The position numbers and the translations under genes were made by a program. The notes beneath the pieces were generated by a model. It was given only the letters and a program-made list of their open reading frames with translations, ran no database searches and was not told the origin of the DNA. This document shows, piece after piece, positions 1-64,000 of a stretch of DNA of 64,000 nucleotides (positions within the stretch are counted from its first letter, which is position 1; the number at the start of each line of letters is the position of its first letter). The stretch comes from Siminovitchia fordii DSM 16014 = CIP 108821 (GTDB lineage Bacteria > Bacillota > Bacilli > Bacillales > Bacillaceae_C). The stretch covers positions 220,968 to 284,967 of the forward strand of contig NZ_KB894687.1 of NCBI RefSeq assembly GCF_000374565.1, written 5' to 3'.

Positions 1-1
1 T

Positions 2-373
2 GCAAAGCAGTTCCCCGATGGCTCATGGCATGTCATGACCCACGGCGGATTGAAGGATGCTGGTCTCGATGCGGTTCAATGGGCCAAAATGCTTGAAGAG
101 CTTGGAGCGGGTGAAATTTTACTGACGAGTGTTGACCGTGACGGTATGAAGGACGGGTACGACCTGGAATTGACAAAAGCGATCGTTGATGCGGTTGATA
201 TTCCGGTTACGGCTTCCGGCGGCTGCGGCAACACAGAGCACATTGTCCAAGTGTTTGAAAAGACGGATTGTGCTTCAGCCTTGGCTGCGTCCATTTTTCA
301 CGAAAATACAGTCAGCATTCCTGAGGTGAAAAAGCAATGCCGAGATAGGGGAGTGAATGTCAGTGACTCCTGA
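2..373 (+). CDS. hisF: Imidazole glycerol phosphate synthase cyclase subunit HisF (5' end outside window)
   Basis: C-terminal half of HisF, the (beta/alpha)8-barrel subunit that condenses PRFAR with ammonia from HisH to give IGP and AICAR in histidine synthesis. The frame is open from base 2. Seen: [14 protein letters not shown] with the catalytic-face aspartate, and the phosphate-binding ASGGCG loop ([11 protein letters not shown]). The C-terminus [13 protein letters not shown] is typical of the family. The gene overlaps hisIE by 17 bases, as expected for the last two genes of a his operon. It starts before the window, so its length cannot be judged. Confidence 0.96.
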
Positions 374-1013
374 CTTTTCCAAAGGACTTCTTCCGGCAAT
401 CGTTGTCGATGACAGGAGCGGTGAAGTTCTGATGCTCGCTTACATGGATGAGACAGCTTTTAATAAGACAATGGAAACAAAGGAGACTTGGTTCTATTCC
501 AGGTCCCGTAAAGAATATTGGAATAAAGGGGCCACATCAGGAAACAAGCAGCGGGTCAAATCCATTCAGGCGGACTGCGACGGAGATACTTTACTTGTGA
601 GGGTTGACCCGCTAGGCCCTGCATGCCATACAGGCGAAAAATCATGTTTTTTTGACACAGTCGGAGGCGAACATGAAAACCTGCCTTTGTCATCTGTCAT
701 TGCATCCCTTGATGATGAAATAAAAGAAAGAAAAGCAGACCCAGTTGAAGGATCTTATACAGCTTACCTTTTTGAAAAAGGAACGGATAAAATCGCCAAA
801 AAGCTCATAGAAGAAGCTGGAGAAGTCATCATAGCTGCTAAAAATAAAGACAGAGAAGAACTTATCAATGAATTTGGAGACCTTTTTTACCATTGTCTTG
901 TTTTGATGGCAGACCAAAATGTTCCGCTCGAATCTGTTTTGGCTGAACTGAGAAACCGCTCTTCCAGAAAGGGAAACTTAAAAAAAGAACGGCGTGAAAT
1001 TCAAAAATGGTAA
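357..1013 (+). CDS. hisI: Bifunctional phosphoribosyl-AMP cyclohydrolase / phosphoribosyl-ATP pyrophosphatase HisIE
   Basis: A 218-residue fusion that does the second and third steps of histidine synthesis. The N-terminal HisI domain (about residues 1-110) shows the DCDGD metal site and the three conserved cysteines (in DCDGD, ACHTG and KSCFF). The C-terminal HisE domain (about 120-218) shows the [13 protein letters not shown] and NEFGDLFYH acidic motifs of the MazG-like pyrophosphatases. The start codon lies inside hisF, implying translational coupling. This is the last gene of the operon; a hairpin follows directly. Confidence 0.96.
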
Positions 1014-1017
1014 CATG

Positions 1018-1060
1018 ATCAGGTGAAGGGACCCCTTCACCTGATTCTTATTGGTTCTTT
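1018..1060 (+). terminator. Terminator of the his operon
   Basis: A near-perfect inverted repeat (arms 1018-1030 and 1033-1045) begins five bases after the hisIE stop and is followed by a T-rich run (TTCTTTTGG, ATTTTT). From 1061 to 1299 I see no convincing gene: the open frame there lacks a ribosome binding site and recognisable residues. Confidence 0.7.
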
Positions 1061-1299
1061 TGGATTTTTAAATAAACTACAAGGATCTGCAACCTGTCCT
1101 ATCATTTTTCAAACCTGGTCGAGTCCGTCAAGTTTCGATTACGCTGGCTTCTGCGGTTATCAGTCATCGATGCGAGCAGTCCAAAGTTCAAAAATTGGTC
1201 ATCGCTTCACTAGGCCAATTCCGGGGTCGACATCCCCTTTATCAGCCTTCGGAAAAGCCTGCCAAAGCAAACTTCATTTTTGAAGTGCCGCTCCCCTAT

Positions 1300-2433
1300 T
1301 TACGGCTTTAGCACCACTTTTATACAATCATCTTCATGATCATTGAATATTTGATAGGCATGCGGTGCTTCTGTAAGCGGCAGCTTATGTGTAATGATGT
1401 CTGTAGGATCAAATTGTTCATGGGTGATTTTATCATAAAGCTCCGGCATGAAGTGTACGATAGGCGCTTGACCCATTTTCAATGAGATATTTCTTGAGAA
1501 AAGATCTCCTAATGGAAACATGTTATAGTTCATACCGTAGACCCCTGTGAGCTGAATAGTTCCAAACTTCCGTACTGCTTTTGTAGCGATTTGGATCGCA
1601 CTCATCGTACCGCCCTGAAGCATCAACTTTTGCCCCACTTTTTCAAGGGGGGACTTTTTCCCATCCATCCCTACGCAATCAATAACAACTTCAGCACCGC
1701 CTCCAGTTAGGTCCTTCAATTCAAGCCCCATGTCATCATGTTGTGTAAAATTGAATGTTTCCACATGGTTCATTTTTTTGGCATGGTCAAGCCTATAGCC
1801 TACATGATCAATTGCAATGACTCGGTCTGCCCCCTCCATCCATGCGAATTTTTGAGCCATTAAACCGACAGGGCCGCATCCGAGCACGACAACCGAATCA
1901 CCTTTTTTAATTCCTGCATTTTTCACGCTCCAATAGGCGGTGGGGAGAACATCCGACAAAAAGAGCAAAGAGTCATCTTCAAGTTCACATGACTCTGGAA
2001 CGACAAATGGAAGAAAGTTTCCGAAAGGCACTCGCAGGAGTTCTGCCTGCCCGCCCGCATAATCTCCAAACCATTCGGAATATCCGAAATAGCCGCCAGT
2101 ATCTTCAATGTCATTAGCATTATCGCATTGGCTCTCCATATTATTTTTACAATAAAAGCAGGTTCCGCAGGCAACTGTAAACGGAATGATCACCCGGTCC
2201 CCTTTTTTTACCTTTGTCACTTCAGGGCCGACCTCTTCCACAATTCCCATCGGTTCATGTCCAACGATGTAATCATCTCTCAGCTTGATGTTCCCGAGGT
2301 AAAGATGAAGATCCGATCCACATATAGCCGTTGAAGTAATCCGGACTATGATATCGTCCGGTCTTTCTATCTTGGGATCATCTACATTTTTAACTTCCAT
2401 ATTTTTAATGCCCTGGTAAGTTACGGCTTTCAA
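1300..2433 (-). CDS. Zinc-dependent alcohol dehydrogenase (MDR family, formaldehyde-dehydrogenase-like)
   Basis: 377 residues, the full length of the medium-chain dehydrogenases. Seen: the catalytic zinc site (Cys at about 38 in AICGSDLH, GHEPMG histidine), the four-cysteine structural zinc loop CGTCFYCKNNMESQC, and a Rossmann nucleotide site VVLGCGPVGLMAQ. The start is TTG with AAGGGTG eight bases upstream. It resembles the glutathione-independent formaldehyde/alcohol dehydrogenases common in Bacillus, such as AdhB. The substrate cannot be read from sequence. It stands alone, divergent from the broken DUF421 gene. Confidence 0.9.
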   Translation of the reverse strand: MKAVTYQGIKNMEVKNVDDPKIERPDDIIVRITSTAICGSDLHLYLGNIKLRDDYIVGHEPMGIVEEVGPEVTKVKKGDRVIIPFTVACGTCFYCKNNMESQCDNANDIEDTGGYFGYSEWFGDYAGGQAELLRVPFGNFLPFVVPESCELEDDSLLFLSDVLPTAYWSVKNAGIKKGDSVVVLGCGPVGLMAQKFAWMEGADRVIAIDHVGYRLDHAKKMNHVETFNFTQHDDMGLELKDLTGGGAEVVIDCVGMDGKKSPLEKVGQKLMLQGGTMSAIQIATKAVRKFGTIQLTGVYGMNYNMFPLGDLFSRNISLKMGQAPIVHFMPELYDKITHEQFDPTDIITHKLPLTEAPHAYQIFNDHEDDCIKVVLKP

Positions 2434-2554
2434 TCGCTACACACCCTTTTATAAAATTCAAGCTTAGGATGCCCAACTTAATTTAGAACATGTTAATGGA
2501 TGCATGATTTAATTGCCAATGCAAACAACAATGCCAGGGAATGGAGTTGATGGA

Positions 2555-3129
2555 ATGAAGCTGTTTTGGGAGCCGCTCATTGTTCTTATAGCCGGATTGT
2601 TTTTACTGAAAGTGACCGGAAGAAAAGCGATTGCTCAAATGACTATGCCTCAGCTAATTGTCATGCTTTCTTTGGGGACCATTCTTGTACAACCCATGCA
2701 CAGAAGGGAGTCGTGAAGACACTAGTTGTTGTGGGAATATTTGTTGTTACTTTATTTTTGCTGGAATAACTTCAAGTTAAAATAAATGGAGTTGAAACAA
2801 TATTAACAGGTAAATCCAAAGTGGTAGTTCAAAACGGAACAATCAATGTACCTGAACTGCGAAAGCTCAGGATGAGCGTCGACCAACTGGAAACGAGGCT
2901 GAGGTTGAACGGCATTAGCTGTATTAGCAAAGTGGATGATATAAAAACTGCAACGATTGAGCCGAACGGGGAACTAGGGTACGAATTGAAGGACGAAGCC
3001 AAACGGCTTACAAAGAAAGAATTTAAAAAGTTGATGGATGAGTTCATGATCGGGGTGAAAGAAACACAAGCAACAGGCCCAAAAAGCAACGGACCAAATA
3101 TTTTTGACGAGAATCAAGGGAGAGAATGA
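2555..3129 (+). pseudogene. Broken DUF421 (YetF/YdfR-type) membrane protein gene
   Basis: Three consecutive pieces together read as one DUF421 protein. The first (from 2555, MKLFWEPLIVLIAG) has the N-terminal membrane segment and the family motif TGRKAIAQMT. The frame then shifts near 2698-2705 into KTLVVVGIFVVTLFLLE. An in-frame TAA at 2767-2769 stands where the family has a Tyr-like residue. The soluble domain (2821-3129) then continues with VDQLETRLRLNGI and TATIEPNGELGYE. Two independent lesions make a functional product unlikely. An upstream ATG at 2513 exists but has no better ribosome binding site. Confidence 0.85.
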
Positions 3130-3172
3130 CGATCATCCAAAGCAATTGCAATAGTAACCCTTAGAACATAAA

Positions 3173-3202
3173 AATCAGGCATTTTCCCTTTGCCTGATTC
3201 TT
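3173..3202. terminator. Bidirectional terminator between DUF421 relic and yitT-type gene
   Basis: Arms 3173-3181 and 3191-3199 (AATCAGGCA / TGCCTGATT) with T-rich flanks on both strands, placed between two convergent genes. Confidence 0.7.
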
Positions 3203-3222
3203 ATTTTCTTGGTAATAGGTGC

Positions 3223-4113
3223 TTAGTGAATCCGCTTTTTCCTTGAAGGCCCACCGCGCACTTCGGAAATATTGCCGATTGCTAGAAAAGCAGCAGGATC
3301 ATATTCATCGACAATTGATTTGAGCTTCGATTCTTCCAGCCGGGTGATAACACAAAAAATGACTGCTTTATCATTACCTGAAAATGCTCCTTCACCTTTC
3401 AAATAAGTGACACCGCGCCCCAGTCTCGCCATGATGGAATTTCCGATATGTTCAGCTTGCTCACTGATAATCCAAACCGATTTTGATTCATTAAAGCCCT
3501 CAACAACCAAATCCATCACCTTTGAAGCTATGTAATAGGTGATGATTGAATACATGGCACGATCCCAACTGAAAATGAAGCCCGCAGTGGCGAAGATGAA
3601 GAAATTGAAGAACATGACAACTTCTCCTACAGAAAATGGAAGTTTGTGACTCATCAGAATCGAGAGAACTTCCGTGCCATCAAGGGAACCACCGGCGCGA
3701 ATTACAATGCCGACGCCTGTCCCCAAAATGATTCCGCCAAATACGGTATCAAGCAATAAATCATCTGTGACAACATAAGCATTGTGAAGGAGTACAGATG
3801 TTAAAGACAGGACAAAGATTCCGTATAGAGTGGCTAAGGCAAACGTTTTGCCGATTTGTTTATAACCGAGGTATACAAATGGAAGGTTTAATAAGAACAG
3901 GATAAAACCGACTCTCCAGTCTGTTAAGTAACTAATAATAATTGAAATGCCGGTTATGCCACCATCCAGAATATTGTTCGGGATTAAGAAAAGTTCAAGT
4001 GCAACAGCCATTAAAAAGGCTCCGATCGTCACGAAAATGACTCTCCAAAAAATCGACGTTTTTGATAGCTTTTTATGCTGTACCGCATTCAAAGCGGGAT
4101 CGACAGATACCAT
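3223..4113 (-). CDS. YitT family membrane protein (DUF161 + DUF2179)
   Basis: About 296 residues. The N-terminal part has five or six membrane segments of the YitT/DUF161 type (motif IPNNILDGGITGISI, and AGGSLDGTEVLSI). The C-terminal cytoplasmic DUF2179 domain is also present (VITRLEESKLKSIVDEYDP, then AFLAIGNISEVRGG). The start is placed at 4113 because GGAAGG lies eight bases upstream; the longer frame to 4191 has no binding site. Bacillus genomes carry several paralogs and the function is unknown. It follows the ECF operon on the same strand after a 102-base gap. Confidence 0.88.
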   Translation of the reverse strand: MVSVDPALNAVQHKKLSKTSIFWRVIFVTIGAFLMAVALELFLIPNNILDGGITGISIIISYLTDWRVGFILFLLNLPFVYLGYKQIGKTFALATLYGIFVLSLTSVLLHNAYVVTDDLLLDTVFGGIILGTGVGIVIRAGGSLDGTEVLSILMSHKLPFSVGEVVMFFNFFIFATAGFIFSWDRAMYSIITYYIASKVMDLVVEGFNESKSVWIISEQAEHIGNSIMARLGRGVTYLKGEGAFSGNDKAVIFCVITRLEESKLKSIVDEYDPAAFLAIGNISEVRGGPSRKKRIH

Positions 4114-4215
4114 ATAATCAACCTTCCAATAAATTAAATTTATGTAAACAAGTAAACAGCATACTGTACCACCAAATGTGTATCTAGACACGAGTGCACT
4201 AAATTTCGTCAGCCT

Positions 4216-4788
4216 CTATTTAATAATTTTGTAAAACTTTCTTTCTAAATGCAACTTTTTTAACCCAATGCATAATAAAAAACCAATCATCCCTCCTGCT
4301 GTGTTTACGATCAAATCGTCAACATTGAAACCACGCGGAAGAATAAGTCCAAAATAACTAAAAAGAAGTTGGCAAGTTTCAATCGCCAAGCTTGTCAAAA
4401 AGACAAGGAGTGCCGCTATTTTTATATCATGTTTACGTAACAACAGGAAAGTATAAATGCCCAAGGGTGCCAGCATGATAAAATTGTAGAAGGTAAGCTT
4501 CACGGAATTCCAAAAAAACCAATCTGCACCGTTTATCTTATATAACCTGACCCAATCTGCAATGAAATAAAAAGGAACGGGCTGAATTTGAATTCCAGCA
4601 TCTTCAGATAAAGGGGGAATGACGATTCCTCCCGTTGTAAGATCAAAGATGTTCAGCAAGTAAAAGATGAAGGTGTACAACATGATTCGCTGCATTAAAT
4701 TATTCGTTCTATTTTTAATGAGGTCGTAAAAAACATAAATCATTAAAAAAATGGTGCCAAACGGCACCAATGGTATCGTATAAAACAT
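4216..4788 (-). CDS. VanZ-like family membrane protein
   Basis: 190 residues, with about five membrane segments. The VanZ signature is visible near the C-terminus: LAIETCQLLFSYFG followed by GFNVDDLIVNTAGGMIGF. VanZ proteins are linked to low-level teicoplanin and lipoglycopeptide tolerance, but most homologs are uncharacterised. It lies 13 bases after the FtsW/RodA-like gene and has its own AAAGGAG site, so it is probably the last gene of the ECF-sigma operon. This places it with envelope functions by context (inference). Confidence 0.85.
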   Translation of the reverse strand: MFYTIPLVPFGTIFLMIYVFYDLIKNRTNNLMQRIMLYTFIFYLLNIFDLTTGGIVIPPLSEDAGIQIQPVPFYFIADWVRLYKINGADWFFWNSVKLTFYNFIMLAPLGIYTFLLLRKHDIKIAALLVFLTSLAIETCQLLFSYFGLILPRGFNVDDLIVNTAGGMIGFLLCIGLKKLHLERKFYKIIK

Positions 4789-4801
4789 GGATCATTCTCC
4801 T

Positions 4802-6076
4802 TTAGTTAATAGAAACGATTAGATTTTTCCGCCGGTAAACACTTAGCACGAGTCCGATCATGATTGAATTGATTACAATGGGTACTGCTCCGTAGCTGAT
4901 AAACGGCAATGAAAATCCGGCAATCGGGACAAGGCCGAGCACCATTCCGATATTATATACAAACGGTACGGTGTATAGTGCTGCCGCTCCGACAATGAGG
5001 AGTTGACCGAAAGAATCACGAGTCTTACGGGAGATCCAGCACATTCTAACCATAACGACAGCGAGAAAAAGCACCATTACGACGGCAAATACCCATCCAA
5101 AGGAATAGGTTAGTGTGACAAAAACCATATCTGTATACATTTCTGCCATGTCAAATTTCTCCATTTGGGAAAATTGTCCAAACCATCCAGCTTCAGATAA
5201 ATATTTTTTGAATTGTAAATAGAAATAGCCGTAAGTTGATTCGTATTGTTCTGGAAAAAGGAATCCCATTAATCTATCTCTCATATATAAGTTCTGCCAA
5301 AAGACAAGAAGGAACCCTGTAACCACGGTAAATAAGGCCGCAATGATTGAAGCAACCAGTTTTTTCGATTGGTTTCGTATTGACCAAAGATACATGACCA
5401 CAACCATGACAACGTAGACAACTACATTAGTTACAGGACTGATAGGGATGTAAAAGACCAAAGATAAGAAGAATACCCCGGATATGAACAAAGTCCGGTT
5501 TGCATAACGGTGCAAAAATCCTGCCCATCCAATAAAAAGAAGCGGTATGACAATCAATGAATTTGCCAAAAGCGTGCCAAAGTGGGCAAATTGAACGCCA
5601 TTTACGACCCTACTAGAAAAGCCAAGATGAAAAAACAGTACTAGTATAATCCCTGCTATGCTTAGCATAGGCCAATAAGTCTTCATAAGCTTTCTGTAAT
5701 CAAACATCATCAATGTGAGCACAATCACGATTCCTAAAAGCACATCCAGTGATTTTTTGAATAAAGAAAACTGGAACTCATGATGAGTTATTAGCAAAGG
5801 CAGAAAGCCGACTAAGTATAATAGGAGAACGAGAGAAAGGAGGCTCCAGTCAATTTTGGGTCGATGCAGTTTGCCCATTTTGATTCCCAGTTTAACGGGG
5901 TCCCCCATCCGTTTTACTGCCTGACTTTCGGCTTCCTCACGGGAAAGCCCTGACTTTAACATGTTTCGAACCGCGGCTTCCAAATGCTGGTCGAGCTCCA
6001 AAGCGACAATCTTCTTGGCCTCTTTCGATTTAATCGGATCAGTCACTTGCTTTAAAAAAGCTTTTTTCTCACTCAT
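4802..6076 (-). CDS. FtsW/RodA/SpoVE-like membrane protein with N-terminal HAAS-type domain
   Basis: 424 residues. Residues 1-70 are a soluble helical domain (EAKKIVALELDQHLEAAV, then GLSREEAESQAVKRMGDP) of the HAAS/permease-prefix type that usually partners PadR regulators. The rest has about ten membrane segments and ends with the SEDS signature GLVPIAGFSLPFISYG. SEDS proteins polymerise peptidoglycan glycan strands, but this one is short of family-wide features and may be a specialised paralog. It overlaps the PadR gene by eight bases, implying coupling. Confidence 0.85.
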   Translation of the reverse strand: MSEKKAFLKQVTDPIKSKEAKKIVALELDQHLEAAVRNMLKSGLSREEAESQAVKRMGDPVKLGIKMGKLHRPKIDWSLLSLVLLLYLVGFLPLLITHHEFQFSLFKKSLDVLLGIVIVLTLMMFDYRKLMKTYWPMLSIAGIILVLFFHLGFSSRVVNGVQFAHFGTLLANSLIVIPLLFIGWAGFLHRYANRTLFISGVFFLSLVFYIPISPVTNVVVYVVMVVVMYLWSIRNQSKKLVASIIAALFTVVTGFLLVFWQNLYMRDRLMGFLFPEQYESTYGYFYLQFKKYLSEAGWFGQFSQMEKFDMAEMYTDMVFVTLTYSFGWVFAVVMVLFLAVVMVRMCWISRKTRDSFGQLLIVGAAALYTVPFVYNIGMVLGLVPIAGFSLPFISYGAVPIVINSIMIGLVLSVYRRKNLIVSIN

Positions 6077-6482
6077 ACAAAATATCTCCCCCTAATAAAT
6101 CTTTTAATGCCGGGGAATGTCTCTGTTGTTTCTCCTCCGCTTTCATCAATACCTTTCTTCCTTTATCCTGCAAATAATAGTATTTCAGATGATTATCCAT
6201 CCATAAGGAGGCAATCCATTCTTTTTGTTCCAGCTCATGGAGGAGCAAATAGAGCGCCCCTTCTTGATTTATAAATTTCTTGATGTTCCGGCTTTCTAGC
6301 ATCTGCAATAATTCAAATCCGGTTCTTTTTTCGTTCAGCAATTGGAGGGTGGCAATCAGAATCTCTTCATTGCTTTTTTGTTCTCTGTCAATGGCTTGAT
6401 AAATGTTTTTGCGATGCTGCTCAGTAAACATCAATTCATTGGAAAGCTTCTTTTTCCCTAATCTTCTTAGTCTTTCTTCCAT
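6069..6482 (-). CDS. PadR family transcriptional regulator
   Basis: 137 residues. A winged-helix PadR domain is seen from about residue 35 (EEILIATLQLLNEKRTGFEL, then GALYLLLHELEQKEWI and the wing KYYYLQDKGRKVL). A basic N-terminal extension precedes it. It sits between the ECF sigma factor (two bases away) and the HAAS-FtsW gene (eight-base overlap). PadR genes are commonly followed by HAAS-domain membrane proteins, so the membrane gene is the likely partner. Whether it represses this operon is inference. Confidence 0.85.
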   Translation of the reverse strand: MEERLRRLGKKKLSNELMFTEQHRKNIYQAIDREQKSNEEILIATLQLLNEKRTGFELLQMLESRNIKKFINQEGALYLLLHELEQKEWIASLWMDNHLKYYYLQDKGRKVLMKAEEKQQRHSPALKDLLGGDILYE

Positions 6483-6484
6483 TT

Positions 6485-7021
6485 TTAAGAACCTCCTAAG
6501 CTGTCTTTTAACATGGCCGTTGCCCGACGAATCCTGGTTTTGACTGTATTTTTTTTAATACCCGTTAACATTGCTATTTCTTTGATAGACAGCTCTTCAA
6601 AATAATGCAGATAGATAGGTTCACGATATTTAACAGGAAGCTCTAAAACCGCCTTGATCAGATTTTTGTCTTCCTCTGAGCGTATGACCGCCCGTTCCAC
6701 TGTATCGTATGAGGATACTGCTTCGGGTACTTTTTCATATGTAAGTAATACTTTTCGGTGATGCCAGCTTTTCAAATAATCCTTGCAATGGTTGATGGCG
6801 ATTCTCCAAAGCCAGGTTTTGACGCTGGACCGGCCTTCGAACTTTGGAAGCGAATGATAGCATTTCACAAAAATCTCCTGTGTTAAATCTTCTGCAATTG
6901 CAGTGTTCACGACATACGAATAGGTAAGCTGTAAAATGTCCTGGCCGTAATCCGTCATGATCTGATCAAACAATATATCAATATCTGAAGTTTGGAGCCC
7001 TTCAGCAGCTATCTCATTCAA
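6485..7021 (-). CDS. ECF-type RNA polymerase sigma factor
   Basis: 178 residues from a TTG start at 7021. Sigma region 2 is seen in AEDLTQEIFVKCYHSLPKFEG and KTWLWRIAINHCKDYL. Region 4 is seen in LPVKYREPIYLHYFEELSI and EIAMLTGIKKNTVKTRIRRA. The TTG is preferred because AAGGGGG lies eight bases before it. The longer frame starting at ATG 7081 has no binding site, and its first codons coincide with an ECF-like promoter. No classic zinc anti-sigma gene follows; instead PadR, HAAS-FtsW and VanZ genes do, suggesting an unusual control circuit. Confidence 0.9.
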   Translation of the reverse strand: MNEIAAEGLQTSDIDILFDQIMTDYGQDILQLTYSYVVNTAIAEDLTQEIFVKCYHSLPKFEGRSSVKTWLWRIAINHCKDYLKSWHHRKVLLTYEKVPEAVSSYDTVERAVIRSEEDKNLIKAVLELPVKYREPIYLHYFEELSIKEIAMLTGIKKNTVKTRIRRATAMLKDSLGGS

Positions 7022-7053
7022 AGCTGTAACCCCCTTACCGTACTTAAACATTA

Positions 7054-7080
7054 GACGAGACGAATATATCGGTGGTTTCA
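7054..7080 (-). promoter_or_regulatory. Candidate autoregulatory ECF promoter of the sigma/padR/ftsW-like/vanZ operon
   Basis: On the minus strand TGAAAC (7075-7080) and CGTC (7054-7057) are separated by 17 bases, close to the TGAAAC-N16-CGTA pattern of Bacillus ECF promoters. It would give a leader of about 30 bases to the TTG start at 7021, and it overlaps the codons of the rejected longer N-terminus. This is inference from pattern only. Confidence 0.5.
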
Positions 7081-7385
7081 TTATAGCGGGTTATTTTTAA
7101 CTTCATGTAGAAGTCTCCCAATTTTGTAAGTCCATTCAGTAGAGGGGCAATCCCGGCTGAATACTGTGAAAGCTTCCGGCGGATGCTACAGATTTTATTG
7201 AATGTAGCCCGGCAAAATGTATAGCAACTATGTCTTGGCACATTTGATTAAACCACATAACAAAACTAACGATAATTTCAAAGTATTACAATAAGGGGAA
7301 TATTATGAGGAGCCCTTATCCAGATTGTTCCATATTTCTTTCTCATCAAGTAAACTGAATATAAGTGAAAATTGGGGATGTTAAA

Positions 7386-8852
7386 ATGATGCGCGGAAAA
7401 CAACTTCTCTTGAATAAAAAGACATTGGTTATACTACTCATTCTATTTATGGGGGGCTACGGTGCTTTTTTCGTGTACTCTTTTCAACATAAAGCTGACG
7501 ATAAACATCTAATGACTGATGTGGGCCGCCTTGTTCCTGTTAAAGTGAGGGAAGTGGTTCAAGGACAAGAAGTCAGCCAGATGAAAGACCTTTTGATAGA
7601 GGCAGAAAAAAAGAATCTAAAAGTTTCAATTGCGGGCAAGCAGCACAGTCAGGGAGGCCACACTTACTATAAAGATGCGATTGTCATAGATATGACCACA
7701 TTTAATAAAGTTCTTGAAGTGGATGAAAAGAAAAAGGTGGTCACTGTCCAAAGCGGAGCAACGTGGGAGGATGTCCAGGAATCAGTAAATCCTTACGGTT
7801 TATCTGTCAAAACGATGCAAGCGCCGAATATTTTCACAGTGGGTGGTTCCATGAGTGTCAATGTGCACGGACGTGATATCCGGTATGGCCCTTTAATCGA
7901 GAGCATCAGGGCATTTCGGCTTATGAATGCGGATGGAGAAATATTGAATGTAAGCAGGACTGAAAATGAGGAATTGTTCAGGTTGGTGAACGGGGGATAC
8001 GGACTCTTTGGAATCATATTGGACGTCGATATTGAGCTGACGGACGACGTGCTTTATCGAGTGGAAAACGAATGGATCGATTATCATGATTATCCGGAAT
8101 ATTTTAAAGAAAAAGTATTGGCAAATCCAGTAGTCGAAATGCACAATTCCAGAATATCTGTTGCTCCCAATTACTTTTTAACGGAAATGTATGTGACAAA
8201 TTACTATCTGGAGAAAGAAGGAAAGAAGCTGAAGGATTACAATGAGCTACAAGATGAAAAATTTGTGAGGCGGAATAAGTTTGCTTTTGGCTTGTCAAGG
8301 AATTTTGATTGGGGGAAAAACTTTGTCTGGTATGTGCAAAAGCATGCCTTTAAAGATGGAAAAGTGGAATGGGTTTCCCGAAATAATGTGATGCGTCCGG
8401 AAGTTAAGTTTTTGGATTATGAAGGAAAAAACGATACAGATATTCTGCAGGAATATTTTATTCCTGTTGATGATTTTCCAGTTTTCATTGATAGATTACG
8501 AGAGATTTTAGAAGAAGAAAACTTGAATGTATTGAACATTACCGTGAGATATGTTCCGAGAAACGAAGAAGCATTCCTTTCCTATGCGAACCAAGAAATG
8601 TTTGCACTCGTTTTTTTGATCAATCAGGGTACTTCTGAGAAGGAAATTGAAAAGACGGGAAAAGCTGTAAGGAAACTGATTGATCTTGTATTGGATTTTG
8701 ATGGATCCTATTATTTGCCTTACTACCAATATCCATCAAAAGCACAAATGAAAGAGGCATATCCGAATGCTGACCTGTTTTTTAATAAGAAAAGGGAATA
8801 CGATCCGAAGGAAAGGTTTATGAACCAGTTTTATGAGGAGTATGGCCGATGA
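7386..8852 (+). CDS. Membrane-anchored FAD-binding (PCMH/VAO-type) oxidoreductase
   Basis: 488 residues. Residues about 10-30 form one hydrophobic anchor (LVILLILFMGGYGAFFVYSF), with the enzyme probably outside or at the membrane. The PCMH FAD domain follows: VSIAGKQHSQGGHTYY, VVTVQSGATWEDVQ, IFTVGGSMSVNVHGRD and GGYGLFGIILDV. The start at 7386 is chosen because GGGGAT precedes it by seven bases; the GTG at 7365 has none. Substrate unknown; sugar-lactone or alditol oxidases are the nearest general type. Coupled by a four-base overlap to the half-MFS gene. Confidence 0.85.
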   Translation: MMRGKQLLLNKKTLVILLILFMGGYGAFFVYSFQHKADDKHLMTDVGRLVPVKVREVVQGQEVSQMKDLLIEAEKKNLKVSIAGKQHSQGGHTYYKDAIVIDMTTFNKVLEVDEKKKVVTVQSGATWEDVQESVNPYGLSVKTMQAPNIFTVGGSMSVNVHGRDIRYGPLIESIRAFRLMNADGEILNVSRTENEELFRLVNGGYGLFGIILDVDIELTDDVLYRVENEWIDYHDYPEYFKEKVLANPVVEMHNSRISVAPNYFLTEMYVTNYYLEKEGKKLKDYNELQDEKFVRRNKFAFGLSRNFDWGKNFVWYVQKHAFKDGKVEWVSRNNVMRPEVKFLDYEGKNDTDILQEYFIPVDDFPVFIDRLREILEEENLNVLNITVRYVPRNEEAFLSYANQEMFALVFLINQGTSEKEIEKTGKAVRKLIDLVLDFDGSYYLPYYQYPSKAQMKEAYPNADLFFNKKREYDPKERFMNQFYEEYGR

Positions 8853-9400
8853 GATGGATTATACTCTCACAAAGCATTGCAATTCTTGGCAGCAGTCTTG
8901 TTTTCCCTTTCTATTTGATATTTATTAAGGAGGTTGGCGGCGGATTTCTTCAATACGGAATCTCCTACGGTTTGTTTACAATAAGTTCAGCGTTTATACA
9001 CGTAATAGTTGGTAGGCTTTCAGACCGGATGGGCAGGAAATGGTTTCTGCTTATAAACAGCTGGGGGATGGCCACATTACTCTTATTTTTCCCGATTGTT
9101 GTTCATATTTGGCAGGTATATATTTTGCAAGTATTGCTGGGAGCCGCTGGTGCAATGCAAAAAACAAGCGAAAAAGCATTGCTTGGGGATTTTACGAGTT
9201 CTTCCAATAGGGGGACAGCCATAGGGTACTATCATTTTTGGACGTCCATTTTTGCAGGGGCTGCTGTTATGCTTGGAGGTTTGATCATTGACCTTTTGAC
9301 GATTGATATTATTTTTTATATCAGCTCTTTCATTCTTTTTCTAAGTGGTTTTTTGATTTTAAAAATAAAGGAGAACAACCATGGATATTTCAAAATTTAA
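8849..9400 (+). CDS. Half-length MFS transporter
   Basis: 183 residues with six membrane segments, equal to the N-terminal half of a normal 12-segment MFS carrier. The MFS motif A between segments 2 and 3 is intact (GRLSDRMGRKWFLL). After segment 6 it ends in ILKIKENNHGYFKI, and its last 20 bases contain the start of the amidase gene with its AAGGAG site. No second half lies downstream in any frame, so it is either a natural half transporter or a truncated one; the tidy overlaps on both sides favour a stable arrangement. Confidence 0.8.
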   Translation: MRWIILSQSIAILGSSLVFPFYLIFIKEVGGGFLQYGISYGLFTISSAFIHVIVGRLSDRMGRKWFLLINSWGMATLLLFFPIVVHIWQVYILQVLLGAAGAMQKTSEKALLGDFTSSSNRGTAIGYYHFWTSIFAGAAVMLGGLIIDLLTIDIIFYISSFILFLSGFLILKIKENNHGYFKI

Positions 9401-10847
9401 TAACAAGGACAACAACTGGCTGATGGAAGCTACAATTGACGACATGCAGGAAAAAATGACGGCGGGTGAAGTGACTTCACGGGACCTAGTGCAAAATTAT
9501 TTGCATCGTATAGCGGTACACGACAAAAAAATCCGTTCTATTTTGGAGATCAATCCGGATGCCCTGCAGATAGCAGAAACACTTGACGAGGAAAGAAAAA
9601 CAAAAGGGGTGAGGGGACCGCTACACGGCATTCCCATCCTTTTAAAAGACAATATCGATACTGGGGATAAGATGCATACATCTGCTGGTTCGCTTGCATT
9701 GGCGAAGCATGTGGCGTCAAGTGATGCTTTTATTGCTGATCGCCTGAGAAAAGCGGGAGCCATTCTGCTAGGAAAAACGAATATGACAGAATGGGCCAAC
9801 TTCATGACAATTGGAATGCCTAGCGGTTACAGTTCAAGAGGCAGCCAGACAATGAACCCATACGGACCTGGTAAATTTGACGTCGGAGGTTCGAGCTCCG
9901 GATCTGGTGCCTCCATTGCATGCAATTTTGCTGCTGCTGCCATTGGGACGGAAACATCAGGATCGATTTTAAATCCATCATTGAAAAATGCGCTTGTCGG
10001 AATCAAGCCGACGGTCGGGCTTTTAAGCAGGCGGGGAATCATTCCCATTTCTCATAGCCAGGATACGCCGGGACCCATGGCAAGAACTGTAAAAGATGCA
10101 GCCTATCTAATTGGGGCAATGGCTGGGACTGACGAAAAGGATCCGGCTACACGTGCAATTCCGTCATCTGCAACCATAGACTATGCAGCAGTACTTCAAG
10201 AGAAAGATTTAAAGGGTGTCCGCATCGGGGTTGCGGGTGAGCCGTTCATACTGCGCTTAAGCAAGCATAAACTCAAGCTGATGGAAGAAGCCAAGTCCGC
10301 TTTAAAGGAACTTGGTGCAGAACTTGTGGAGGATGTTCAAATACCTTCTTCCAAACATATATGGGGTTTCGATCTTTTTACATATGAGTTCAAAGCCGGC
10401 CTCAATGCCTATCTTCAAGGTACCCGTCTACCGAATCAAATAAGGTCGCTTGCAGATATTATTCGATTCAATGAAGCCTATCCTGACAAGATGTTAAAAT
10501 ATGGGCAAAAGCTATTGGAGATGTCAGAAGAGACGAGCGGGACGTTGACAGAACCGGAGTATATACTCGCATTGGAACAGGATCTGCGTCTTTCAAGAGA
10601 AGAGGGAATCGACCATGCTCTGAATGAATATCGGCTGGATGCCATATTTTTTGGTGGGGACAGAGGATCAGTAATTGCGGCACGGGCTGGATACCCGACC
10701 GTCATTGTTCCCGCCGGATTTGTTCCAAACGGAGAGCCGTTCGGTGTTTCTTTCACAGGAACTGCTTTTAGTGAATCCGTTCTCCTGAAAATCGCCTATG
10801 CTTTTGAACAGGCAACACATTTACGGAAACCGCCAAAATTTGATTAA
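9381..10847 (+). CDS. Amidase signature family protein
   Basis: 488 residues. The Ser-cisSer-Lys triad is visible: Lys in GIPILLKDNIDTG, Ser in VGGSSSGSGAS and Ser in IGTETSGSI. It resembles the GatA-like amidases of soil Bacillus that hydrolyse small amides, not the tRNA amidotransferase itself, since no gatB or gatC is nearby. It starts inside the half-MFS gene with AAGGAG seven bases upstream, so FAD oxidase, half transporter and amidase form one operon. A shared catabolic or detoxifying pathway is inference. Confidence 0.9.
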   Translation: MDISKFNNKDNNWLMEATIDDMQEKMTAGEVTSRDLVQNYLHRIAVHDKKIRSILEINPDALQIAETLDEERKTKGVRGPLHGIPILLKDNIDTGDKMHTSAGSLALAKHVASSDAFIADRLRKAGAILLGKTNMTEWANFMTIGMPSGYSSRGSQTMNPYGPGKFDVGGSSSGSGASIACNFAAAAIGTETSGSILNPSLKNALVGIKPTVGLLSRRGIIPISHSQDTPGPMARTVKDAAYLIGAMAGTDEKDPATRAIPSSATIDYAAVLQEKDLKGVRIGVAGEPFILRLSKHKLKLMEEAKSALKELGAELVEDVQIPSSKHIWGFDLFTYEFKAGLNAYLQGTRLPNQIRSLADIIRFNEAYPDKMLKYGQKLLEMSEETSGTLTEPEYILALEQDLRLSREEGIDHALNEYRLDAIFFGGDRGSVIAARAGYPTVIVPAGFVPNGEPFGVSFTGTAFSESVLLKIAYAFEQATHLRKPPKFD

Positions 10848-10943
10848 CATTCTTTCATTCCAATTACCCTCTTTTTTTGAATGTTTATTCATCATGATGA
10901 AGGGTATTACATGTAGCAATACAGACGGAAAGGGAGAATGTGT

Positions 10944-12338
10944 TTGAGTATGGATGGTTTTATTAAGAAAGTGGAAGCCTTTTCAGACTGGTTATGGGGA
11001 ATACCGCTTATTTCCATTCTTGTGATCAGCGGAGTGTATTTGACGGTTACCTTGAAATTCTTCCAATTCAGATATCCCATTTATATATTGAAACAAACAA
11101 TGGGAAGTGTTTTTAAAAAACCGAAAGGAAAAGGGACACTTACACCATTCCAGGCATTGACTTCGGAGCTTTCGTGTACAATCGGTGCAGCAAATATTGT
11201 AGGTGTGCCGGCTGCTATCATGTTTGGTGGTCCCGGAGCCATCTTTTGGATGTGGGTCATTGCATTTATTGGAATGTCTTTGAAATTCTCGGAAAGTGTT
11301 CTTGCCATACGGTATAGGGAGAGGAATGAAAAAGGCGAATATGTGGGCGGCCCCATGTATTATATGACAAAAGGATTGAACATGAAGTGGCTGGGAATCT
11401 GGTTTTCACTTGCCCTTATGATCGAGCTTATACCCAGCATGATGATCCAAGGCAATTCTATTGCTTCCACTGTTTTTGAAACTGTAAAAATTCCTCCGAT
11501 TTATACAGGTATAATCGCCGCCATCATTATTTCATTGGTCGTTTTCGGCGGAATCCAGAGAATCGGACGTGTGACTGAGCTGGTTGTACCATTCATGGCC
11601 ATTTTTTACGTTGGATCGGCAATGTTGATCATGTTTATGAATATCTCCCACTTGCCTGGAGTCCTGAAGCTGATTGTGACTTCAGCTTTTCAGCCGATGT
11701 CGGCAATCGGAGGCTTTACCGGGGCGGCGATTGCTGAGACGATCCGCTGGGGCTTTGCCCGCGGGCTTTATTCAAATGAAGCTGGGCTTGGAACAACGCC
11801 GATTGCCCACGCGGCCGCCACGACAGACCACCCAGTCAGGCAGGGCTTTTGGTCCGTTATTGGTATTGTCGTAGATACGTTGATTATTTGCACTGCAACT
11901 GCTTTCGTTGTTTTATCATCAGGTGTCTGGACTGATAAAGGTGCTGCAGCAAATCCGTCAGGATTGACAACAATTGCTTTCACCCAATATTTTGGAAAGA
12001 CAGGCAGTTATATTGTTACAATCGCCCTCATATTTTTTGTTCTCTCAACGATGGTTGTCCTGGTATTCTATGGAGCCAAACAGGCTGAATTCCTGTTCGG
12101 ATTGAAAGCCGCAAGAGTGATGGAGGTTGTCTATGTGGCTGCAATCATATTGGGAGCCATCGGAGCAGCCCAGATCATATGGAGTTTCTTGGACATTGCC
12201 CTCGCTGCCATTCTGATCCCTAATGTCATCGCGGTTCTACTTTTAAGCAAAGAAGTGAAAGAGTTGAAAGAGGAATTTTTCACTTCGGAGAAATATTACT
12301 TGAAGGATGTCGAGGAGGAAAAAAGAAAAACAGGCTAA
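10944..12338 (+). CDS. AGCS family sodium:amino acid symporter (first paralog)
   Basis: About 464 residues and about ten membrane segments; imports alanine or glycine type amino acids with sodium. Family motifs: FGGPGAIFWMWVIAFIGM, GGPMYYMTKGL and RGLYSNEAGLGTTPIAHAAA. The usual GTGNIVGV motif of the substrate site reads GAANIVGV here, unlike the second paralog at 57028, so specificity may differ. The TTG at 10944 is chosen as start: AGGGAG lies seven bases upstream, while the ATG at 10938 is only one base from it. A strong terminator follows. Confidence 0.88.
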   Translation: MSMDGFIKKVEAFSDWLWGIPLISILVISGVYLTVTLKFFQFRYPIYILKQTMGSVFKKPKGKGTLTPFQALTSELSCTIGAANIVGVPAAIMFGGPGAIFWMWVIAFIGMSLKFSESVLAIRYRERNEKGEYVGGPMYYMTKGLNMKWLGIWFSLALMIELIPSMMIQGNSIASTVFETVKIPPIYTGIIAAIIISLVVFGGIQRIGRVTELVVPFMAIFYVGSAMLIMFMNISHLPGVLKLIVTSAFQPMSAIGGFTGAAIAETIRWGFARGLYSNEAGLGTTPIAHAAATTDHPVRQGFWSVIGIVVDTLIICTATAFVVLSSGVWTDKGAAANPSGLTTIAFTQYFGKTGSYIVTIALIFFVLSTMVVLVFYGAKQAEFLFGLKAARVMEVVYVAAIILGAIGAAQIIWSFLDIALAAILIPNVIAVLLLSKEVKELKEEFFTSEKYYLKDVEEEKRKTG

Positions 12339-12358
12339 TATAAGGTCTTATTCAAAAA

Positions 12359-12400
12359 TCGGTATCTTTCTATGAAAATAGGGAGATGCCGGTTTTTTTA
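12359..12400 (+). terminator. Terminator after the AGCS symporter gene
   Basis: A 14-base stem with some G-T pairs (CGGTATCTTTCTAT / ATAGGGAGATGCCG) around GAAA, followed by a run of seven T. Confidence 0.85.
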
Positions 12401-12456
12401 TTGCCATTAATGGAAAAAGATATTGTAGATGATTAATAGAATGGATGGTGTTATTC

Positions 12457-14055
12457 ATGAGTTCGACAGAATGGCTGGCATTCTTCATATTTTGTTTTTT
12501 GGCTCTTTGCATCTTGGTTCCATTGGTTCTTATTATTTGGATTTACATTTTAGATCGCCGGCAAAAAGTACACTCTGTTCTGAGAAATTATCCGGTACTC
12601 GGAAACGTCAGATATTTCTTGGAAAATATCGGCCCGGAGCTTCGACAATATTTATTTGCACATAACCGTGAAGGGAAACCATTTTCAAGATTTCAATATG
12701 AAAATATTGTAAAAGCCGGAAAGTATAAAGAGCGCATTATTGGCTTTGGTTCGGAGCGCGATTATGAAGAACCTGGTTTTTATATAAGGAATGCCATGTT
12801 TCCTATGCTGAATGAAGAATTAAGAATTGATCAGAACCCGAAAATCAAGACAATACTATATAATATTGACCATGAAGGCCTGTTTAATCGAAGGGAGCAT
12901 CGGGAGGATGCCATTGTGGATCCGCACTATTTAGCAGGTGAGGATGCTGTCATCATCGGCGAACACACATGCAGATTCCCGTTTAAAGTAAAGGGTCTTG
13001 TGGGCCAGTCAGCGATGAGTTATGGGGCGTTGGGCAAAAACGCCATTACTGCTTTATCCAGAGGGTTGGGACTCGCAGGAGGTACCTGGATGAATACAGG
13101 AGAAGGAGGGCTCTCGGAATATCATTTGGAAGGTGACGTAGATATCATCATGCAAATCGGCCCGGCTTTATTTGGTGTAAGAACATTGGAAGGGGATTTT
13201 TCCTGGGAATTATTTAAGCAAAAAAGCGAAATGGAAAAAATCAAAGCGTTTGAATTAAAGCTTGCCCAGGGGGCAAAAACAAGAGGAGGGCATATTCTTG
13301 GGGAAAAAGTGACACCTGAAATTGCAGCTATCCGAAATGTCACTCCATGGAAAACGATCGATAGTCCGAATCGATTCCGGGAATTTCATGATACCGCCGG
13401 ACTAATGGAGTTCGCTGACGAATTGAGAGAAGTCGGAGGAAAGCCTGTAGGGATTAAAATCGTTGTCGGTTCAAAGTCAGAAGCCGAAAACCTGGTCAGG
13501 GAAATAGCTGAATCTAGAACGCTCCCCGATTTTATAACAGTAGATGGAGGAGAAGGAGGAACCGGAGCAACTTTCCAGGAACTGTCGGATGCGGCAGGTC
13601 TCCCGTTGTTTACGGCATTACCCATTCTGGATGAAATGCTGAAAAAGTACAAGATCCGTGATAAACTTAAACTTATTGCTTCGGGCAAGCTGGTTACCCC
13701 CGATAAGGTAGCCTATGCACTCTGTCTTGGCGCTGATCTTGTAAACACGGCAAGGGGAATGATGATTTCTGTGGGATGCATCATGGCGCAGGTCTGCCAT
13801 AATAATACGTGTCCTGTAGGAGTGGCCACAACAGATCCCTGGCTTGAAAAGGCACTTGTCATTGAAGAGAAGATGTACAGGGTGACAAATTATATCATTT
13901 CCCTCCGAGAAGGACTGTTCAATCTTGCTGCTTCCGCAGGGATTGCCTCACCTGCAGAATTTAGTGAGGAGCATTTAATCTATAAAAAAGAATCCGGTGA
14001 AATGTTGACCGGAGAAGAATACAAAAAGAATATACAGTCTCTCAAACAGGTATGA
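12457..14055 (+). CDS. yerD: Membrane-anchored FMN-binding glutamate synthase-like protein (YerD type)
   Basis: About 532 residues. A single N-terminal membrane segment (WLAFFIFCFLALCILVPLVL) is followed by the FMN-binding glutamate synthase domain. Seen: GQSAMSYGALGKNAI, MNTGEGGLSEYH, TVDGGEGGTGATF, KLIASGKLVTPDKVAYALCL, and the iron-sulfur type cysteines CIMAQVCHNNTCPVGVAT. It has no glutaminase domain, so it is not a complete GOGAT; the true reaction of YerD proteins is not settled. ATG 12457 has GGATGGTG just upstream; an ATG at 12445 is the alternative. Confidence 0.88.
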   Translation: MSSTEWLAFFIFCFLALCILVPLVLIIWIYILDRRQKVHSVLRNYPVLGNVRYFLENIGPELRQYLFAHNREGKPFSRFQYENIVKAGKYKERIIGFGSERDYEEPGFYIRNAMFPMLNEELRIDQNPKIKTILYNIDHEGLFNRREHREDAIVDPHYLAGEDAVIIGEHTCRFPFKVKGLVGQSAMSYGALGKNAITALSRGLGLAGGTWMNTGEGGLSEYHLEGDVDIIMQIGPALFGVRTLEGDFSWELFKQKSEMEKIKAFELKLAQGAKTRGGHILGEKVTPEIAAIRNVTPWKTIDSPNRFREFHDTAGLMEFADELREVGGKPVGIKIVVGSKSEAENLVREIAESRTLPDFITVDGGEGGTGATFQELSDAAGLPLFTALPILDEMLKKYKIRDKLKLIASGKLVTPDKVAYALCLGADLVNTARGMMISVGCIMAQVCHNNTCPVGVATTDPWLEKALVIEEKMYRVTNYIISLREGLFNLAASAGIASPAEFSEEHLIYKKESGEMLTGEEYKKNIQSLKQV

Positions 14056-14104
14056 ACCAAAAAGTCTGTAACTGAGACTGGGAATAATGAAATGAGGAAT
14101 AAAG

Positions 14105-15247
14105 ATGACCATGGCAATGGATATATTAGGCAGGTTAAAACCCGCGTTTAAGGACTTATGGAAAAAATCCGGTTTTAATGAATTGACAGCTGTACAAGAA
14201 AAAGCGATCCCCCTGATTATTGAAGGAAGAGATATGATCGTCCAGTCCCCGACAGGCACTGGAAAAACTCTCGCTTATCTTTTACCGGCCCTTGATCGGA
14301 TCGATGAAACGAAGCAGATGACCCAGGCTATCATCCTTGCCCCATCAAGAGAACTTGTCATGCAAATTCATCAGGAAGTTCAAAATTGGTCGTTGGGATC
14401 TCAAATAACAAGCGCTGCGCTTGTCGGAGGAGCAAATATCAAGCGACAAATAGACAGGTTGAAAAAAAAGCCTCATATCTTGACAGGGACCCCTGGCAGG
14501 ATCTTGGAGCTTATCCGGATGAAAAAATTAAAAATGCATGAAGTGAAGATGGTTGTTTTGGATGAAGGGGATCAACTCCTTAAAAAAGAGAATTTAGATA
14601 CAGTCCGTACCATCGTCAAATCGACACTTAATGATCGGCAGCTACTACTTTTTTCTGCAACAAGACTGGAAGATCCCGATCAGGTGAAGGCCATGATTGG
14701 AAGGGATCCAGAAAAGCTTACGGCGGAAAAGTCAGTCTCTGTTCCAACTTCCATCGAGCACTATTATATGTTATGCGAGCTACGGGAAAAAACAAAATTG
14801 CTGGGTAAACTTGCAAAAATGGATGGCATGAAAGGCCTTGTTTTTATCAGATCTGTCGGTAATATGAATGTGATTGCGGATAAGCTTCAATTTGAAGGGG
14901 TAAAAGTTGAACTTCTTCACAGTGATTTGGGGAAACAAGAAAGGGAATCGGCCTTAAAAAGATTGCAGTCAGGTGAAATCAATATTTTGCTGGCCACCGA
15001 TATTGCAGCCCGGGGGATTGATGTCATCGGCCTGAATCACGTGATCCAATATGATCTTGCGGAGGATGCTGCTCAATATGTACATCGGGCAGGAAGAACG
15101 GGAAGGATGGGGGCAGCCGGAACGGTTGTCAGCCTTGTCAATCCGAGAGATGAGCGGGAATTGAAAAAATATGCAAAAGAACTAGGTGTCTCCATTGAAA
15201 GAAAACGGTTGTTCAAAGGTCAGCTTGCTGATATTCAATCCCGTTAA
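14105..15247 (+). CDS. DEAD-box family RNA helicase (YfmL-like)
   Basis: 380 residues, a bare two-domain helicase without the C-terminal extension of CshA. Motif I SPTGTGKT, Ia APSRELV, Ib TGTPGR, III SAT, and the C-terminal motifs LLATDIAARGID and HRAGRTGR are all present. Motif II reads DEGD instead of DEAD. Length and layout match the short YfmL/CshB-like helicases that help ribosome assembly and cold growth. It stands alone with GAGG seven bases before the ATG. Confidence 0.9.
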   Translation: MTMAMDILGRLKPAFKDLWKKSGFNELTAVQEKAIPLIIEGRDMIVQSPTGTGKTLAYLLPALDRIDETKQMTQAIILAPSRELVMQIHQEVQNWSLGSQITSAALVGGANIKRQIDRLKKKPHILTGTPGRILELIRMKKLKMHEVKMVVLDEGDQLLKKENLDTVRTIVKSTLNDRQLLLFSATRLEDPDQVKAMIGRDPEKLTAEKSVSVPTSIEHYYMLCELREKTKLLGKLAKMDGMKGLVFIRSVGNMNVIADKLQFEGVKVELLHSDLGKQERESALKRLQSGEINILLATDIAARGIDVIGLNHVIQYDLAEDAAQYVHRAGRTGRMGAAGTVVSLVNPRDERELKKYAKELGVSIERKRLFKGQLADIQSR

Positions 15248-15435
15248 GAAAAGTATTGGGCATACAGGGGTAGGCTTGTTACGAGGAGGAAGCTCCAAAG
15301 TCATCCAATCATTACCTTATGGAGCTTGACCGGTAAAGCATCAGAGCACCATCGGCACTAGCATTCCAGTCGTCAGAGCTAGTCAAAACATCTAGAGCTA
15401 GGCTGATTGATCATTTCTTTTTGGCTAATAAAAAC

Positions 15436-15469
15436 GGTGACCGTATCACATAATAAGACAACTGTCACC
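15436..15469 (-). terminator. Terminator of the EndoI operon
   Basis: Read on the minus strand, GGTGAC (15464-15469) pairs with GTCACC (15436-15441) and is followed by GTTTTTATT. The stem overlaps the stop codon of the nuclease gene. Confidence 0.6.
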
Positions 15470-16328
15470 ATTTTAATGGGATATAAAGGATGTCTGCAAG
15501 CTCCGGAAAGTCAATAAATGGATTTCGGTTACCTTGAATATGATAGATGGCCTGGTTCCGATGCTTTTCATACAGGTCAGGGGGAAACTGCCGGTTCCAG
15601 TTCCTTAACAAGTTAAAATTGATCTTGCTTCTGAATCTTTTCTCAATAGATTTTGGGTATCGGAGCAGAAAATAGAGCATGGCCCTGGCAGCGGCGCCTT
15701 TTCCAAATTCCGGCTCGAATAGATTATTGGCAGCTACCCCGCAGCGGTTTCTGATTGTCTCTGCCGGTGACTCAGGGGTGTAATCCGGAAAATCGTAGTA
15801 AGGAAAATTGGAACGGACGGCGTTGCAGCTTGGTTCGCAGACAAAAAGATGGTGTAAGTCTCCTTTCATGGGTTCACGGCTGTTATACCAGGATTGCGGA
15901 ACAATATGCTCGGCATTAAATTTGAGCTCTTCAGGGATCGGCTGGCGGAATTCTGTCTGATCTCTTTTAGCTAGAAAATCTTGGAACTCCTCGTGACGCC
16001 TTTTCACCTCAAAGTCTTTTCGTATCAAATCTGCAGGATCATTCTCCTTGCCGGAGTATATGCTTTTGATTGTGTAGTCAGGCCGCAGGTCGACCCATGT
16101 GTATAAGAATTGATCCTTGCTTATAAAATAAGGAAGCTTATTCTTGTGAGTACGTTCCACGAGAGAATGGAGCTGTTGGAATTTCGGTTTTCGGATACTT
16201 ACCTTTCGGTAATATTTGAGTACTGCTCCCTGATCTTTTTTTTCATCGTAGTAGACAAGCTCTTCTTCTCTCAGTCTGCGAAGAGTTTTTTCCAGTTCTT
16301 CGAAGGATGGTTCAAGATGAACAGTCAT
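15465..16328 (-). CDS. Endonuclease I family protein without signal peptide
   Basis: 287 residues. The EndoI (His-Me finger) core is clear: FNAEHIVPQSWYN, MKGDLHHLFVCEPSCNAVRS and NFPYYDFPDY, with a downstream region rich in aromatic and basic residues. Secreted relatives (Bsn/YurI of Bacillus) have a signal peptide; here the N-terminus is a charged helical segment (EPSFEELEKTLRRLREEELV) and no export signal is seen, so a cytoplasmic role is suggested. The start at 16328 has GGAG eight bases upstream. It overlaps the preceding small gene by 17 bases. Confidence 0.85.
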   Translation of the reverse strand: MTVHLEPSFEELEKTLRRLREEELVYYDEKKDQGAVLKYYRKVSIRKPKFQQLHSLVERTHKNKLPYFISKDQFLYTWVDLRPDYTIKSIYSGKENDPADLIRKDFEVKRRHEEFQDFLAKRDQTEFRQPIPEELKFNAEHIVPQSWYNSREPMKGDLHHLFVCEPSCNAVRSNFPYYDFPDYTPESPAETIRNRCGVAANNLFEPEFGKGAAARAMLYFLLRYPKSIEKRFRSKINFNLLRNWNRQFPPDLYEKHRNQAIYHIQGNRNPFIDFPELADILYIPLKW

Positions 16329-16584
16329 GATATTCACTCCGGTCACGATCTGTAAAAGCCATTCTCTTAAAATAGGAATGTTCCATGCCAAGCTCTCGGT
16401 TCATCAATATTTCCATTTCTTCCAGATGGCCTCGCTCCACTACCGGATCTATATCCGACCACCGGACCGTATATACGAAATAGTAATCTTTTATCTGTCT
16501 GAAGATGACGTCTGAATGAATGAAGGGCTCAAATCGGGCCTTAATATTATAATGTCTCGTGTATGACCAGTCGATCAGTTCCAT
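16312..16584 (-). CDS. Small protein cotranscribed with the EndoI-type nuclease
   Basis: 90 residues, family not recognised. It is rich in aromatic and charged residues (RQIKDYYFVYTVRWSDID) and has no membrane segment or cysteine pattern. A strong AAAGGTGA site precedes ATG 16584, and the 17-base overlap with the nuclease gene implies coupled translation. A possible sigma-A -10 (TATAAT on the minus strand, 16610-16615) lies 26 bases upstream. The arrangement recalls an inhibitor or specificity partner of a nuclease, but nothing in the sequence proves it. Confidence 0.7.
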   Translation of the reverse strand: MELIDWSYTRHYNIKARFEPFIHSDVIFRQIKDYYFVYTVRWSDIDPVVERGHLEEMEILMNRELGMEHSYFKRMAFTDRDRSEYHDCSS

Positions 16585-16704
16585 GATTCACCTTTCCTTC
16601 CTTCCATCTATTATAAACTTTAGGCGGAAAAACTGGAATACAAAGGTTCGATAGTTTTATTTTTGGGGAAACAATAAAGTAAGCCAAGCTCGGGAGGAAT
16701 GACA

Positions 16705-17958
16705 ATGAGTAAAGAAATGGGTTCAGGTTTCGGATCTGTTTTTTCAAATATTAAAAATCAAATTGATAAGCTTCCCTTGTCAGGAAAATCCAAGCAAAAA
16801 ATGATAGCCAATCTCAGTGAATTGAAAGAACTTACGATTGAAGCACGGGAACCGCGGATAGCTTTGGTCGGAAGGAGAGGTGCCGGGAAGTCGTCGCTGA
16901 TCAATGCATTATTCGGTGAAGAAAAGCAAATGGTCAGCTCTGTCCAAGCGGGGACTGGCCAGGGAAAATGGCTTTGGTATCCATCGGATAATGACAAGAA
17001 AATCAGACTGCTGGATTCACGGGGGTTGGGAGAAAGCGAGCAGCCGCTGGAATCAATAGATAAAGCTACAGCTGTTGAACAGCTGAAAAAAGAATTGAAG
17101 GCCGAACAGCCCGATGTATTCCTTTTTCTGATCAAAGCAAAAGAAACAGATGCACGGGTAGAAGAGGACTTGCTGGAATTGAACAAATTGCGCGTGTATA
17201 TCAAGGAAATCCATCATTATGATGTTCCGGTCATTTGTGTTGTTACACAAGTGGATGAGCTTGACCCGCCTTATTATAAACAGCTGCCGTTGGACGCAAA
17301 CCGGGAAAAAGCGAAAAATATTAAAACTGCGATGAAGTTGATGGAAAAGCGGTTTAAAAATAATGACATTCCTCTCATTACAACGATACCTGTCTGTACG
17401 TATGTTGATTTTGATGAGTCAGGAAATGTAGTATACGACATGCGTTGGAATGTCGACAAACTGGCGGAATATCTTGTGGAAATCCTGCCAAACGACGCCA
17501 AGTTGAAAACTGCAAAGGCGGCCAAAGCTGTTTCAGCTAAAAAAAAAGCGGCGAAAAAAATGATCGTGACCATGTCAGGCATGGCCGTACTGATCGGACT
17601 TGAACCGATACCTTTTGCTGATATGCCACTGCTCACTGGGCTGCAGGTTTTAATGATCATGGCTATTGCCTATATTGCAGGTAGGGAAATCAGTCGAGCG
17701 GCAGCTGCTGAGTTTATCGGTGCAGTCGGAGCCAATCTCGGAGTTGCATTCATGGTCAGAGAAGGCGTCCGCTCAGCGGCCAAGATCATCCCTGCTGCCG
17801 GAAATATGATTTCCGGGGCCGTGGCAGGTGCCGTCACCTATGGAATCGGACAGGCGAGTCTCACCTATTACCTTGAAGGAAATGATTTGAAAAGGGCAAA
17901 GGAAGCTTATGAAAGAGGTAAGAAACAGTTTCGAAAAGACCGGAAAAGTGGAAAGTAA
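16705..17958 (+). CDS. Era/dynamin-like GTPase with C-terminal DUF697-like membrane region
   Basis: About 417 residues. The G domain (about 45-260) shows G1 GRRGAGKSS, G3 DSRGLGES and G4 TQVDELD. After a lysine-alanine helix (TAKAAKAVSAKKKAAKK) come two or three hydrophobic segments with the PIPFADMPLLTGLQVLM pattern typical of DUF697. Such proteins are membrane-associated stress GTPases of unknown function. ATG 16705 is chosen because GGGAGGA lies six bases upstream; the in-frame ATG at 16699 touches the binding site. Monocistronic, divergent from the EndoI operon. Confidence 0.85.
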   Translation: MSKEMGSGFGSVFSNIKNQIDKLPLSGKSKQKMIANLSELKELTIEAREPRIALVGRRGAGKSSLINALFGEEKQMVSSVQAGTGQGKWLWYPSDNDKKIRLLDSRGLGESEQPLESIDKATAVEQLKKELKAEQPDVFLFLIKAKETDARVEEDLLELNKLRVYIKEIHHYDVPVICVVTQVDELDPPYYKQLPLDANREKAKNIKTAMKLMEKRFKNNDIPLITTIPVCTYVDFDESGNVVYDMRWNVDKLAEYLVEILPNDAKLKTAKAAKAVSAKKKAAKKMIVTMSGMAVLIGLEPIPFADMPLLTGLQVLMIMAIAYIAGREISRAAAAEFIGAVGANLGVAFMVREGVRSAAKIIPAAGNMISGAVAGAVTYGIGQASLTYYLEGNDLKRAKEAYERGKKQFRKDRKSGK

Positions 17959-18121
17959 TGATTTAATGGGGCATTAATATCCGTGTTGAGTCGGGTTTTG
18001 ATGTCTCTATTTTGCGTTGTCCGAAAAATAGCAAATACCTTTCAGTCATGGTTCGTATTGGAACAACCTCTTTAATGACCACTGGCTTAGGAGGTGATTT
18101 TCATTGCCACCTCAGTTCCCA

Positions 18122-18850
18122 GGATCATTTCAGCCCGATTGGTAGAGTGATTGCAACAGAGTAAAGAAGCGGATCATTTACTTTCAAATTGATAGAGATG
18201 CTGCTTGTCCTTTCAATTATGTTTGCTTTAAAATTTAGAGTAGAGTCTCCGTTAATTTTTGGAATATCGGATGCACTGCATATTCCGGTAAGGGAGGTCC
18301 CCGCTGCCAATACTTGTAGAATAGAATCAGTTGACCCCAGCTAATTCAGTGTACTCATTCATCGGTTCTTCGGTCTCTATTGGAAGGGCTGTCCATCAGC
18401 ATTTAATACTTTCAGCTTCATGGATTGCCTCGTTTCTTGAATCAATCCTTACTTTTACTGATCAATACACCCGATTGTCAGATTAGAAAAGTCCTGAAGA
18501 GAAGTTCCTGGAATCACTGAAAAGCGATTTAGTCTTATGTTAGACTTACTGCCATTTTCGGACTGACGCTCATCAATCTTGCCGGTCCATCGATATTGGG
18601 ATTCTGATTATTGCCGATGCACGTTTTTAATGGGGAAGCGATTGTCTTTTCCATAATATCGGAACCGCTATTGGAGCTGTCACCTTTGGAATCTTGAACG
18701 TTGATATTTTCAGTGTCGGCTGCGGGGGTTCCATACTTTTCATTGGAGTGGCTGAGGTTTAATGGAAAGTTCTTGGAGTGAGGGGGACTGTCGGGATATT
18801 GATGACTATTACAAGTATACCGATCATGAAGATGAAGCAAATGTGGAAAA
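18122..18850 (-). pseudogene. Decayed unidentified gene(s) on the minus strand
   Basis: Between the GTPase gene and pabB (17959-19069) no intact gene is seen. The minus strand holds coding-like pieces in changing frames: 18310-18125 (ILQVLAAGTSLTGICSASDI onward), a piece reading MKLKVLNADGQPFQ then, after a shift, IETEEPMNEYTELAGVN near 18340-18420, and pieces around 18540-18840. The order and strand agree, as expected from one gene broken by frameshifts. I do not recognise the family. A 31-codon frame at 18970-18875 ending YDKEVLPKAPVN may belong to the same wreck. Confidence 0.35.
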
Positions 18851-19069
18851 AAGATGTCTGGCCGTGTAATGAGCTTTAATTGACTGGGGCCTTAGGGAGG
18901 ACTTCTTTATCATATGCCTGCACGTCGTCGCTTTTACAGTTAGGGTTAAATATCCAGTTGGTTTTGTGCATCGCCACAGCTCACGTGGCAGGAACGGTTT
19001 GTTGACTATTGTTTTGTAACGGGGTTAAAAAACGCCGATTAATTTTATAGAGTAGGAAGTGGTGCTGTA

Positions 19070-20479
19070 ATGGATCAGCCTGTGATTTTTGAAAAAATTC
19101 CGTTTGACCAGGAAAGATTTTTTAAGGCATATGTGAATTTGACCGCAAACAAAGAGCAGCATGTGCTTTTGGAAAGTGGCCGTACCGGAAGGTACAGTAT
19201 TGCCGGGATCAATCCTTTTGCGGTTATTCATGCGGATGAGCAAAAGATTGAAATAAAAAAAGGTAATCAGACCGAAGTGGTTGAAGGTAAACCGCTGCAA
19301 GCATTGGAAAGGTGGATGAAGCAGTTTTACTTCCCACCTGTATCCGGATTGCCTGATTTCCAGGGAGGGGCTATCGGATATATAAGCTACGACTATGCAT
19401 CGTGTATTGAAAAACTTCCTAATTTGGCTTCGGATGATATAGGGCTCCCCCTCCTTTATTTTCTAGTTTTCGATGAGTGGGCGGTGTTTGACCACGAAGA
19501 CAAATGTCTGTGGTTGATGGCGTTGAATGGAGAATCGGCTGAAGAACATTTGACAGAATTAAAAATTGCATGGCTTGAGGCGGCAGACACGGTTTTGAAA
19601 AAAGAACCAGCTGATTTTCCAAATGTATCCGATTTGATGGACACGCAACTGTCTTTTACTGAAAAAGAATTTACGGATGCTGTTGAAAAAGTACAAGATT
19701 ATATACGGGAAGGGGACGTGTGCCAGGTCAATTTGACAGTACGGCAATCGGAGAAGCTACTCACTTCACCGATCAATATTTATAAAAAGCTGAGGAAATT
19801 GAATCCATCACCTTATATGGGATATTTCCATACACCAGAGTTCCAGATTGTTTCGGGTTCTCCAGAACTTCTGATAAAAAAAGACGGGATAAAAGTCGGA
19901 ACAAGGCCGATTGGCGGAACAAGACCGCGAGGAAGTGGCGAGGAGGAAGACATCCGGCTTGAAAAAGAACTGCTGTCCAATGAAAAAGAAAAAGCGGAGC
20001 ACATCATGCTTGTTGATTTGGAAAGAAACGACCTTGGAAAGGTATGTGAGTATGGAAGTGTGGTCGTGGATGAATTAATGGTCATTGAAAAATACTCCCA
20101 TGTCATGCACATCGTTTCCCATGTGAGCGGGACGTTATCCGAAGAAAAAAATGCTTACGATTTGATTGAAGCTGTCTTTCCTGGAGGAAGTATTACCGGG
20201 GCGCCGAAAAAAAGAACGTTGGAAATCATTGAAGAGTTAGAGCCTGTTAAGCGGGGCGTATACACAGGAAGCATGGGGTGGATCGGATTCAATGAAGATG
20301 TCCACATGAACATTGTCATACGGACTATGTTGATTAAAAGCGGGATCTGTCATGTGCAGGCCGGTGCAGGAATTGTGATCGATTCCAATCCAAAAGCTGA
20401 ATATGAAGAGTCACTGAAAAAAGCAACAGCTCTTTGGAAGGCCAAAGAAGAAGCGGAGAAAAAGGGGGTATTTGCATGA
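19070..20479 (+). CDS. pabB: Aminodeoxychorismate synthase component I (PabB-like)
   Basis: 469 residues of the chorismate-binding family. Seen: GAIGYISYDYA in the N-terminal domain, then the core REGDVCQVNLTVRQ, SGSPELLI, LVDLERNDLGKVC, HIVSHVSG, FPGGSITGAPKKRTLEII and GVYTGSMGWI. It makes 4-amino-4-deoxychorismate from chorismate and ammonia. The residue that separates ADC synthases (PIKGT) from anthranilate synthases (PIAGT) is Gly here: RPIGGTRPRG. First gene of a pabB-pabA-pabC operon, with GGAAGTGG before the ATG and a four-base overlap with pabA. Confidence 0.9.
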   Translation: MDQPVIFEKIPFDQERFFKAYVNLTANKEQHVLLESGRTGRYSIAGINPFAVIHADEQKIEIKKGNQTEVVEGKPLQALERWMKQFYFPPVSGLPDFQGGAIGYISYDYASCIEKLPNLASDDIGLPLLYFLVFDEWAVFDHEDKCLWLMALNGESAEEHLTELKIAWLEAADTVLKKEPADFPNVSDLMDTQLSFTEKEFTDAVEKVQDYIREGDVCQVNLTVRQSEKLLTSPINIYKKLRKLNPSPYMGYFHTPEFQIVSGSPELLIKKDGIKVGTRPIGGTRPRGSGEEEDIRLEKELLSNEKEKAEHIMLVDLERNDLGKVCEYGSVVVDELMVIEKYSHVMHIVSHVSGTLSEEKNAYDLIEAVFPGGSITGAPKKRTLEIIEELEPVKRGVYTGSMGWIGFNEDVHMNIVIRTMLIKSGICHVQAGAGIVIDSNPKAEYEESLKKATALWKAKEEAEKKGVFA

Positions 20480-21057
20480 TCCTGATAATCGATCACTATG
20501 ATTCTTTTACTTATAATCTCGTACAGGCATTGGGAAAGTTTGAAAAAGATATTCTTGTCAAAAGGGATGATGAGCTTTCAGCTGAAGAGATTGACCAGTT
20601 GAACCCAAGGTATATGATCATCTCATCCGGGCCTGGCAGACTTTCGACGGAAGGGGTCACAAGTGAAGCGATTCACCGTTTTTCGAGCAAAGTTCCCATT
20701 CTTGGTGTAGGACTCGGGTGCCATGCTATTGCAGAAACTTTTGGAGGGAAAACGATAAAGACAAAAAATTTGCTTCCAGGGAAACCTACAGGTGTTTTTC
20801 ATGATGGGAAAACCATTTTTAATGGAATCAAAAAGCCTTTTTCGGCAACTCGTTATCACTCGTTGATGGTCGACAGGGACAGTATGCCTGATTGTCTGGT
20901 TGTTTCAGCATGGAGTTCGACAAAGGAAGTATTGGGAATCAGGCATAAGGATTACCCACTGGAAGGACTACAATTCAATCCCGAATCGATTATGACTGAA
21001 GCGGGAGAGAAGCTGTTGGAAAATTTCATTGAACATAACCGGATGGTTGTGAGTTGA
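20476..21057 (+). CDS. pabA: PabA/TrpG-like class I glutamine amidotransferase subunit lacking its catalytic Cys and His
   Basis: 193 residues from ATG 20476 (AAGGGGG seven bases upstream; overlaps pabB by four bases). The fold is intact: LIIDHYDSFTYNLVQ at the start, SSGPGRL, RYHSL and QFNPESIMT near the end. The nucleophile motif GVCLGHQ of PabA/TrpG reads GVGLGCH: the cysteine is Gly, and a Cys sits three positions later where His is expected. The catalytic His of FHPES is Asn (FNPES); Glu remains. A working glutaminase is therefore unlikely. It may act structurally, with PabB using free ammonia (inference). Confidence 0.88.
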   Translation: MILIIDHYDSFTYNLVQALGKFEKDILVKRDDELSAEEIDQLNPRYMIISSGPGRLSTEGVTSEAIHRFSSKVPILGVGLGCHAIAETFGGKTIKTKNLLPGKPTGVFHDGKTIFNGIKKPFSATRYHSLMVDRDSMPDCLVVSAWSSTKEVLGIRHKDYPLEGLQFNPESIMTEAGEKLLENFIEHNRMVVS

Positions 21058-21058
21058 A

Positions 21059-21901
21059 ATGTATCTCTTTTTGAATGGGGAATTTATTAAACAAGAAGAA
21101 GCTCGCATCTCACCGTTTGACCATGGCTATTTATATGGGATGGGTGTTTTCGAGACATTCCGGACATACAGGGGAATTCCTTTTTTGCTTGATGAACATT
21201 TGGAGCGGCTGAATGCAGGGCTTGAGGAAATGAGGATTAAACGCGCTTTTGAAAGGGCGGAAGTGATGCCTGTCATTAAGAAGATATCAGAGCTTAACCG
21301 GCTGCCGAATTCCTACATAAGAATGAATGTTTCATCCGGGCCAGGACAAATAGGTTTACAGGTTGATCCTTATTTGGAGCCGACAGTCATTCTGTTTCAA
21401 AAGGAGCTTCCTCCGCTGAAACCGCTACGTGAAAAGGAAGCGGTAGTATTGACTATCCGCCGCAATACGCCAGAAACGAAAAGACGCTTAAAATCCCATC
21501 ATTTTTTTAATAATATTGCAGCCAAACGGGAACTCGGGACTGATCCGGGGAAAGAGGGCATCTTTTTGACTGCTGATGGATATTTGGCTGAAGGTGTCAC
21601 ATCCAGCCTGTTTTGGGTAAAAAATGAGAAATTATATACCCCGATGATTGAAACTGGAATATTGGACGGAATTACAAGACAGTTCATTTTACGTCTTGCA
21701 GGCCAGCTGGGCATACCGGTAGAAGAAGGGATGTATAGAGAGCAGAAATTGGCTGAAGCAGAAGAAATATTTTTTACCAACTCAATCCAGGAAATTGTTC
21801 CTGTGAATGTCTTTGAAGGAAAAAGTTTGCCTGGAAAAAAAGGAACTGTTGTTCAAAAGCTGAACGCGTTGTATCAAAGGTTTGTTTCCGAACTTGAATA
21901 A
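21059..21901 (+). CDS. pabC: Aminodeoxychorismate lyase PabC (PLP fold type IV)
   Basis: 280 residues. Converts 4-amino-4-deoxychorismate to p-aminobenzoate and pyruvate. Seen: SPFDHGYLYGMGVFETFRTY at the start, the PLP lysine region RRLKSHHFFNNIAAKREL, and the cofactor-phosphate segment AEGVTSSLFWVKN. The motifs look intact, in contrast to PabA. It starts one base after the pabA stop and ends at a shared terminator. No folP, folB or folK follow in this window, so this is a separate pab unit and not the usual Bacillus folate cluster. Confidence 0.9.
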   Translation: MYLFLNGEFIKQEEARISPFDHGYLYGMGVFETFRTYRGIPFLLDEHLERLNAGLEEMRIKRAFERAEVMPVIKKISELNRLPNSYIRMNVSSGPGQIGLQVDPYLEPTVILFQKELPPLKPLREKEAVVLTIRRNTPETKRRLKSHHFFNNIAAKRELGTDPGKEGIFLTADGYLAEGVTSSLFWVKNEKLYTPMIETGILDGITRQFILRLAGQLGIPVEEGMYREQKLAEAEEIFFTNSIQEIVPVNVFEGKSLPGKKGTVVQKLNALYQRFVSELE

Positions 21902-21905
21902 AAAA

Positions 21906-21931
21906 CTCCTGCCGAATTGGCAGGAGCTTTT
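21906..21931. terminator. Bidirectional terminator between pabC and a small minus-strand gene
   Basis: Stem CTCCTGCC / GGCAGGAG (21906-21913, 21919-21926) with CTTTT on the plus side and TTTTTATT on the minus side. Confidence 0.85.
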
Positions 21932-21940
21932 AGTACGCAG

Positions 21941-22096
21941 TCAGTATCCACGTTTTCCCTCAAAATCCTCGGGAGAAGCAGGCCGATCCACTCTGCTTGC
22001 ATCGTCAAAATTCAGGGCGGACCCAATAAAAAATACAAGGAATAAAGCGACTACAGCCAAAAAGATTACAAGTCCGATTAAAATTGAAATATCCAT
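21941..22096 (-). CDS. Small single-pass membrane protein (51 aa), paralog A
   Basis: 51 residues; begins MDISILIGLVIFLAVVALF and ends VDRPASPEDFEGKRGY. One membrane segment covers about residues 3-25, followed by a short acidic-basic tail. AGGAGG lies eight bases before the ATG, and the terminator at 21906 closes the gene. It resembles the two 46-residue proteins at 22210 and 23325 in layout (IGLxxxLxxVAxFLV, then a serine/alanine-aspartate tail). Function unknown. Confidence 0.75.
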   Translation of the reverse strand: MDISILIGLVIFLAVVALFLVFFIGSALNFDDASRVDRPASPEDFEGKRGY

Positions 22097-22182
22097 TCCA
22101 GTTCCCTCCTATTTATTTGATAGTGCGGAAACAATGAAGTTACATATGTATTCCCTTTTTCAATCCTTGTAAACATAAAAAT

Positions 22183-22200
22183 CCTGTCATATGACAGGAA
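22183..22200 (-). terminator. Terminator of the 46-residue membrane protein gene
   Basis: Perfect stem CCTGTCAT / ATGACAGG (22183-22198), followed on the minus strand by ATTTTTATG. Confidence 0.75.
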
Positions 22201-22209
22201 AGTTAACTG

Positions 22210-22350
22210 TTAGTCATCTTTCTTATCCGGTGGCAAGGAATCAATTGTGCGTGCATCATCGTAATCCAAAACGGTATGAATATAGTAGACGAGAAATCCG
22301 GCAATGGCAGCCAAAACACCTGTCAATCCAAGTGTGACCCATAATTGCAT
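22210..22350 (-). CDS. Small single-pass membrane protein (46 aa), paralog B
   Basis: 46 residues: MQLWVTLGLTGVLAAIAGFL, then VYYIHTVLDYDD and a tail TIDSLPPDKKDD. The start at 22350 has GGAGGA six bases upstream; the ATG two codons earlier touches the binding site. One membrane segment (about 4-24). It aligns without gaps to the 46-residue protein at 23325, with the shared tail pattern TID-x-LP-x-D. The two genes flank the 40-bp repeat array. Function unknown. Confidence 0.78.
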   Translation of the reverse strand: MQLWVTLGLTGVLAAIAGFLVYYIHTVLDYDDARTIDSLPPDKKDD

Positions 22351-22592
22351 GAGCATTCCTCCTTGTTTAAATCTATGCCCATGCCTGGGATCTATTCCAA
22401 TACAATAGAGGGAGTGCCTGTTTTATTGACATATAGATGGAATTTGGAATACGCGACGTTTAGCGCGAAATAAAAGGGGGGGTTCTGATGAGAGGCTCCA
22501 GCCAAAGTGTGAATTCTCGAAGAGTTAGGCGCAGGAGTGATTCCGATGAGAAATTCGGGGAGTGCCCGCTTAGTTTATAAATACTTTTGTCA

Positions 22593-23273
22593 GGATACTC
22601 TTCGGAAAACGGAAATCCTCTTAACTTTGTAAGGATACTCTTCGGAAATCGAAAATCCTCTTAATTTTACGTGGATACTCTTCAGAAAACGGAAATACTC
22701 ATAACTTTGTCAGGATACTCTTCGGAAAACGGAAATACTCATAACTTTGCGAGGATACTCTTCGGAAAACGGAAATACTCTTAACTTTGTGAGGATACTC
22801 TTCAGAAAACGGAAATACTCTCAACTTTGCGAGGATACTCTTCGGAAAACGAAAATCCTCTTAATTTTACATGGATACTCTTCGGAAAACGGAAATACTC
22901 ATAACTTTGCGAGGATACTCTTCAGAAAACGGAAACCCTCTTAACTTTACGAGGATACTCTTCAGAAAACGGAAATACTCTTAACTTTGCGAGGATACTC
23001 TTCAAAAATCGGAAATACTCTTATCTTTTGTCAGAATACTCTTCGGAAAACGGAAATACTCTTAACTTTGTAAGGATACTCTTCGGAAAACGGAAATACT
23101 CATAACTTTGCGAGGATACTCTTCGTAAAACGGAAATACTCATAACTTTGCGAGGATACTCTTCGTAAAACGGAAATACTCATAACTTTGCGAGGATACT
23201 CTTCAAAAATCGGAAATACTCATAACTTTACGAGGATACCCTTCAAAAATCGGAAATCCTCTTAACTACGACC
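22593..23273. repeat. Tandem array A: 17 units of 40 bp
   Basis: Units start at 22593 and then every 40 bases (22633, 22673 and so on), with one extra base before the unit at 23034; the last starts at 23234. Each contains GGATACTCTTCGGAAAACGG, then AAATACTC, then a variable AT-rich part ending in ACTTTGCGA. Units differ by single substitutions and have no unique spacers. No ribosome binding site or recognisable protein accompanies the frame open in the middle. The bases 22351-22592 before it hold no gene that I can see. Confidence 0.95.
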
Positions 23274-23292
23274 GTTCCAGAACATAGGTAAA

Positions 23293-23322
23293 CCTCCTGC
23301 AGAATTTTACAGGAGGTGGCTT
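23293..23322. terminator. Hairpin between array A and the small membrane protein gene
   Basis: Stem CCTCCTG / CAGGAGG (23293-23299, 23310-23316); on the plus strand CTTTTTC follows within five bases. The minus strand has only a weak TTT, so its use by the gene at 23325 is uncertain. Confidence 0.55.
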
Positions 23323-23324
23323 TT

Positions 23325-23465
23325 TCAATTGTTTTTTTGATCTGAAGGCAAGTCGTCTATCGTGTTCGAGTCGCTTGAATCAAGTACAGACCCAATATAG
23401 TGGACTAAAAATATTGCTACCGCGCCCAATAAGATGGACAACCCAATTAAAACTCCCATTTGCAC
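23325..23465 (-). CDS. Small single-pass membrane protein (46 aa), paralog C
   Basis: 46 residues starting at GTG 23465 (GGAGGGG six bases upstream): MQMGVLIGLSILLGAVAIFL, then VHYIGSVLDSSDSN and TIDDLPSDQKNN. Placing the start at this GTG makes it exactly the length of the protein at 22210 and aligns them end to end. One membrane segment (about 4-24), with the tail probably cytoplasmic. Function unknown; the family seems typical of Bacillus intergenic small proteins. Confidence 0.78.
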   Translation of the reverse strand: MQMGVLIGLSILLGAVAIFLVHYIGSVLDSSDSNTIDDLPSDQKNN

Positions 23466-23615
23466 AATGATCCCCTCCACCCTTTTAATACAATGCCCGC
23501 TTTTCAAACATCTATTAATGAAAAGCGAAGAGGTTTCTCCGTTTATTAGATACTAGTATAGCTCATATTGTTGTTTCTCTCAAAGTTTATATCATTTAGA
23601 TACAAAGAAATGAAA

Positions 23616-23650
23616 AACAGATGGCTTGAGTTTTTTACCATCTGTTTATA
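23616..23650 (-). terminator. Terminator of the 51-residue hydrophilic protein gene
   Basis: Stem AACAGATGG / CCATCTGTT (23616-23624, 23638-23646); on the minus strand it ends in TTTTTC. Confidence 0.75.
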
Positions 23651-23653
23651 AGG

Positions 23654-23809
23654 TTATAAATCAGTTCTTTTTCCAGGCTCGTCTTTTCCGCCCGTGTCAT
23701 TTCCTGTACTTGCTGTGTACCCGACACGATAAGAGAATTTTTTATCCAGGCGAAGCGCTTTGGGCATCTTATATTGCTCGCCGCTTTGATATTGTTTTCT
23801 TTCAGGCAT
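23654..23809 (-). CDS. Small basic hydrophilic protein (51 aa), unknown
   Basis: 51 residues starting MPERKQYQSGEQYKMPK, rich in Lys, Gly, Tyr and Asp, without a membrane segment. GGAGGATC lies before ATG 23809 and a terminator follows the stop, so it looks like a real gene. Small hydrophilic proteins of this kind are common in spores, but I do not recognise this one. It lies 12 bases after the stop of the gene at 23822 on the same strand, so the two are probably cotranscribed. Confidence 0.65.
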   Translation of the reverse strand: MPERKQYQSGEQYKMPKALRLDKKFSYRVGYTASTGNDTGGKDEPGKRTDL

Positions 23810-23821
23810 GATTGATCCTCC

Positions 23822-24028
23822 TCAATCAAAAACTCTTTTTGAAATATTCTGATCTTCCCCATCCGTGTCTTCAAACTTAGGGGTGATTTGTCCTTCAGTG
23901 TAAACATCACTAACTTGTTCGTGGGTTGTGGCGAGTCCCTTAGATATTGAATCTTTCTTATCGGTGTCGTCTATGCTGTAAAACTTGCCGGCAAGTTTCA
24001 TGCTCTTCTTATCAAGTTCCTTATCCAA
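23822..24028 (-). CDS. Small DUF4025-like protein (YozQ type)
   Basis: 68 residues from TTG 24028, which has AAGGAGGG six bases upstream; the longer frame to 24085 has no binding site. The core GLATTHEQVSDVYTEGQI, with a preceding AGKFYSIDDTDKKDS, recalls the short Bacillus DUF4025/YozQ proteins. That assignment is from memory of the motif and moderately sure. Hydrophilic, no cysteine. Function unknown. Upstream of the companion gene at 23654. Confidence 0.65.
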   Translation of the reverse strand: MDKELDKKSMKLAGKFYSIDDTDKKDSISKGLATTHEQVSDVYTEGQITPKFEDTDGEDQNISKRVFD

Positions 24029-24930
24029 TGGATTCCCTCCTTTGTTTCCTTCACATATTATTTCCAAAAAAAGATTGACAAACACAAGAATTAATTACCA
24101 TTGAAGATGGAGTGGACAGTACTGTCAAAAGGAAGTGTGGGAATCATTTATTTCCTAATACACTGGAGTCTTTTTTGCTTAAAAGGCTCTTAGCAAAATG
24201 TTTTCATTTTTTGATTAGCGAGCCTTGATTCCCCTTACTACAGGATAGATTTTTAACGGGTAGATCTGAGAGGGCTTTCTTTTATTTTGTCTGCATGGTA
24301 TGATAAAAGGAATGCTTTTTCGAATAAACTTGAAATATCAAAGATGAAATAAATTACATGGCGTTCTTGATTAAATAATTAAGAACTTAATCACACTGGA
24401 TCGACTACGGAGTCGTAAGGATGTATGAGAGGTAGGGCATACGTCGTTTAGGTTTTAAAATAAAAGAATTTTATCGCGGCAATTTATCTTGAGATATATA
24501 GTAATAACAAGTTTTAACAGATTCGTGAAGTATTAGGCACCTTAAGGGGTGCTTTTTATTTTTGAATAAACAACATGGTACGTTGGGAAAAATCATAAAA
24601 TAAGAGAAGGAAAAATTTTGCATGATTAGGATGGAGCTAACCTAATAATCATGCAAAATGGCTTTGGAATTAATTTGATATGTACTAAATCGCCAATACA
24701 ACAATACAAAGATTCACGAAATAAAACCCACGTCAAGTCAGCTATTAGTTCCAAGTATGATTAGGAGATCATACAATCGTTTTTCGAAACCGTAAAGAAT
24801 GAACACTCTTCAGAAATTGGAGTCCCGGCAACACTACATCAATCGCTATTGATAGTGGATAGCCGGAAAGGAAAATAAAAAATATGCGCTCAACAAAGGC
24901 ATTTGTGGGAACTGCTGATTAAAAAGTTGA
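24029..24930. other. Non-coding, decayed stretch with hairpins
   Basis: No gene can be supported here. Structures seen: a terminator-like stem at 24537-24557 (GCACC / GGTGC plus TTTTTA) and a 14-base perfect inverted repeat at 24615-24628 / 24646-24659 (ATTTTGCATGATTA) around a 17-base loop. The hairpin has no transposase beside it. Confidence 0.5.
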
Positions 24931-24931
24931 G

Positions 24932-25050
24932 AGGTTAAATAAAATATATTTGTCGATAATGCAAATGTCCCCTCTTTGTGACATTTGTGCATACCTCCCC
25001 GAAATGGGGAGGGCCTTTTCATTTCTACAAGACAGTCTATCCAATCATTT
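24932..25050. repeat. Diverged intergenic element, copy 1
   Basis: This stretch aligns with 29203-29325. Shared landmarks in order: TTAAATAAAA, TGTC then ATAATG, TCCCC, TGCA, a CCCTC-type / GAGGG-type terminator stem (here 24997-25016 with CCTTTTC), then TCATTTCTA, AGACA, ATCCA and TCAT. At the second locus a small gene follows; here the 52-bp array begins instead. Confidence 0.55.
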
Positions 25051-25063
25051 CTCTTATATTTTA

Positions 25064-25664
25064 AGTAACTAAACGTGAAGAAAAGTCCCCATTTTGTGTC
25101 CGAGTTCAAAAGAACGGTAACTAATCGTGAAGAAAGATTCCCGCTTTATGTCCGATTTCGAAAAACCGGTAACTAATGGAGAAGAAAGGTGCCCGTTTTG
25201 AGTCCGATGTCGAAAGAACGGTAACTAATGGAGAAAAAAGGTGCCCGTTTTGAGTCCGATGTCGAAAAACCGGTAACTAATGATGAAGAAAGGTGCCCGC
25301 TTTGTGTCCGAATTCGAAAGAACGGTAACTAAAGGAGAAGCAAGGTTCCCGCTTTGTGTCCGAGTACGAAAAACCGGTAACTAATGGTGAAGAAAGATTC
25401 CCGTTTTGAGTCCCGTTTCGAAAAACTGGTAACTAAAGGAGAAGAAAGGTTCCCGCTTTGTGTCCGAGTACGAAAAACCGGTAACTAATGGAGAAGAAAG
25501 GTTCCCATTTTGTGTCCGAATTCGAAAAACCGGTAACTAATGATGAAGAAAGGTGCCTGCTTTGTGTCCGAATTCGAAAGAACGGTAACTAATGGTGAAG
25601 CAAGATTCCCGTTTTGAGTCCCGTTTCGAAAAACCGGTAACTAATGGTGAAGCAAGATTCCCGG
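25064..25664. repeat. Tandem array B: 12 units of 52 bp
   Basis: Units begin at 25064, 25116, 25168 and then every 52 bases to 25636 (last one partial). Each starts GGTAACTAAT, then a purine-rich part (GGAGAAGAAA), then GGTKCCCGYTTTG, GTCCGA and TTCGAAAAACC. The unit shares its length and scaffold with array C at 41.4 kb. There are no unique spacers and no open gene. Confidence 0.95.
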
Positions 25665-25684
25665 TCAACACCGGGCTTTTATTA
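25660..25684 (+). terminator. Hairpin fused to the end of array B
   Basis: The last unit runs into CCCGGT-CAAC-ACCGGG followed by CTTTTATT. It is one of several CCCGG/CCGGG hairpins in this region. Confidence 0.65.
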
Positions 25685-25733
25685 TTCAAAAGGAATGATA
25701 AAATATAGAAAAAACTTTTAAATGGAGCATATT

Positions 25734-26186
25734 ATGGATATTCGAAAATTAAAATTACATGAAGAACCTCCAATGGCTTTATTGTTATTGGCTGATCCCT
25801 CTCAAAAACATGTTCAGGAATATGTGAAAAGAGGGGAATGCTATGTAGCCGAGGTTGAAAATCAAATCATCGGGGTTTATGTACTACTTCCGACAAGGCC
25901 TAAAACGGTGGAATTGGTGAATATTGCAGTTGTGGAAAACAAGCATGGCAGAGGAATAGGGAAACAGTTATTAATGAATGCTATTCAAACAGCTAAATCA
26001 AAAGGATACAAAACCATAGAAGTAGGTACTGGAAATTCAAGCATAGGTCAATTGGCTCTGTATCAAAAATGTGGTTTCAGGATTACTGGTATTGATATGG
26101 ATTTTTTTATTAAACACTACCCAGAAGAGATTTTTGAAAATGGGATACAATGTAGAGATATGGTTCGGTTATCCCAATATTTGTAA
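25734..26186 (+). CDS. GNAT family N-acetyltransferase
   Basis: 150 residues. The acetyl-CoA site is clear: VNIAVVENKHGRGIGKQLL, then KGYKTIEVGTGNSSIGQLAL and YQKCGFRITGIDMDFF, which is characteristic of a Bacillus GNAT subgroup. The start at 25734 has GGAG six bases upstream; ATG 25722 lacks one. Substrate unknown. It stands alone between array B and a bidirectional terminator at 26502. The stretch 26187-26500 holds only small hairpins (GGGCCT/AGGCCC near 26408). Confidence 0.88.
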   Translation: MDIRKLKLHEEPPMALLLLADPSQKHVQEYVKRGECYVAEVENQIIGVYVLLPTRPKTVELVNIAVVENKHGRGIGKQLLMNAIQTAKSKGYKTIEVGTGNSSIGQLALYQKCGFRITGIDMDFFIKHYPEEIFENGIQCRDMVRLSQYL

Positions 26187-26501
26187 ATTTAAAAGAAAAA
26201 CTTGTTTAACACATCTTCATAGTTTTTTACTATAGACGAGTCAGGCATTAAAGCAGTTCGATTGGCAAGGAATTAAATTAGGTACGAACGACCAACTAAC
26301 CAGAAAAACTTTAATACAAACCAGCAGATGCTAATCAAAAAGTGGAATCAAACACTGTTTGGAGGATATATAAGCTAGACGATTGGATACTGCACTTTCT
26401 GGTATGAGGGCCTGATATGGAATAGGCCCAATCCTGATCTCAGGATTAACACGTGCCGTGGCAAAGTAGGTCTGGACTGATGAGGGAATTAGGTAAAATA
26501 A

Positions 26502-26527
26502 AAAGCCCGCGTATTTGGCGGGCTTTA
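26502..26527. terminator. Bidirectional terminator
   Basis: Stem AAAGCCCGC / GCGGGCTTT (26502-26510, 26518-26526) between convergent genes. Confidence 0.8.
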
Positions 26528-26557
26528 AGTTTGAAAGATTTCGGAGTTTAACTATAA

Positions 26558-27100
26558 TTACTGCGCTTTAGCCTTTTTCGGCCAAATAAAGTTGGAAATA
26601 GCGATAAGGAAATCAATACCCAGAATAAGGGACCATAATTTCCAAAAGTCACCTAATACTTGAGTTCGAGAAGGATCGTTAATAAAGTAAATCAATCCTT
26701 GCAAAAAGATGCTTCCAATAATATAGGCAATTACATGCTGTCCCCAACTTTTAAAATAATGCTTCGCATAATCAAAGCCGTATCGCTTTTGTGGTTTTGG
26801 ACCTTTCTTCATAACATAATAAAGAAAGTGTTCATCTGCCCATTTAATCATACTTTTTCCAAACGCCACTGAAACTCCTATATAAATCGCGGCAATGGCA
26901 TGTGCTTTTGTAGCAGTAGCGCCCCGGTAAAGGTCTATACTTGTCGTGATTAGCAGAAGAAGATCAATTACTGGAGTCAAAGCTAGAAAAAATAAACCGA
27001 GTTTTTCTAATCTTAAAAAATATCGAGTTACTAGACCTAGAATAATAAAGACCCAAAATCCAATTTCACTTGCGACGATCATCCAAGCTACGAGATTCAT
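26558..27100 (-). CDS. Conserved membrane protein (YmcC-like)
   Basis: 180 residues. About five membrane segments (MNLVAWMIVASEIGFWVFII, LGLFFLALTPVIDLLLLI, AIAAIYIGVSVAFGKSMI, a C-terminal pair) with a basic cytoplasmic loop KKGPKPQKRYG. The layout resembles B. subtilis YmcC, a protein of unknown function; I am only moderately sure of that match. The start at 27100 has GAGG six bases upstream, whereas the longer frame to 27154 has none. Monocistronic. Confidence 0.7.
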   Translation of the reverse strand: MNLVAWMIVASEIGFWVFIILGLVTRYFLRLEKLGLFFLALTPVIDLLLLITTSIDLYRGATATKAHAIAAIYIGVSVAFGKSMIKWADEHFLYYVMKKGPKPQKRYGFDYAKHYFKSWGQHVIAYIIGSIFLQGLIYFINDPSRTQVLGDFWKLWSLILGIDFLIAISNFIWPKKAKAQ

Positions 27101-27434
27101 AGAAGACCTCATTTCTACATATTCCAAAGTTACTATTAATTTTAATGATGACAAACCTTACAAGACTTTGCCTTTCAAGAAAAAGTTGCCCCTTCTTGGG
27201 TAAGAGCAGGAGGATCTTTTGCTGGAAATCCAAACGTCCGTTGAGACGGTTTTAAAAATTGGATTTAACCTCAATTATCATATGGGATAGCAACCTGCTG
27301 TAGCTGCTAAGTAATCTAAACATAAGAAACAATCCCGATTAACCCTAAGGACTCATAAAAAAATCATGTAATCCGCTGGTATGACTACACAAAATACGAA
27401 GCTGTTGAAAAGTTGCCTACTTTATTTGCCTACT

Positions 27435-27863
27435 TTATTGAAGTTCTAAATGGATTATTGGATAAGGGCGACCAGCATCATCTGTCGGGTCTTCACTGAT
27501 AATCGAAAACCCATTTTTCAAGTAGAAACTTTTCGCATTCAGATTGTCTTTATTCACATCAACGGTTATCACATTATAAACGTCAATTAATGCCTGAAGA
27601 ATTTGTTTTCCATAACCTTTTCCAGTCTTATTAGATTTTAAAAATAACATTTCTAAGTGATTTTTATTTACAGCTGAAAATCCAATTAATGAACTGTCAA
27701 CATACTAAAGCTGGACATCAAGTTGGGGTAGATATAAGGAGATTTCTCTTTTAATATCTTGTTTATCATTAAAGCTTAGAAAACTTTGAGTAGCTGTTAC
27801 AGATTTTTCCCGAATATTTATTATATCTTCATAATCATCAGATATTGCTTTTCGGTTATACAT
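27435..27863 (-). pseudogene. GNAT acetyltransferase gene broken by one stop codon
   Basis: The frame runs from ATG 27863 (GAGGAGA eight bases upstream) through MYNRKAISDDYEDIINIRE to an in-frame TAG at 27705-27707, then continues in the same frame to 27435. The second part holds the acetyl-CoA motif LEMLFLKSNKTGKGYGKQIL and the FYLKNGFSII helix. A single base change would restore a 142-residue protein, so the loss is recent or the codon is a sequencing error. The downstream ATG at 27650 could at most give a headless fragment. The stretch 27101-27434 holds nothing that I can identify. Confidence 0.8.
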
Positions 27864-28060
27864 ATAATCAATCTCCTCATTTTTTTACTATCACGCTCCT
27901 TTATTGAATTTATCCTAGGATTATAATGGTGTATTTCCAATCCTCATGTTTGTACATTTTAATGACTCTTTTCAATTTAATTGATAATTTAGCTTCCTTT
28001 TTATATTAGAGGAGGTAGCGAATATTTTCAATAATAAATAGGCCCGGGGCTGACCTGACT

Positions 28061-28211
28061 TTAACTGTGAGCGTCCAAATGCAACAACCGATCCCAGTCA
28101 CCGGTATGGCTGCCCATGTGCAAAAAAGCCGCTTCCCACAGTTCTTTGTTACTAGGTATTTCGATCCGGTTTTTTTCTGAGAAAGCTTTGAAGTACGTGT
28201 TCAAAATATGT
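28061..28211 (-). pseudogene. C-terminal gene fragment, family not identified
   Basis: On the minus strand a frame of about 49 codons reads NTYFKAFSEKNRIEIP, then NKELWEAAFLHMGSHTGDWD and RLLHLDAHS before TAA. It looks like a true protein C-terminus, but a TAA lies just upstream and no start exists, so only a remnant remains. I do not recognise the family. Confidence 0.45.
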
Positions 28212-28322
28212 TAATATGATCAAACCAGTGTGTAAAAATATTGGTTTTCTCATTGGCTAAAAATATATGTCTTGCGATACGTCTGCCATCTGAAATATTC
28301 ATTATGAAGATGACAAACGGAT

Positions 28323-28775
28323 ATGAAACCAGAAACAAGGTTGCCTAGAAATGCAAAAGAAGGCATACTATTTATGTTGATTATGTCAATCATTTCAGTT
28401 AATACTATCGCTCCCATTATTATAGGGTTGGAACGCGGCTTTTAATTTAGATACATTAAAGCTTATTCTGATTAATGTGGGTTAAGGTCATTTTAGCAGT
28501 AAGGTTAGTTGCGGGACCGATTGTTGGAGATGCTCCCTAAACTCGAGGGACAGACCGATTTAACGCCAGAGTATTATTAAATATTTTATTAACTATCCAT
28601 TATTGGTACTTGGGGTGGTTCGAAACAAATTAGCTTGGAATCGTTTAAGAACTTTCTTCATCTTTGGTCTAGAAACTTTGGTGTAGCATTTTGGATAAAA
28701 TTAATCGTCGCACAGCCGATCGCAAGATTTGCAAAACAACTACATGCAAGCCGATGCGAAAAACTGAGAGTGTAA
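28323..28775 (+). pseudogene. Decayed DUF2798 membrane protein gene
   Basis: Starts at ATG 28323 as MKPETRLPRNAKEGILFMLI, the typical beginning of DUF2798 proteins, then meets a TAA after 40 codons. Further pieces in other frames keep the family order: a segment near 28450 (LDTLKLILIN), WSRNFGVAFW, IKLIVAQPIARFAKQLHASR and a final CEKLRV at 28775. Several stops and frameshifts make it non-functional. After it, 28776-29200 holds no gene; a stem CCCCAAAG/CTTTGGGG lies at 28995-29018. Confidence 0.7.
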
Positions 28776-29202
28776 ATACTTAAAACACTAAATAAACAGG
28801 CTTCCTTTTTTATAAAATTGGACTCATTTTGATCAATCTTTGTTCAAAATGTGTTCTTTTCATGTGCCGCAAATCACGTTTTTAAACAAAATTAACCAAT
28901 TGCAGGAATAGAATGTGATCAATAATTGAAATTGAAGTAAAGCTTGATTATATAGCTGAATTATCGGCTTGAGAGTCCACATATCTAACCATCCCCAAAG
29001 ATGGATGCCTTTGGGGCATAAGTAAAACTCGAATTCCTATGGTCGAGCAACTACTGAAATTCAAAGAGTCAGTCTGTAAGAACTGTGATGTCGTTGATGG
29101 CTTCCAGGTAATATGATATATGGTCAATGCCGTATCATAATGTGTTCACAATCACTCCAGGTCGTTGCAAGTGGAATATTTATGTGGATTCAGGTTTGGG
29201 GA

Positions 29203-29325
29203 TTAAATAAAAGTGAAATGTCAATAATGTATAATGCTCCCCATATGCATCTGCACGTCCCTCTCAATTAGAGAGGGATTTTTTATTAAAAAATCCTCAT
29301 TTCTATCAGACAATTCATCCAGTCA
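29203..29325. repeat. Diverged intergenic element, copy 2
   Basis: Matches 24932-25050 in order of landmarks (TTAAATAAAA, TGTCAATAATG, CTCCCC, TCATTTCTATCAGACA, CATCCAGTCAT). It includes a terminator (TCCCTCTC / GAGAGGGA, 29258-29278, then ATTTTTTATT). Here it lies 68 bases upstream of the gene for a His/Arg-rich protein. Confidence 0.55.
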
Positions 29326-29392
29326 TATACGGAACTCTACAATATATTAATAACGAGTCGGCCGGCTTAAATCATTAAGAGGAGAGATGTAA

Positions 29393-29590
29393 ATGTCGTT
29401 TGAACATGACTTTGTTGGCGGCGAAAGAGAAAGACGGAGAAGGCGGCGGGAAAGGTTAGTTTGTAGATGTCGAGAAGTATGGGATTGGGACTGGGATGAT
29501 TGTGATCACGATCACCATCACCATCACCATCGTCATCATCATGGTCGCGAGCGATTCATTTGCCGCTGCAGAGAGAGACACGACGACTAA
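29393..29590 (+). CDS. Small Arg/His/Cys-rich protein with two CRCRE motifs
   Basis: 65 residues with very skewed composition: an RRRRRRERL block, the motif VCRCREV, a WDWDWDD stretch, DHDHHHHHHRHHHG, and a second motif ICRCRERHDD. GAGGAGAG lies six bases before the ATG and a terminator follows the stop, so it is probably real. The paired CRCRE motifs with a central His run suggest metal binding or disulfide cross-linking, as in some spore coat proteins; that is inference from composition only. Confidence 0.7.
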   Translation: MSFEHDFVGGERERRRRRRERLVCRCREVWDWDWDDCDHDHHHHHHRHHHGRERFICRCRERHDD

Positions 29591-29600
29591 TTAAAAACAG

Positions 29601-29622
29601 GCCCGGCGCTGACCGGGCTTGT
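29601..29622 (+). terminator. Terminator after the His/Arg-rich gene
   Basis: GCCCGG-CGCTGA-CCGGGC followed by TTGTTAT. The same 18 bases occur in inverted orientation at 34628-34645. Confidence 0.7.
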
Positions 29623-29638
29623 TATCATGGTATGTGCG

Positions 29639-29872
29639 ATGCCAGAACCAAATGGGCAAAGTTGGCATAGAGTTGAAAAAGGATGCTCAACCTGTAACGA
29701 AAAAGATTTAGAGGATTTCAAACAAACGATGATTAATTTAATATTGAGTAATTCTCAACTTAATCATAATGATGAAACATTAAACTTAAACAATGAGGGA
29801 GAAATTAAGAATATAGCACATAAAGAGGCCCCGCCAAAGGATTACAATAATCTACATAACGAGCTTAAGTAA
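29639..29872 (+). CDS. Small unidentified ORF
   Basis: 77 residues from ATG 29639 (MPEPNGQSWHRVEKGCSTC, then EKDLEDFKQTMINLIL and an asparagine-rich tail). No ribosome binding site is visible and the frame begins right after a terminator, so it may be a remnant and not a gene. A CSTC pair is the only notable feature. No family recognised. From 29873 to 30210 I see no further gene. Confidence 0.35.
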   Translation: MPEPNGQSWHRVEKGCSTCNEKDLEDFKQTMINLILSNSQLNHNDETLNLNNEGEIKNIAHKEAPPKDYNNLHNELK

Positions 29873-30220
29873 AAAAACTGAGGAGTCACTTATATAGATT
29901 TTTCACTTTGAGAATTTATCACAAACGGGAAAATCTGAAGTAAAGATCCCCTTTGAAATTAAGTATTGTGAACCAGGGTTATCCTGCATATTGAAGAATT
30001 AACTTATAATGCTTAAAAGACCTGATATTATTATAGAGGGAGGATTGCGTTGGCTTTGAAACAAGTATATAAAACTACTAAAAATCTTAACGGAATCCCC
30101 AGTTAAACGTATTTCAGGTCGCGGCGGATTAAAAAAGTATTCATCCCCTTCAATTACGCCATAATAATTTTGAATACTAAGAAGTGAAAAAACAGAAAAA
30201 AGGTGCTGTTATGCTGTTAG

Positions 30221-30835
30221 ATGATTATATATAAGATGTTCCCTACTTTAAAAATCAAACCACCACTTTTTTATAATTGGACTTCAGGTATTCGATTTGA
30301 GTTGGGTAACCCTAAAGAACATAATGAAGTAAATTACATGAAACGTGTTTATTTCCGTTCCTTATCTCTATTCAGAAGACTACACTCGGCTAATGATGAA
30401 ATTTTTATTGTAGCTGATATTCATCATGATAACGAAGTTTTTAGATGGCGTAAAATAAAGATATTTAAGCACTATATAAAATCCAAAGAAGCTTTATTCA
30501 GGCTACAACATCAAACTATTCCTTATGTTTTTGAAGATGTGTATGACAGAATAGATTATTACACCCATAAATATATACTTAAATGTAATGTTTCTGATGT
30601 AAAATATTCTCAATTGATAAAGGCAATCTGCAATCATGATATGGATATAAAACCAAAAATTCATCATGATGTATTTTTTATCAACATCACTAAAGGAACA
30701 ATTTTTCATGTTTATGACGACAGAGGTTGTGACGTTATTGCATCCAGTAAAGAGTCAATTAGGTATTTGTATGAAGAATACAATGATTGGATCTTAAAAT
30801 ACGATAAGGCAGCCATTGATGAACTATTTCAATAA
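30221..30835 (+). CDS. DUF3885 domain-containing protein, N-terminus probably frameshifted
   Basis: 204 residues. The DUF3885 pattern is clear: PPLFYNWTSGIRFELGNP, NYMKRVYFRSLSLFRRLH, and the C-terminal FHVYDDRGCDVIASS. Function unknown. The expected start is ATG 30211 with AAAGGTG upstream (MLLDDYI), but that frame stops after seven codons in TATATATAA; one extra base there would join it to KMFPTLKIKPP in this frame. The protein may start at 30221 or 30236 without a good binding site, or the gene is broken by a one-base deletion. Confidence 0.7.
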   Translation: MIIYKMFPTLKIKPPLFYNWTSGIRFELGNPKEHNEVNYMKRVYFRSLSLFRRLHSANDEIFIVADIHHDNEVFRWRKIKIFKHYIKSKEALFRLQHQTIPYVFEDVYDRIDYYTHKYILKCNVSDVKYSQLIKAICNHDMDIKPKIHHDVFFINITKGTIFHVYDDRGCDVIASSKESIRYLYEEYNDWILKYDKAAIDELFQ

Positions 30836-30897
30836 CATTCACAATCAGAAACTTTAGTTTCACAACAATTGTGCTGTATTCGGCAGACTTTTTTAGG

Positions 30898-31485
30898 AGT
30901 GATAATTTTGACAGTTCATCAATATTGCTTCAAGCAGGGAGATTCCAACTGGTGATTTTGGACAAACCCGTAGGACACCAAAGTTGATTTTTTTGGTATA
31001 TCAGTATGGGATTTAGATGGTTATGGTGAAATAAGAGGGAAATTTTCCAATCCTTTTGTGTATCATCTGGGTTGTCGTAATACCAGAAAGTGTCATAGAA
31101 ATTTTTTTAAATGAAAACCTTTTTTGAAAGTTGGACAGTATTCAACGATCGGGCATTTTTATAAAGATAAAGGTTAGGTGGAAGCTCAATTGAAAAAAAA
31201 TAATGAGCATCAAATGTCGGCTTTACTCAATTCAGACCAACGGGTGTAAAGCATGAATACTTGGTTGATTTGCAAAATAAACAGGTAACCGGAACAGTTT
31301 CATACAATGATAAAATTCATATGACTGTTCTTGTGGATTTAAAGTTTGATAAAGTGGATGTTGAAGGAAGTCTTAAAGAGCTAAAAGGAATTTCAATGGA
31401 TAAGGAATCCTATATAAGAATGTTTGCGAGAGAAGCAAAGTTCTTTGTTGACAAACAATATTTCGAATCCCAAGGAATACTTTGA
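30898..31485 (+). pseudogene. Unidentified decayed gene(s)
   Basis: From a TTG at 30908 (GGAG upstream) a frame reads LTVHQYCFKQGDSNW, then two stops, then KVDFFGISVWDLDGYGEIRG. A second frame from about 31230 to 31485 reads FTQFRPTGVKHEYLVDLQNK, then GSLKELKGISMDKESYIRMF and AREAKFFVDKQYF. The second piece looks like a good C-terminal coding region without a start. I cannot name the family. 31486-31723 shows nothing more. Confidence 0.4.
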
Positions 31486-31723
31486 GCAGTTTAAATAATT
31501 CCTTATTCAAATAATGGGGGGTTTGTGACTTTTCCTTAAACATTGACAGTATGTAAAGCATCGTTTCCCTTTACATCTTCGTTTTTCATCTATATTTGGT
31601 TCCATTGATAGATTCAGTCTAATTGTAAAAGTTCTGCTATCGGGCGCGTATTGGGTAATCGGATAATCGTGAGGAAACCTCAAAAAGCTTCCTAATTGAA
31701 CATACAGAAAAGGAGAATGTATC

Positions 31724-32074
31724 ATGACCAAACATAAGATTTATACAATGAGTGTCGCAAGTGTCTATCCCCATTATGTTACGAAGGCGGAGAAAAAAGG
31801 GCGTACGAAAACAGAAGTCGATGAAATCATTCGTTGGTTAACAGGGTATAGTCAGGAAGAGTTAGAAGCGCAACTGGAAAAAAAGACAGACTTTGAGACC
31901 TTCTTTGCGGAAGCTCCCCAATTGAACCCTTCTCGGACCTTGATCAAAGGTGTGGTCTGCGGTGTTCGGGTGGAAGACATTGAAGAACCAACTATGCAGG
32001 AAATTCGCTATTTGGATAAGTTAATTGATGAGTTGGCAAGGGGAAAAGCCATAGAGAAGATTTTGCGGGGATAA
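31724..32074 (+). CDS. DUF2200 family protein
   Basis: 116 residues: [19 protein letters not shown], then [20 protein letters not shown] and [20 protein letters not shown], with a helical C-terminus. This is the DUF2200 family, small soluble proteins of unknown function sometimes annotated near acetyltransferases. AAAAGGAG precedes the ATG. It stands alone. From 32075 to 32460 there is no gene; a stem AACACAGAT/ATCTGTGTT lies at 32239-32266. Confidence 0.88.
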
Positions 32075-32460
32075 TAATAAAGATTCTGTTTCCAGAAAAT
32101 AGCGTCTTAAATTATCTGGGCGCTTTTCAGGAATGGGATGGGGATCTTTTTATGTATTGGGCCATATTCATGAATAACAGATTAGACAAAAATTGTACTA
32201 AAGCAAATGGTGCAGGTTAGTTTGACAAGAACAAAAGAACACAGATCATATAATTCATCTGTGTTCTAAAGGTTTTTGAGCACTACTTTGATTAATCCCT
32301 ATTCTTATCCCAAATCAACCCCCAGTTTGTATGCAGGTTTTTGTGTTAAAGGGAACGTTAATGCTCTGATACATTCAAGAACACGCATATCTAGCTTTTG
32401 AAGATCCTCAAAGTTGCCATAGTTATGCCGCCTGAAGTTTGATTATTTTTTTCGCATTAA

Positions 32461-33372
32461 TTATTGAGATGAAGAATGGCTAGGATGGTTCTGTTCTTCT
32501 TGGCTATCTTTGATAACGATTAAGACCCCAAAGAGAATTAAAACAGAACCTATCCAAAAGGTTATACTAATCGTTTCACCTAGTATTAACCATCCTAATA
32601 ATGTTCCAACAACGGGTTGAAAGAAAAAGAAAACTCCCCCACTAGAAGCATTTAGCATCTGTAATCCACGATTCCATAATAGAAATGCGATAGATGTCGA
32701 TATTACACCCAAATACATTAATCCTCCCCAAATGGTGGGATTAATGAGATCATTTAAATCAATTTGTGGCAGCTTTGGTATAACAAAAGGAGTTAGAACA
32801 ACAACAGCGATTAAAGCAGCATGGGCCGTAACAACAATTTGCGAATAATCACTAGGCAGACGCTTTATGAGTACGGACATTAACGCCCATGTTAATGCTG
32901 CTATAATAAGTGATACTCCACCAAGCGTGCTAGACACATTAATATCATCAATTCCAACAATGATAATTACACCAATAGTGGCTAAACTAACTGAAATAGC
33001 CTTCTTTGAACTTAAACGTTCTTTAAGGATTAAACTAGCAAACAAAACCATAAAGGCTGGTGTTGTAGATGTTATAATAGCCCCCATTTGTGCAGTGGAA
33101 AGCATTGTACCTGTTTCTTGAGTAACAATGGAAATGACGTACCCAATAATTGCAATAGCAATTATAATGCCAAAGTGATGTCTTTTAATTCGCCAATTCT
33201 GTTTAGTGACCAGTCCAATTATAACTAATGCAACAAGTGCTATTAGATATCGCATCCATACAAGTTCTAATGGTGGTATGACTGCCACTACTACTTTAAC
33301 GACAACATACATACCTCCCCAGATACTCGAAGCTAATATTAAATATAAGGAACCAATAAGTGTATTTTTCAT
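32461..33372 (-). CDS. EamA/DMT family transporter
   Basis: 303 residues, ten membrane segments in two EamA repeats (LASSIWGGMYVVVKVV at the start, AALTWALMSVLIKRLP opening the second, FFFQPVVGTLLGWLILGE near the end). Probably an exporter or importer of a small metabolite; the substrate is unknown. GGAGGG lies seven bases before the ATG. The 158-base leader holds an 18-codon reading frame and a hairpin whose downstream arm can also pair with this binding site, so expression is likely controlled by translational attenuation. Confidence 0.88.
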   Translation of the reverse strand: MKNTLIGSLYLILASSIWGGMYVVVKVVVAVIPPLELVWMRYLIALVALVIIGLVTKQNWRIKRHHFGIIIAIAIIGYVISIVTQETGTMLSTAQMGAIITSTTPAFMVLFASLILKERLSSKKAISVSLATIGVIIIVGIDDINVSSTLGGVSLIIAALTWALMSVLIKRLPSDYSQIVVTAHAALIAVVVLTPFVIPKLPQIDLNDLINPTIWGGLMYLGVISTSIAFLLWNRGLQMLNASSGGVFFFFQPVVGTLLGWLILGETISITFWIGSVLILFGVLIVIKDSQEEQNHPSHSSSQ

Positions 33373-33408
33373 TTTTGTACCCTCCGTTTTTTTAGGCTTG
33401 TATATGCC

Positions 33409-33446
33409 TTAACGGAGAGAAGCAGCCGTTCAATTCTCTCCGTTAA
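33409..33446 (-). promoter_or_regulatory. Attenuator hairpin in the EamA leader
   Basis: A perfect 13-base inverted repeat (TTAACGGAGAGAA) has arms 33434-33446 and 33409-33421 on the minus strand. The upstream arm begins inside the leader-peptide stop codon. The downstream arm contains CTCCGTT, which can pair with AACGGAG of the EamA ribosome binding site (33380-33388). The arm can thus pair with either partner. There is no T-run, so it is not a terminator. Confidence 0.65.
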
Positions 33447-33499
33447 AAGCGGGAGAGTGCTACTGGTACATCATTTTCAAATAAAGGTGCATAATACAT
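33443..33499 (-). CDS. Leader peptide of the EamA transporter gene (18 aa)
   Basis: MYYAPLFENDVPVALSRF, with AAGGAG nine bases before ATG 33499 and the TAA at 33443-33445 overlapping the hairpin's first arm. The close fit of binding site, stop and hairpin is what is seen in inducible resistance genes with ribosome-stalling leaders. The inducer is unknown. Confidence 0.6.
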   Translation of the reverse strand: MYYAPLFENDVPVALSRF

Positions 33500-33536
33500 A
33501 CAATTCAACTCCTTATAAGAAATAAATAACAAATTT

Positions 33537-33564
33537 AGCATAGCAAATATAATTTCTAATGCAA
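33537..33564 (-). promoter_or_regulatory. Candidate sigma-A promoter of the EamA gene
   Basis: TTGCAT (33559-33564) and TATGCT (33537-33542) on the minus strand with a 16-base spacer. Transcription from about 33530 would include the leader peptide and hairpin. Confidence 0.55.
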
Positions 33565-33863
33565 GTTTCCGTATTTCGTATAACTTTCACTGATAAATAT
33601 CAACCTTTTAAATTAATAATCACCTAAAGGTTTTTTCACCATCTAGAATTAAGAAATTTGTCCAACTTAAGGGTTGGGATGTTCTCATCAATGTATTAGA
33701 TTCTCTTAATAAGGAACATCATACATTAAAAAAACATGTACCATTATCCTTATCAAATAGGATCAATCATTGGTAAACAAATATATAAGTCGCTTCTAAA
33801 AATACCTAAATAAAAAATCTACCTTTCTCTTGAATACAGAAATTAGGAAAAAGGAGTGTACAT

Positions 33864-34517
33864 ATGAAAAATACCCGTAATTTACTGAGAAACCTCAAAT
33901 CTTTGGAAGGGCCATTTCCAAAATTTGATCCTGCAAATGTTCCTTCAAATCCAAATGAGCTCTTTCAAGAATGGTTTCATATTGCTATAAAAAATGGTGT
34001 TCATGAACCTCATTCCATGACACTTTCTACCATCAATTGTATTGGGCAACCTGATGCAAGAGTACTCATTTTAAAAGATATGGATGAAGACGGATGGTAC
34101 TTTGCTTCTAGCTCAAACAGTATGAAGGGACAACAATTGAAGATGAATCCAAATGTTTCTTTAACTTTTTATTGGTCTTTGATTGGTAGGCAAGTTCGAA
34201 TACGAGGAGCGTCAATGAGGGGAGGAAAGGAGCAAAGTGCAAAGGATTTTTTAGAAAGAGGGGAAATTGCACGAGCCATTGCTCTTCTAGGAAAACAAAG
34301 TAAAGTTTTGCCTGACAGTAAAGTCTTAGAGGAATCATTTATACAGCAAATTGAGCGGATGAAAAATGAACCTAATATAGTAGACCCTAATTGGTGCTTA
34401 TATAAAGTAAGAGCAAGTGAGGTGGAATTTTGGCAAGGAGATAGAGAAAGAAAGCATATACGCTTATTGTATCGAATGGAAAATAACACATGGATCAAAG
34501 AACTTCTGTGGCCATAG
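33864..34517 (+). CDS. pdxH: Pyridoxamine 5'-phosphate oxidase-like FMN protein (PdxH type)
   Basis: 217 residues. Seen in order: the N-terminal ANVPSNPNELFQEWFHIAI, the substrate and FMN segments STINCIGQPDARVLILKDMD and SSNSMKGQQLKMNP, SLTFYWSLIGRQVRIRGASM, and a C-terminal EFWQGDRERKHIRLLYR. The C-terminal part deviates from the RLH motif of true PdxH, reading RKHIRLLYR, so the exact substrate is uncertain. Bacillus makes PLP mainly with PdxST, so this accessory copy suggests salvage or a related FMN reaction. AAAGGAG precedes the ATG. 33565-33863 holds no gene. Confidence 0.82.
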   Translation: MKNTRNLLRNLKSLEGPFPKFDPANVPSNPNELFQEWFHIAIKNGVHEPHSMTLSTINCIGQPDARVLILKDMDEDGWYFASSSNSMKGQQLKMNPNVSLTFYWSLIGRQVRIRGASMRGGKEQSAKDFLERGEIARAIALLGKQSKVLPDSKVLEESFIQQIERMKNEPNIVDPNWCLYKVRASEVEFWQGDRERKHIRLLYRMENNTWIKELLWP

Positions 34518-34627
34518 TTTACAACACTTAAGAAGTAAACATTGGGGACAACTCGTCAGAGAATTTTTTCATAAATGGGCCCAATTGTAGAGGAATCTGG
34601 AGACTTTATCATACCATGAAAATTTAA

Positions 34628-34652
34628 GCCCGGTCAGCGCCGGGCCCTTTTT
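34628..34652 (+). terminator. Terminator downstream of the PdxH-type gene
   Basis: GCCCGG-TCAGCG-CCGGGC followed by CCTTTTTC. The 18-base stem-loop is the exact reverse complement of the one at 29601-29618. The stretch 34653-34970 has no gene. Confidence 0.8.
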
Positions 34653-34971
34653 CATGGTGTGAGTTCGTGGAGCATAAATAGTATATGCAATTCATTGTTA
34701 TTTAATTACCTTGCATAAATGTTCTGTTTCTGGATATCTGAAGCTTACTTTTGATGTATTCAAGAAGATCCCCGTCTTCCTCATCATAAAGATAACTATA
34801 AAAACATTAAAAGTGAACAATCTCTCGCCTTCTGTGGATTCGTTATATTTTTAAATTCATTCAAATCTGTGTTAGGTTTAGGTTCACCTGTCATGGTGCG
34901 TAAACGGGGAAATCTGATGTGTCACTTTGCCAGGCTAAAGGTGACCTATCCGTGACACTTTGCTTTTTAAA

Positions 34972-35013
34972 ACAAAAACAGCAAGGGAGCGAAAACGCTG
35001 AAACCCTTGCTGT
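34972..35013 (-). terminator. Terminator of the tRNA-Arg gene
   Basis: Arms ACAGCAAGGG / CCCTTGCTGT (34978-34987, 35004-35013) with an inner AGCG/CGCT pair, followed on the minus strand by TTTTTGTTTT. Confidence 0.85.
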
Positions 35014-35030
35014 TATTGGCTTTGTAAGTA

Positions 35031-35103
35031 CGGCCCCGACAGGAATCGAACCTGTGACGCACGGTTTAGGAAACCGACGCTCTATCCTCTGAGCTACGGA
35101 GCC
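35031..35103 (-). tRNA. tRNA-Arg (anticodon CCT)
   Basis: Read on the minus strand: a seven-base acceptor stem GGCTCCG paired with CGGGGCC, D-loop GTAGCTCAGAGGATAGAGC, anticodon loop TTTCCTAAA, T-arm AGGTTCGATTCCT and discriminator G. 73 bases, CCA not encoded. It reads AGG codons. It stands alone, and its 3' end faces the accessory region to the left. Confidence 0.93.
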
Positions 35104-35380
35104 ATGGTGTAAAGTGGGAAAAGCACATGTATTATTATAATATAAATCATCCTTCTTTAAAAGTATAAAAATTGGTTTGGATAATTTATGAAATTTTCTT
35201 TCTAAATAAATACCGTCCAAGAAACTCTCCATCATCATAATAATTCTCTGATCAACTCATTTTTTCATTATATTATAAACAAAGGTCGGTCGAGCAAATG
35301 TCTGCTTTGTCTTTTTGGAGGTAGAGAATCTGTGATTTTTTGTAATTTTCGTATAATGGATTTATTAGGAGGGGATTGGC

Positions 35381-36577
35381 TTGAACGCTTTTTTCAATTT
35401 AAGAACGCCGCCATTGATTACATATGGCTCTGGTTCTTTTAAAAAAATTAGTGAAGTAGCTGCATTAAAGGGGAAGAAAGCTTTAATCATTTCTGACAAA
35501 ATGATGGAGCAGCTTGGGAATGTGGACCGATGTGTAGGTTTTTTGGAAAAGTGTAGGGTGAGCAGTGTCGTATATCTTGGAGTGGAGACGGAACCAACTG
35601 ATCAATATGTGGCGGAAGCTTTGCAGATGTTTAATGAAAGCGCTTGTGATCACATAATTTCCTTGGGCGGAGGAAGCTGCATTGATACGGCAAAAGCAGT
35701 TTCCGTTCTTGTTGGAAATGACGGGAATATTGATGATTTTGCAGGTGGAAAAAGAGTGGCGGATCAGCCTCCGATTCCGCATATCGCTATTCCAACTACA
35801 GCCGGTACCGGCTCCGAAGCAACTGATGTTACGGTTATAACCAATACATCGAATCAAGTTAAATTGATGATCAAACAGCCGGCCTTCATGCCGGCGGCAG
35901 CAATCGTGGATCCTGAATTAAGTAAATCTTCTCCGAAACATGTAACTGCTGCAACTGGAGTAGATGCTCTTAGTCATGCGATAGAGGCATATTTGTCCAA
36001 AAAGTCCCATCCAATGACAGACATGCTTGCTTTTTCTGCAATGGAATTGATTGTAAAAAATATTCGGGATGCTTATACAGACGGCTGTAATATGGAGGCA
36101 AGGGAAAAAATGTCTCTGGGATCTTTGGAAGCAGGTATGGCATTTACCAATGCATCTGTGTGTCTCGTACATGGCATGTCGAGACCCATTGGGGCATTGT
36201 TCCATGTTCCGCATGGATTCTCAAACGCCATGCTCTTGCCAGCAGTACTGGAGTTCAGCAGGGATTCATGTGTGGAAAGACTTGCCGATTTAGGAAGGGT
36301 TTTTACACTTGATAAGGATTTATCGGATGAAGAAGCAGCAGACATTGCGGTAAATTCAGTGAGTGGGCTTTGTGCTGATTTAAATATCCCTAATCTAAAA
36401 GGATGGGGGATTGACGAAGAGGCATTTATCCTGGCAGTGGGAAAAATGGCAAAAGATGCTATGGATAGCGGGAGCCCCGCGAATAATCCAAGGGTACCTA
36501 CATTGCAGGAACTGCAAGAACTTTATTTGTACTGCTATGATTATCAATTTTCCGGAAAGGGTGCGGCGGCAAAATGA
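35381..36577 (+). CDS. Iron-containing (type III) alcohol dehydrogenase
   Basis: 398 residues from a TTG start with AGGAGGGG six bases upstream. The NAD-binding motif LGGGSCIDTAKAV, the phosphate-loop IPTTAGTGSEATD, and the metal-site segments TGVDALSHAIEAY (His) and FHVPHGFSNAMLLP (His) are all present. It reduces or oxidises small alcohols, aldehydes or diols; the substrate is not readable. A TATAAT at 35352-35357 is a likely -10. A long stem follows the stop at 36580-36617. Confidence 0.9.
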   Translation: MNAFFNLRTPPLITYGSGSFKKISEVAALKGKKALIISDKMMEQLGNVDRCVGFLEKCRVSSVVYLGVETEPTDQYVAEALQMFNESACDHIISLGGGSCIDTAKAVSVLVGNDGNIDDFAGGKRVADQPPIPHIAIPTTAGTGSEATDVTVITNTSNQVKLMIKQPAFMPAAAIVDPELSKSSPKHVTAATGVDALSHAIEAYLSKKSHPMTDMLAFSAMELIVKNIRDAYTDGCNMEAREKMSLGSLEAGMAFTNASVCLVHGMSRPIGALFHVPHGFSNAMLLPAVLEFSRDSCVERLADLGRVFTLDKDLSDEEAADIAVNSVSGLCADLNIPNLKGWGIDEEAFILAVGKMAKDAMDSGSPANNPRVPTLQELQELYLYCYDYQFSGKGAAAK

Positions 36578-36579
36578 AA

Positions 36580-36617
36580 GGAACGGATTCGGACAGCCCA
36601 TCTGTCCGATCCATTCC
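36580..36617. terminator. Stem-loop between convergent ADH and carbonic anhydrase genes
   Basis: GGAACGGATTCGGACAG pairs with CTGTCCGATCCATTCC around a short loop. T-runs are weak on the plus side and short on the minus side. Confidence 0.55.
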
Positions 36618-36679
36618 AACTTGGGATTTAAATAAAGTTCGCTCCATATAGCAGCAGAAATTGATAACCTGGTCAATTC

Positions 36680-37258
36680 CTATCTAACCATCGGCTTCGA
36701 ATCATAACCATTGACGACTAAGTCCAGTTTTCCGGTTTTCGGATCAATGACTAGGCCGTGTACAGGGACCTCATCTGCCATCAGAGGATGGTTCCTGATC
36801 ATGTTGACGCTATGCTCGACGCTCTCTTCGACACTATCAAAGCCGGTCAGCCATTCATCCAGGTCAATACCGGAATTTTGAATGATATCCAAGGTCTCTT
36901 TGCTGATCCCACGTTCCTGCATTTTATCGAGGACATGTCCGCTTTCAATAGCACTCATTCCACAATCGTGGTGCCCGATGACGTAAACTTCGTCGGCTTT
37001 CAATTCATATACGGCAATCAGCAGGCTGCGCATGATACTTCCGAACGGATGTGTTAGAATGGCTCCTGCATTTTTAACTACTTTGACATCGCCATTTTTC
37101 ATATTCATCGCTTTATGGAGAAGCTCGACCAAACGAGTGTCCATGCATGTGAGAATTACAAGCTTCTTATCAGGAAATTTCGTTGTTGAATAGGCTTCAT
37201 ACATTTTTTCTTCAATAAATATTTTGTTGTAATCAAGGATTTCATTTAATAAGGACAT
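36680..37258 (-). CDS. ytiB: Beta-class carbonic anhydrase (YtiB-like)
   Basis: 192 residues. Zinc ligands and dyad are visible: LTCMDTRL (Cys, Asp, Arg) and IGHHDCGMSAIE (His, Cys). It interconverts CO2 and bicarbonate in the cytoplasm. Length and the C-terminus VHGLVIDPKTGKLDLVVNGY match the B. subtilis YtiB group. AGGAGG lies before the ATG. Monocistronic; ends near the shared hairpin at 36580. Confidence 0.88.
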   Translation of the reverse strand: MSLLNEILDYNKIFIEEKMYEAYSTTKFPDKKLVILTCMDTRLVELLHKAMNMKNGDVKVVKNAGAILTHPFGSIMRSLLIAVYELKADEVYVIGHHDCGMSAIESGHVLDKMQERGISKETLDIIQNSGIDLDEWLTGFDSVEESVEHSVNMIRNHPLMADEVPVHGLVIDPKTGKLDLVVNGYDSKPMVR

Positions 37259-37812
37259 TTGTCATTTCCTCCTGTTAAAGATTTTTTTTTATTTTATCGA
37301 AGATTGGACAGAAAAAACAGCATGACGCACACCACCCCCTACCTCTCCAATGGATAAAAGCTGCAGGGGAGATGGAAAAATGCAATAAAATGCCCATGAT
37401 ACCTGCCCGTCATGTCCATTTTTATTTCAAGTATTCTACCGCTCAGTGGTGACCCGGCGAACAAGCACATTAAGATAAAAACGAATGCAGTCTTCCTCTT
37501 CACAAAATTAATCTGCTTATTGAAAAGGGGAATTCTTTAAGTGGATGGTCTGTTTATGTATGGTAGCGAGTTGTCAAATTCAAAGTGTTCGTCCGCTTTT
37601 TAATAGGAAAAGTGCTGCCGGCCAAATGCTTCCTTTTGAGAAAGATCGGGTTCAGTTCGGAACCTAGGGCCTACCGCATCATGGAAAGGTTTACAAACGA
37701 AGTGAGTTCATGGTTGCTCTCCTTTACAATGTCGAAAAAATGAATAGTTGACGCATGTTCTTGTCTTCAAGTATCATTATTGATGGAAATAATGATAAAA
37801 ACCCGGATGGGA
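37259..37812. other. Non-coding stretch before the preQ1 riboswitch
   Basis: About 550 bases with no supportable gene on either strand. A short palindromic GC patch near 37372 is not convincing. The end of the stretch is the promoter region of the queF operon. Confidence 0.5.
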
Positions 37813-37848
37813 AGAGGTTCATAGCGTTTAACCCTCTATAAAAAACTA
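37813..37848 (+). promoter_or_regulatory. preQ1-I riboswitch
   Basis: AGAGGTTC, a short AGC loop, ACCCTCT and the A-rich tail ATAAAAAACTA match the preQ1 class I aptamer: P1 is AGAGG (37813-37817) with CCTCT (37833-37837), and the tail forms the pseudoknot. It lies before a terminator and queF, so preQ1 binding should shut off the operon. Confidence 0.9.
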
Positions 37849-37864
37849 TGGCTTAATCAACACT

Positions 37865-37892
37865 GCCATATCTGCGCGATATGGCTTTTTTA
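37865..37892 (+). terminator. Riboswitch-controlled terminator
   Basis: GCCATATC-TGCGC-GATATGGC (37865-37885) followed by seven T, 16 bases after the preQ1 aptamer. Confidence 0.88.
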
Positions 37893-37943
37893 ATGCCTGG
37901 CTTTTTGAACCCTTGAACGGGTAATTCTTGGGAGGTTTTTTGA

Positions 37944-38441
37944 ATGGCTGGAAGAAACGAAGATACATTGAAAGAATTATCATTGCTCGGGAATCAGAAT
38001 ACAAAATATTTATTCGAATATTCACCTCAGGTTCTGGAACCCATCGATAATCTGCATGCAGACCGGGATTATTTTATTAAATTCAACTGTCCGGAGTTTA
38101 CGTCTCTTTGCCCGCAGACAAATCAGCCTGATTTCGCGACAATGTACATAAGCTATATCCCTGATAAAAAGATCGTCGAAAGCAAGTCACTCAAGCTTTA
38201 CCTCTTCAGTTTCCGCAACCACGGAGATTTTCATGAAGACTGCGTAAATATCATCATGAATGATTTGATTGATCTTCTTGATCCCAGATATATAGAGGTA
38301 TGGGGCAAGTTCACTCCAAGAGGCGGCCTATCCATCGATCCATATTCCAATTACGGCAAACCCGGAACAAAATATGAACAGATGGCAGAATATCGTCTGA
38401 TGAACCATGATTTGTATCCGGAAAAAGTGGATAACCGATAG
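37944..38441 (+). CDS. queF: NADPH-dependent 7-cyano-7-deazaguanine reductase QueF
   Basis: 165 residues, the short unimodular form. It reduces preQ0 to preQ1 for queuosine in tRNA. Seen: the nucleophile Cys in [13 protein letters not shown], the signature [20 protein letters not shown], and the C-terminal [22 protein letters not shown] precedes the ATG. It follows the preQ1 riboswitch and is 11 bases from the yhhQ-type gene, so both should be switched together. Confidence 0.95.
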
Positions 38442-38452
38442 GGGAGATCGGA

Positions 38453-39091
38453 ATGCTTCTGTATTTGAACGGTACTTTCGTCGGTTTGTTGATTCTATCC
38501 AATATACTTGCCGTGAAACTTATTAGCCTGGGAAACTGGGTTGTGCTGCCGGCAGCGGTCATTGTCTATATTTTCACTTATCCCATTACAGATACAATCA
38601 CAGAAGTTTACGGTAAAAATGAGGCCAGGAAGACGGTCATGGCCGGATTGTTCACACAAATTCTTGCCGTTTTGTTCATCTATGTCACTATTAAACTTCC
38701 ACCGGCACCCTTTTATGAAAATCAAGCTTCATTCGAAACTATTTTTTCAGCCGGATTCCGCGTCACTTTGGCAAGCCTGCTGTCGTTCCTTATAAGCCAG
38801 AATCTAGATGTAACTGTATTCCATCGCTTGAAAAAAAGACACGGGGAAAAGAAATTGTGGATCCGGAACAACGCCTCGACTATGACGAGCCAGTTAGTGG
38901 ATACAACAATTTTTATTACGATCGCTTTTTATGGAACCATGCCGCTCGGAGCATTACTCGCTCTCATTTTAACCCAATATTCTTTTAAGTTTATCGTGGC
39001 CGTCCTGGATACACCGCTTGTTTATCTCTTGGTGAAAATATGCAGGAGGGAATCTGATAAACATTCAATCGAAGAATCGGCCTCAGCATAA
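38453..39091 (+). CDS. yhhQ: Queuosine precursor transporter (YhhQ / VUT family)
   Basis: 212 residues with six membrane segments. Family features: LSNILAVKLISLGNWVVLPA, then IFTYPITDTITEVYG and NNASTMTSQLVDTTIFITIA. YhhQ proteins take up preQ0 or preQ1. Together with queF under one riboswitch this makes a salvage-and-reduction unit. GGGGAG lies upstream of the ATG, 11 bases after queF. The queC, queD and queE synthesis genes are not in this window. Confidence 0.92.
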   Translation: MLLYLNGTFVGLLILSNILAVKLISLGNWVVLPAAVIVYIFTYPITDTITEVYGKNEARKTVMAGLFTQILAVLFIYVTIKLPPAPFYENQASFETIFSAGFRVTLASLLSFLISQNLDVTVFHRLKKRHGEKKLWIRNNASTMTSQLVDTTIFITIAFYGTMPLGALLALILTQYSFKFIVAVLDTPLVYLLVKICRRESDKHSIEESASA

Positions 39092-39105
39092 TTTTTTACA
39101 AAGAG

Positions 39106-39131
39106 CGAAACTTAATATGCATTCAAACGTA
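39106..39131 (+). promoter_or_regulatory. Sigma-W type promoter of yuaF-floT
   Basis: CGAAAC (39106-39111) and CGTA (39128-39131) with a 16-base spacer match TGAAAC-N16-CGTA except for the first base. In B. subtilis the yuaF-floT operon is a known sigma-W target, which supports the reading. Confidence 0.75.
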
Positions 39132-39214
39132 TGATTACTATCACCATTTTAAAAGAGAAAAGGGCGGGATGTTTACTAGAGATACCTTAATATTTTAAAA
39201 AAGGATGGATGGCT

Positions 39215-39745
39215 ATGACTCTGTTCGGTGTACCGATTGAAACCATCTATTTGATCTTGTTGATCGCCTCAGGCAGCCTGACAATCTTGTACTTGTTCTT
39301 TGGGGATGTCCTGGAAGGGCTGGGGGAAGCGGCTGGATTTTTAAATCCTATTCTAATATTGGCCTTTATTACTTTTTTTTCCGCAGGCGGATATATTCTT
39401 GAAGCGGTCACTTCCCTGAACAGCTATATCATCATGGGAATTGCCGCACTTGCTGCGCTCCTGTTGGACACCATTCTCAATATCTTTGTTCTCGTTCCCA
39501 TGTCTTCCGCGGAGCAGTCATTGAGCTATACGGAAAAATCCTTGGAGGGCAGAATAGGAAAGGTGAGCATTTCCATTCCCGAAAAAGGTTTTGGAGAAGT
39601 AGTGATTGAAAGCTACAGCGGAATGATTTCCAAGCCGGCAGCCAGTTTTGAAAATAAGGCTATTCCGCAAGGGGCTGAAATACTGGTGATCGAAGTGAAA
39701 GATGGTGTATTGAACGTTATGCCATACAAAAAGAATTTTACTTAG
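39215..39745 (+). CDS. yuaF: NfeD-type membrane protein YuaF
   Basis: About 176 residues. Three or four membrane segments in the first 95 residues, then a small soluble OB-fold domain (GRIGKVSISIPEKGFGEVVI, then AEILVIEVKDGVLNV). NfeD proteins partner flotillins. ATG 39215 is preferred over ATG 39209 because AAGGATGG then lies at a normal distance and the N-terminus matches YuaF (MTLFGVPIETIYLI). 18 bases before floT, behind a sigma-W promoter. Confidence 0.9.
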   Translation: MTLFGVPIETIYLILLIASGSLTILYLFFGDVLEGLGEAAGFLNPILILAFITFFSAGGYILEAVTSLNSYIIMGIAALAALLLDTILNIFVLVPMSSAEQSLSYTEKSLEGRIGKVSISIPEKGFGEVVIESYSGMISKPAASFENKAIPQGAEILVIEVKDGVLNVMPYKKNFT

Positions 39746-39763
39746 ACGAGGGGGAATTGATTG

Positions 39764-41311
39764 ATGCCTTTTGGTGTAATGATTGTATTATTAGTCGTGG
39801 TTTTTATTCTTATTGCTCTCATTGCCGTATTTATCACCAAATATCGTACGGCAGGTCCTGATGAAGCTTTGATTGTGACTGGAAGCTACCTTGGTGGAAA
39901 AAATGTCCATGTGGATGATGCAGGAAATAAAATTAAAATCATCCGGGGCGGAGGTGCCTTTGTCCTTCCAGTGTTCCAGCAGGCACAGCCTCTCAGTTTA
40001 CTGTCAAGCAAGCTTGAAGTAACTACGCCCGAAGTATATACAGAACAGGGAGTTCCTGTGATGGCGGACGGAACGGCCATCATTAAAATCGGCGGTTCCA
40101 TTGGGGAAATCGCAACAGCTGCTGAACAGTTTCTAGGAAAAACAAAAGAAGAAAGAGAAAATGAAGCGAAGGAAGTACTTGAAGGACATCTTCGTTCCAT
40201 ACTCGGTTCCATGACGGTCGAAGAGATTTATAAAAACCGGGATAAATTTTCTCAAGAGGTACAACGTGTTGCTTCACAGGACCTGGCTAAAATGGGTCTT
40301 GTCATCGTCTCATTCACAATTAAAGAAGTCCGCGATAAAAACGGCTATTTGGATTCCCTGGGTAAACCGCGGATCGCACAGGTAAAGCGCGATGCGGACA
40401 TCGCAACTGCAGAAGCGGAAAAAGAAACGCGCATTAAACGAGCGGAAGCCGCGAAGGAAGCGAAAAAAGCAGAGCTTGAACGTGCAACAGAAATCGCGGA
40501 AGCAGAAAAAGTCAATCAGCTGAAAATGGCGGAATTCCGCCGTGATCAGGATACTGCACGGGCGAACGCTGACCAAGCGTACGACCTTGAAACAGCTCGC
40601 GCCAAGCAGGAAGTAACAGAACAGGAAATGCAGATTAAAATCATTGAACGGCAAAAGCAGATTGAATTGGAAGAAAAAGAAATTTTGCGTCGTGAGCGTC
40701 AATATGACTCAGAGGTCAAGAAGAAAGCCGATGCTGACCGATATGCTGTAGAGCAGGCTGCAACAGCCGAAAAAGCGAAACAGATTGCTGAAGCAGATGC
40801 CCATCAATACCGAGTGGAAGCAACTGCCAAGGCTGAAGCGGAGCGAATTCGCCTGGATGGGGTAGCAAAAGCAGATGCACAGCGGGCACAAGGGGAAACT
40901 GAAGCAGAAGTCATTCGCCTCAAAGGGATTGCCGAAGCAGAAGCGAAACGTAAAGTGGCGGAAGCGTTCGAGCAATTCGGGCAGGCTGCCGTGTTGGATA
41001 TGGTCTTGAAGATGCTTCCTGAATATGCGAAGCAAGTGGCTGCACCTCTTGGAAACATCGATAAAATTACGGTTGTTGACACAGGCGGACAGGGAGAAGG
41101 CGGAGCCAATAAGGTTACCGGCTATGCGACCAACCTGATGGCAACCATGCAGGAATCTTTGAAAGCTTCTTCCGGCATTGATGTCAGAGAGCTTTTGGAG
41201 AACTTGTCCGGAAAAGGAAATGTTCGGACCAGCATCGATGCATTGACTGAAGAGGTACGGGGTTCAAGTATGAAGGAAGACATTGTTAAGGAAGAAGAGT
41301 CCATGAAATAA
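39764..41311 (+). CDS. floT: Flotillin FloT (YuaG)
   Basis: About 515 residues. An N-terminal hydrophobic segment (GVMIVLLVVVFILIALIAVF) inserts in the membrane, followed by the SPFH/PHB domain and a long Glu-Ala-Lys coiled coil (about 200-400). FloT scaffolds fluid membrane microdomains and affects MreB-linked wall synthesis, secretion and signalling. The TTG at 39761 is an alternative start; GAGGGGG lies upstream of both. The third gene of the B. subtilis operon (yuaI) is absent; a terminator and array C follow. Confidence 0.95.
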   Translation: MPFGVMIVLLVVVFILIALIAVFITKYRTAGPDEALIVTGSYLGGKNVHVDDAGNKIKIIRGGGAFVLPVFQQAQPLSLLSSKLEVTTPEVYTEQGVPVMADGTAIIKIGGSIGEIATAAEQFLGKTKEERENEAKEVLEGHLRSILGSMTVEEIYKNRDKFSQEVQRVASQDLAKMGLVIVSFTIKEVRDKNGYLDSLGKPRIAQVKRDADIATAEAEKETRIKRAEAAKEAKKAELERATEIAEAEKVNQLKMAEFRRDQDTARANADQAYDLETARAKQEVTEQEMQIKIIERQKQIELEEKEILRRERQYDSEVKKKADADRYAVEQAATAEKAKQIAEADAHQYRVEATAKAEAERIRLDGVAKADAQRAQGETEAEVIRLKGIAEAEAKRKVAEAFEQFGQAAVLDMVLKMLPEYAKQVAAPLGNIDKITVVDTGGQGEGGANKVTGYATNLMATMQESLKASSGIDVRELLENLSGKGNVRTSIDALTEEVRGSSMKEDIVKEEESMK

Positions 41312-41365
41312 AAAAAGCTGTCCGGAAAGTCACTACAAAAGTGAATTTCTGGACGGCTTTTTTAT
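41311..41365 (+). terminator. Terminator of yuaF-floT
   Basis: A long stem AAAAAGCTGTCCGGAAAG... pairs with CTGGACGGCTTTTTT across a TCACT/AGTGA inner pair, ending in a T-run. Confidence 0.88.
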
Positions 41366-41409
41366 ATACTGGGAAAAGATCAATGAATTCTAAACAAAAA
41401 TTTATTATT

Positions 41410-42241
41410 TCGGCGGCAGAGATACCATTAGTGCCTGTATTTACAGTAATTCTCGTAGCTCGGTCACTAATGGCAGCTAAAGGTCCCCGTATTTACGGTA
41501 AATCTCGAAGGTCGGTCACTAATCGGGTCAAAAGGTGCCCGTTTTTCTGGTAAATCCCGTGGCCCGGTCACTAATGGCGGTTAAAGGTTCCCGTACTTAC
41601 GGTAAATCCCGAAGGTCGGTCACTAATCGGGTCAAAAGGTTCCCGTTTTTAGAGTAAATCCCGTGGCCCGGTCACTAATGGCAGCTAAAGGTTCCCGTAT
41701 TTACGGTAAATCTCGAAGGTCGGTCACTAATCGGGTCAAAAGGTGCCTGTTTTTATGGTAAATCCCGTATCTGGGTCACTAATCGCCGCCAAAGGTTCCC
41801 GTATTTCCAGTAAATCCCTTAGCTCGGTCACTAATCGGGTCAAAAGGTTCCCGTTTTTCTGGTAAATCCCGAAGGTCGGTCACTAATGGCGGTTAAAGGT
41901 TCCCGTATTTGCGGTAAATCCCGTGGCTCGGTCACTAATCGCCGCCAAAGGTTCCCGTTTTTAGAGTAAATCCCGTGGCCCGGTCACTAATCGGGTCAAA
42001 AGGTTCCCGTTTTTAGAGTAAATCCCGTATCTCGGTCACTAATCGGGTCAAAAGGTGCCTGTTTTTCTGGTAAATCCCGTATCCGGGTCACTAATCGCAG
42101 TTAAAGGTTCCCGTATTTACGGTAAATCCCGAAGGTCGGTCACTAATCGGGTCAAAAGGTTCCCGTATTTACGGTAAATCCCGTGGCCCGGTCACTAATT
42201 GACGTAAAAAGAGCCCGTTATCGCGGAAATCCAAAGAAGCA
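41410..42241. repeat. Tandem array C: about 15 units of 52 bp plus degenerate ends
   Basis: GGTCACTAAT recurs exactly every 52 bases from 41462 to 42190. Units alternate between two types: one with CGGGTCAAAAGGTTCCCGTTT and one with GGCAGCTAAAGGTTCCCGTA then TTTACGGTAAATC. A degenerate unit precedes the first, and another lies at 42340-42393. The unit length and the words GGTNACTAAT and GGTKCCCGTTTT are shared with array B. No genes inside except a relic at the right end. Confidence 0.95.
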
Positions 42242-42335
42242 CTTGGCTGAAAAAGATCATAACGTTGTGCATTGGCAGGAATATGAAAAAGGAGGACATT
42301 TTTTTGCAACCATACCAATGATGCCGGAAATTAAT
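42236..42335 (+). pseudogene. Epoxide hydrolase C-terminal fragment inside array C
   Basis: Between the last good repeat unit and a degenerate one, the sequence reads KDHNVVHWQEYEKGGHFFA, the conserved C-terminal catalytic-His region of epoxide hydrolases (alpha/beta hydrolase, VxHWxExxxGGHFAA). No start or upstream part remains. Confidence 0.6.
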
Positions 42336-42466
42336 ATCCCTAATCGCAGTAAAAATAGCCCGTTTTACGGTAAGTTCCGGAGAGCGGTCATCAGTCTCTC
42401 TAAAGAAAAGATCCGCGCTCTCTTTACCTGATTAAACGGGCTTACTGGATGTTCCTTCGAACACTA

Positions 42467-43474
42467 TTATTTTCCAACAGTTTGGAGCTGATTTATGAAT
42501 TTCAATGCCCTTCCAGTACCTATTGCCACAGATTCCAATGGGTTTGGGGCAATATGGACAGGAACAATGATTTCTTCACTCAGCCATTCCTGCATGCCAT
42601 TCAGCAGTGCACCTCCACCGGATAAAACCACACCATGGTCAACTATATCCCCACTTAATTCGGCTGGGCAATTTTCCAATGTAGCCCGAATTGCTTCCAA
42701 AATATGAAGCAATGACTCTTTCAATGATTCCTGAACTTCATAGGAACTTAAAGTGATCGTTTTGGGGAGACCCGTAACAAGGTCCCGTCCGCGGATATCC
42801 ATTTTTTTCTCCGGATGGTCAACAAGTGCATAACCGATTTCTATCTTAATGTTTTCTGCTGTCCGCTCTCCGATCAATAGATTGTAGCTTTTTCTTACGT
42901 GTTGAATGATATTATCGTTCAACAAGTCACCGCCGATACGGACGGTATTGCAATTAACAACCCCACCATAAGAAATGATGGCTACTTCTGTTGTCCCTCC
43001 GCCAATATCAACGACAACATTTGCAACAGGCTCCTCAACAGGAAGGTCGGCTCCAATCGCTGCGGCAACCGGCTCCTCGATCAAATGAACATTCTTTGCT
43101 CCACAAGATTTGACGGCATCATGGATGGCACGCCTTTCAACAGAGGTAGCCCCCGATGGTGTACAAACAACCACATCCGGTTTGCGGATAGTAAATCCCA
43201 ATGTTTTGCCTGCTTTTTTCATTACGTGCTTCAACATTTGGCTGGTGATGTCAAAATCAGCGATGACCCCGTCTTGGAGCGGACGGACGGCTGTAATATT
43301 GGCAGGTGTTTTGCCGATCATTTCTTTTGCATCCGCTCCAAACGCAACTACTTGCTTTGTATTAGTATTAACCGCCACAACAGACGGCTCGTTCAAAATA
43401 ATCCCTTTGCTTTTTGTATAAACAAGAACATTGGCTGTTCCTAGGTCAATCCCGATTTCAGTACTTGAAAACAT
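42467..43474 (-). CDS. mreBH: MreB-like actin homolog MreBH
   Basis: 335 residues. Actin-fold sites: [18 protein letters not shown] (phosphate 1), [15 protein letters not shown] (phosphate 2), [11 protein letters not shown] (adenosine). It forms membrane-bound filaments that guide lateral wall synthesis and hydrolase LytE export in Bacillus. A single gene without mreCD, as expected for mreBH and not mreB. ATG 43474 has AAGGTGG five bases upstream; a GTG at 43483 is the alternative. Assignment among MreB paralogs rests on length and isolated context. Confidence 0.85.
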
Positions 43475-43708
43475 ATGTACCACCTTGCCTTTACTTGTAA
43501 TATCCTAGATTAAGTATAATAAATTTATAGGGATATTTCTTGCTGTTTTTGGCAAGTGGAAGAAATTGTTACAGACAAAAAAGCCCAAAAACCGACATAA
43601 GCGTTGATAATTCACTGATTTTGTTATTACCTTGACGGTGGCTGTTATATAAACTTAAACTTCCTGTAAAATTATAGCGGAATTGTAATCATCCAATATA
43701 TTCCTGTA

Positions 43709-44224
43709 TTACAGGCTTAAATTTGAAAAAAAATCAGCCAAATCTTTGCTTTCTTTTTTCCTTTGTTGGCGATTGGCTGCCCGGCCTTTGGCTGTCTCAT
43801 TGAGCCAGCGTTCTTCTTCCGACTCAGGGATCGCCTTTGGTACAGGGCTTGGACGACCATTTTCATCCAAAGCGACGAATGTAAGGAAAGAAAAAGCCGC
43901 AAGTGATTTTTCACCTGTAATCAAGTGTTCAGACAAGACCTTTACAAATACTTCCATCGATGTCGTACCGCTCCAGGTTACGATCGCTTCCATTGTAACG
44001 GCATCGCCTATCCGGATAGGTTTAAGAAAATCGACAGAATCCGTTGATACCGTGACGACCGGTTTGCGAGAGAACCTGGCTGCAGCAATGGAAGCTACAT
44101 CATCTACATCAGACATTAACTTTCCCCCAAATAAATTGCCATGATGGTTCGTATCAGGAGGGGATACGTGGCTTGTTTTTATAGTCAGTGATTCTTTCAT
44201 TTTTTTACTTGGCTGTTGTTGCAT
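43709..44224 (-). CDS. ykhA: Hotdog-fold acyl-CoA thioesterase (YkhA-like)
   Basis: 171 residues. Seen: SHVSPPDTNHHGNLFGGKLM with the catalytic Asn/His/Gly hotdog helix, DSVDFLKPIRIGDAVTMEA, and EVFVKVLSEHLITGEKSLAA. A basic C-terminal tail (AANRQQRKKESKDLADFF) follows. It hydrolyses medium to long acyl-CoA. ATG 44224 has GAGGTG six bases upstream. Monocistronic. 43475-43708 between mreBH and this gene has no other gene. Confidence 0.9.
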   Translation of the reverse strand: MQQQPSKKMKESLTIKTSHVSPPDTNHHGNLFGGKLMSDVDDVASIAAARFSRKPVVTVSTDSVDFLKPIRIGDAVTMEAIVTWSGTTSMEVFVKVLSEHLITGEKSLAAFSFLTFVALDENGRPSPVPKAIPESEEERWLNETAKGRAANRQQRKKESKDLADFFSNLSL

Positions 44225-44410
44225 TCTTTTCACCTCTTTGATGTCAAACTGCTATTCATTATACCCAATAGTCAAAAATAGTGTATATTTCGTGTTTATT
44301 ATTACATATTTAAGGGTAAAGATGAGTGTGCTTTCCATTCATTTTGACTTTAGGCGTCTCTGGCCACCGTGTTTTTGTGAATATTTTTAAAGAAGAGGGG
44401 AGATGTCACA

Positions 44411-44656
44411 ATGGATAAGCTGCCAAAAAGAGTTATGTACAATCCAGATGGTTCCTCTATGATGAAGCGATGGGACGATTCAGTAATTGTCAATGGAAAA
44501 CAAGAATCAGCCTTTGCAACTAGGAATCCTGTTGGATCGGGTAACGGCCAAAAAGGTTCTGCGAATATTCAATTGTTGGACGAGCTAGATGACTTCGAAG
44601 AACGTTATTTGGATGAAATAGGATATAATTGGGCAACGGAAATTGATTATTATTAG
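44411..44656 (+). CDS. Small acidic protein (81 aa), unknown
   Basis: 81 residues: MDKLPKRVMYNPDGSSMMKR, then an acidic C-terminus LLDELDDFEERYLDEIGYNW and DYY. No membrane segment or cysteine. GAGGGGAG precedes the ATG, so the frame is likely translated. Family not recognised. Confidence 0.6.
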   Translation: MDKLPKRVMYNPDGSSMMKRWDDSVIVNGKQESAFATRNPVGSGNGQKGSANIQLLDELDDFEERYLDEIGYNWATEIDYY

Positions 44657-45177
44657 GTTTTTTACATGCTTCATGTTATGCTCCCGTTTCGATGAACGGA
44701 TGAATAAATCATCTGTTTAGCCTTATAGGGAGCTTTTTATGGCCGATCAATAATATTGAATAATGCAAGAACAAAAGGTTCTTTTGACTGTCAAAGGAAG
44801 TTGCTGACATGCAGATACGTTAATAAAAAAGGTCCTGGACATGTCCAAGTACGATATATCCCGCTATTGACTTAAAGTTGTCCTAATGTGCTGGATTGTA
44901 TCCTGAAGGAGGGTTAAGCTTTTTATTATATTCAGAGGATGGGGTCAAAAAGTTGAAAAAGTAAAAATCGGTGCTTCAATAAGGATGCGAAACAAGGCGC
45001 TGAATAATTATAGTCATTGTCATTGATGTTTGACAGTGAAAAATGGTTGAGAAATCTTGGGTTGCTCATGACTTCTCAACCATTCCGAACAGACCCTATA
45101 AACTGAGGCTTGGCATTTTTGCTGAGCCTCTTTTGCATGCAGTCATTAATCCAAGGGCGGCAGCCTGCTACATTTTA
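44657..45177. other. Non-coding stretch with two stem-loops
   Basis: No supportable gene. A 12-base inverted repeat AATGGTTGAGAA / TTCTCAACCATT lies at 45042-45084. A terminator-like stem GAGGCT / AGCCTC at 45105-45130 with CTTTTGC lies near the 3' end of ampS. Confidence 0.5.
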
Positions 45178-46410
45178 TTAAAAAGCCCAATCCCCGTTCC
45201 TGAATACTGGTTCGCTTTCCCCTGATTCAAGAATTCCGTCGATATCCATCCGTTCGGAGCCGATCATAAAGTCTACATGGGTAATACTTGTATTCAATCC
45301 GTTCTTCTCCAGTTCATCCTGGCTCATGTTCTTACCGCCTTCGAGACAGAAGGCATAGGCGCTTCCGATGGCGATATGGTTGGATGCATTTTCGTCAAAC
45401 AGGGTGTTATAAAATAAGATGTTTGACTGGGAAATTGGAGAATTGAATGGAACGAGCGCGATCTCACCAAGGTACTGTGAACCTTCGTCCGTATCAACCA
45501 GCCCCTTCAGAATATCTTCGCCTTCCTCTGCTTTTACGTCCACAATTCTTCCTTTTTCGAAAGTTAGTGTGAATCCATCAATAATGTTGCCGCCGTAGCT
45601 GAGGGGCTTGGTATTCGACACAATGCCGTCCACACCGTATTTATACGGTACTGTAAAAACTTCCTCTGTAGGCATGTTAGCCATGAATTCGTTTCCTTTT
45701 TCATTGATACTTCCCGCCCCTACCCAAAGATGGCCATTTGGCAGCTCAATTGTCAAATCGGTCCCGGGAGCTTTATAATGAAGTTTTTTAAAGCGTCGTT
45801 TATTTAAATAATCAACTTTTTCGTCTAAGCTGCGGTCATGGTCCTTCCAGGCTTGGATTGGATCTTCGAGGTCCGCCCTTGTCGCTTTGAAGATTGCATC
45901 CCATAGCTTTTTGACACGCTCCTCGGGAGGAACATCAGGAAAGACTTTCTTTGCCCAATCTTCGGAAGGCGCAGCGATGACGGTCCAGCTGATTTTATCC
46001 GATTGAATGTATTGGCGAAATTTTTGCATCGCTTTTCCTGCTGTTTTCTGGAAGTTAGCAATCCGGTTGGGATCAACCCCTTTCAACAAATCAGGTCCGG
46101 AAGAAACGACAGACATGAAGGCTGCACCGTTTTCCGCTAACTCTTCCATTTCTTTTGCACGCCACTGAGGGTACTCATGAAAAGCTTCATCTGGCGCCAT
46201 ATCATATTTCAGCCGCGTCACGATATCGTCGGTCCAATTGACAATTACGTTATTGGCTTCAGCTTCATATGCCTTTTTTACTACAAGGCGAATGAATTCT
46301 GCATTATTAATCGCTGCATTCACCACAAGTGTCTGCCCTTTTTGAATATTAACGCCAACCTTTACAGCAAGCTCTGCATACTTTTCGAGTTTTTCCTGAA
46401 AATCAGCCAT
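45178..46410 (-). CDS. ampS: M29 family aminopeptidase
   Basis: 410 residues, the usual length for AmpS/AmpT thermophilic-type aminopeptidases. It removes N-terminal residues from peptides with two cobalt or zinc ions. Ligand regions are visible: ANMPTEEVFTVP (Glu), YLGEIALVPFNSPIS (Glu), ASNHIAIGSAYAFC (His), and THVDFMIGSERMDIDG (His, Asp). Cytoplasmic. Monocistronic, 68 bases upstream-adjacent to nsrR on the same strand. Confidence 0.93.
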   Translation of the reverse strand: MADFQEKLEKYAELAVKVGVNIQKGQTLVVNAAINNAEFIRLVVKKAYEAEANNVIVNWTDDIVTRLKYDMAPDEAFHEYPQWRAKEMEELAENGAAFMSVVSSGPDLLKGVDPNRIANFQKTAGKAMQKFRQYIQSDKISWTVIAAPSEDWAKKVFPDVPPEERVKKLWDAIFKATRADLEDPIQAWKDHDRSLDEKVDYLNKRRFKKLHYKAPGTDLTIELPNGHLWVGAGSINEKGNEFMANMPTEEVFTVPYKYGVDGIVSNTKPLSYGGNIIDGFTLTFEKGRIVDVKAEEGEDILKGLVDTDEGSQYLGEIALVPFNSPISQSNILFYNTLFDENASNHIAIGSAYAFCLEGGKNMSQDELEKNGLNTSITHVDFMIGSERMDIDGILESGESEPVFRNGDWAF

Positions 46411-46478
46411 TTACATTCTCCTTCACAAAAAGTAGTTTGTTTTATTTTAACAGGATAGGAAGGTAAATCCAATGTTAC

Positions 46479-46919
46479 TTATTGCTCCATTCCTAACAAA
46501 GCTCGATAATCAAATGGTGATTTTACGATGTCTGCAAGTGTGTACTCATCCAAGACAGCCAAATAAGCGGACAGGGCGCTGTTAAGGACATGCTTTAAGC
46601 CGCAGATAGGGGAAATGACACAGCGTGAAGGCCCGTCCCCGAAGCATTCCACTATATTAAAATCATCTTCTGTTTTCCGGACAACTTCCCCGATATTGAT
46701 TTCTTCAGGAGGAAGGGCCAGCTTAATTCCACCTCTTCGGCCGCGAATCGTATGAATGACACCCATTTTTCCGAGTTCATGGATCACTTTTGTTAAATGG
46801 TTTCTTGAGATGCTGTAAGCTTCTGCGATCTCTGTAATATTTGCTAATTCTCCCGGCTTTTTCAATGCAAGATATATTAATACACGTAAAGAATAATCAG
46901 TGTAGTTTGTTAATTTCAT
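46479..46919 (-). CDS. nsrR: NO-sensing Rrf2 family repressor NsrR
   Basis: 146 residues from ATG 46919, the same length as B. subtilis NsrR. Winged helix: MKLTNYTDYSLRVLIYLALK, then EIAEAYSISRNHLTKVIHEL and IRGRRGGIKLA. The Fe-S ligands are three cysteines in VECFGDGPSRCVISPICGLK. Nitric oxide destroys the cluster and releases DNA. It is divergent from hmp, with two NsrR-like boxes between them. Confidence 0.92.
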   Translation of the reverse strand: MKLTNYTDYSLRVLIYLALKKPGELANITEIAEAYSISRNHLTKVIHELGKMGVIHTIRGRRGGIKLALPPEEINIGEVVRKTEDDFNIVECFGDGPSRCVISPICGLKHVLNSALSAYLAVLDEYTLADIVKSPFDYRALLGMEQ

Positions 46920-46995
46920 TTTTCCATCACCATCAATAATCATACCATTTTAGTGCCATAAAGGGCAGTACAGCGCTCTGTTAAAGGATTATATA

Positions 46996-47018
46996 AAGGT
47001 ATATTTAAAATGCATGTT
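46996..47018. promoter_or_regulatory. NsrR-like box 1
   Basis: AAGGTATATTTAAAATGCATG, an imperfect palindrome around TTTAAAA of the NsrR type, 77 bases upstream of the nsrR start and well upstream of hmp. Pattern evidence only. Confidence 0.5.
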
Positions 47019-47110
47019 TTGTGAACAATTTGCGTCGGGTTTTTGTCAGCTTTTTTAAACATCATTGAAAGGGATTGTGGCATATATCCGCATACATTAA
47101 AGTGGAATTA

Positions 47111-47133
47111 AAGATAGATTTTAAATACATCTT
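47111..47133. promoter_or_regulatory. NsrR-like box 2 (hmp operator)
   Basis: AAGAT-AGATTTTAAATACATCTT is a near-perfect palindrome ending just before the hmp binding site (AAGGAG, 47138-47143). Its place and symmetry fit an NsrR operator on hmp. Confidence 0.65.
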
Positions 47134-47151
47134 TTCTAAGGAGAATGAAAA

Positions 47152-48372
47152 ATGGCTCTTTCACAAAAAACGATCGACATTATCAAATCAACCGTTCCAG
47201 TGTTGGAAGTGCATGGTGTAACAATTACTTCTACTTTTTACAAAAATATGTTTAGCAATCATCCTGAACTGCTGAACATTTTCAACCATGCAAATCAATC
47301 TCAAGGACGACAACAAACAGCGCTTGCAAACATGGTATTGGCAGCAGCCAAAAATATTGACCAATTGGAAAGTGTACTTCCTGCAGTTGTACAGGTGGCA
47401 CATAAACACCGCGGTCTTGGAGTAAAGCCTGAACATTATCCGATCGTAGGAAAACATCTATTGGAAGCCATTAAAGAAGTTCTTGGGGATGCAGCCACAG
47501 ATGAAATTATCAATGCATGGGCCGAAGCATACGGCGTTATAGCACAAGTATTTATCGACATCGAAACTAACATGTATGAATCGGCAAAAGGCCAGATCGG
47601 AGGCTGGGGTGACTTTAAAGAATTGGAAGTCGTCGATAAAGTGAAAGAAAGTGATGTCATTACTTCTTTCTACTTCAAAGCAAAAGACGGCCAGCCCCTT
47701 CCAACATATGAGCCTGGCCAATATATAACAGTAAGGGTTCAGATACCCGGTGAAAAGTATATGCTAAACCGGCAATACAGCCTATCTTGTGCACCAGGCA
47801 ATGATTATTACAGAATCTCCGTTAAAAGAGAGGCAGATTTCGAACCGAATGGGAAGGTTTCCAATTATATTCATGATCATTTGAACGTAGGGGATACAAT
47901 TGAGGCAAGTGCTCCGGCAGGTAACTTCATATTGAATATGGAAGAAACTGCACCAGTCGCTCTCATTAGCGGTGGAGTAGGACTTACTCCGATGATGAGT
48001 ATGCTCGAAACTCTGGTGAACAGCAATTCTGATCGTGAAGTGACATTCATTCATTCAGCAAGAAATGAAAGGGTACATGCTTTTAGTAAAGAAGCATGTG
48101 AAATGGCAGGGAATCTACAGAATGGAAGGTGCTATTACGCCTACCAAGATCCTGTAAATAAAGATGGCGGACATCATTTCACCGGTCATTTCACAAAAGA
48201 GTTTTTGGCAGAGAAAATCTCCAATGATACCATTTGCTATGTATGCGGACCGGTGCCATTTTTGAAAAATATCGTAACCATGCTGTCAGAATTAGGCGTA
48301 TCCGATGAAAATATCCGTTATGAATTTTTCGGACCTGCGATGGCGTTGGAAAAAGTGGGGGCAGCAATCTAG
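47152..48372 (+). CDS. hmp: Flavohemoglobin / nitric oxide dioxygenase Hmp
   Basis: 406 residues. Globin domain (about 1-140, proximal His in VAHKHRGLGV), FAD domain with NRQYSLS, and NAD domain with LISGGVGLTPMMSMLETL and VCGPVPFLKNIV. It oxidises NO to nitrate using O2 and NAD(P)H. AAGGAG precedes the ATG, and an NsrR-like box sits directly before it, opposite nsrR. A GC-rich stem (48416-48445) and a terminator at 48469 follow. Confidence 0.96.
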   Translation: MALSQKTIDIIKSTVPVLEVHGVTITSTFYKNMFSNHPELLNIFNHANQSQGRQQTALANMVLAAAKNIDQLESVLPAVVQVAHKHRGLGVKPEHYPIVGKHLLEAIKEVLGDAATDEIINAWAEAYGVIAQVFIDIETNMYESAKGQIGGWGDFKELEVVDKVKESDVITSFYFKAKDGQPLPTYEPGQYITVRVQIPGEKYMLNRQYSLSCAPGNDYYRISVKREADFEPNGKVSNYIHDHLNVGDTIEASAPAGNFILNMEETAPVALISGGVGLTPMMSMLETLVNSNSDREVTFIHSARNERVHAFSKEACEMAGNLQNGRCYYAYQDPVNKDGGHHFTGHFTKEFLAEKISNDTICYVCGPVPFLKNIVTMLSELGVSDENIRYEFFGPAMALEKVGAAI

Positions 48373-48468
48373 GGAAATAAGGCAAAATGCTGTGGGATAA
48401 AGGAAACATGGTGACAAGGCACAGCAGGGGGTTGCTGGGCCTTGACCCTACTATGTAAGAACGAAAAG

Positions 48469-48495
48469 ACCGGGCGGCAATTGTCGCCCGGTTCC
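48469..48495. terminator. Bidirectional terminator between hmp and znuA
   Basis: ACCGGGCG / CGCCCGGT (48469-48476, 48485-48492); on the minus strand CTTTTCG follows. Confidence 0.75.
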
Positions 48496-48498
48496 ATA

Positions 48499-49461
48499 TT
48501 ATTCGAACAACGCTTTTTTCAGCGTTTCAATATTTTTATCCATAATACTGAAATAGTCTTCTTTGTCTTGTTTATCTTTTTCAGTGATATATTCCAGGTT
48601 GTGCAAAGTGAGCGGTTTTGTCCCCGTTTCCTTTTGAATGGTATCTACAACCTTTGTCACCGGGTTTTGATCATAAATAATATATTTCATGTGATGTTTT
48701 TTAGCGGTTTCTATAATACCTTGCAGTTGTTTTTGGGATGGTTCATTTTCGGAACTTATGCCTGTGATGCTGATTTGTTCCAATCCGTAACGGTGTCCCC
48801 AATAGCCGTAGGCTGCATGCGAAACCAAAATTTCCTTTCGATCAGCCGATTCGATCACTGTTCGTAAATCGGTATCCAGCTGTTGAAGTTTCGCTTTTAA
48901 ATCCTGATAATTTTTTTCAAAATCTTTTTTAGCGGAAGGCATCTCTTCGCTGAGTGCATTCTTGATGTTTTCTGCCATGATTGTTGCGTTTTCGGGGTCT
49001 ATCCAAATATGGGGATCTTTATCATGATGATGCCCATCGTCATGCCCGTGTTCCTCATGTTCATGCTCCTCATTTCCATGTTGCTCTTCACTGCTTAATA
49101 ATTGAACACCTTCGGAAGCTTCAACTTTCACGACTTTTTCATTTTTTAGTGAACTCTCCATTTTTCCAATAAATGACTCGAGGCCTCCACCGTTAAATAT
49201 CAACAAGTCCGAATCGGCAATGTCCATCATTGTCTTCATGGTAGGTTCATACGTATGGGCATCGGCTCCCGCAGGGTAGACGCTTTTTACTTCTACATGT
49301 TTACCACCAATCTTTTTTGTAAAATCTTCGATGGGAAAGATCGTTGTGTAAACTGTCAAAGTATCTTTACTCTTTTTGTTATCTTGAGCTGCATTTTCAC
49401 GGCAGCCTGCCAATATAAAAATGGTAATCAAAAACAGGACGATAAAATGTTTTATCTTCAT
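48499..49461 (-). CDS. znuA: Zinc ABC transporter substrate-binding lipoprotein ZnuA/AdcA
   Basis: 320 residues. Signal peptide with lipobox LAGC (Cys at 20). Cluster A-I binding domain: TTIFPIEDFTKKIGG, GADAHTYEPTM with a zinc His, a His/Glu/Asp-rich loop at about 126-150 (HEHEEHGHDDGHHHDKD), and VSHAAYGYWGHRYGL. It delivers zinc to ZnuBC, whose genes are not adjacent here. A perfect Zur box lies upstream at 49518. It overlies a terminator shared with hmp. Confidence 0.93.
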   Translation of the reverse strand: MKIKHFIVLFLITIFILAGCRENAAQDNKKSKDTLTVYTTIFPIEDFTKKIGGKHVEVKSVYPAGADAHTYEPTMKTMMDIADSDLLIFNGGGLESFIGKMESSLKNEKVVKVEASEGVQLLSSEEQHGNEEHEHEEHGHDDGHHHDKDPHIWIDPENATIMAENIKNALSEEMPSAKKDFEKNYQDLKAKLQQLDTDLRTVIESADRKEILVSHAAYGYWGHRYGLEQISITGISSENEPSQKQLQGIIETAKKHHMKYIIYDQNPVTKVVDTIQKETGTKPLTLHNLEYITEKDKQDKEDYFSIMDKNIETLKKALFE

Positions 49462-49517
49462 CCCTTCAATCCTTTCCGTATGAGTTTCCCTTAATAAAAT
49501 ATGTTGTTAACCTTTAT

Positions 49518-49538
49518 AAATCGTAATGATTACGATTT
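49518..49538. promoter_or_regulatory. Zur box
   Basis: AAATCGTAATGATTACGATT with a final T is a perfect palindrome equal to the Bacillus Zur consensus (TCGTAATnATTACGA), 57 bases upstream of znuA. It predicts zinc repression. Confidence 0.85.
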
Positions 49539-49775
49539 GTATTATAATATAAAAAAATGGGGAGGGCAAGAGGATTTTGTTCTCAAAAAGGGCGATATTC
49601 CTAGCAAGCATATGTTAAGTGGAAAGTACTGGGACACATCAATTTGCTTGTCCGGATTTTTCCAACCATGCAATCAAGTATTTTATTTAGTAAATAATCG
49701 TTGCGATCTATGCGTAAATTAAAAATGCTTGATAAAATAAAGAAAATACCGGTTAAAAATAAGGAGGGCAACACA

Positions 49776-50153
49776 ATGGATAAGTTTTTTAACATATCAG
49801 AGGATAAAATCCGAAAAGCCTATGAAAATGGGGAATTTGACAATCTTCCGGGGAAAGGAAAGCCGCTCCCCCCTGACAAATTGGAGGGAATTCCCGATGA
49901 TTTAAAAATGGCATACCGAGTACTGCATAACGCCGGTTTTTCTCCAGAGGAAATGAATGCAAAGAAAGAACTGATGACAATAGAGGACTTGATCCGGCAC
50001 TCGGAAGATGAACTTGAAACCGAAGAATTAAAAAAACAATTAAGTGAAAAGTTGTTGAAATATAATAGTATGCTCTCAAAAAAAGGAATTAAGACGAATT
50101 CTTCCGTTTTTAAACGATATGAGCACAAAATTGAAAAAAGGCTTTTTGACTAA
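49776..50153 (+). CDS. DUF1992 domain protein (DnaJ-C28-like conserved region)
   Basis: 125 residues from ATG 49776 (AAGGAGGG seven bases upstream). The DUF1992 pattern is clear: KIRKAYENGEFDNLPGKGKP, LEGIPDDLKMAYRVLHNAGF and PEEMNAKKEL, with a helical C-terminus. The function of bacterial members is unknown. The open frame upstream of 49776 lacks a binding site. Monocistronic. Confidence 0.9.
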   Translation: MDKFFNISEDKIRKAYENGEFDNLPGKGKPLPPDKLEGIPDDLKMAYRVLHNAGFSPEEMNAKKELMTIEDLIRHSEDELETEELKKQLSEKLLKYNSMLSKKGIKTNSSVFKRYEHKIEKRLFD

Positions 50154-50278
50154 AGAACGGGCATTGGGCATCACATCAAACGCGGGATTTTTCCTTCTCT
50201 AGTAATTTCCTCTGCTTGCTATGAATATATTTTTATTATATAATTTATTTTCGGAATATTAGAAATGGAGGGGAGTTC

Positions 50279-51976
50279 ATGAGTCCTGCGTTATTGACGA
50301 TTGGTGCACTTATCTTTTTCTATCTGGGTTATCGATACTATTCCAGGTTTTTGGCAGAGAAGGTCTTCCAGTTGGATCCGAATTTTATTACCCCTGCACA
50401 TGAGTACAAAGATGGAGTGGATCATGTTCCGACAAATAAATTTGTTCTATGGGGGCACCATTTCAGTTCTGTGGCAGGAGCTGCTCCAATTGTCGGTCCT
50501 GCGATCGCCATGATTTGGGGCTGGGGGCCTGCTTTGCTCTGGGTTGTTTTAGGAACTGTTTTTTTTGCTGGTATCCACGACTTTGGCACTCTTTGGGCAT
50601 CAGTCCGAAATAAAGGAAAGTCTGTAGGCGTTATTACGCATTCAGTCATTGGTCCAAGAGCAAAAGGTTTGTTTTTATTAGTGATTTTCTTCCTGCTTTT
50701 ATTAGTGAACGCTGTATTTGCCGTGACTATCGCCAATTTGTTCACCGCTTTTCCAGAAAGTGTTCTTCCATATTGGCTTCAGGTACCTGTCGCAGTTGCC
50801 ATCGGTTTTTTGGTGTATAAGCGCGGAGTCGGATTATTCTGGCCCTCTATCATTGGTCTTGTCCTATTATTTCTGTTTATTTTTATTGGAGCGAGTGCCC
50901 CGCTGCCTCTGCCGGAGACAATGATGGGGATATCTTCGACAGCCTGGTGGGTTATTATCATGTTGATTTACGGTGCTGTAGCCTCAAGGCTTCCTGTCTG
51001 GACACTTCTTCAGCCCCGTGATTATATCAACTCACATATGCTATTCCTTGGCCTGATTATTATTTATCTTGGCTTGTTCGTAAGCCGCCCCGAATTTGTC
51101 GCTCCTTTTTACAATACGGATGTACCAGCCGGAACACCTCCGATCTTGCCTCTTTTGTTCGTTACGATTGCCTGCGGGGCGATTTCCGGTTTCCATGGGC
51201 TTGTAAGTTCAGGTACTTCTTCCAAACAGCTAGATAAGGAGACGGATTCCCGATTTGTCGGCTATTTTGGGGCCGTAGGTGAAGGAATGCTGGCGCTTGC
51301 AGCCATCATGGCAACAGCTGCGGGATTCGCCACCTTTGATGCCTGGAGCCAGCATTATGGATCATGGGCGTCAGCAAGTGCGGGCGGAACAGCCGCATTT
51401 GTTACAGGAGCAGGAAGCTTTTTATCAAGCCTCGGTATATCCTCCGTTATTGGTACAACTTTTATTTCTATCATGGTCGTTGCGTTTGCCGCTACAACTT
51501 TGGACACATCCATGAGACTGCAGAGATTCATTTTATCTGAGATAGGTGAACAGTATCGGATTGAACCGCTGAAAAGTTCAAATTTCAGTACAGTCATCGC
51601 CTTTTTAAGCTGCGTGGCACTCGCATTTTTGGCCGATCCTTCCAATCCGGGAGCTGGGGGAATGGTGCTTTGGCCATTGTTTGGTACCACGAATCAATTG
51701 ACAGCAGGTTTGTCGCTGCTAGTCATGACTGTTCTGCTTTGGAGAATGGGGAGAAACTTCATTCACGCTTTAATCCCACTGATTGTCGTGGTTTCTGCGA
51801 CAACTGTCAGTATGGTAATCAATATTTCCAATTATATAAAAGACGGGAATACACTTCTGGTTATAGTCGGAACACTCATTCTTGCTTTGAACATCTGGCT
51901 CATCCTCGAAGGGGTTGCTGCAGTCAGAAGGGAAAAGAATTCGCGGATTCCGCCTGCACCACCTATGACTCAGTAA
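50279..51976 (+). CDS. cstA: Carbon starvation protein CstA (pyruvate/peptide transporter family)
   Basis: 565 residues, with about 15 membrane segments. Family motifs: YRYYSRFLAEKVFQLD, then FVLWGHHFSSVAGAAPIVGP and GTTFISIMVVAFAATTLDTS. CstA proteins import pyruvate or peptides. GGAGGGG lies before the ATG. It is followed by a cory-CC-star gene and an ArsA-like ATPase gene with close spacing, a cluster known from several Bacilli. Confidence 0.95.
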   Translation: MSPALLTIGALIFFYLGYRYYSRFLAEKVFQLDPNFITPAHEYKDGVDHVPTNKFVLWGHHFSSVAGAAPIVGPAIAMIWGWGPALLWVVLGTVFFAGIHDFGTLWASVRNKGKSVGVITHSVIGPRAKGLFLLVIFFLLLLVNAVFAVTIANLFTAFPESVLPYWLQVPVAVAIGFLVYKRGVGLFWPSIIGLVLLFLFIFIGASAPLPLPETMMGISSTAWWVIIMLIYGAVASRLPVWTLLQPRDYINSHMLFLGLIIIYLGLFVSRPEFVAPFYNTDVPAGTPPILPLLFVTIACGAISGFHGLVSSGTSSKQLDKETDSRFVGYFGAVGEGMLALAAIMATAAGFATFDAWSQHYGSWASASAGGTAAFVTGAGSFLSSLGISSVIGTTFISIMVVAFAATTLDTSMRLQRFILSEIGEQYRIEPLKSSNFSTVIAFLSCVALAFLADPSNPGAGGMVLWPLFGTTNQLTAGLSLLVMTVLLWRMGRNFIHALIPLIVVVSATTVSMVINISNYIKDGNTLLVIVGTLILALNIWLILEGVAAVRREKNSRIPPAPPMTQ

Positions 51977-51997
51977 TAGAAAAAGGAGTTAAACTAA

Positions 51998-52276
51998 ATG
52001 GAACACATCATAGATCGATTCAATAACCTTTTTAAGCAAATCAGACATTTTTACACTGAAATGTACTATGTCCCATATCGGCAAACGATGAAGAGGCAGA
52101 TCCAAAGAAGAGACGATATGTTTAAAATGCTTGTCATGTCCGAAATGCTTGGCCTTCCTAACCCTGTTTCTTATTACACACTGGAATTGATGCCATTCAT
52201 GCTGGAGGATTTTCATGAATGGCATACAAGAATGGGAATGGAAAAATCTCCATTGGAGGGTTTTCGCTGTTGTTAA
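51998..52276 (+). CDS. Cory-CC-star protein
   Basis: 92 residues ending in RCC and a stop, the defining feature of the cory-CC-star family. It is rich in aromatic and basic residues (RHFYTEMYYVPYRQTMKRQI) and has a middle DMFKMLVMSEMLGLPNPVSY. No membrane segment. 21 bases after cstA; its last bases contain the binding site and start of the ArsA-like gene. Function unknown; the terminal Cys-Cys suggests metal or thiol chemistry (inference). Confidence 0.85.
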   Translation: MEHIIDRFNNLFKQIRHFYTEMYYVPYRQTMKRQIQRRDDMFKMLVMSEMLGLPNPVSYYTLELMPFMLEDFHEWHTRMGMEKSPLEGFRCC

Positions 52277-53310
52277 AATCATTTTTTAATAAAAGGGAAA
52301 AAGGAAAGCGCAGGCAGTCGGAAAGTCAATCCGATTTGAACCCGAATTCAATGAAGATAAGATTTTTTGGAGGAAAAGGTGGAGTGGGGAAGACAACCTG
52401 CTCCGCCATCTTCGCCTGTTCATTGGCTGAAAAAGGCTATCGGACCTTACTCGTTTCGACAGATCCTGCCCATTCATTGGGAGATTTGCTTGGTGTGAAT
52501 GCCCAAAAAGTGCATAAGGCTGCTCCAGGTTTATGGGTGAAAGAAATAAACAGTGAAGAAGCAAATGAAAACTACATCAAGGAAGTGAAGGGAAACCTGG
52601 AAAAATTGACAGCGCCGGAAATGTGGAAAGAAGTGGAGCGACAGATCGATTTAGCCAAAAACTCACCCGGAGCCGATGAAGCTGCACTGTTTGATGAGTT
52701 GGTTAAAGTAATTCTTGATGCCCAAGGAACTTATGACCAGGTTGTTTTCGATACGGCCCCTACCGGGCATACGCTTCGGCTTTTATCGCTGCCCGAGCTG
52801 ATGGAAGCGTGGATGGATGGAATGATGGTCCAGAGACGGAAATCACAGGACATGAACCGGATGCTGAGTAATATTGCCGGAGTCAGGGAAGAGGAGCCTG
52901 TTGATATGGTCTTTGATATTTTACAGAGAAGAAAATATAGATTCACTATGGCGAAAGAGCATTTACTGAACCCGGTAACGACATCATTCTATTTTGTTTT
53001 AAATCCGGAGAGGCTTCCGATCATAGAGACGGAAAAAGCCATTAACATTCTTGAAAAGCACCATATACCCATTGGAGGTATTGTTGTAAACCGCATATTG
53101 CCGGAACATGCCGATGGACAGTTTATCGAAAAACGCCGCGAACAGGAACAGATATATTTGGATGAGATTCATGAAAAGTTTAACCGCCTTGATAAAGTTT
53201 ATATACCAATGTCTACCGCGGATATAAAAGGGCTTGAGGAAATCAAGGGAATGACCGGTCTTTTTTCGCATTTTAATAACTCTGAGGGAACAAAGGAAAA
53301 CAATCCTTAA
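52270..53310 (+). CDS. ArsA/GET3-family ATPase
   Basis: 346 residues from TTG 52270 (GGAGGG nine bases upstream, inside the cory-CC-star gene). P-loop FFGGKGGVGKTTCSAIFACS, switch I STDPAHSLGDLL, switch II DTAPTGHTLRLLSLPELM, and A-loop-like VVNRILPE. Arsenite or tail-anchored-protein ATPase relative, but with a single half domain. No arsB or arsC is nearby, so arsenic export is unlikely; the partners here are cory-CC-star and CstA. It is a soluble protein. Confidence 0.9.
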   Translation: MLKSFFNKREKGKRRQSESQSDLNPNSMKIRFFGGKGGVGKTTCSAIFACSLAEKGYRTLLVSTDPAHSLGDLLGVNAQKVHKAAPGLWVKEINSEEANENYIKEVKGNLEKLTAPEMWKEVERQIDLAKNSPGADEAALFDELVKVILDAQGTYDQVVFDTAPTGHTLRLLSLPELMEAWMDGMMVQRRKSQDMNRMLSNIAGVREEEPVDMVFDILQRRKYRFTMAKEHLLNPVTTSFYFVLNPERLPIIETEKAINILEKHHIPIGGIVVNRILPEHADGQFIEKRREQEQIYLDEIHEKFNRLDKVYIPMSTADIKGLEEIKGMTGLFSHFNNSEGTKENNP

Positions 53311-53317
53311 TTAGACT

Positions 53318-53343
53318 TAAAACATTCTTGCTTCTGCCGATAT
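53318..53343 (+). promoter_or_regulatory. Sigma-D promoter of motAB
   Basis: TAAA (53318-53321), a 14-base spacer, then GCCGATAT (53336-53343), an almost exact motility sigma factor signature, 37 bases before motA. Confidence 0.88.
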
Positions 53344-53380
53344 TATAGACAAGACATTTTATAAGTATAGGGTGAAGCAA

Positions 53381-54181
53381 ATGGATAAAACATCATTGAT
53401 TGGGGTTGTTCTTGGAGTCATTGCCGTTGGGGTGGGTATGGTTTTGAAAGGTGTAGACGTTACGGCATTGCTGAACCCGGCAGCTATGCTGGTTATTTTT
53501 GTAGGTACGGCTGCCAGCGTCACAATCGCCTTTCCATCATCAGAGATTAAAAGAGTCCCTAAACTGTTGGGGATCATTTTCAAAGAAAAGAAGATGCCGA
53601 CACCAAAGGAATTGATTACCCTTTTTTCAGAAATGGCGCAACTGGCAAGAAGGGAAGGATTGCTTGCCCTTGAGGCGGAAATGGAAAAAATCGATGAACC
53701 TTTTTTAAAGCAGGGCCTATTAATGGCGGTTGACGGTCAGAGTGCCGACTACATACGCGAAGTTCTAAATGATGAAATCGACGCGATGGAGGAACGGCAT
53801 GCAGCTGGGGCGCAAATTTTTACACAGGCAGGCACTTACGCGCCCACATTGGGAGTGCTTGGGGCTGTAATCGGGTTGATTGCAGCTTTGGGCAACATGG
53901 AAAATACAGATGAGCTGGGGGCAGCTATTTCAGCAGCGTTTGTAGCGACCCTTTTTGGGATTTTTACGGGGTACGTATTATGGCATCCATTTGCGAATAA
54001 ATTAAAGAGAAAATCTCATGAAGAAGTTAGGTTGAAAGAAATGATGGTAGATGGGATATTATCTATTCTGGAAGGCGAGGCGCCGAGAATGATAGAGCAG
54101 AAGCTGTCTTCATATCTTCCGGAAGCCCAACGCAAAGAATTGCAAAATGAAAGCGAAGTGGCGTCAAATGTCCAAGCGTAG
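53381..54181 (+). CDS. motA: Flagellar motor stator protein MotA
   Basis: 266 residues from ATG 53381 (GGGTG upstream). Four membrane segments; conserved FTQAGTYAPTLGVLGAVIGL, then AALGNMENTDELGAAISAAF and VATLFGIFTGYVLWHPFANK. Proton-type MotA by its similarity to B. subtilis MotA (MDKTSLIGVVLGVIAVGVG), and not the sodium MotP. It forms the ion channel with MotB, which overlaps it by 14 bases. Driven by a sigma-D promoter. Confidence 0.95.
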   Translation: MDKTSLIGVVLGVIAVGVGMVLKGVDVTALLNPAAMLVIFVGTAASVTIAFPSSEIKRVPKLLGIIFKEKKMPTPKELITLFSEMAQLARREGLLALEAEMEKIDEPFLKQGLLMAVDGQSADYIREVLNDEIDAMEERHAAGAQIFTQAGTYAPTLGVLGAVIGLIAALGNMENTDELGAAISAAFVATLFGIFTGYVLWHPFANKLKRKSHEEVRLKEMMVDGILSILEGEAPRMIEQKLSSYLPEAQRKELQNESEVASNVQA

Positions 54182-54932
54182 AAGAAAAAAGAGGACTGAA
54201 GAGGAGCTCGGGGAATCTTGGCTTCTACCATATGCGGACTTGATGACATTGCTCCTTGCACTTTTTATTGTTTTGTTTGCAGCAAGTTCTGTTGACGCAC
54301 AGAAATTTCAACAAATATCGAAAGTATTCAGTGGGATTTTCGTTGGCGGCGATGGACCGGTGGAGTTTGAAAAGCCGTTGGAAGTTGAAGAGCAGGTTGA
54401 TGAAACGGATGACGGTAAGAATGATCCGGCGGAGCAGTTCACAGATGAACTGGCCGACTTGAAAATCCTTGAGGCGCTTAAAAAGAAGGTGGATAATTAC
54501 ATCCAGGAAAAAAATTATGAGGACAAGTTTTCCACTTCACTGACTTCGGAAGGGTTACTGATCAGAATCAATGACAGCGTATTATTCAAATCTGGCAGTG
54601 CCGATGTAAGGGAAAGCGACAAAAAAACAGCAAACGAACTTGCGGCATTGCTTGAAATGGAATTGCCGCGGAGTGTAATTATCAGTGGACATACTGACAA
54701 TGTTCCAATTAAAAACTCGGAATTCCAGTCTAACTGGGAACTGAGCGTCATGAGGGCAGTCAATTTCATGAAAGTGCTGCTTGAAGATGAAAAATTGGAC
54801 CCCCGTTTGTTCAGCGCAAAAGGGTTTGGTGAATTCCAGCCCATCGCGGATAATAATACCGCAAAGGGAAGGGAAGCCAATCGGCGGGTGGAAGTTCTTA
54901 TTGAGCCTTATACACCAGATGAAGATAAATGA
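54168..54932 (+). CDS. motB: Flagellar motor stator protein MotB
   Basis: 254 residues from ATG 54168 (GAAGTGG upstream). A basic N-terminus, one membrane segment with the proton-carrying Asp (LLPYADLMTLLLALFIVLFA), an acidic linker (EVEEQVDETDDGKNDPAE), and the OmpA-like peptidoglycan domain with ISGHTDNVPIKNSEF and KGREANRRVEVLI. It anchors the stator to the wall. Coupled to motA by overlap and ends at a strong terminator. Confidence 0.95.
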   Translation: MSKRRRKKRTEEELGESWLLPYADLMTLLLALFIVLFAASSVDAQKFQQISKVFSGIFVGGDGPVEFEKPLEVEEQVDETDDGKNDPAEQFTDELADLKILEALKKKVDNYIQEKNYEDKFSTSLTSEGLLIRINDSVLFKSGSADVRESDKKTANELAALLEMELPRSVIISGHTDNVPIKNSEFQSNWELSVMRAVNFMKVLLEDEKLDPRLFSAKGFGEFQPIADNNTAKGREANRRVEVLIEPYTPDEDK

Positions 54933-54972
54933 AGCATACAGCAGATTTCACTGTTGTATGCTTTAATTTTTT
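54932..54972 (+). terminator. Terminator of motAB
   Basis: AAGCATACAGCAG pairs with CTGTTGTATGCTT around a short loop, followed by TAATTTTTT. From 54973 to 55350 no gene is supported; a 54-codon frame from 55144 has no recognisable family or binding site. Confidence 0.88.
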
Positions 54973-55352
54973 GATACATTGTCAAGATGAAGGGGATTTT
55001 GGTGAAAAGTGAAATATGTCATAGAGATTGTTTATGCAGTTTTAAATCTATTATTTCTCGGGAAATACAAGCTTGAGGCCTCCAAGTGATTGTTACATAA
55101 GAAAAACAAAGCCCCATGTATCTAGAATGGAGTGTCTTCATCGATGAAAACGTACAAAATAGTGAGAGAGTGCCTTCTTTTAGGGGCAAAGCTGGGCGCT
55201 TCAGGAGGTGGAGTTTGCCTTCAGCAGTCATTTGCCGAAGGCAGGCTCAAAAAGCGATGTACTCCGCTTCGATTTCTTAGGCAGGTGACCTGTCCGGTTG
55301 AAGGATAATGTGCTAAGAAAGATATTCACAACTTGGCGTTAGTTCCCACCCC

Positions 55353-55380
55353 ATAAAAAACCCTCTTAGAACAGAGGGTG
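55353..55380 (-). terminator. Terminator of the aminotransferase gene
   Basis: ACCCTCT / AGAGGGT (55360-55366, 55373-55379), followed on the minus strand by TTTTTTATGG. Confidence 0.85.
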
Positions 55381-55389
55381 AATAGACAC

Positions 55390-56562
55390 TTAAAATATAT
55401 CTAATTTTTTTATTCTCCGAGCCGCTTCCTGCAGCCGCTCATCAGATGTCAACAGCCCTACCCTTACATAACCTTCCCCATATTCTCCAAAGCCGATTCC
55501 AGGTGCTACGGCAACATAAGCCTTTTCCAGTAGCAGGTCAGCGAATTCTTCGGAAGTATATCCTTCCGGCACCTTCAACCAGGAAAAAAAAGACCCTTTG
55601 GGTGACCTTACATCCCAGCCTATTTCCTGAAGGCTTGAAATGAATATATCTCTTCTTTTTTCATACATGGCACTTATTTCTTTAGCAGCCTTCTGTGAAC
55701 CTAAAAGTGCTTCCGTAGCAGCATCTTGTACAGCACCGAACAGACTGACATATAGGTGGTCCTGCATCAAATTGATCGCTTCTATCACCGATGCATTTCC
55801 TACAGCAAACGCAATCCGCCAACCAGCCATATTATATGTTTTGGAGAATGTGTAAATTTCAACGCCTGTTTCTTTTGCCCCATCGACTTGAAGAAAGCTC
55901 AAAGGTTTTTTTCCATCGAATCCAATGCTCCCATAAGCAAAGTCATGAACGACACAAATGTCATGTTTGGCAGCAAATTCGACTGTTTGCCGGAAGAATG
56001 TTTCATTGGCGACTGCACCTGTTGGATTATTCGGATAGTTCAGTATCATCATTTTTGCTTTTTTTGCTGTTTCTTCCGAGATGCTGTCGAAAGAAGGGAG
56101 GAAGTCATTTTCTTCTTTTAACGGCATCATTTCCATATGTACGTTCGCAAGGGTGGCACCAGACCAATAATCCGGATAACCTGGATCGGGAACCAGCATC
56201 GTATCACCTGGATTCAAAAGGCATTGAGGCAGCTCAACAAGGCCTGCTTTCCCCCCGAATAAGATAGCTATTTCTTTTTCAGGGTTGAGAAGGACACCGT
56301 ATTCTCTTTGATAAAATTCAGCAGCAGCCTTTTTCAATTCCAGTTTCCCGCGAAAAGGAGGGTATTTATGATTTTCAGGATGGTCAGCCGCCAGCTTGAG
56401 GCGTTCCACGATATGTTTAGGGGTCGGCTGGTCGGGGTTTCCCTGGCCCAGGTTAATCACATCATGGCCTTTTGCCCTTATGCTATTCACCTTTTGAACA
56501 AGCGATGCGAAAAATTGTTTTGGCAGACTTTTAAGAAGCCGGGACTGTTCGAACGTTTTCAA
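55390..56562 (-). CDS. mtnE: PLP-dependent aminotransferase, MtnE-like
   Basis: 390 residues of fold type I class I. Seen: NLGQGNPDQPTPKHIVE, DPGYPDYWSG, NYPNNPTGAV, the PLP lysine in TFSKTYNMAGWRIAF, and APGIGFGEYGEGYVRVGLLT. It closely matches what I recall of the Bacillus methionine-salvage enzyme MtnE (KMTB transamination), but other mtn genes are absent, so the exact substrate is uncertain. TTG 56562 is the likely start (AGGTG six bases upstream). Confidence 0.8.
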   Translation of the reverse strand: MKTFEQSRLLKSLPKQFFASLVQKVNSIRAKGHDVINLGQGNPDQPTPKHIVERLKLAADHPENHKYPPFRGKLELKKAAAEFYQREYGVLLNPEKEIAILFGGKAGLVELPQCLLNPGDTMLVPDPGYPDYWSGATLANVHMEMMPLKEENDFLPSFDSISEETAKKAKMMILNYPNNPTGAVANETFFRQTVEFAAKHDICVVHDFAYGSIGFDGKKPLSFLQVDGAKETGVEIYTFSKTYNMAGWRIAFAVGNASVIEAINLMQDHLYVSLFGAVQDAATEALLGSQKAAKEISAMYEKRRDIFISSLQEIGWDVRSPKGSFFSWLKVPEGYTSEEFADLLLEKAYVAVAPGIGFGEYGEGYVRVGLLTSDERLQEAARRIKKLDIF

Positions 56563-56656
56563 CAATATCACCTTTCTTTATTAAGAGTATTTTCATAGCT
56601 AGGATTCTATTAATCAAGATGTTATCCTTTCACATACCGCATGTAAAGGACAGATA

Positions 56657-56683
56657 GAAAAAGAGAGCCATTTAAAGGCTCTC
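56657..56683 (-). terminator. Terminator of the yfkK-type gene
   Basis: GAGAGCC / GGCTCTC (56663-56669, 56677-56683), followed on the minus strand by TTTTTC. Confidence 0.82.
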
Positions 56684-56701
56684 ACTGCGAAAAATATCCA
56701 C

Positions 56702-56926
56702 TCAGACCTTTCGAAGCCTACCTATCTCTTCTGCCAACGCCTGCATCTCACTTGGACTAAAATGTTCTTTTTTCATGACCATCTCGTAAATTTCGCATAA
56801 TTCTTCATACATTTCATTGTTGATGTTTTCCGGCCTCATGGCCGCTGCATTGACCATACGTAACTTTTCTGTAATTTGGCCAATGATATACTCAATATTC
56901 TCAGGTGTGTTCTTGGATAGATCCAC
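56702..56926 (-). CDS. yfkK: DUF1128 family protein YfkK
   Basis: 74 residues from GTG 56926, which has GAGAGG nine bases upstream; an ATG three codons earlier touches that site. The DUF1128 pattern is clear: [20 protein letters not shown], then [15 protein letters not shown] and EEIGRLRKV. Small helical protein of unknown function. In B. subtilis yfkK also lies near yfkH, yfkE and yfkD, as here. Confidence 0.88.
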
Positions 56927-56996
56927 TCGTTTCATCCTCTCGGGCTATATTATGATTATAATGATTTCACGCACGCGATCCGTTGTCAATATAAAA

Positions 56997-57020
56997 TGCC
57001 TTTCCGATACCGGAAAGGCA
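56997..57020 (-). terminator. Terminator of the second AGCS symporter gene
   Basis: TGCCTTTCCG / CGGAAAGGCA around ATAC, followed on the minus strand by TTTTATATT. Confidence 0.82.
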
Positions 57021-57027
57021 GAAAAGT

Positions 57028-58389
57028 TTATGCAGACTCTTTTCTTGCTTCAGCTTTTTCTTCTTTAATTTTATCCAAGGTTCTTTTAGTCTCATATACT
57101 ACAACGCCTGATAGTCCCAATAGCCCGATCAAGTTCGGAATGGCCATGAGTCCATTCATGACGTCGGCAAATGTCCAGACAATGTCGAGGCTTGTGACAG
57201 CACCGACAAAGACCATGGCAACGAAAACGATGCGGTAGTAAATGACGCTTTTGACGCTGAAAAGATAGGAGAAACATTTTTCTCCATAATAGGACCAGCC
57301 CAAGATAGTAGACGAGGCAAAGAATAATAGACCAAGAGCAACTATGATTGAACCTGTATTCCCCAGAAAGTGGCCGAATGATGCGGAGGTCAAATCACCG
57401 GCTGCAATATCTCCATCATACAGTCCTCCCATGACAATTGTGATACCTGTGATGGAACAGATGACCAAAGTATCGATGAACACTTGTGTCATGGATACAA
57501 GAGCTTGTCTTCCAGGCAAATCTGTTTTTGCTGCGGCTGCCGCAATCGGAGCAGAACCAAGACCCGCTTCATTCGAGAAAATACCTCTAGCGACCCCGTA
57601 ACGGATAACCGCACCGATGGCACCGCCCGCGACGGCTTTTCCAGTAAATGCATCAGATAGGATAAGTGCTACTGCTCCTGGAATCAGATTAATATTCATG
57701 ATTAAAACAATAAGTCCTCCGATGATGTAAAATGCAGCCATGAATGGAACAAAAAATGCAGTAACCTTACCGATACTTTTTATTCCTCCGATAATGGAGA
57801 GGCCGGCAAATATGACCAAAGCCAAACCAGTTATCCATTCGTTAATATTAAAGGTGGTCTTTACAACAGTAGAGACTGCATTTGATTGAACGAGATTTCC
57901 GATTCCAAATGCGGCAAAGGCTCCAAAAATTGCAAACAGGACGCCAAGCCACTTCTGTTTAAGCCCGCGTTCCAAATAATACATGGGTCCGCCTGACATG
58001 AGACCGTTCTTATCTACTATTCTGTATTTGACGGCAAGAATAGCCTCGGCATATTTGGTGGCCATTCCGAAAAATGCGGATATCCACATCCAAAATACGG
58101 CTCCAGGCCCACCCAATACTACAGCCGTCGCAACACCGACAATATTTCCTGTACCCACAGTTGCTGCAAGTGCTGTCATAAGCGCCTGGAAATGGGATAT
58201 ATCTCCTTCGGAATTCTTGTCTTGCTTGAAGCTAAATGCAAGTTTCAAAGAATATGGCAGCATCCTCATTTGGAGAAAACCGATCCTGATGGTCAAATAA
58301 ATTCCTGTTCCTAGAAGTAGGATAATGAGCGGCAGCCCCCAAACTAAACCGCTTACATATTCGAGAAACGCTAAAATCTTTTCAGACAT
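57028..58389 (-). CDS. AGCS family sodium:alanine/glycine symporter (second paralog)
   Basis: 453 residues, ten or eleven membrane segments. Canonical substrate motif TVGTGNIVGVATAVVLGGPG, then FWMWISAFFGM, SGGPMYYLERGL and ARGIFSNEAGLGSAPIAAAA. A standard AlsT-like amino acid importer. GGGGGGAG precedes the ATG. Monocistronic. It sits between yfkK and the YihY gene, where the B. subtilis yfk region has other genes, so an insertion or local difference is suggested. Confidence 0.92.
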   Translation of the reverse strand: MSEKILAFLEYVSGLVWGLPLIILLLGTGIYLTIRIGFLQMRMLPYSLKLAFSFKQDKNSEGDISHFQALMTALAATVGTGNIVGVATAVVLGGPGAVFWMWISAFFGMATKYAEAILAVKYRIVDKNGLMSGGPMYYLERGLKQKWLGVLFAIFGAFAAFGIGNLVQSNAVSTVVKTTFNINEWITGLALVIFAGLSIIGGIKSIGKVTAFFVPFMAAFYIIGGLIVLIMNINLIPGAVALILSDAFTGKAVAGGAIGAVIRYGVARGIFSNEAGLGSAPIAAAAAKTDLPGRQALVSMTQVFIDTLVICSITGITIVMGGLYDGDIAAGDLTSASFGHFLGNTGSIIVALGLLFFASSTILGWSYYGEKCFSYLFSVKSVIYYRIVFVAMVFVGAVTSLDIVWTFADVMNGLMAIPNLIGLLGLSGVVVYETKRTLDKIKEEKAEARKESA

Positions 58390-58562
58390 TTTACTCCCCC
58401 CCTAATGAATTTTATACTAGGATAATTTCCATATACCAATCTTCTGAAAAAATAGAAGGATTGTCAAGTTGATTTATTCATTTGGAAAAATGTTTTGCTA
58501 AGATAGAGAAAGGTAATTATAAAAACAACAGATAAAGCATGAAGTAACGAGGAGTGTTTCAA

Positions 58563-59423
58563 TTGGGAATGAAAAAGGTAAAGCGTCGAAAAGAAAGAAA
58601 TAAAATAATAGATTTTGGAACAGAGATGGCAAGAAGAATCAGTGATAACGATGTGACCGGTTTTGCTGCCCAACTTTCCTATTTTTTTCTTTTGTCTCTT
58701 TTTCCGATGCTGATCTTCCTGTTCACACTCCTGCCATATACTCCGCTGACCCAGCAGGATATATTTCATTTGATCAAAGATTTTGCTCCGGCTGAAACCT
58801 ACACAATGATCAAAAGGACGATATCGGGAATTATGGATAACCGCAGCAGCGGACTGTTGTCCGTCGGGGTGATAGCTACTCTTTGGGCAGCTTCCAAAGG
58901 AATGAATTCCTTAATGAAGTCTTTAAACAGAGCCTATGATGTGGAGGAAAAACGTTCTTTCATAGTGAGCAGAGGTTTGTCCATCTTATTGACAATAGCC
59001 ATGATTTTTGTTTTTATCCTTGCATTACTTTTGCCTGTTTTTGGTAAACAGCTCGGTTTATTTATTTTTTCTTATCTGGGCTTTTCAGGTGAGTTTCTGA
59101 AAATTTGGAGCGTTATACGGTGGGTGCTGACTCCAGTGATCTTATTTTTAGTTTTTCTAGCAGTTTATTATTTAGCGCCAAGTGTGAAAGTCCGGTTTGC
59201 AACCGCTGTCCCGGGTTCGATTTTTGCAAGCATTGGTTGGATTGTAGTTTCACTCGGTTTCTCATTTTATGTATCAAACTTTGGAAATTATACAGCAATG
59301 TACGGAAGTATCGGAACGATCATCGTCTTGATGCTGTGGTTTTATTTCTCGGCCATCATTATTATGATCGGAGGAGAAATCAACTCTTATTTTACGGATA
59401 TTCAGGGAAGATATAATGAATGA
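58563..59423 (+). CDS. yfkH: YihY/BrkB-like membrane protein (YfkH type)
   Basis: 286 residues with six membrane segments. Typical features: DVTGFAAQLSYFFLLSLFPM at the start, TLWAASKGMNSLMKSLNRAY, and the C-terminal NFGNYTAMYGSIGTIIVLML then LWFYFSAIIIMIGGEIN. The family is wrongly called RNase BN in old annotations; its role is unknown. The TTG at 58563 has GAGGAG eight bases upstream; ATG 58569 is the alternative. Context matches the B. subtilis yfk block. Confidence 0.88.
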   Translation: MGMKKVKRRKERNKIIDFGTEMARRISDNDVTGFAAQLSYFFLLSLFPMLIFLFTLLPYTPLTQQDIFHLIKDFAPAETYTMIKRTISGIMDNRSSGLLSVGVIATLWAASKGMNSLMKSLNRAYDVEEKRSFIVSRGLSILLTIAMIFVFILALLLPVFGKQLGLFIFSYLGFSGEFLKIWSVIRWVLTPVILFLVFLAVYYLAPSVKVRFATAVPGSIFASIGWIVVSLGFSFYVSNFGNYTAMYGSIGTIIVLMLWFYFSAIIIMIGGEINSYFTDIQGRYNE

Positions 59424-59523
59424 AATGATTGGATTGGGGCTGGCAGGCTTTGATGTGTCCGTTACAAGGGAAAAATTGGTATAATTCATTTGTGATTTTT
59501 GGCGAAAACAAAGGGGGAAAATG

Positions 59524-59913
59524 ATGATGGAATTTCGGATGAAAGATGGAGGATTTTTTACGGAGCTTCCGTACGGAAGACTTGAAGTTTCAGGGGATGA
59601 AAACTATGGGTTCAGGCCCTATCAATTATTGGTTTCTTCATTAGCGGTTTGCAGCGGAGGTATACTGCGCAATATATTGGAGAAAATGCGGTTAGATGTA
59701 CATGATATTCAAATTACAACAAATGCTGAAAGGAACAAAGAAAAGGCCAATAGGATTGAAAAGGTTTCTCTGCATTTCAAAATCACAGGGACGGGGCTCA
59801 GGAAAGATAAGCTTGAAAGAGTGATGGAACTTACAAAAAAGAACTGTGCCATGGTTCAATCTGTTGAGGGATCTATAGAGGTGAGTGAAACTTTTGAGAT
59901 CATCGAGGTTTAA
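59524..59913 (+). CDS. OsmC family redox protein
   Basis: 129 residues. The two reactive cysteines are visible (SLAVCSGGILRNIL and KKNCAMVQSVEGSIEV). The OsmC/Ohr fold reduces organic hydroperoxides or binds acyl groups; this short form is not Ohr itself. GGGGG lies six bases before ATG 59524 (two neighbouring ATGs are possible). It is followed 27 bases later by cax, with its own binding site, so they may be cotranscribed. Confidence 0.88.
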   Translation: MMEFRMKDGGFFTELPYGRLEVSGDENYGFRPYQLLVSSLAVCSGGILRNILEKMRLDVHDIQITTNAERNKEKANRIEKVSLHFKITGTGLRKDKLERVMELTKKNCAMVQSVEGSIEVSETFEIIEV

Positions 59914-59940
59914 ACCGCTAGTTAGGAGGAGCATAAGCGG

Positions 59941-61014
59941 ATGATAAATAAGATATTTTTAATCTTGATTGCCATAGGGTTGCCGGTATCGGTTGTAGGG
60001 TCCATGATGCATTGGCCAAGTGCAGTGATGTTTGGCGTCTATTGTTTAACTATCATTGCTCTTGCCGGAGTTATGGGAAGAGCGACTGAAAGCTTGTCCA
60101 TTGTGGCGGGACCGCGAATCGGCGGATTATTGAATGCCACTTTTGGAAATGCAGTGGAGCTTATCATTTCTATTTTCGCCTTAAAAGCTGGGCTAATTAG
60201 TGTAGTCCTTGCATCTTTGACAGGATCGGTCATAGGTAACCTGCTGCTAGTGGGAGGGTTATCCTTTTTCATCGGGGGCTTAAGGTACAAAAGACAGGTA
60301 TTCAGTATCTATGATGCGCGGCATAACGTCGGGTTATTGATGTTTGCTATAATTGTCGCCTTTATGATTCCTGAATTATTCACAACTAACATGAATGATC
60401 AAAAGACAATGGCACTGAGTATCGGCATTTCCATTATCATGATCATCCTCTATATGGCTGCTCTTTTTTTCAAGCTGGTAACGCATCGCGGGGTGTATCC
60501 CGCAACTACACATCAAGGTGTACAACACGCTGAAGAAGTAGAGGAGGAAGTTCCTGAGTGGTCCAAATGGAAGGCGATTATTATACTCGCCCTTGCTACA
60601 CTGGCAGTCGCCTATGTGTCTGAAAAGCTTGTGCACACCTTTACAGCGGTTGGAGAACAATTTGGCTGGTCGGAGCTGTTTATTGGGGTCATTATCGTAG
60701 CCATTGTCGGGAATGCAGCCGAGCATGCTTCAGCTATCATCATGGCATATAAAAATAAATTGGAAGTGGCTGTGGAAATTGCAATCGGATCCACTCTTCA
60801 GGTAGCTATGTTTGTAGCCCCGATTCTTGTACTTGCCTCCTTGTTTTTCCCAACAAATATGCCTCTTGTATTTACTGTTCCGGAGCTTGTGGCGATGGCA
60901 ACAGCTGTCTTGCTATCTATTGTCATTATTAATGATGGAGAATCCAACTGGTTTGAAGGGCTTACGATGCTTGCGGCATACTTGATCATGGGAATCGGAT
61001 TTTATTTGCTTTAA
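59941..61014 (+). CDS. cax: Calcium/proton antiporter Cax (YfkE/ChaA)
   Basis: 357 residues, eleven membrane segments. The two ion-site repeats are clear: GNAVELIISIFALKAG (first half) and GNAAEHASAIIMAYKN (second half), each with the catalytic Glu. An acidic loop HAEEVEEEVPEWSKW separates the halves. It exports calcium in exchange for protons. Matches B. subtilis YfkE in length and order. 79 bases before yfkD. Confidence 0.93.
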   Translation: MINKIFLILIAIGLPVSVVGSMMHWPSAVMFGVYCLTIIALAGVMGRATESLSIVAGPRIGGLLNATFGNAVELIISIFALKAGLISVVLASLTGSVIGNLLLVGGLSFFIGGLRYKRQVFSIYDARHNVGLLMFAIIVAFMIPELFTTNMNDQKTMALSIGISIIMIILYMAALFFKLVTHRGVYPATTHQGVQHAEEVEEEVPEWSKWKAIIILALATLAVAYVSEKLVHTFTAVGEQFGWSELFIGVIIVAIVGNAAEHASAIIMAYKNKLEVAVEIAIGSTLQVAMFVAPILVLASLFFPTNMPLVFTVPELVAMATAVLLSIVIINDGESNWFEGLTMLAAYLIMGIGFYLL

Positions 61015-61093
61015 CAGGGATAATCCTTCAGGTTTATGAAAAAATAACTATAATATCATTTTATGCCGCTTACACGAAAGGAGTAAATGCAAC

Positions 61094-61897
61094 ATGAAAC
61101 GGCATCTTATCATCCTGAAGGTATTCATCCTACTGGTTTTTTTATCGATACCTGCAACGGAAACAGCAGCTAAAAAGGAAAATAGTAAACCAAAGGGGCT
61201 GGAGGTCCCTTCCTCTGTTGTGAATATAAGCAAGGAAAACACTTTTGCAAACCCAACACCTGACCTGCCCCGCCTGCAGCCCAGCAATTTTGCCAAGGAG
61301 CTGTTGGAATCATCTAAGATTAAAATAGAAAATCCGAAGCTGATCCGGATGCTGAACGAATCAGCTGCGACAAAGTCGCCCTTCTCATTTGGTGCCAGAG
61401 CAACCATTTTTTTAGGTGAATGGCCTTTAAACTATAAATCAGAAGAAACAGCTCCTAACTGGCAATATCAAAAGGTGAATACAAATTTCTATGATAACCG
61501 CGGAGGAACAGGCAATTATCAAATACATTATGTACAAGAAGCGCAAAAAATAATTAAAGGCGGCCTTACAGCCAAGGTCGTCCAAGCAGAAGATGTGCAA
61601 AAAATGATGCAGCAAAAAGCGTATGAGAAAGTAAGGCTTCCGCTTGCTTTTGAGACGGCAGTTGGTGGGGGTACGAAACATCACCAGGTTTACAATATAC
61701 CTCCGACGAGAACGGGATATTTATATGCTTATGCACCGGCAGTCCATGAAAAGGGCAGCCTTACGTTTGGAGAGGTCTATCTGGTCATGAAAGGTTCAAA
61801 GTACAGAATCATTGTTAAGAATGTCACTTCCCAGGAAATCGGTGCCTGGATACCGATCCAGGATCATTTAAGCTTTTCTTTTGAAGCAAGACAGTAA
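61094..61897 (+). CDS. yfkD: YfkD-like secreted protein
   Basis: 267 residues. Signal peptide (HLIILKVFILLVFLSIPATE, cleavage near TAA at about 27), then a soluble domain with SVVNISKENTFANPTPDLPR, FGARATIFLGEWPLNYKSEE, and TAVGGGTKHHQVYNIPPTRT. The YfkD family is confined to Bacillaceae and its role is unknown. Same place and orientation as in B. subtilis next to yfkE. AAAGGAG precedes the ATG; a terminator follows. Confidence 0.9.
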   Translation: MKRHLIILKVFILLVFLSIPATETAAKKENSKPKGLEVPSSVVNISKENTFANPTPDLPRLQPSNFAKELLESSKIKIENPKLIRMLNESAATKSPFSFGARATIFLGEWPLNYKSEETAPNWQYQKVNTNFYDNRGGTGNYQIHYVQEAQKIIKGGLTAKVVQAEDVQKMMQQKAYEKVRLPLAFETAVGGGTKHHQVYNIPPTRTGYLYAYAPAVHEKGSLTFGEVYLVMKGSKYRIIVKNVTSQEIGAWIPIQDHLSFSFEARQ

Positions 61898-61925
61898 GGT
61901 TCAGGCGCATGCCTGGCCTTTTTTA
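61896..61925 (+). terminator. Terminator of yfkD
   Basis: AAGG-CAGGC stem with GCCTG-CCTT around GCAT, then TTTTTTATT. Confidence 0.8.
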
Positions 61926-62335
61926 TTGATTATGTAAAAATATAGGTTCAAAAATAATAAAGCTGTAAAAAGATCAGTTTTTTATATGGGGTCGGTTTCA
62001 AAATAACGCAACTTGCTTTGGTTGATGATACATATTTTACGGACCCAACCCAATATAAGTTACAGATTTAATCGGTACGCACTGCCAACGCCTCTTTTGT
62101 TTTTTAGTACAACATATCCATATTTATTTACATAATGATGAAGAATTCAAAAGAGGGATTCATGCTTGGGAGATTTACACTTTATATAAAGGGGGGAAAA
62201 AACAAATACCCGACTCTTCGTCCGGTATTTGATACTTTCCGGCGACCGCAATACTTTTTGGAAAAGTCCACCATGGATGAATCACTCCGCTAAGGAAAAA
62301 TCTAAGGGAAAAGAGTGAAAGGCGGATTATCATAA
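61926..62335. other. Non-coding stretch before pdaA
   Basis: No gene supported. A stem AAATACC / GGTATTT lies at 62205-62231. The stretch probably carries the forespore promoter of pdaA, but I cannot point to a clear sigma-G signature. Confidence 0.5.
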
Positions 62336-63133
62336 ATGAGACGATGGATGCTAATATTGCCTCTATTCTTCCTTGTGTTTTTTCAGGCGAACGCTGCGGA
62401 GGCTATATCCAACAATGCGATTCATTGGGGATTTAAAAAAGGAAGCGGAGGGAAACAGGCAGAGGCCGGGGAGGCGTATGACCGCCTTCTGGAAAAATAT
62501 GATGCATTTTATAAAGGCAACCCTAGGGACAAGGTTTTGTATTTAACCTTCGATAATGGATATGAAAATGGCTATACGGAAAAAGTATTGAACGTATTGA
62601 AAAAAGAAAGAGTTCCAGCAACATTTTTTGTGACAGGACATTATTTGGAGAGTGCCCCAGATCTGGCCAAGAGGATGGTGAGGGAAGGACATATCATCGG
62701 AAACCATTCATGGAGCCACCCGGACATGACACGGATTAGTGTTGAAAAAATCCAAGAAGAGTTGGAAAGAGTCAAAGAAAAAACAGCAGCCCTGACTGGA
62801 CAGACCGAAATGCAGTATTTGCGTCCACCCCGCGGCATTTTAAGTGAAAGGACTTTAAAAGTCGCAAGGGAACAGGGGTATATCCATGTTCTTTGGTCAC
62901 TTGCCTTCAAAGACTGGCAGACAGACCAGCAAAAAGGATGGAAATATGCTTATGACAACATCATGGCGCAAGTACATCCCGGGGCAGTGATGTTGCTTCA
63001 CACAGTATCAAAAGATAACGCCGATGCATTGGAGAAGGTCATCAAAGATTTAAAAAAAGATGGGTATTCATTCAAAAGTTTGGACGATTTTATGATGAGG
63101 GAGAAAATGGATAATCCTATCATATCACACTAA
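62336..63133 (+). CDS. pdaA: Delta-lactam-biosynthetic polysaccharide deacetylase PdaA
   Basis: 265 residues. Signal peptide (MLILPLFFLVFFQANAAEA), then the NodB domain: VLYLTFDNGYENGYTEKVLN (catalytic Asp pair), ATFFVTGHYLE, GHIIGNHSWSHPDM (metal His pair), YLRPPRGILSERTLK and HVLWSLAFKDWQ, and a C-terminal MLLHTVSKDNADALEKVI. It deacetylates muramic residues to make cortex muramic lactam, so the organism sporulates. Same place as in B. subtilis (yfjS). Confidence 0.94.
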   Translation: MRRWMLILPLFFLVFFQANAAEAISNNAIHWGFKKGSGGKQAEAGEAYDRLLEKYDAFYKGNPRDKVLYLTFDNGYENGYTEKVLNVLKKERVPATFFVTGHYLESAPDLAKRMVREGHIIGNHSWSHPDMTRISVEKIQEELERVKEKTAALTGQTEMQYLRPPRGILSERTLKVAREQGYIHVLWSLAFKDWQTDQQKGWKYAYDNIMAQVHPGAVMLLHTVSKDNADALEKVIKDLKKDGYSFKSLDDFMMREKMDNPIISH

Positions 63134-63160
63134 GCCTGGGTTTCCCGGGCTTTTTATGTT
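63133..63160 (+). terminator. Terminator of pdaA
   Basis: AGCCTGGG / CCCGGGCT around TTT (63133-63151), followed by TTTTATG. Confidence 0.82.
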
Positions 63161-63217
63161 TTTTTATATAAGGAGTGGGTAAAGTGTAAAAACAATAATA
63201 AAGAGGAGGAAGATGAC

Positions 63218-63469
63218 ATGTCAAAAGAAGAGCGGAATGAATATTTCAAAGAGCGTGCAGGCACAGATGATGCAAGATTCCACGTCGTACCGCATGAAGA
63301 AGAGAATTGGGCAGTCAAAAAAGAGGGGATGGAAGAGCCACAGTGTACATCCGCTTCCAAGTCCGAAGTAATAGAAGAGGCAAAAAGAATGGCCAAGGAA
63401 GCGGGAACCATGGCGTATATCCATGATGAGGACGGGAAAATCGACAGGCAGTATAATTATGAAGATTAG
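63218..63469 (+). CDS. DUF2188-like small protein (YfjT-like)
   Basis: 83 residues: MSKEERNEYFKERAGTDDAR, then FHVVPHEEENWAVKKEG and EVIEEAKRMAKEAGTMAYIH with HDEDGKIDRQYNYED. The DUF2188 domain (about 20-80) is a small basic/acidic alpha-beta domain of unknown function. AGAGGAGGA precedes the ATG. In B. subtilis yfjT lies next to pdaA, which supports the match. A terminator (GAAGGCAGTTC / GAGCTGTCTTC, 63487-63530) follows. Confidence 0.85.
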   Translation: MSKEERNEYFKERAGTDDARFHVVPHEEENWAVKKEGMEEPQCTSASKSEVIEEAKRMAKEAGTMAYIHDEDGKIDRQYNYED

Positions 63470-63486
63470 CCGAGTTGTTCTATAAT

Positions 63487-63530
63487 GAAGGCAGTTCAAA
63501 TCCATCGAAAGCGGAGCTGTCTTCTTTTTA
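63487..63530 (+). terminator. Terminator of the DUF2188 gene
   Basis: Stem GAAGGCAGTTC / GAGCTGTCTTC (63487-63497, 63514-63524), followed by TTTTTAC. Confidence 0.75.
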
Positions 63531-63556
63531 CTATTTATATAAAGGGTGTTGCTGAT

Positions 63557-64000
63557 TTGTGGGAGGAAAAAGTTGTTATAGATGGACCTTATCATTTTGA
63601 CTTGGCTTTGGAGAGACTTGCTAAAGATCCGTTGAATAAGGTCGATAAGGATAAACGCTTGATTCGGGTTCCGATTTATAAAGAGGAGCCGGAAGTGGCC
63701 GATGTTCATGCTGTGGGGACGACAGACAAACCCGGTTTTATCATTAGAGGAAAAAGTCCTCATTCCAAACAACAGGTAATGAAAAAAATTACCTCTGTAT
63801 TTCAATGGGATTTACCTCTTTTTGAAATTCATCAGCATTTTACAAAAACAACATTGAATAATATTTTTGAAAAACACTTTGGGACGCCGATCGTACTGGA
63901 ATTTTCATTGTACCCTGCTTTGATAAGGCCGATCATTCATCAACAGGTAAACATGTCATTTGCCATTTCTCTCACTGAACAATTTGCGAAAACTTTTGGC
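63557..64000 (+). CDS. DNA-3-methyladenine glycosylase II-like protein (YfjP, 3' end outside window)
   Basis: N-terminal 148 codons from TTG 63557 (AAAGGGTG upstream): LWEEKVVIDGPYHFDLALER, LNKVDKDKRLIRVPIYKEEP, KPGFIIRGKSPHSKQQV, then PALIRPIIHQQVNMSFAISL opening the HhH glycosylase domain. This is the AlkA/YfjP group, which removes alkylated bases. The frame is open to the window edge, so the catalytic Asp and the GPG hairpin are not seen. Position next to pdaA fits B. subtilis. Confidence 0.82.
   Translation, partial: MWEEKVVIDGPYHFDLALERLAKDPLNKVDKDKRLIRVPIYKEEPEVADVHAVGTTDKPGFIIRGKSPHSKQQVMKKITSVFQWDLPLFEIHQHFTKTTLNNIFEKHFGTPIVLEFSLYPALIRPIIHQQVNMSFAISLTEQFAKTFG

Follow-up and report, generated by a model that had tools for sequence, protein, structure and literature searches.

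Does the short open reading frame that precedes an exporter gene allow the ribosome to decide when the exporter is made and, if so, in response to what? The question is raised by a locus of Siminovitchia fordii DSM 16014, lying in a window of 64,000 nt of contig NZ_KB894687.1 (the whole stretch of DNA that was analysed; all positions below are window positions). Here, the gene for an EamA-family exporter of the drug/metabolite transporter superfamily (303 aa; 32461..33372, minus strand, ATG at 33372) is preceded on the same strand by a leader ORF of 18 codons, MYYAPLFENDVPVALSRF (33443..33499, ATG at 33499, stop codon TAA at 33445-33443), equipped with a Shine-Dalgarno sequence of its own (AAGGAG, 33509..33514, minus strand). 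The opposite flank is occupied by a divergent pyridoxamine-phosphate-oxidase-like gene (33864-34517). A perfect hairpin of 13 bp begins at the leader stop codon, formed by TTAACGGAGAGAA (33446-33434) with TTCTCTCCGTTAA (33421-33409), and the CTCCGTT within its second arm is also complementary to AACGGAG (33388-33382), inside the EamA ribosome-binding site. An initial annotation of this DNA had pointed out these elements and read them as translational attenuation: the ORF, the 13-bp hairpin and the CTCCGTT/AACGGAG alternative were each recovered at the place it had assigned to them, and the recurrence of leader and arms in relatives far exceeds chance. Folding of the 166-nt leader region is stronger than that of its dinucleotide shuffles (z -2.79), with 2 of 200 shuffles equally good.

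Signals acting on transcription are another matter. A promoter-like pair ahead of the leader had also been claimed and was not recovered, as a scan of 33300-33700 gives two promoter-like sites on the plus strand and zero on the minus strand. An exact TATAAT occurs within 110 nt upstream of the leader in 29 of 81 sequences (the window and its close relatives, defined below), compared to a mean of 14.9 in base shuffles; this moderate enrichment makes at best a weak case for a promoter upstream of the leader. The same scan found no terminator-like site in the window's leader, and transcription attenuation was rejected on that basis. Neither does the window's leader have an Rfam match at gathering score; at E up to 10 there are three poor matches, none of them to a bacterial regulatory RNA. 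Elsewhere in the window, at 24371-24457 on the minus strand, Rfam recognises a BsrC small RNA (score 70.6 bits, gathering score 38).

Conservation of the leader peptide

Conservation of the leader upstream of EamA homologues had been set beforehand as the test of the attenuation reading, with absence from relatives as the refuting outcome, and the opposite was found. The close set comprises 81 sequences, namely the window and the best 80 of at least 518 confirmed EamA loci (63-92% identical), and was gathered by EamA protein search alone, the leader playing no part in selection. All 81 carry the short leader ORF, mostly of 16-18 codons, with a core of E-x-D-V-P and a stop codon mostly 59-81 nt before EamA. 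Around this core the sequence reads LFE-x-DVP, with LYE and RFE as variants in one sequence each: Glu, Asp, Val and Pro are each present in 81 of 81, Phe in 80 and Asn in 74, while the tail after Pro is variable. Codon changes are synonymous at Glu (GAA 78 and GAG 3), Asp (GAT 78 and GAC 3) and Pro (CCA 48, CCT 32 and CCG 1). The frame or stop of the leader is shifted in three sequences (L012, L056 and L084); in L012, a single-base difference towards the end of the leader, some 130 nt upstream of EamA, changes the reading frame, and the ORF runs for 30 codons through the hairpins.

More distant relatives were represented by the upstream regions of 60 weaker EamA matches (41-59% identity), a subset picked by hand from the rows of the EamA search, mostly from rows without a locus. 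A leader with E-x-D-[VQHT]-P and an early stop precedes 40 of these 60 (V in 26, Q in 11, H in 2, T in 1), with E, D and P invariant because the search pattern required them; no leader with this pattern was found in the other 20. The RNA arms of the 40 distant leaders often differ. As a yardstick for false positives, a near-identical search of the regions preceding 30 genes of a different EamA family returned two true leaders and one spurious four-residue match. Judged from these sequence comparisons, the peptide core E-x-D-V/Q-P is conserved in addition to the hairpins, and is kept at the level of amino acids.

Alternative pairing of the leader RNA

Both pairings claimed in the initial annotation stand, but the scheme was incomplete: an extra arm lies inside the leader, so that four arms form three helices, 1:2, 2:3 and 3:4. 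Arm 1, AGTAGCACTCTCC (33452..33464), follows directly on the Pro codon; arm 2, TTAACGGAGAGAA plus GGCTGCT (33421..33446), can pair with arm 1 (the predicted OFF state) or with arm 3 (ON); arm 3, TTCTCTCCGTTAAGGC (33406..33421), can pair with arm 2 (ON) or with arm 4 (OFF); and arm 4, AGCCTAAAAAAACGGAGG (33381..33398), contains the EamA ribosome-binding site, all four on the minus strand. Each pairing was evaluated by a permutation test, in which the duplex energy of an arm with its own partner is compared to that with partners from other sequences. Within the close set, own partners pair better than permuted ones in helix 1:2 (-14.9 vs -11.7 kcal/mol), helix 2:3 (-16.1 vs -15.1) and helix 3:4 (-13.2 vs -12.7), with 0 of 2000 permutations as good for each; the margins for 2:3 and 3:4 are small, and the arm sequences there hardly vary. 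The arm boundary for L012, L056 and L084 was set by hand in this test. Column-wise covariation in the close set shows no excess of double changes in 3:4 (2 cells vs 2.8 shuffled) and a modest excess in 2:3 (12 vs 5.9, with 4 of 500 shuffles as high).

Removal of near-duplicates (14 of the 40 distant leaders) left a non-redundant distant set of 26; for one sequence, L187, arm 4 was wrongly chosen by the script. Arm 2 sequences in distant relatives differ widely (TTAACGGAGA, GGCGAGGGC and CCGGCGAGGG are examples). Own partners here give -12.9 against -9.4 kcal/mol for 1:2, -19.7 against -14.0 for 2:3 and -15.2 against -11.8 for 3:4, and 0 of 5000 permutations reach the own value in any of the three. 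The own partner thus gains 3.4 to 5.8 kcal/mol in helices 1:2, 2:3 and 3:4, against 0.8 in the control pairing 1:4 and 0.2 in the control pairing 2:4. The latter is no better than permuted (1347 of 5000 as good), whilst 1:4 also beats its permutations, if by a smaller margin (51 of 5000 as good at -8.3 vs -7.5 in the 26, and 1 of 5000 at -9.2 vs -8.3 in all 40), meaning that the permutation test is not wholly specific. Partner matching in the distant set is the strongest evidence for the putative switch.

A candidate translational attenuator

The comparative evidence supports the reading as translational attenuation, with arm 1 completing the 1:2 / 2:3 / 3:4 scheme. We consider it highly probable, from sequence comparison and modelling, that leader and EamA together form an erm-type translational attenuator, in which arrest depends on the nascent peptide, falls between D-V and Pro, and answers to an inducer whose existence we infer along with the arrest itself and its exact codon. 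The locus has the features of an erm-type switch: a short ORF with its own Shine-Dalgarno sequence, three mutually exclusive helices with the Shine-Dalgarno sequence of the regulated gene in arm 4, and a predicted stall that would cover arm 1 and free arm 2. In the OFF state, the leader would be translated without delay, 1:2 and 3:4 would pair, and the EamA ribosome-binding site would be hidden. In the ON state, the ribosome would arrest just before Pro is added, when Val occupies the P site (replaced in some relatives by Gln, His or Thr) and the Pro codon stands in the A site; the nascent F-E-x-D-V chain and the inducer would together slow the addition of Pro. A ribosome stalled at Val-Pro would largely cover arm 1, leaving arm 2 free for arm 3 and the EamA binding site exposed; 2:3 would then be the hairpin of the ON state, and 3:4 that of the OFF state.

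The spacing of the arms can be compared directly with this scheme. Counted from the first base of the Pro codon, the median extent of arm 1 is +4 to +17 (79 of 81, two sequences being left out), and arm 2 of helix 2:3 begins at +16 to +20 (5-95%), and at +15 or beyond in 81 of 81. Exposure of the EamA binding site was modelled by sliding a ribosome footprint along the leader under partition-function folding, with sequences aligned on the peptide core; of the distant leaders, 37 of 40 were used, the three without a recognised binding site being dropped. In both sets, mean predicted exposure peaks when the P site holds the codon preceding Pro, rising from 0.062 in the free leader to 0.254 (n=81) and from 0.166 to 0.423 (n=37). 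This exposure is partial, exceeding 0.5 at that position in only 5 of 81 and 11 of 37. With Pro in the P site, changes in predicted exposure larger than 0.1 are gains in 52 of 81 and 24 of 37 sequences and losses in 3 and 4, respectively. The window leader itself has a plateau from -2 to +3 (0.12-0.26), with its maximum at +2 and no peak at -1. A swap control, in which intergenic parts are exchanged, keeps about half of the exposure gain (0.142 vs 0.257), and the size of the modelled gain is therefore not to be trusted. The modelled stall position agrees with the conserved peptide core, though the core was used for alignment.

A further helix may be involved. The Val-Pro codons read GTACC in 76 of 81 sequences, 47 of which have a complementary GGTAC-like stretch after the binding site, so that stalling may in addition disrupt a closing helix; the window's minimum-energy fold shows one of this kind. 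The predicted stall falls at residue 11-12 of a 16-18-codon leader, and a nascent chain of about 10-12 residues would lie inside the exit tunnel. So short a peptide makes a membrane or force signal of the SecM/MifM type unlikely; the remaining options are a small molecule and impaired addition of Pro. Force-sensing arrest needs a chain long enough to leave the tunnel, about 30 residues, and was set low as a candidate.

Distribution and genomic contexts of the leader

EamA proteins at E up to 1e-60 are present in 122 of 398 genomes of the window's class, and a covariance model of the leader region gives 48 matches in 46 of the 398. Thirty covariance-model loci were opened, including the window's own: the leader is followed by an EamA gene of the window's type in 28 and by another EamA protein in 2. 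Three of these 28 genes are partial or split (L094, L104 and L108); the leaders of L104 and L108 lack the Glu and stand upstream of degenerate EamA genes, and that of L094 is intact though its EamA match is split. Six low-scoring matches, also opened, comprised one true leader (in genome G190), four chance matches and one relic in the window's own genome. This last, outside the window (L217, at G000:C3:6930-7048), is a second, leader-like sequence, MFFAPLFENDEPSFLK..., without EamA behind it.

Pattern searches extend this range. A stricter leader pattern, applied to 398 genomes of the phylum, is found in four (the window, G014, G400 and G548), two of them outside the window's class, and in all four the leader precedes EamA (by eye for the latter three); a looser pattern matches 78 of the 398 class genomes, as raw pattern matches. 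Viral contigs contain eight matches to the leader pattern, each in a frame that is open about 20 codons upstream, with EamA beside 0 of 8 at E up to 1e-5; without EamA and in longer open frames, they were taken as chance. Relatives of EamA occur in 11 plasmid records, two of which were opened: Priestia pBM500 has the leader, and the Selenomonas plasmid EamA (46.7% identical) has no such leader visible by eye.

In two genomes (L107 and L117, equivalent to L223 and L224), the leader core also stands before a distinct EamA protein, with about 23% identity to the first. This second EamA family has matches in 64 of 398 genomes, and the leader stands before 2 of 30 opened loci and is absent from the other 28. 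In L117, arms 2 and 3 are apparently missing, and the leader's own codons, CCTTCG, could form a direct helix with CGGAGG of the binding site (by eye), in what seems to be a reduced, two-arm version of the switch.

What the ribosome might sense

The presence of the same putative switch before related exporters in many related bacteria suggests that the ribosome there probably senses some small molecule. Two kinds of inducer are live options, one being a substrate of EamA export and the other an antibiotic under which Pro is added more slowly. That the inducer is a small toxic compound or metabolite exported by EamA itself is a guess, weakly held, with a little under an even chance of being right. 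That it is a ribosomal antibiotic is also a weakly held guess, and somewhat more probably wrong than right; the switch would be the same, induction of EamA would form part of resistance, and orthosomycins or erythromycin would be the candidates. Orthosomycins, among them evernimicin and avilamycin, are large molecules; the ribosome arrest that they cause depends on the incoming tRNA together with the last two nascent residues, and they act on a regulatory ORF in several bacteria. The orthosomycin study of Mangano et al. 2022 reportedly deals with a regulatory ORF. The EamA leader may be that orthosomycin-sensing ORF or a similar one, as the predicted Pro in the A site and the invariant Asp before the P-site residue would fit such a rule. 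Further in favour of an antibiotic is the patchy distribution, in 46 of 398 class genomes by covariance model and with the leader in one of the two plasmid records opened. However, the conserved Glu and Phe further up exceed the needs of such a rule, and orthosomycins are large for an EamA exporter. A review (PMC13410324) cites an orthosomycin-sensing study and places XDK and XP among strong arrest motifs for erythromycin. The core E-x-D-V/Q-P contains X-Pro and has no Arg/Lys-x-Arg/Lys, the motif of macrolide-type arrest peptides, and the chloramphenicol preference for Ala/Ser/Thr given there does not fit it.

Amino-acid starvation of the trp/his type, in which a scarce charged tRNA (proline, for example) would stall the ribosome, draws on the fact that the predicted stall site has one Pro codon, which is invariant; yet there is no run of regulatory codons, and the residues before Pro are conserved, which a starvation sensor would have no need of, making this explanation improbable. 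A ligand-binding riboswitch or protein-binding site with an incidental ORF would account for the strong alternative hairpins, but the peptide core is kept by synonymous changes while the arms change, and the window's leader has only the three poor Rfam matches described above; we regard this as very improbable. Equally hard to credit is that the leader, short but conserved and provided with a binding site of its own, encodes a functional small protein whose hairpins merely insulate or terminate transcription, as the window's leader lacks a terminator-like site, the tail after Pro varies, the leader lies directly upstream of EamA in the loci checked except for the own-genome relic, and the arms match the EamA binding site.

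Relation to known regulatory systems

Most ribosome-stalling leader peptides have been described singly, each for one drug or gene. Four-arm arrangements are known in detail from the erm attenuators; in the chloramphenicol attenuators of cat-86 and cmlA, a ribosome stalled on the leader frees the Shine-Dalgarno sequence, and cmlA is an exporter; TnaC and SpeFL are conserved nascent peptides that sense a small molecule and control a metabolic or transport gene, mainly via transcription termination. The attenuator proposed here would resemble cat-86 and cmlA in the freeing of the Shine-Dalgarno sequence by a stalled ribosome and, for cmlA, in having an exporter as its target, but the leader peptides are different. 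It would share a conserved nascent peptide and small-molecule sensing with TnaC and SpeFL, whilst differing from their reliance on transcription termination. Its closest likeness is to ermC and relatives, in a short leader ORF, alternative hairpins and a Shine-Dalgarno sequence exposed by a stalled ribosome; unlike erm, the target is an EamA exporter rather than an rRNA methylase, the core E-x-D-V/Q-P has no Arg/Lys-x-Arg/Lys, and that core is common to much of a transporter clade. For ermC, the review describes a ribosome stalled on a short leader that remodels alternative hairpins, exposing the Shine-Dalgarno sequence of the regulated gene (PMC13410324). With Val in the P site, the EamA leader would place Asp on the E-site codon, in contrast to the Ala/Ser/Thr preferred by chloramphenicol (PMC13410324).

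Other leaders share parts of this architecture. The uORFC-6-1 motif upstream of hflX is likewise a conserved short leader, mainly of Bacillales, with RNA structure downstream of its start, but it has an Arg-Leu-Arg motif and a suggested action on transcription (PMC8632094). The ykkC subtype 2d RNAs also lie before EamA-annotated transporters as cis-regulatory RNAs, and differ in being a riboswitch class, its ligand undetermined in that paper (PMC7266159). A search of the open-access literature (open-licence papers) turned up no account of such an EamA leader, its arrest motif or its target. The kind of mechanism is thus known from erm and cat; the arrest motif and the EamA target would be new, unless the orthosomycin-sensing ORF proves to be the same, as it might. 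In its widest form, the proposal is that E-x-D-(V/Q)-P represents a nascent-peptide sensor not described before, an arrest code for one small molecule, widespread in the window's class and found outside it too, that switches on EamA, persists as the arms evolve, and was also acquired by a second EamA exporter only distantly related to the first; we hold the chances of this to be evenly balanced. One short putative arrest core and its four-arm switch can be traced through many Bacillota before EamA exporters, even as the arms change. Identifying the inducer would point to the substrate of the exporter, extend the list of molecules sensed by the ribosome and provide a natural biosensor, and unannotated ORFs of 16-18 codons can in this way show how a large and little-understood family of transporters is regulated.

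The exporter and its neighbourhood

The EamA protein scores 160.7 bits against Pfam PF00892 over two stretches (E 3.1e-47), above the cut-off of 28.2. Against models of named EamA exporters (YddG, YedA, the O-acetylserine/cysteine exporter and RarD), all seven matching NCBIfam models score below the equivalog cut-off, and a search for a solved-structure relative by sequence gave none at E up to 0.01. An anti-phage role was rejected, PADLOC giving no match.

Neighbouring genes offer hints of function, not proof. A survey of 110 loci, within about 1.5 kb and with the same genome possibly counted twice in places, found a gene for a CsaA-like tRNA-binding protein adjoining the leader-EamA unit in 11; on plasmid pBM500, too, a CsaA-like gene lies upstream of the unit. 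An AraC-type regulator is among the neighbours in 8 of the 110 loci by BLAST and in 12 by clustering. A cysteine-synthase-like gene lies downstream of EamA in 4 of the 110, and the one tested passes the cysK cut-off, a possible hint of a cysteine-related substrate in that lineage. In two loci (L009 and L011), a fragment of a second EamA gene, a relative of the L107/L117 type, lies just upstream of the leader, and looks as if one unit had replaced another.
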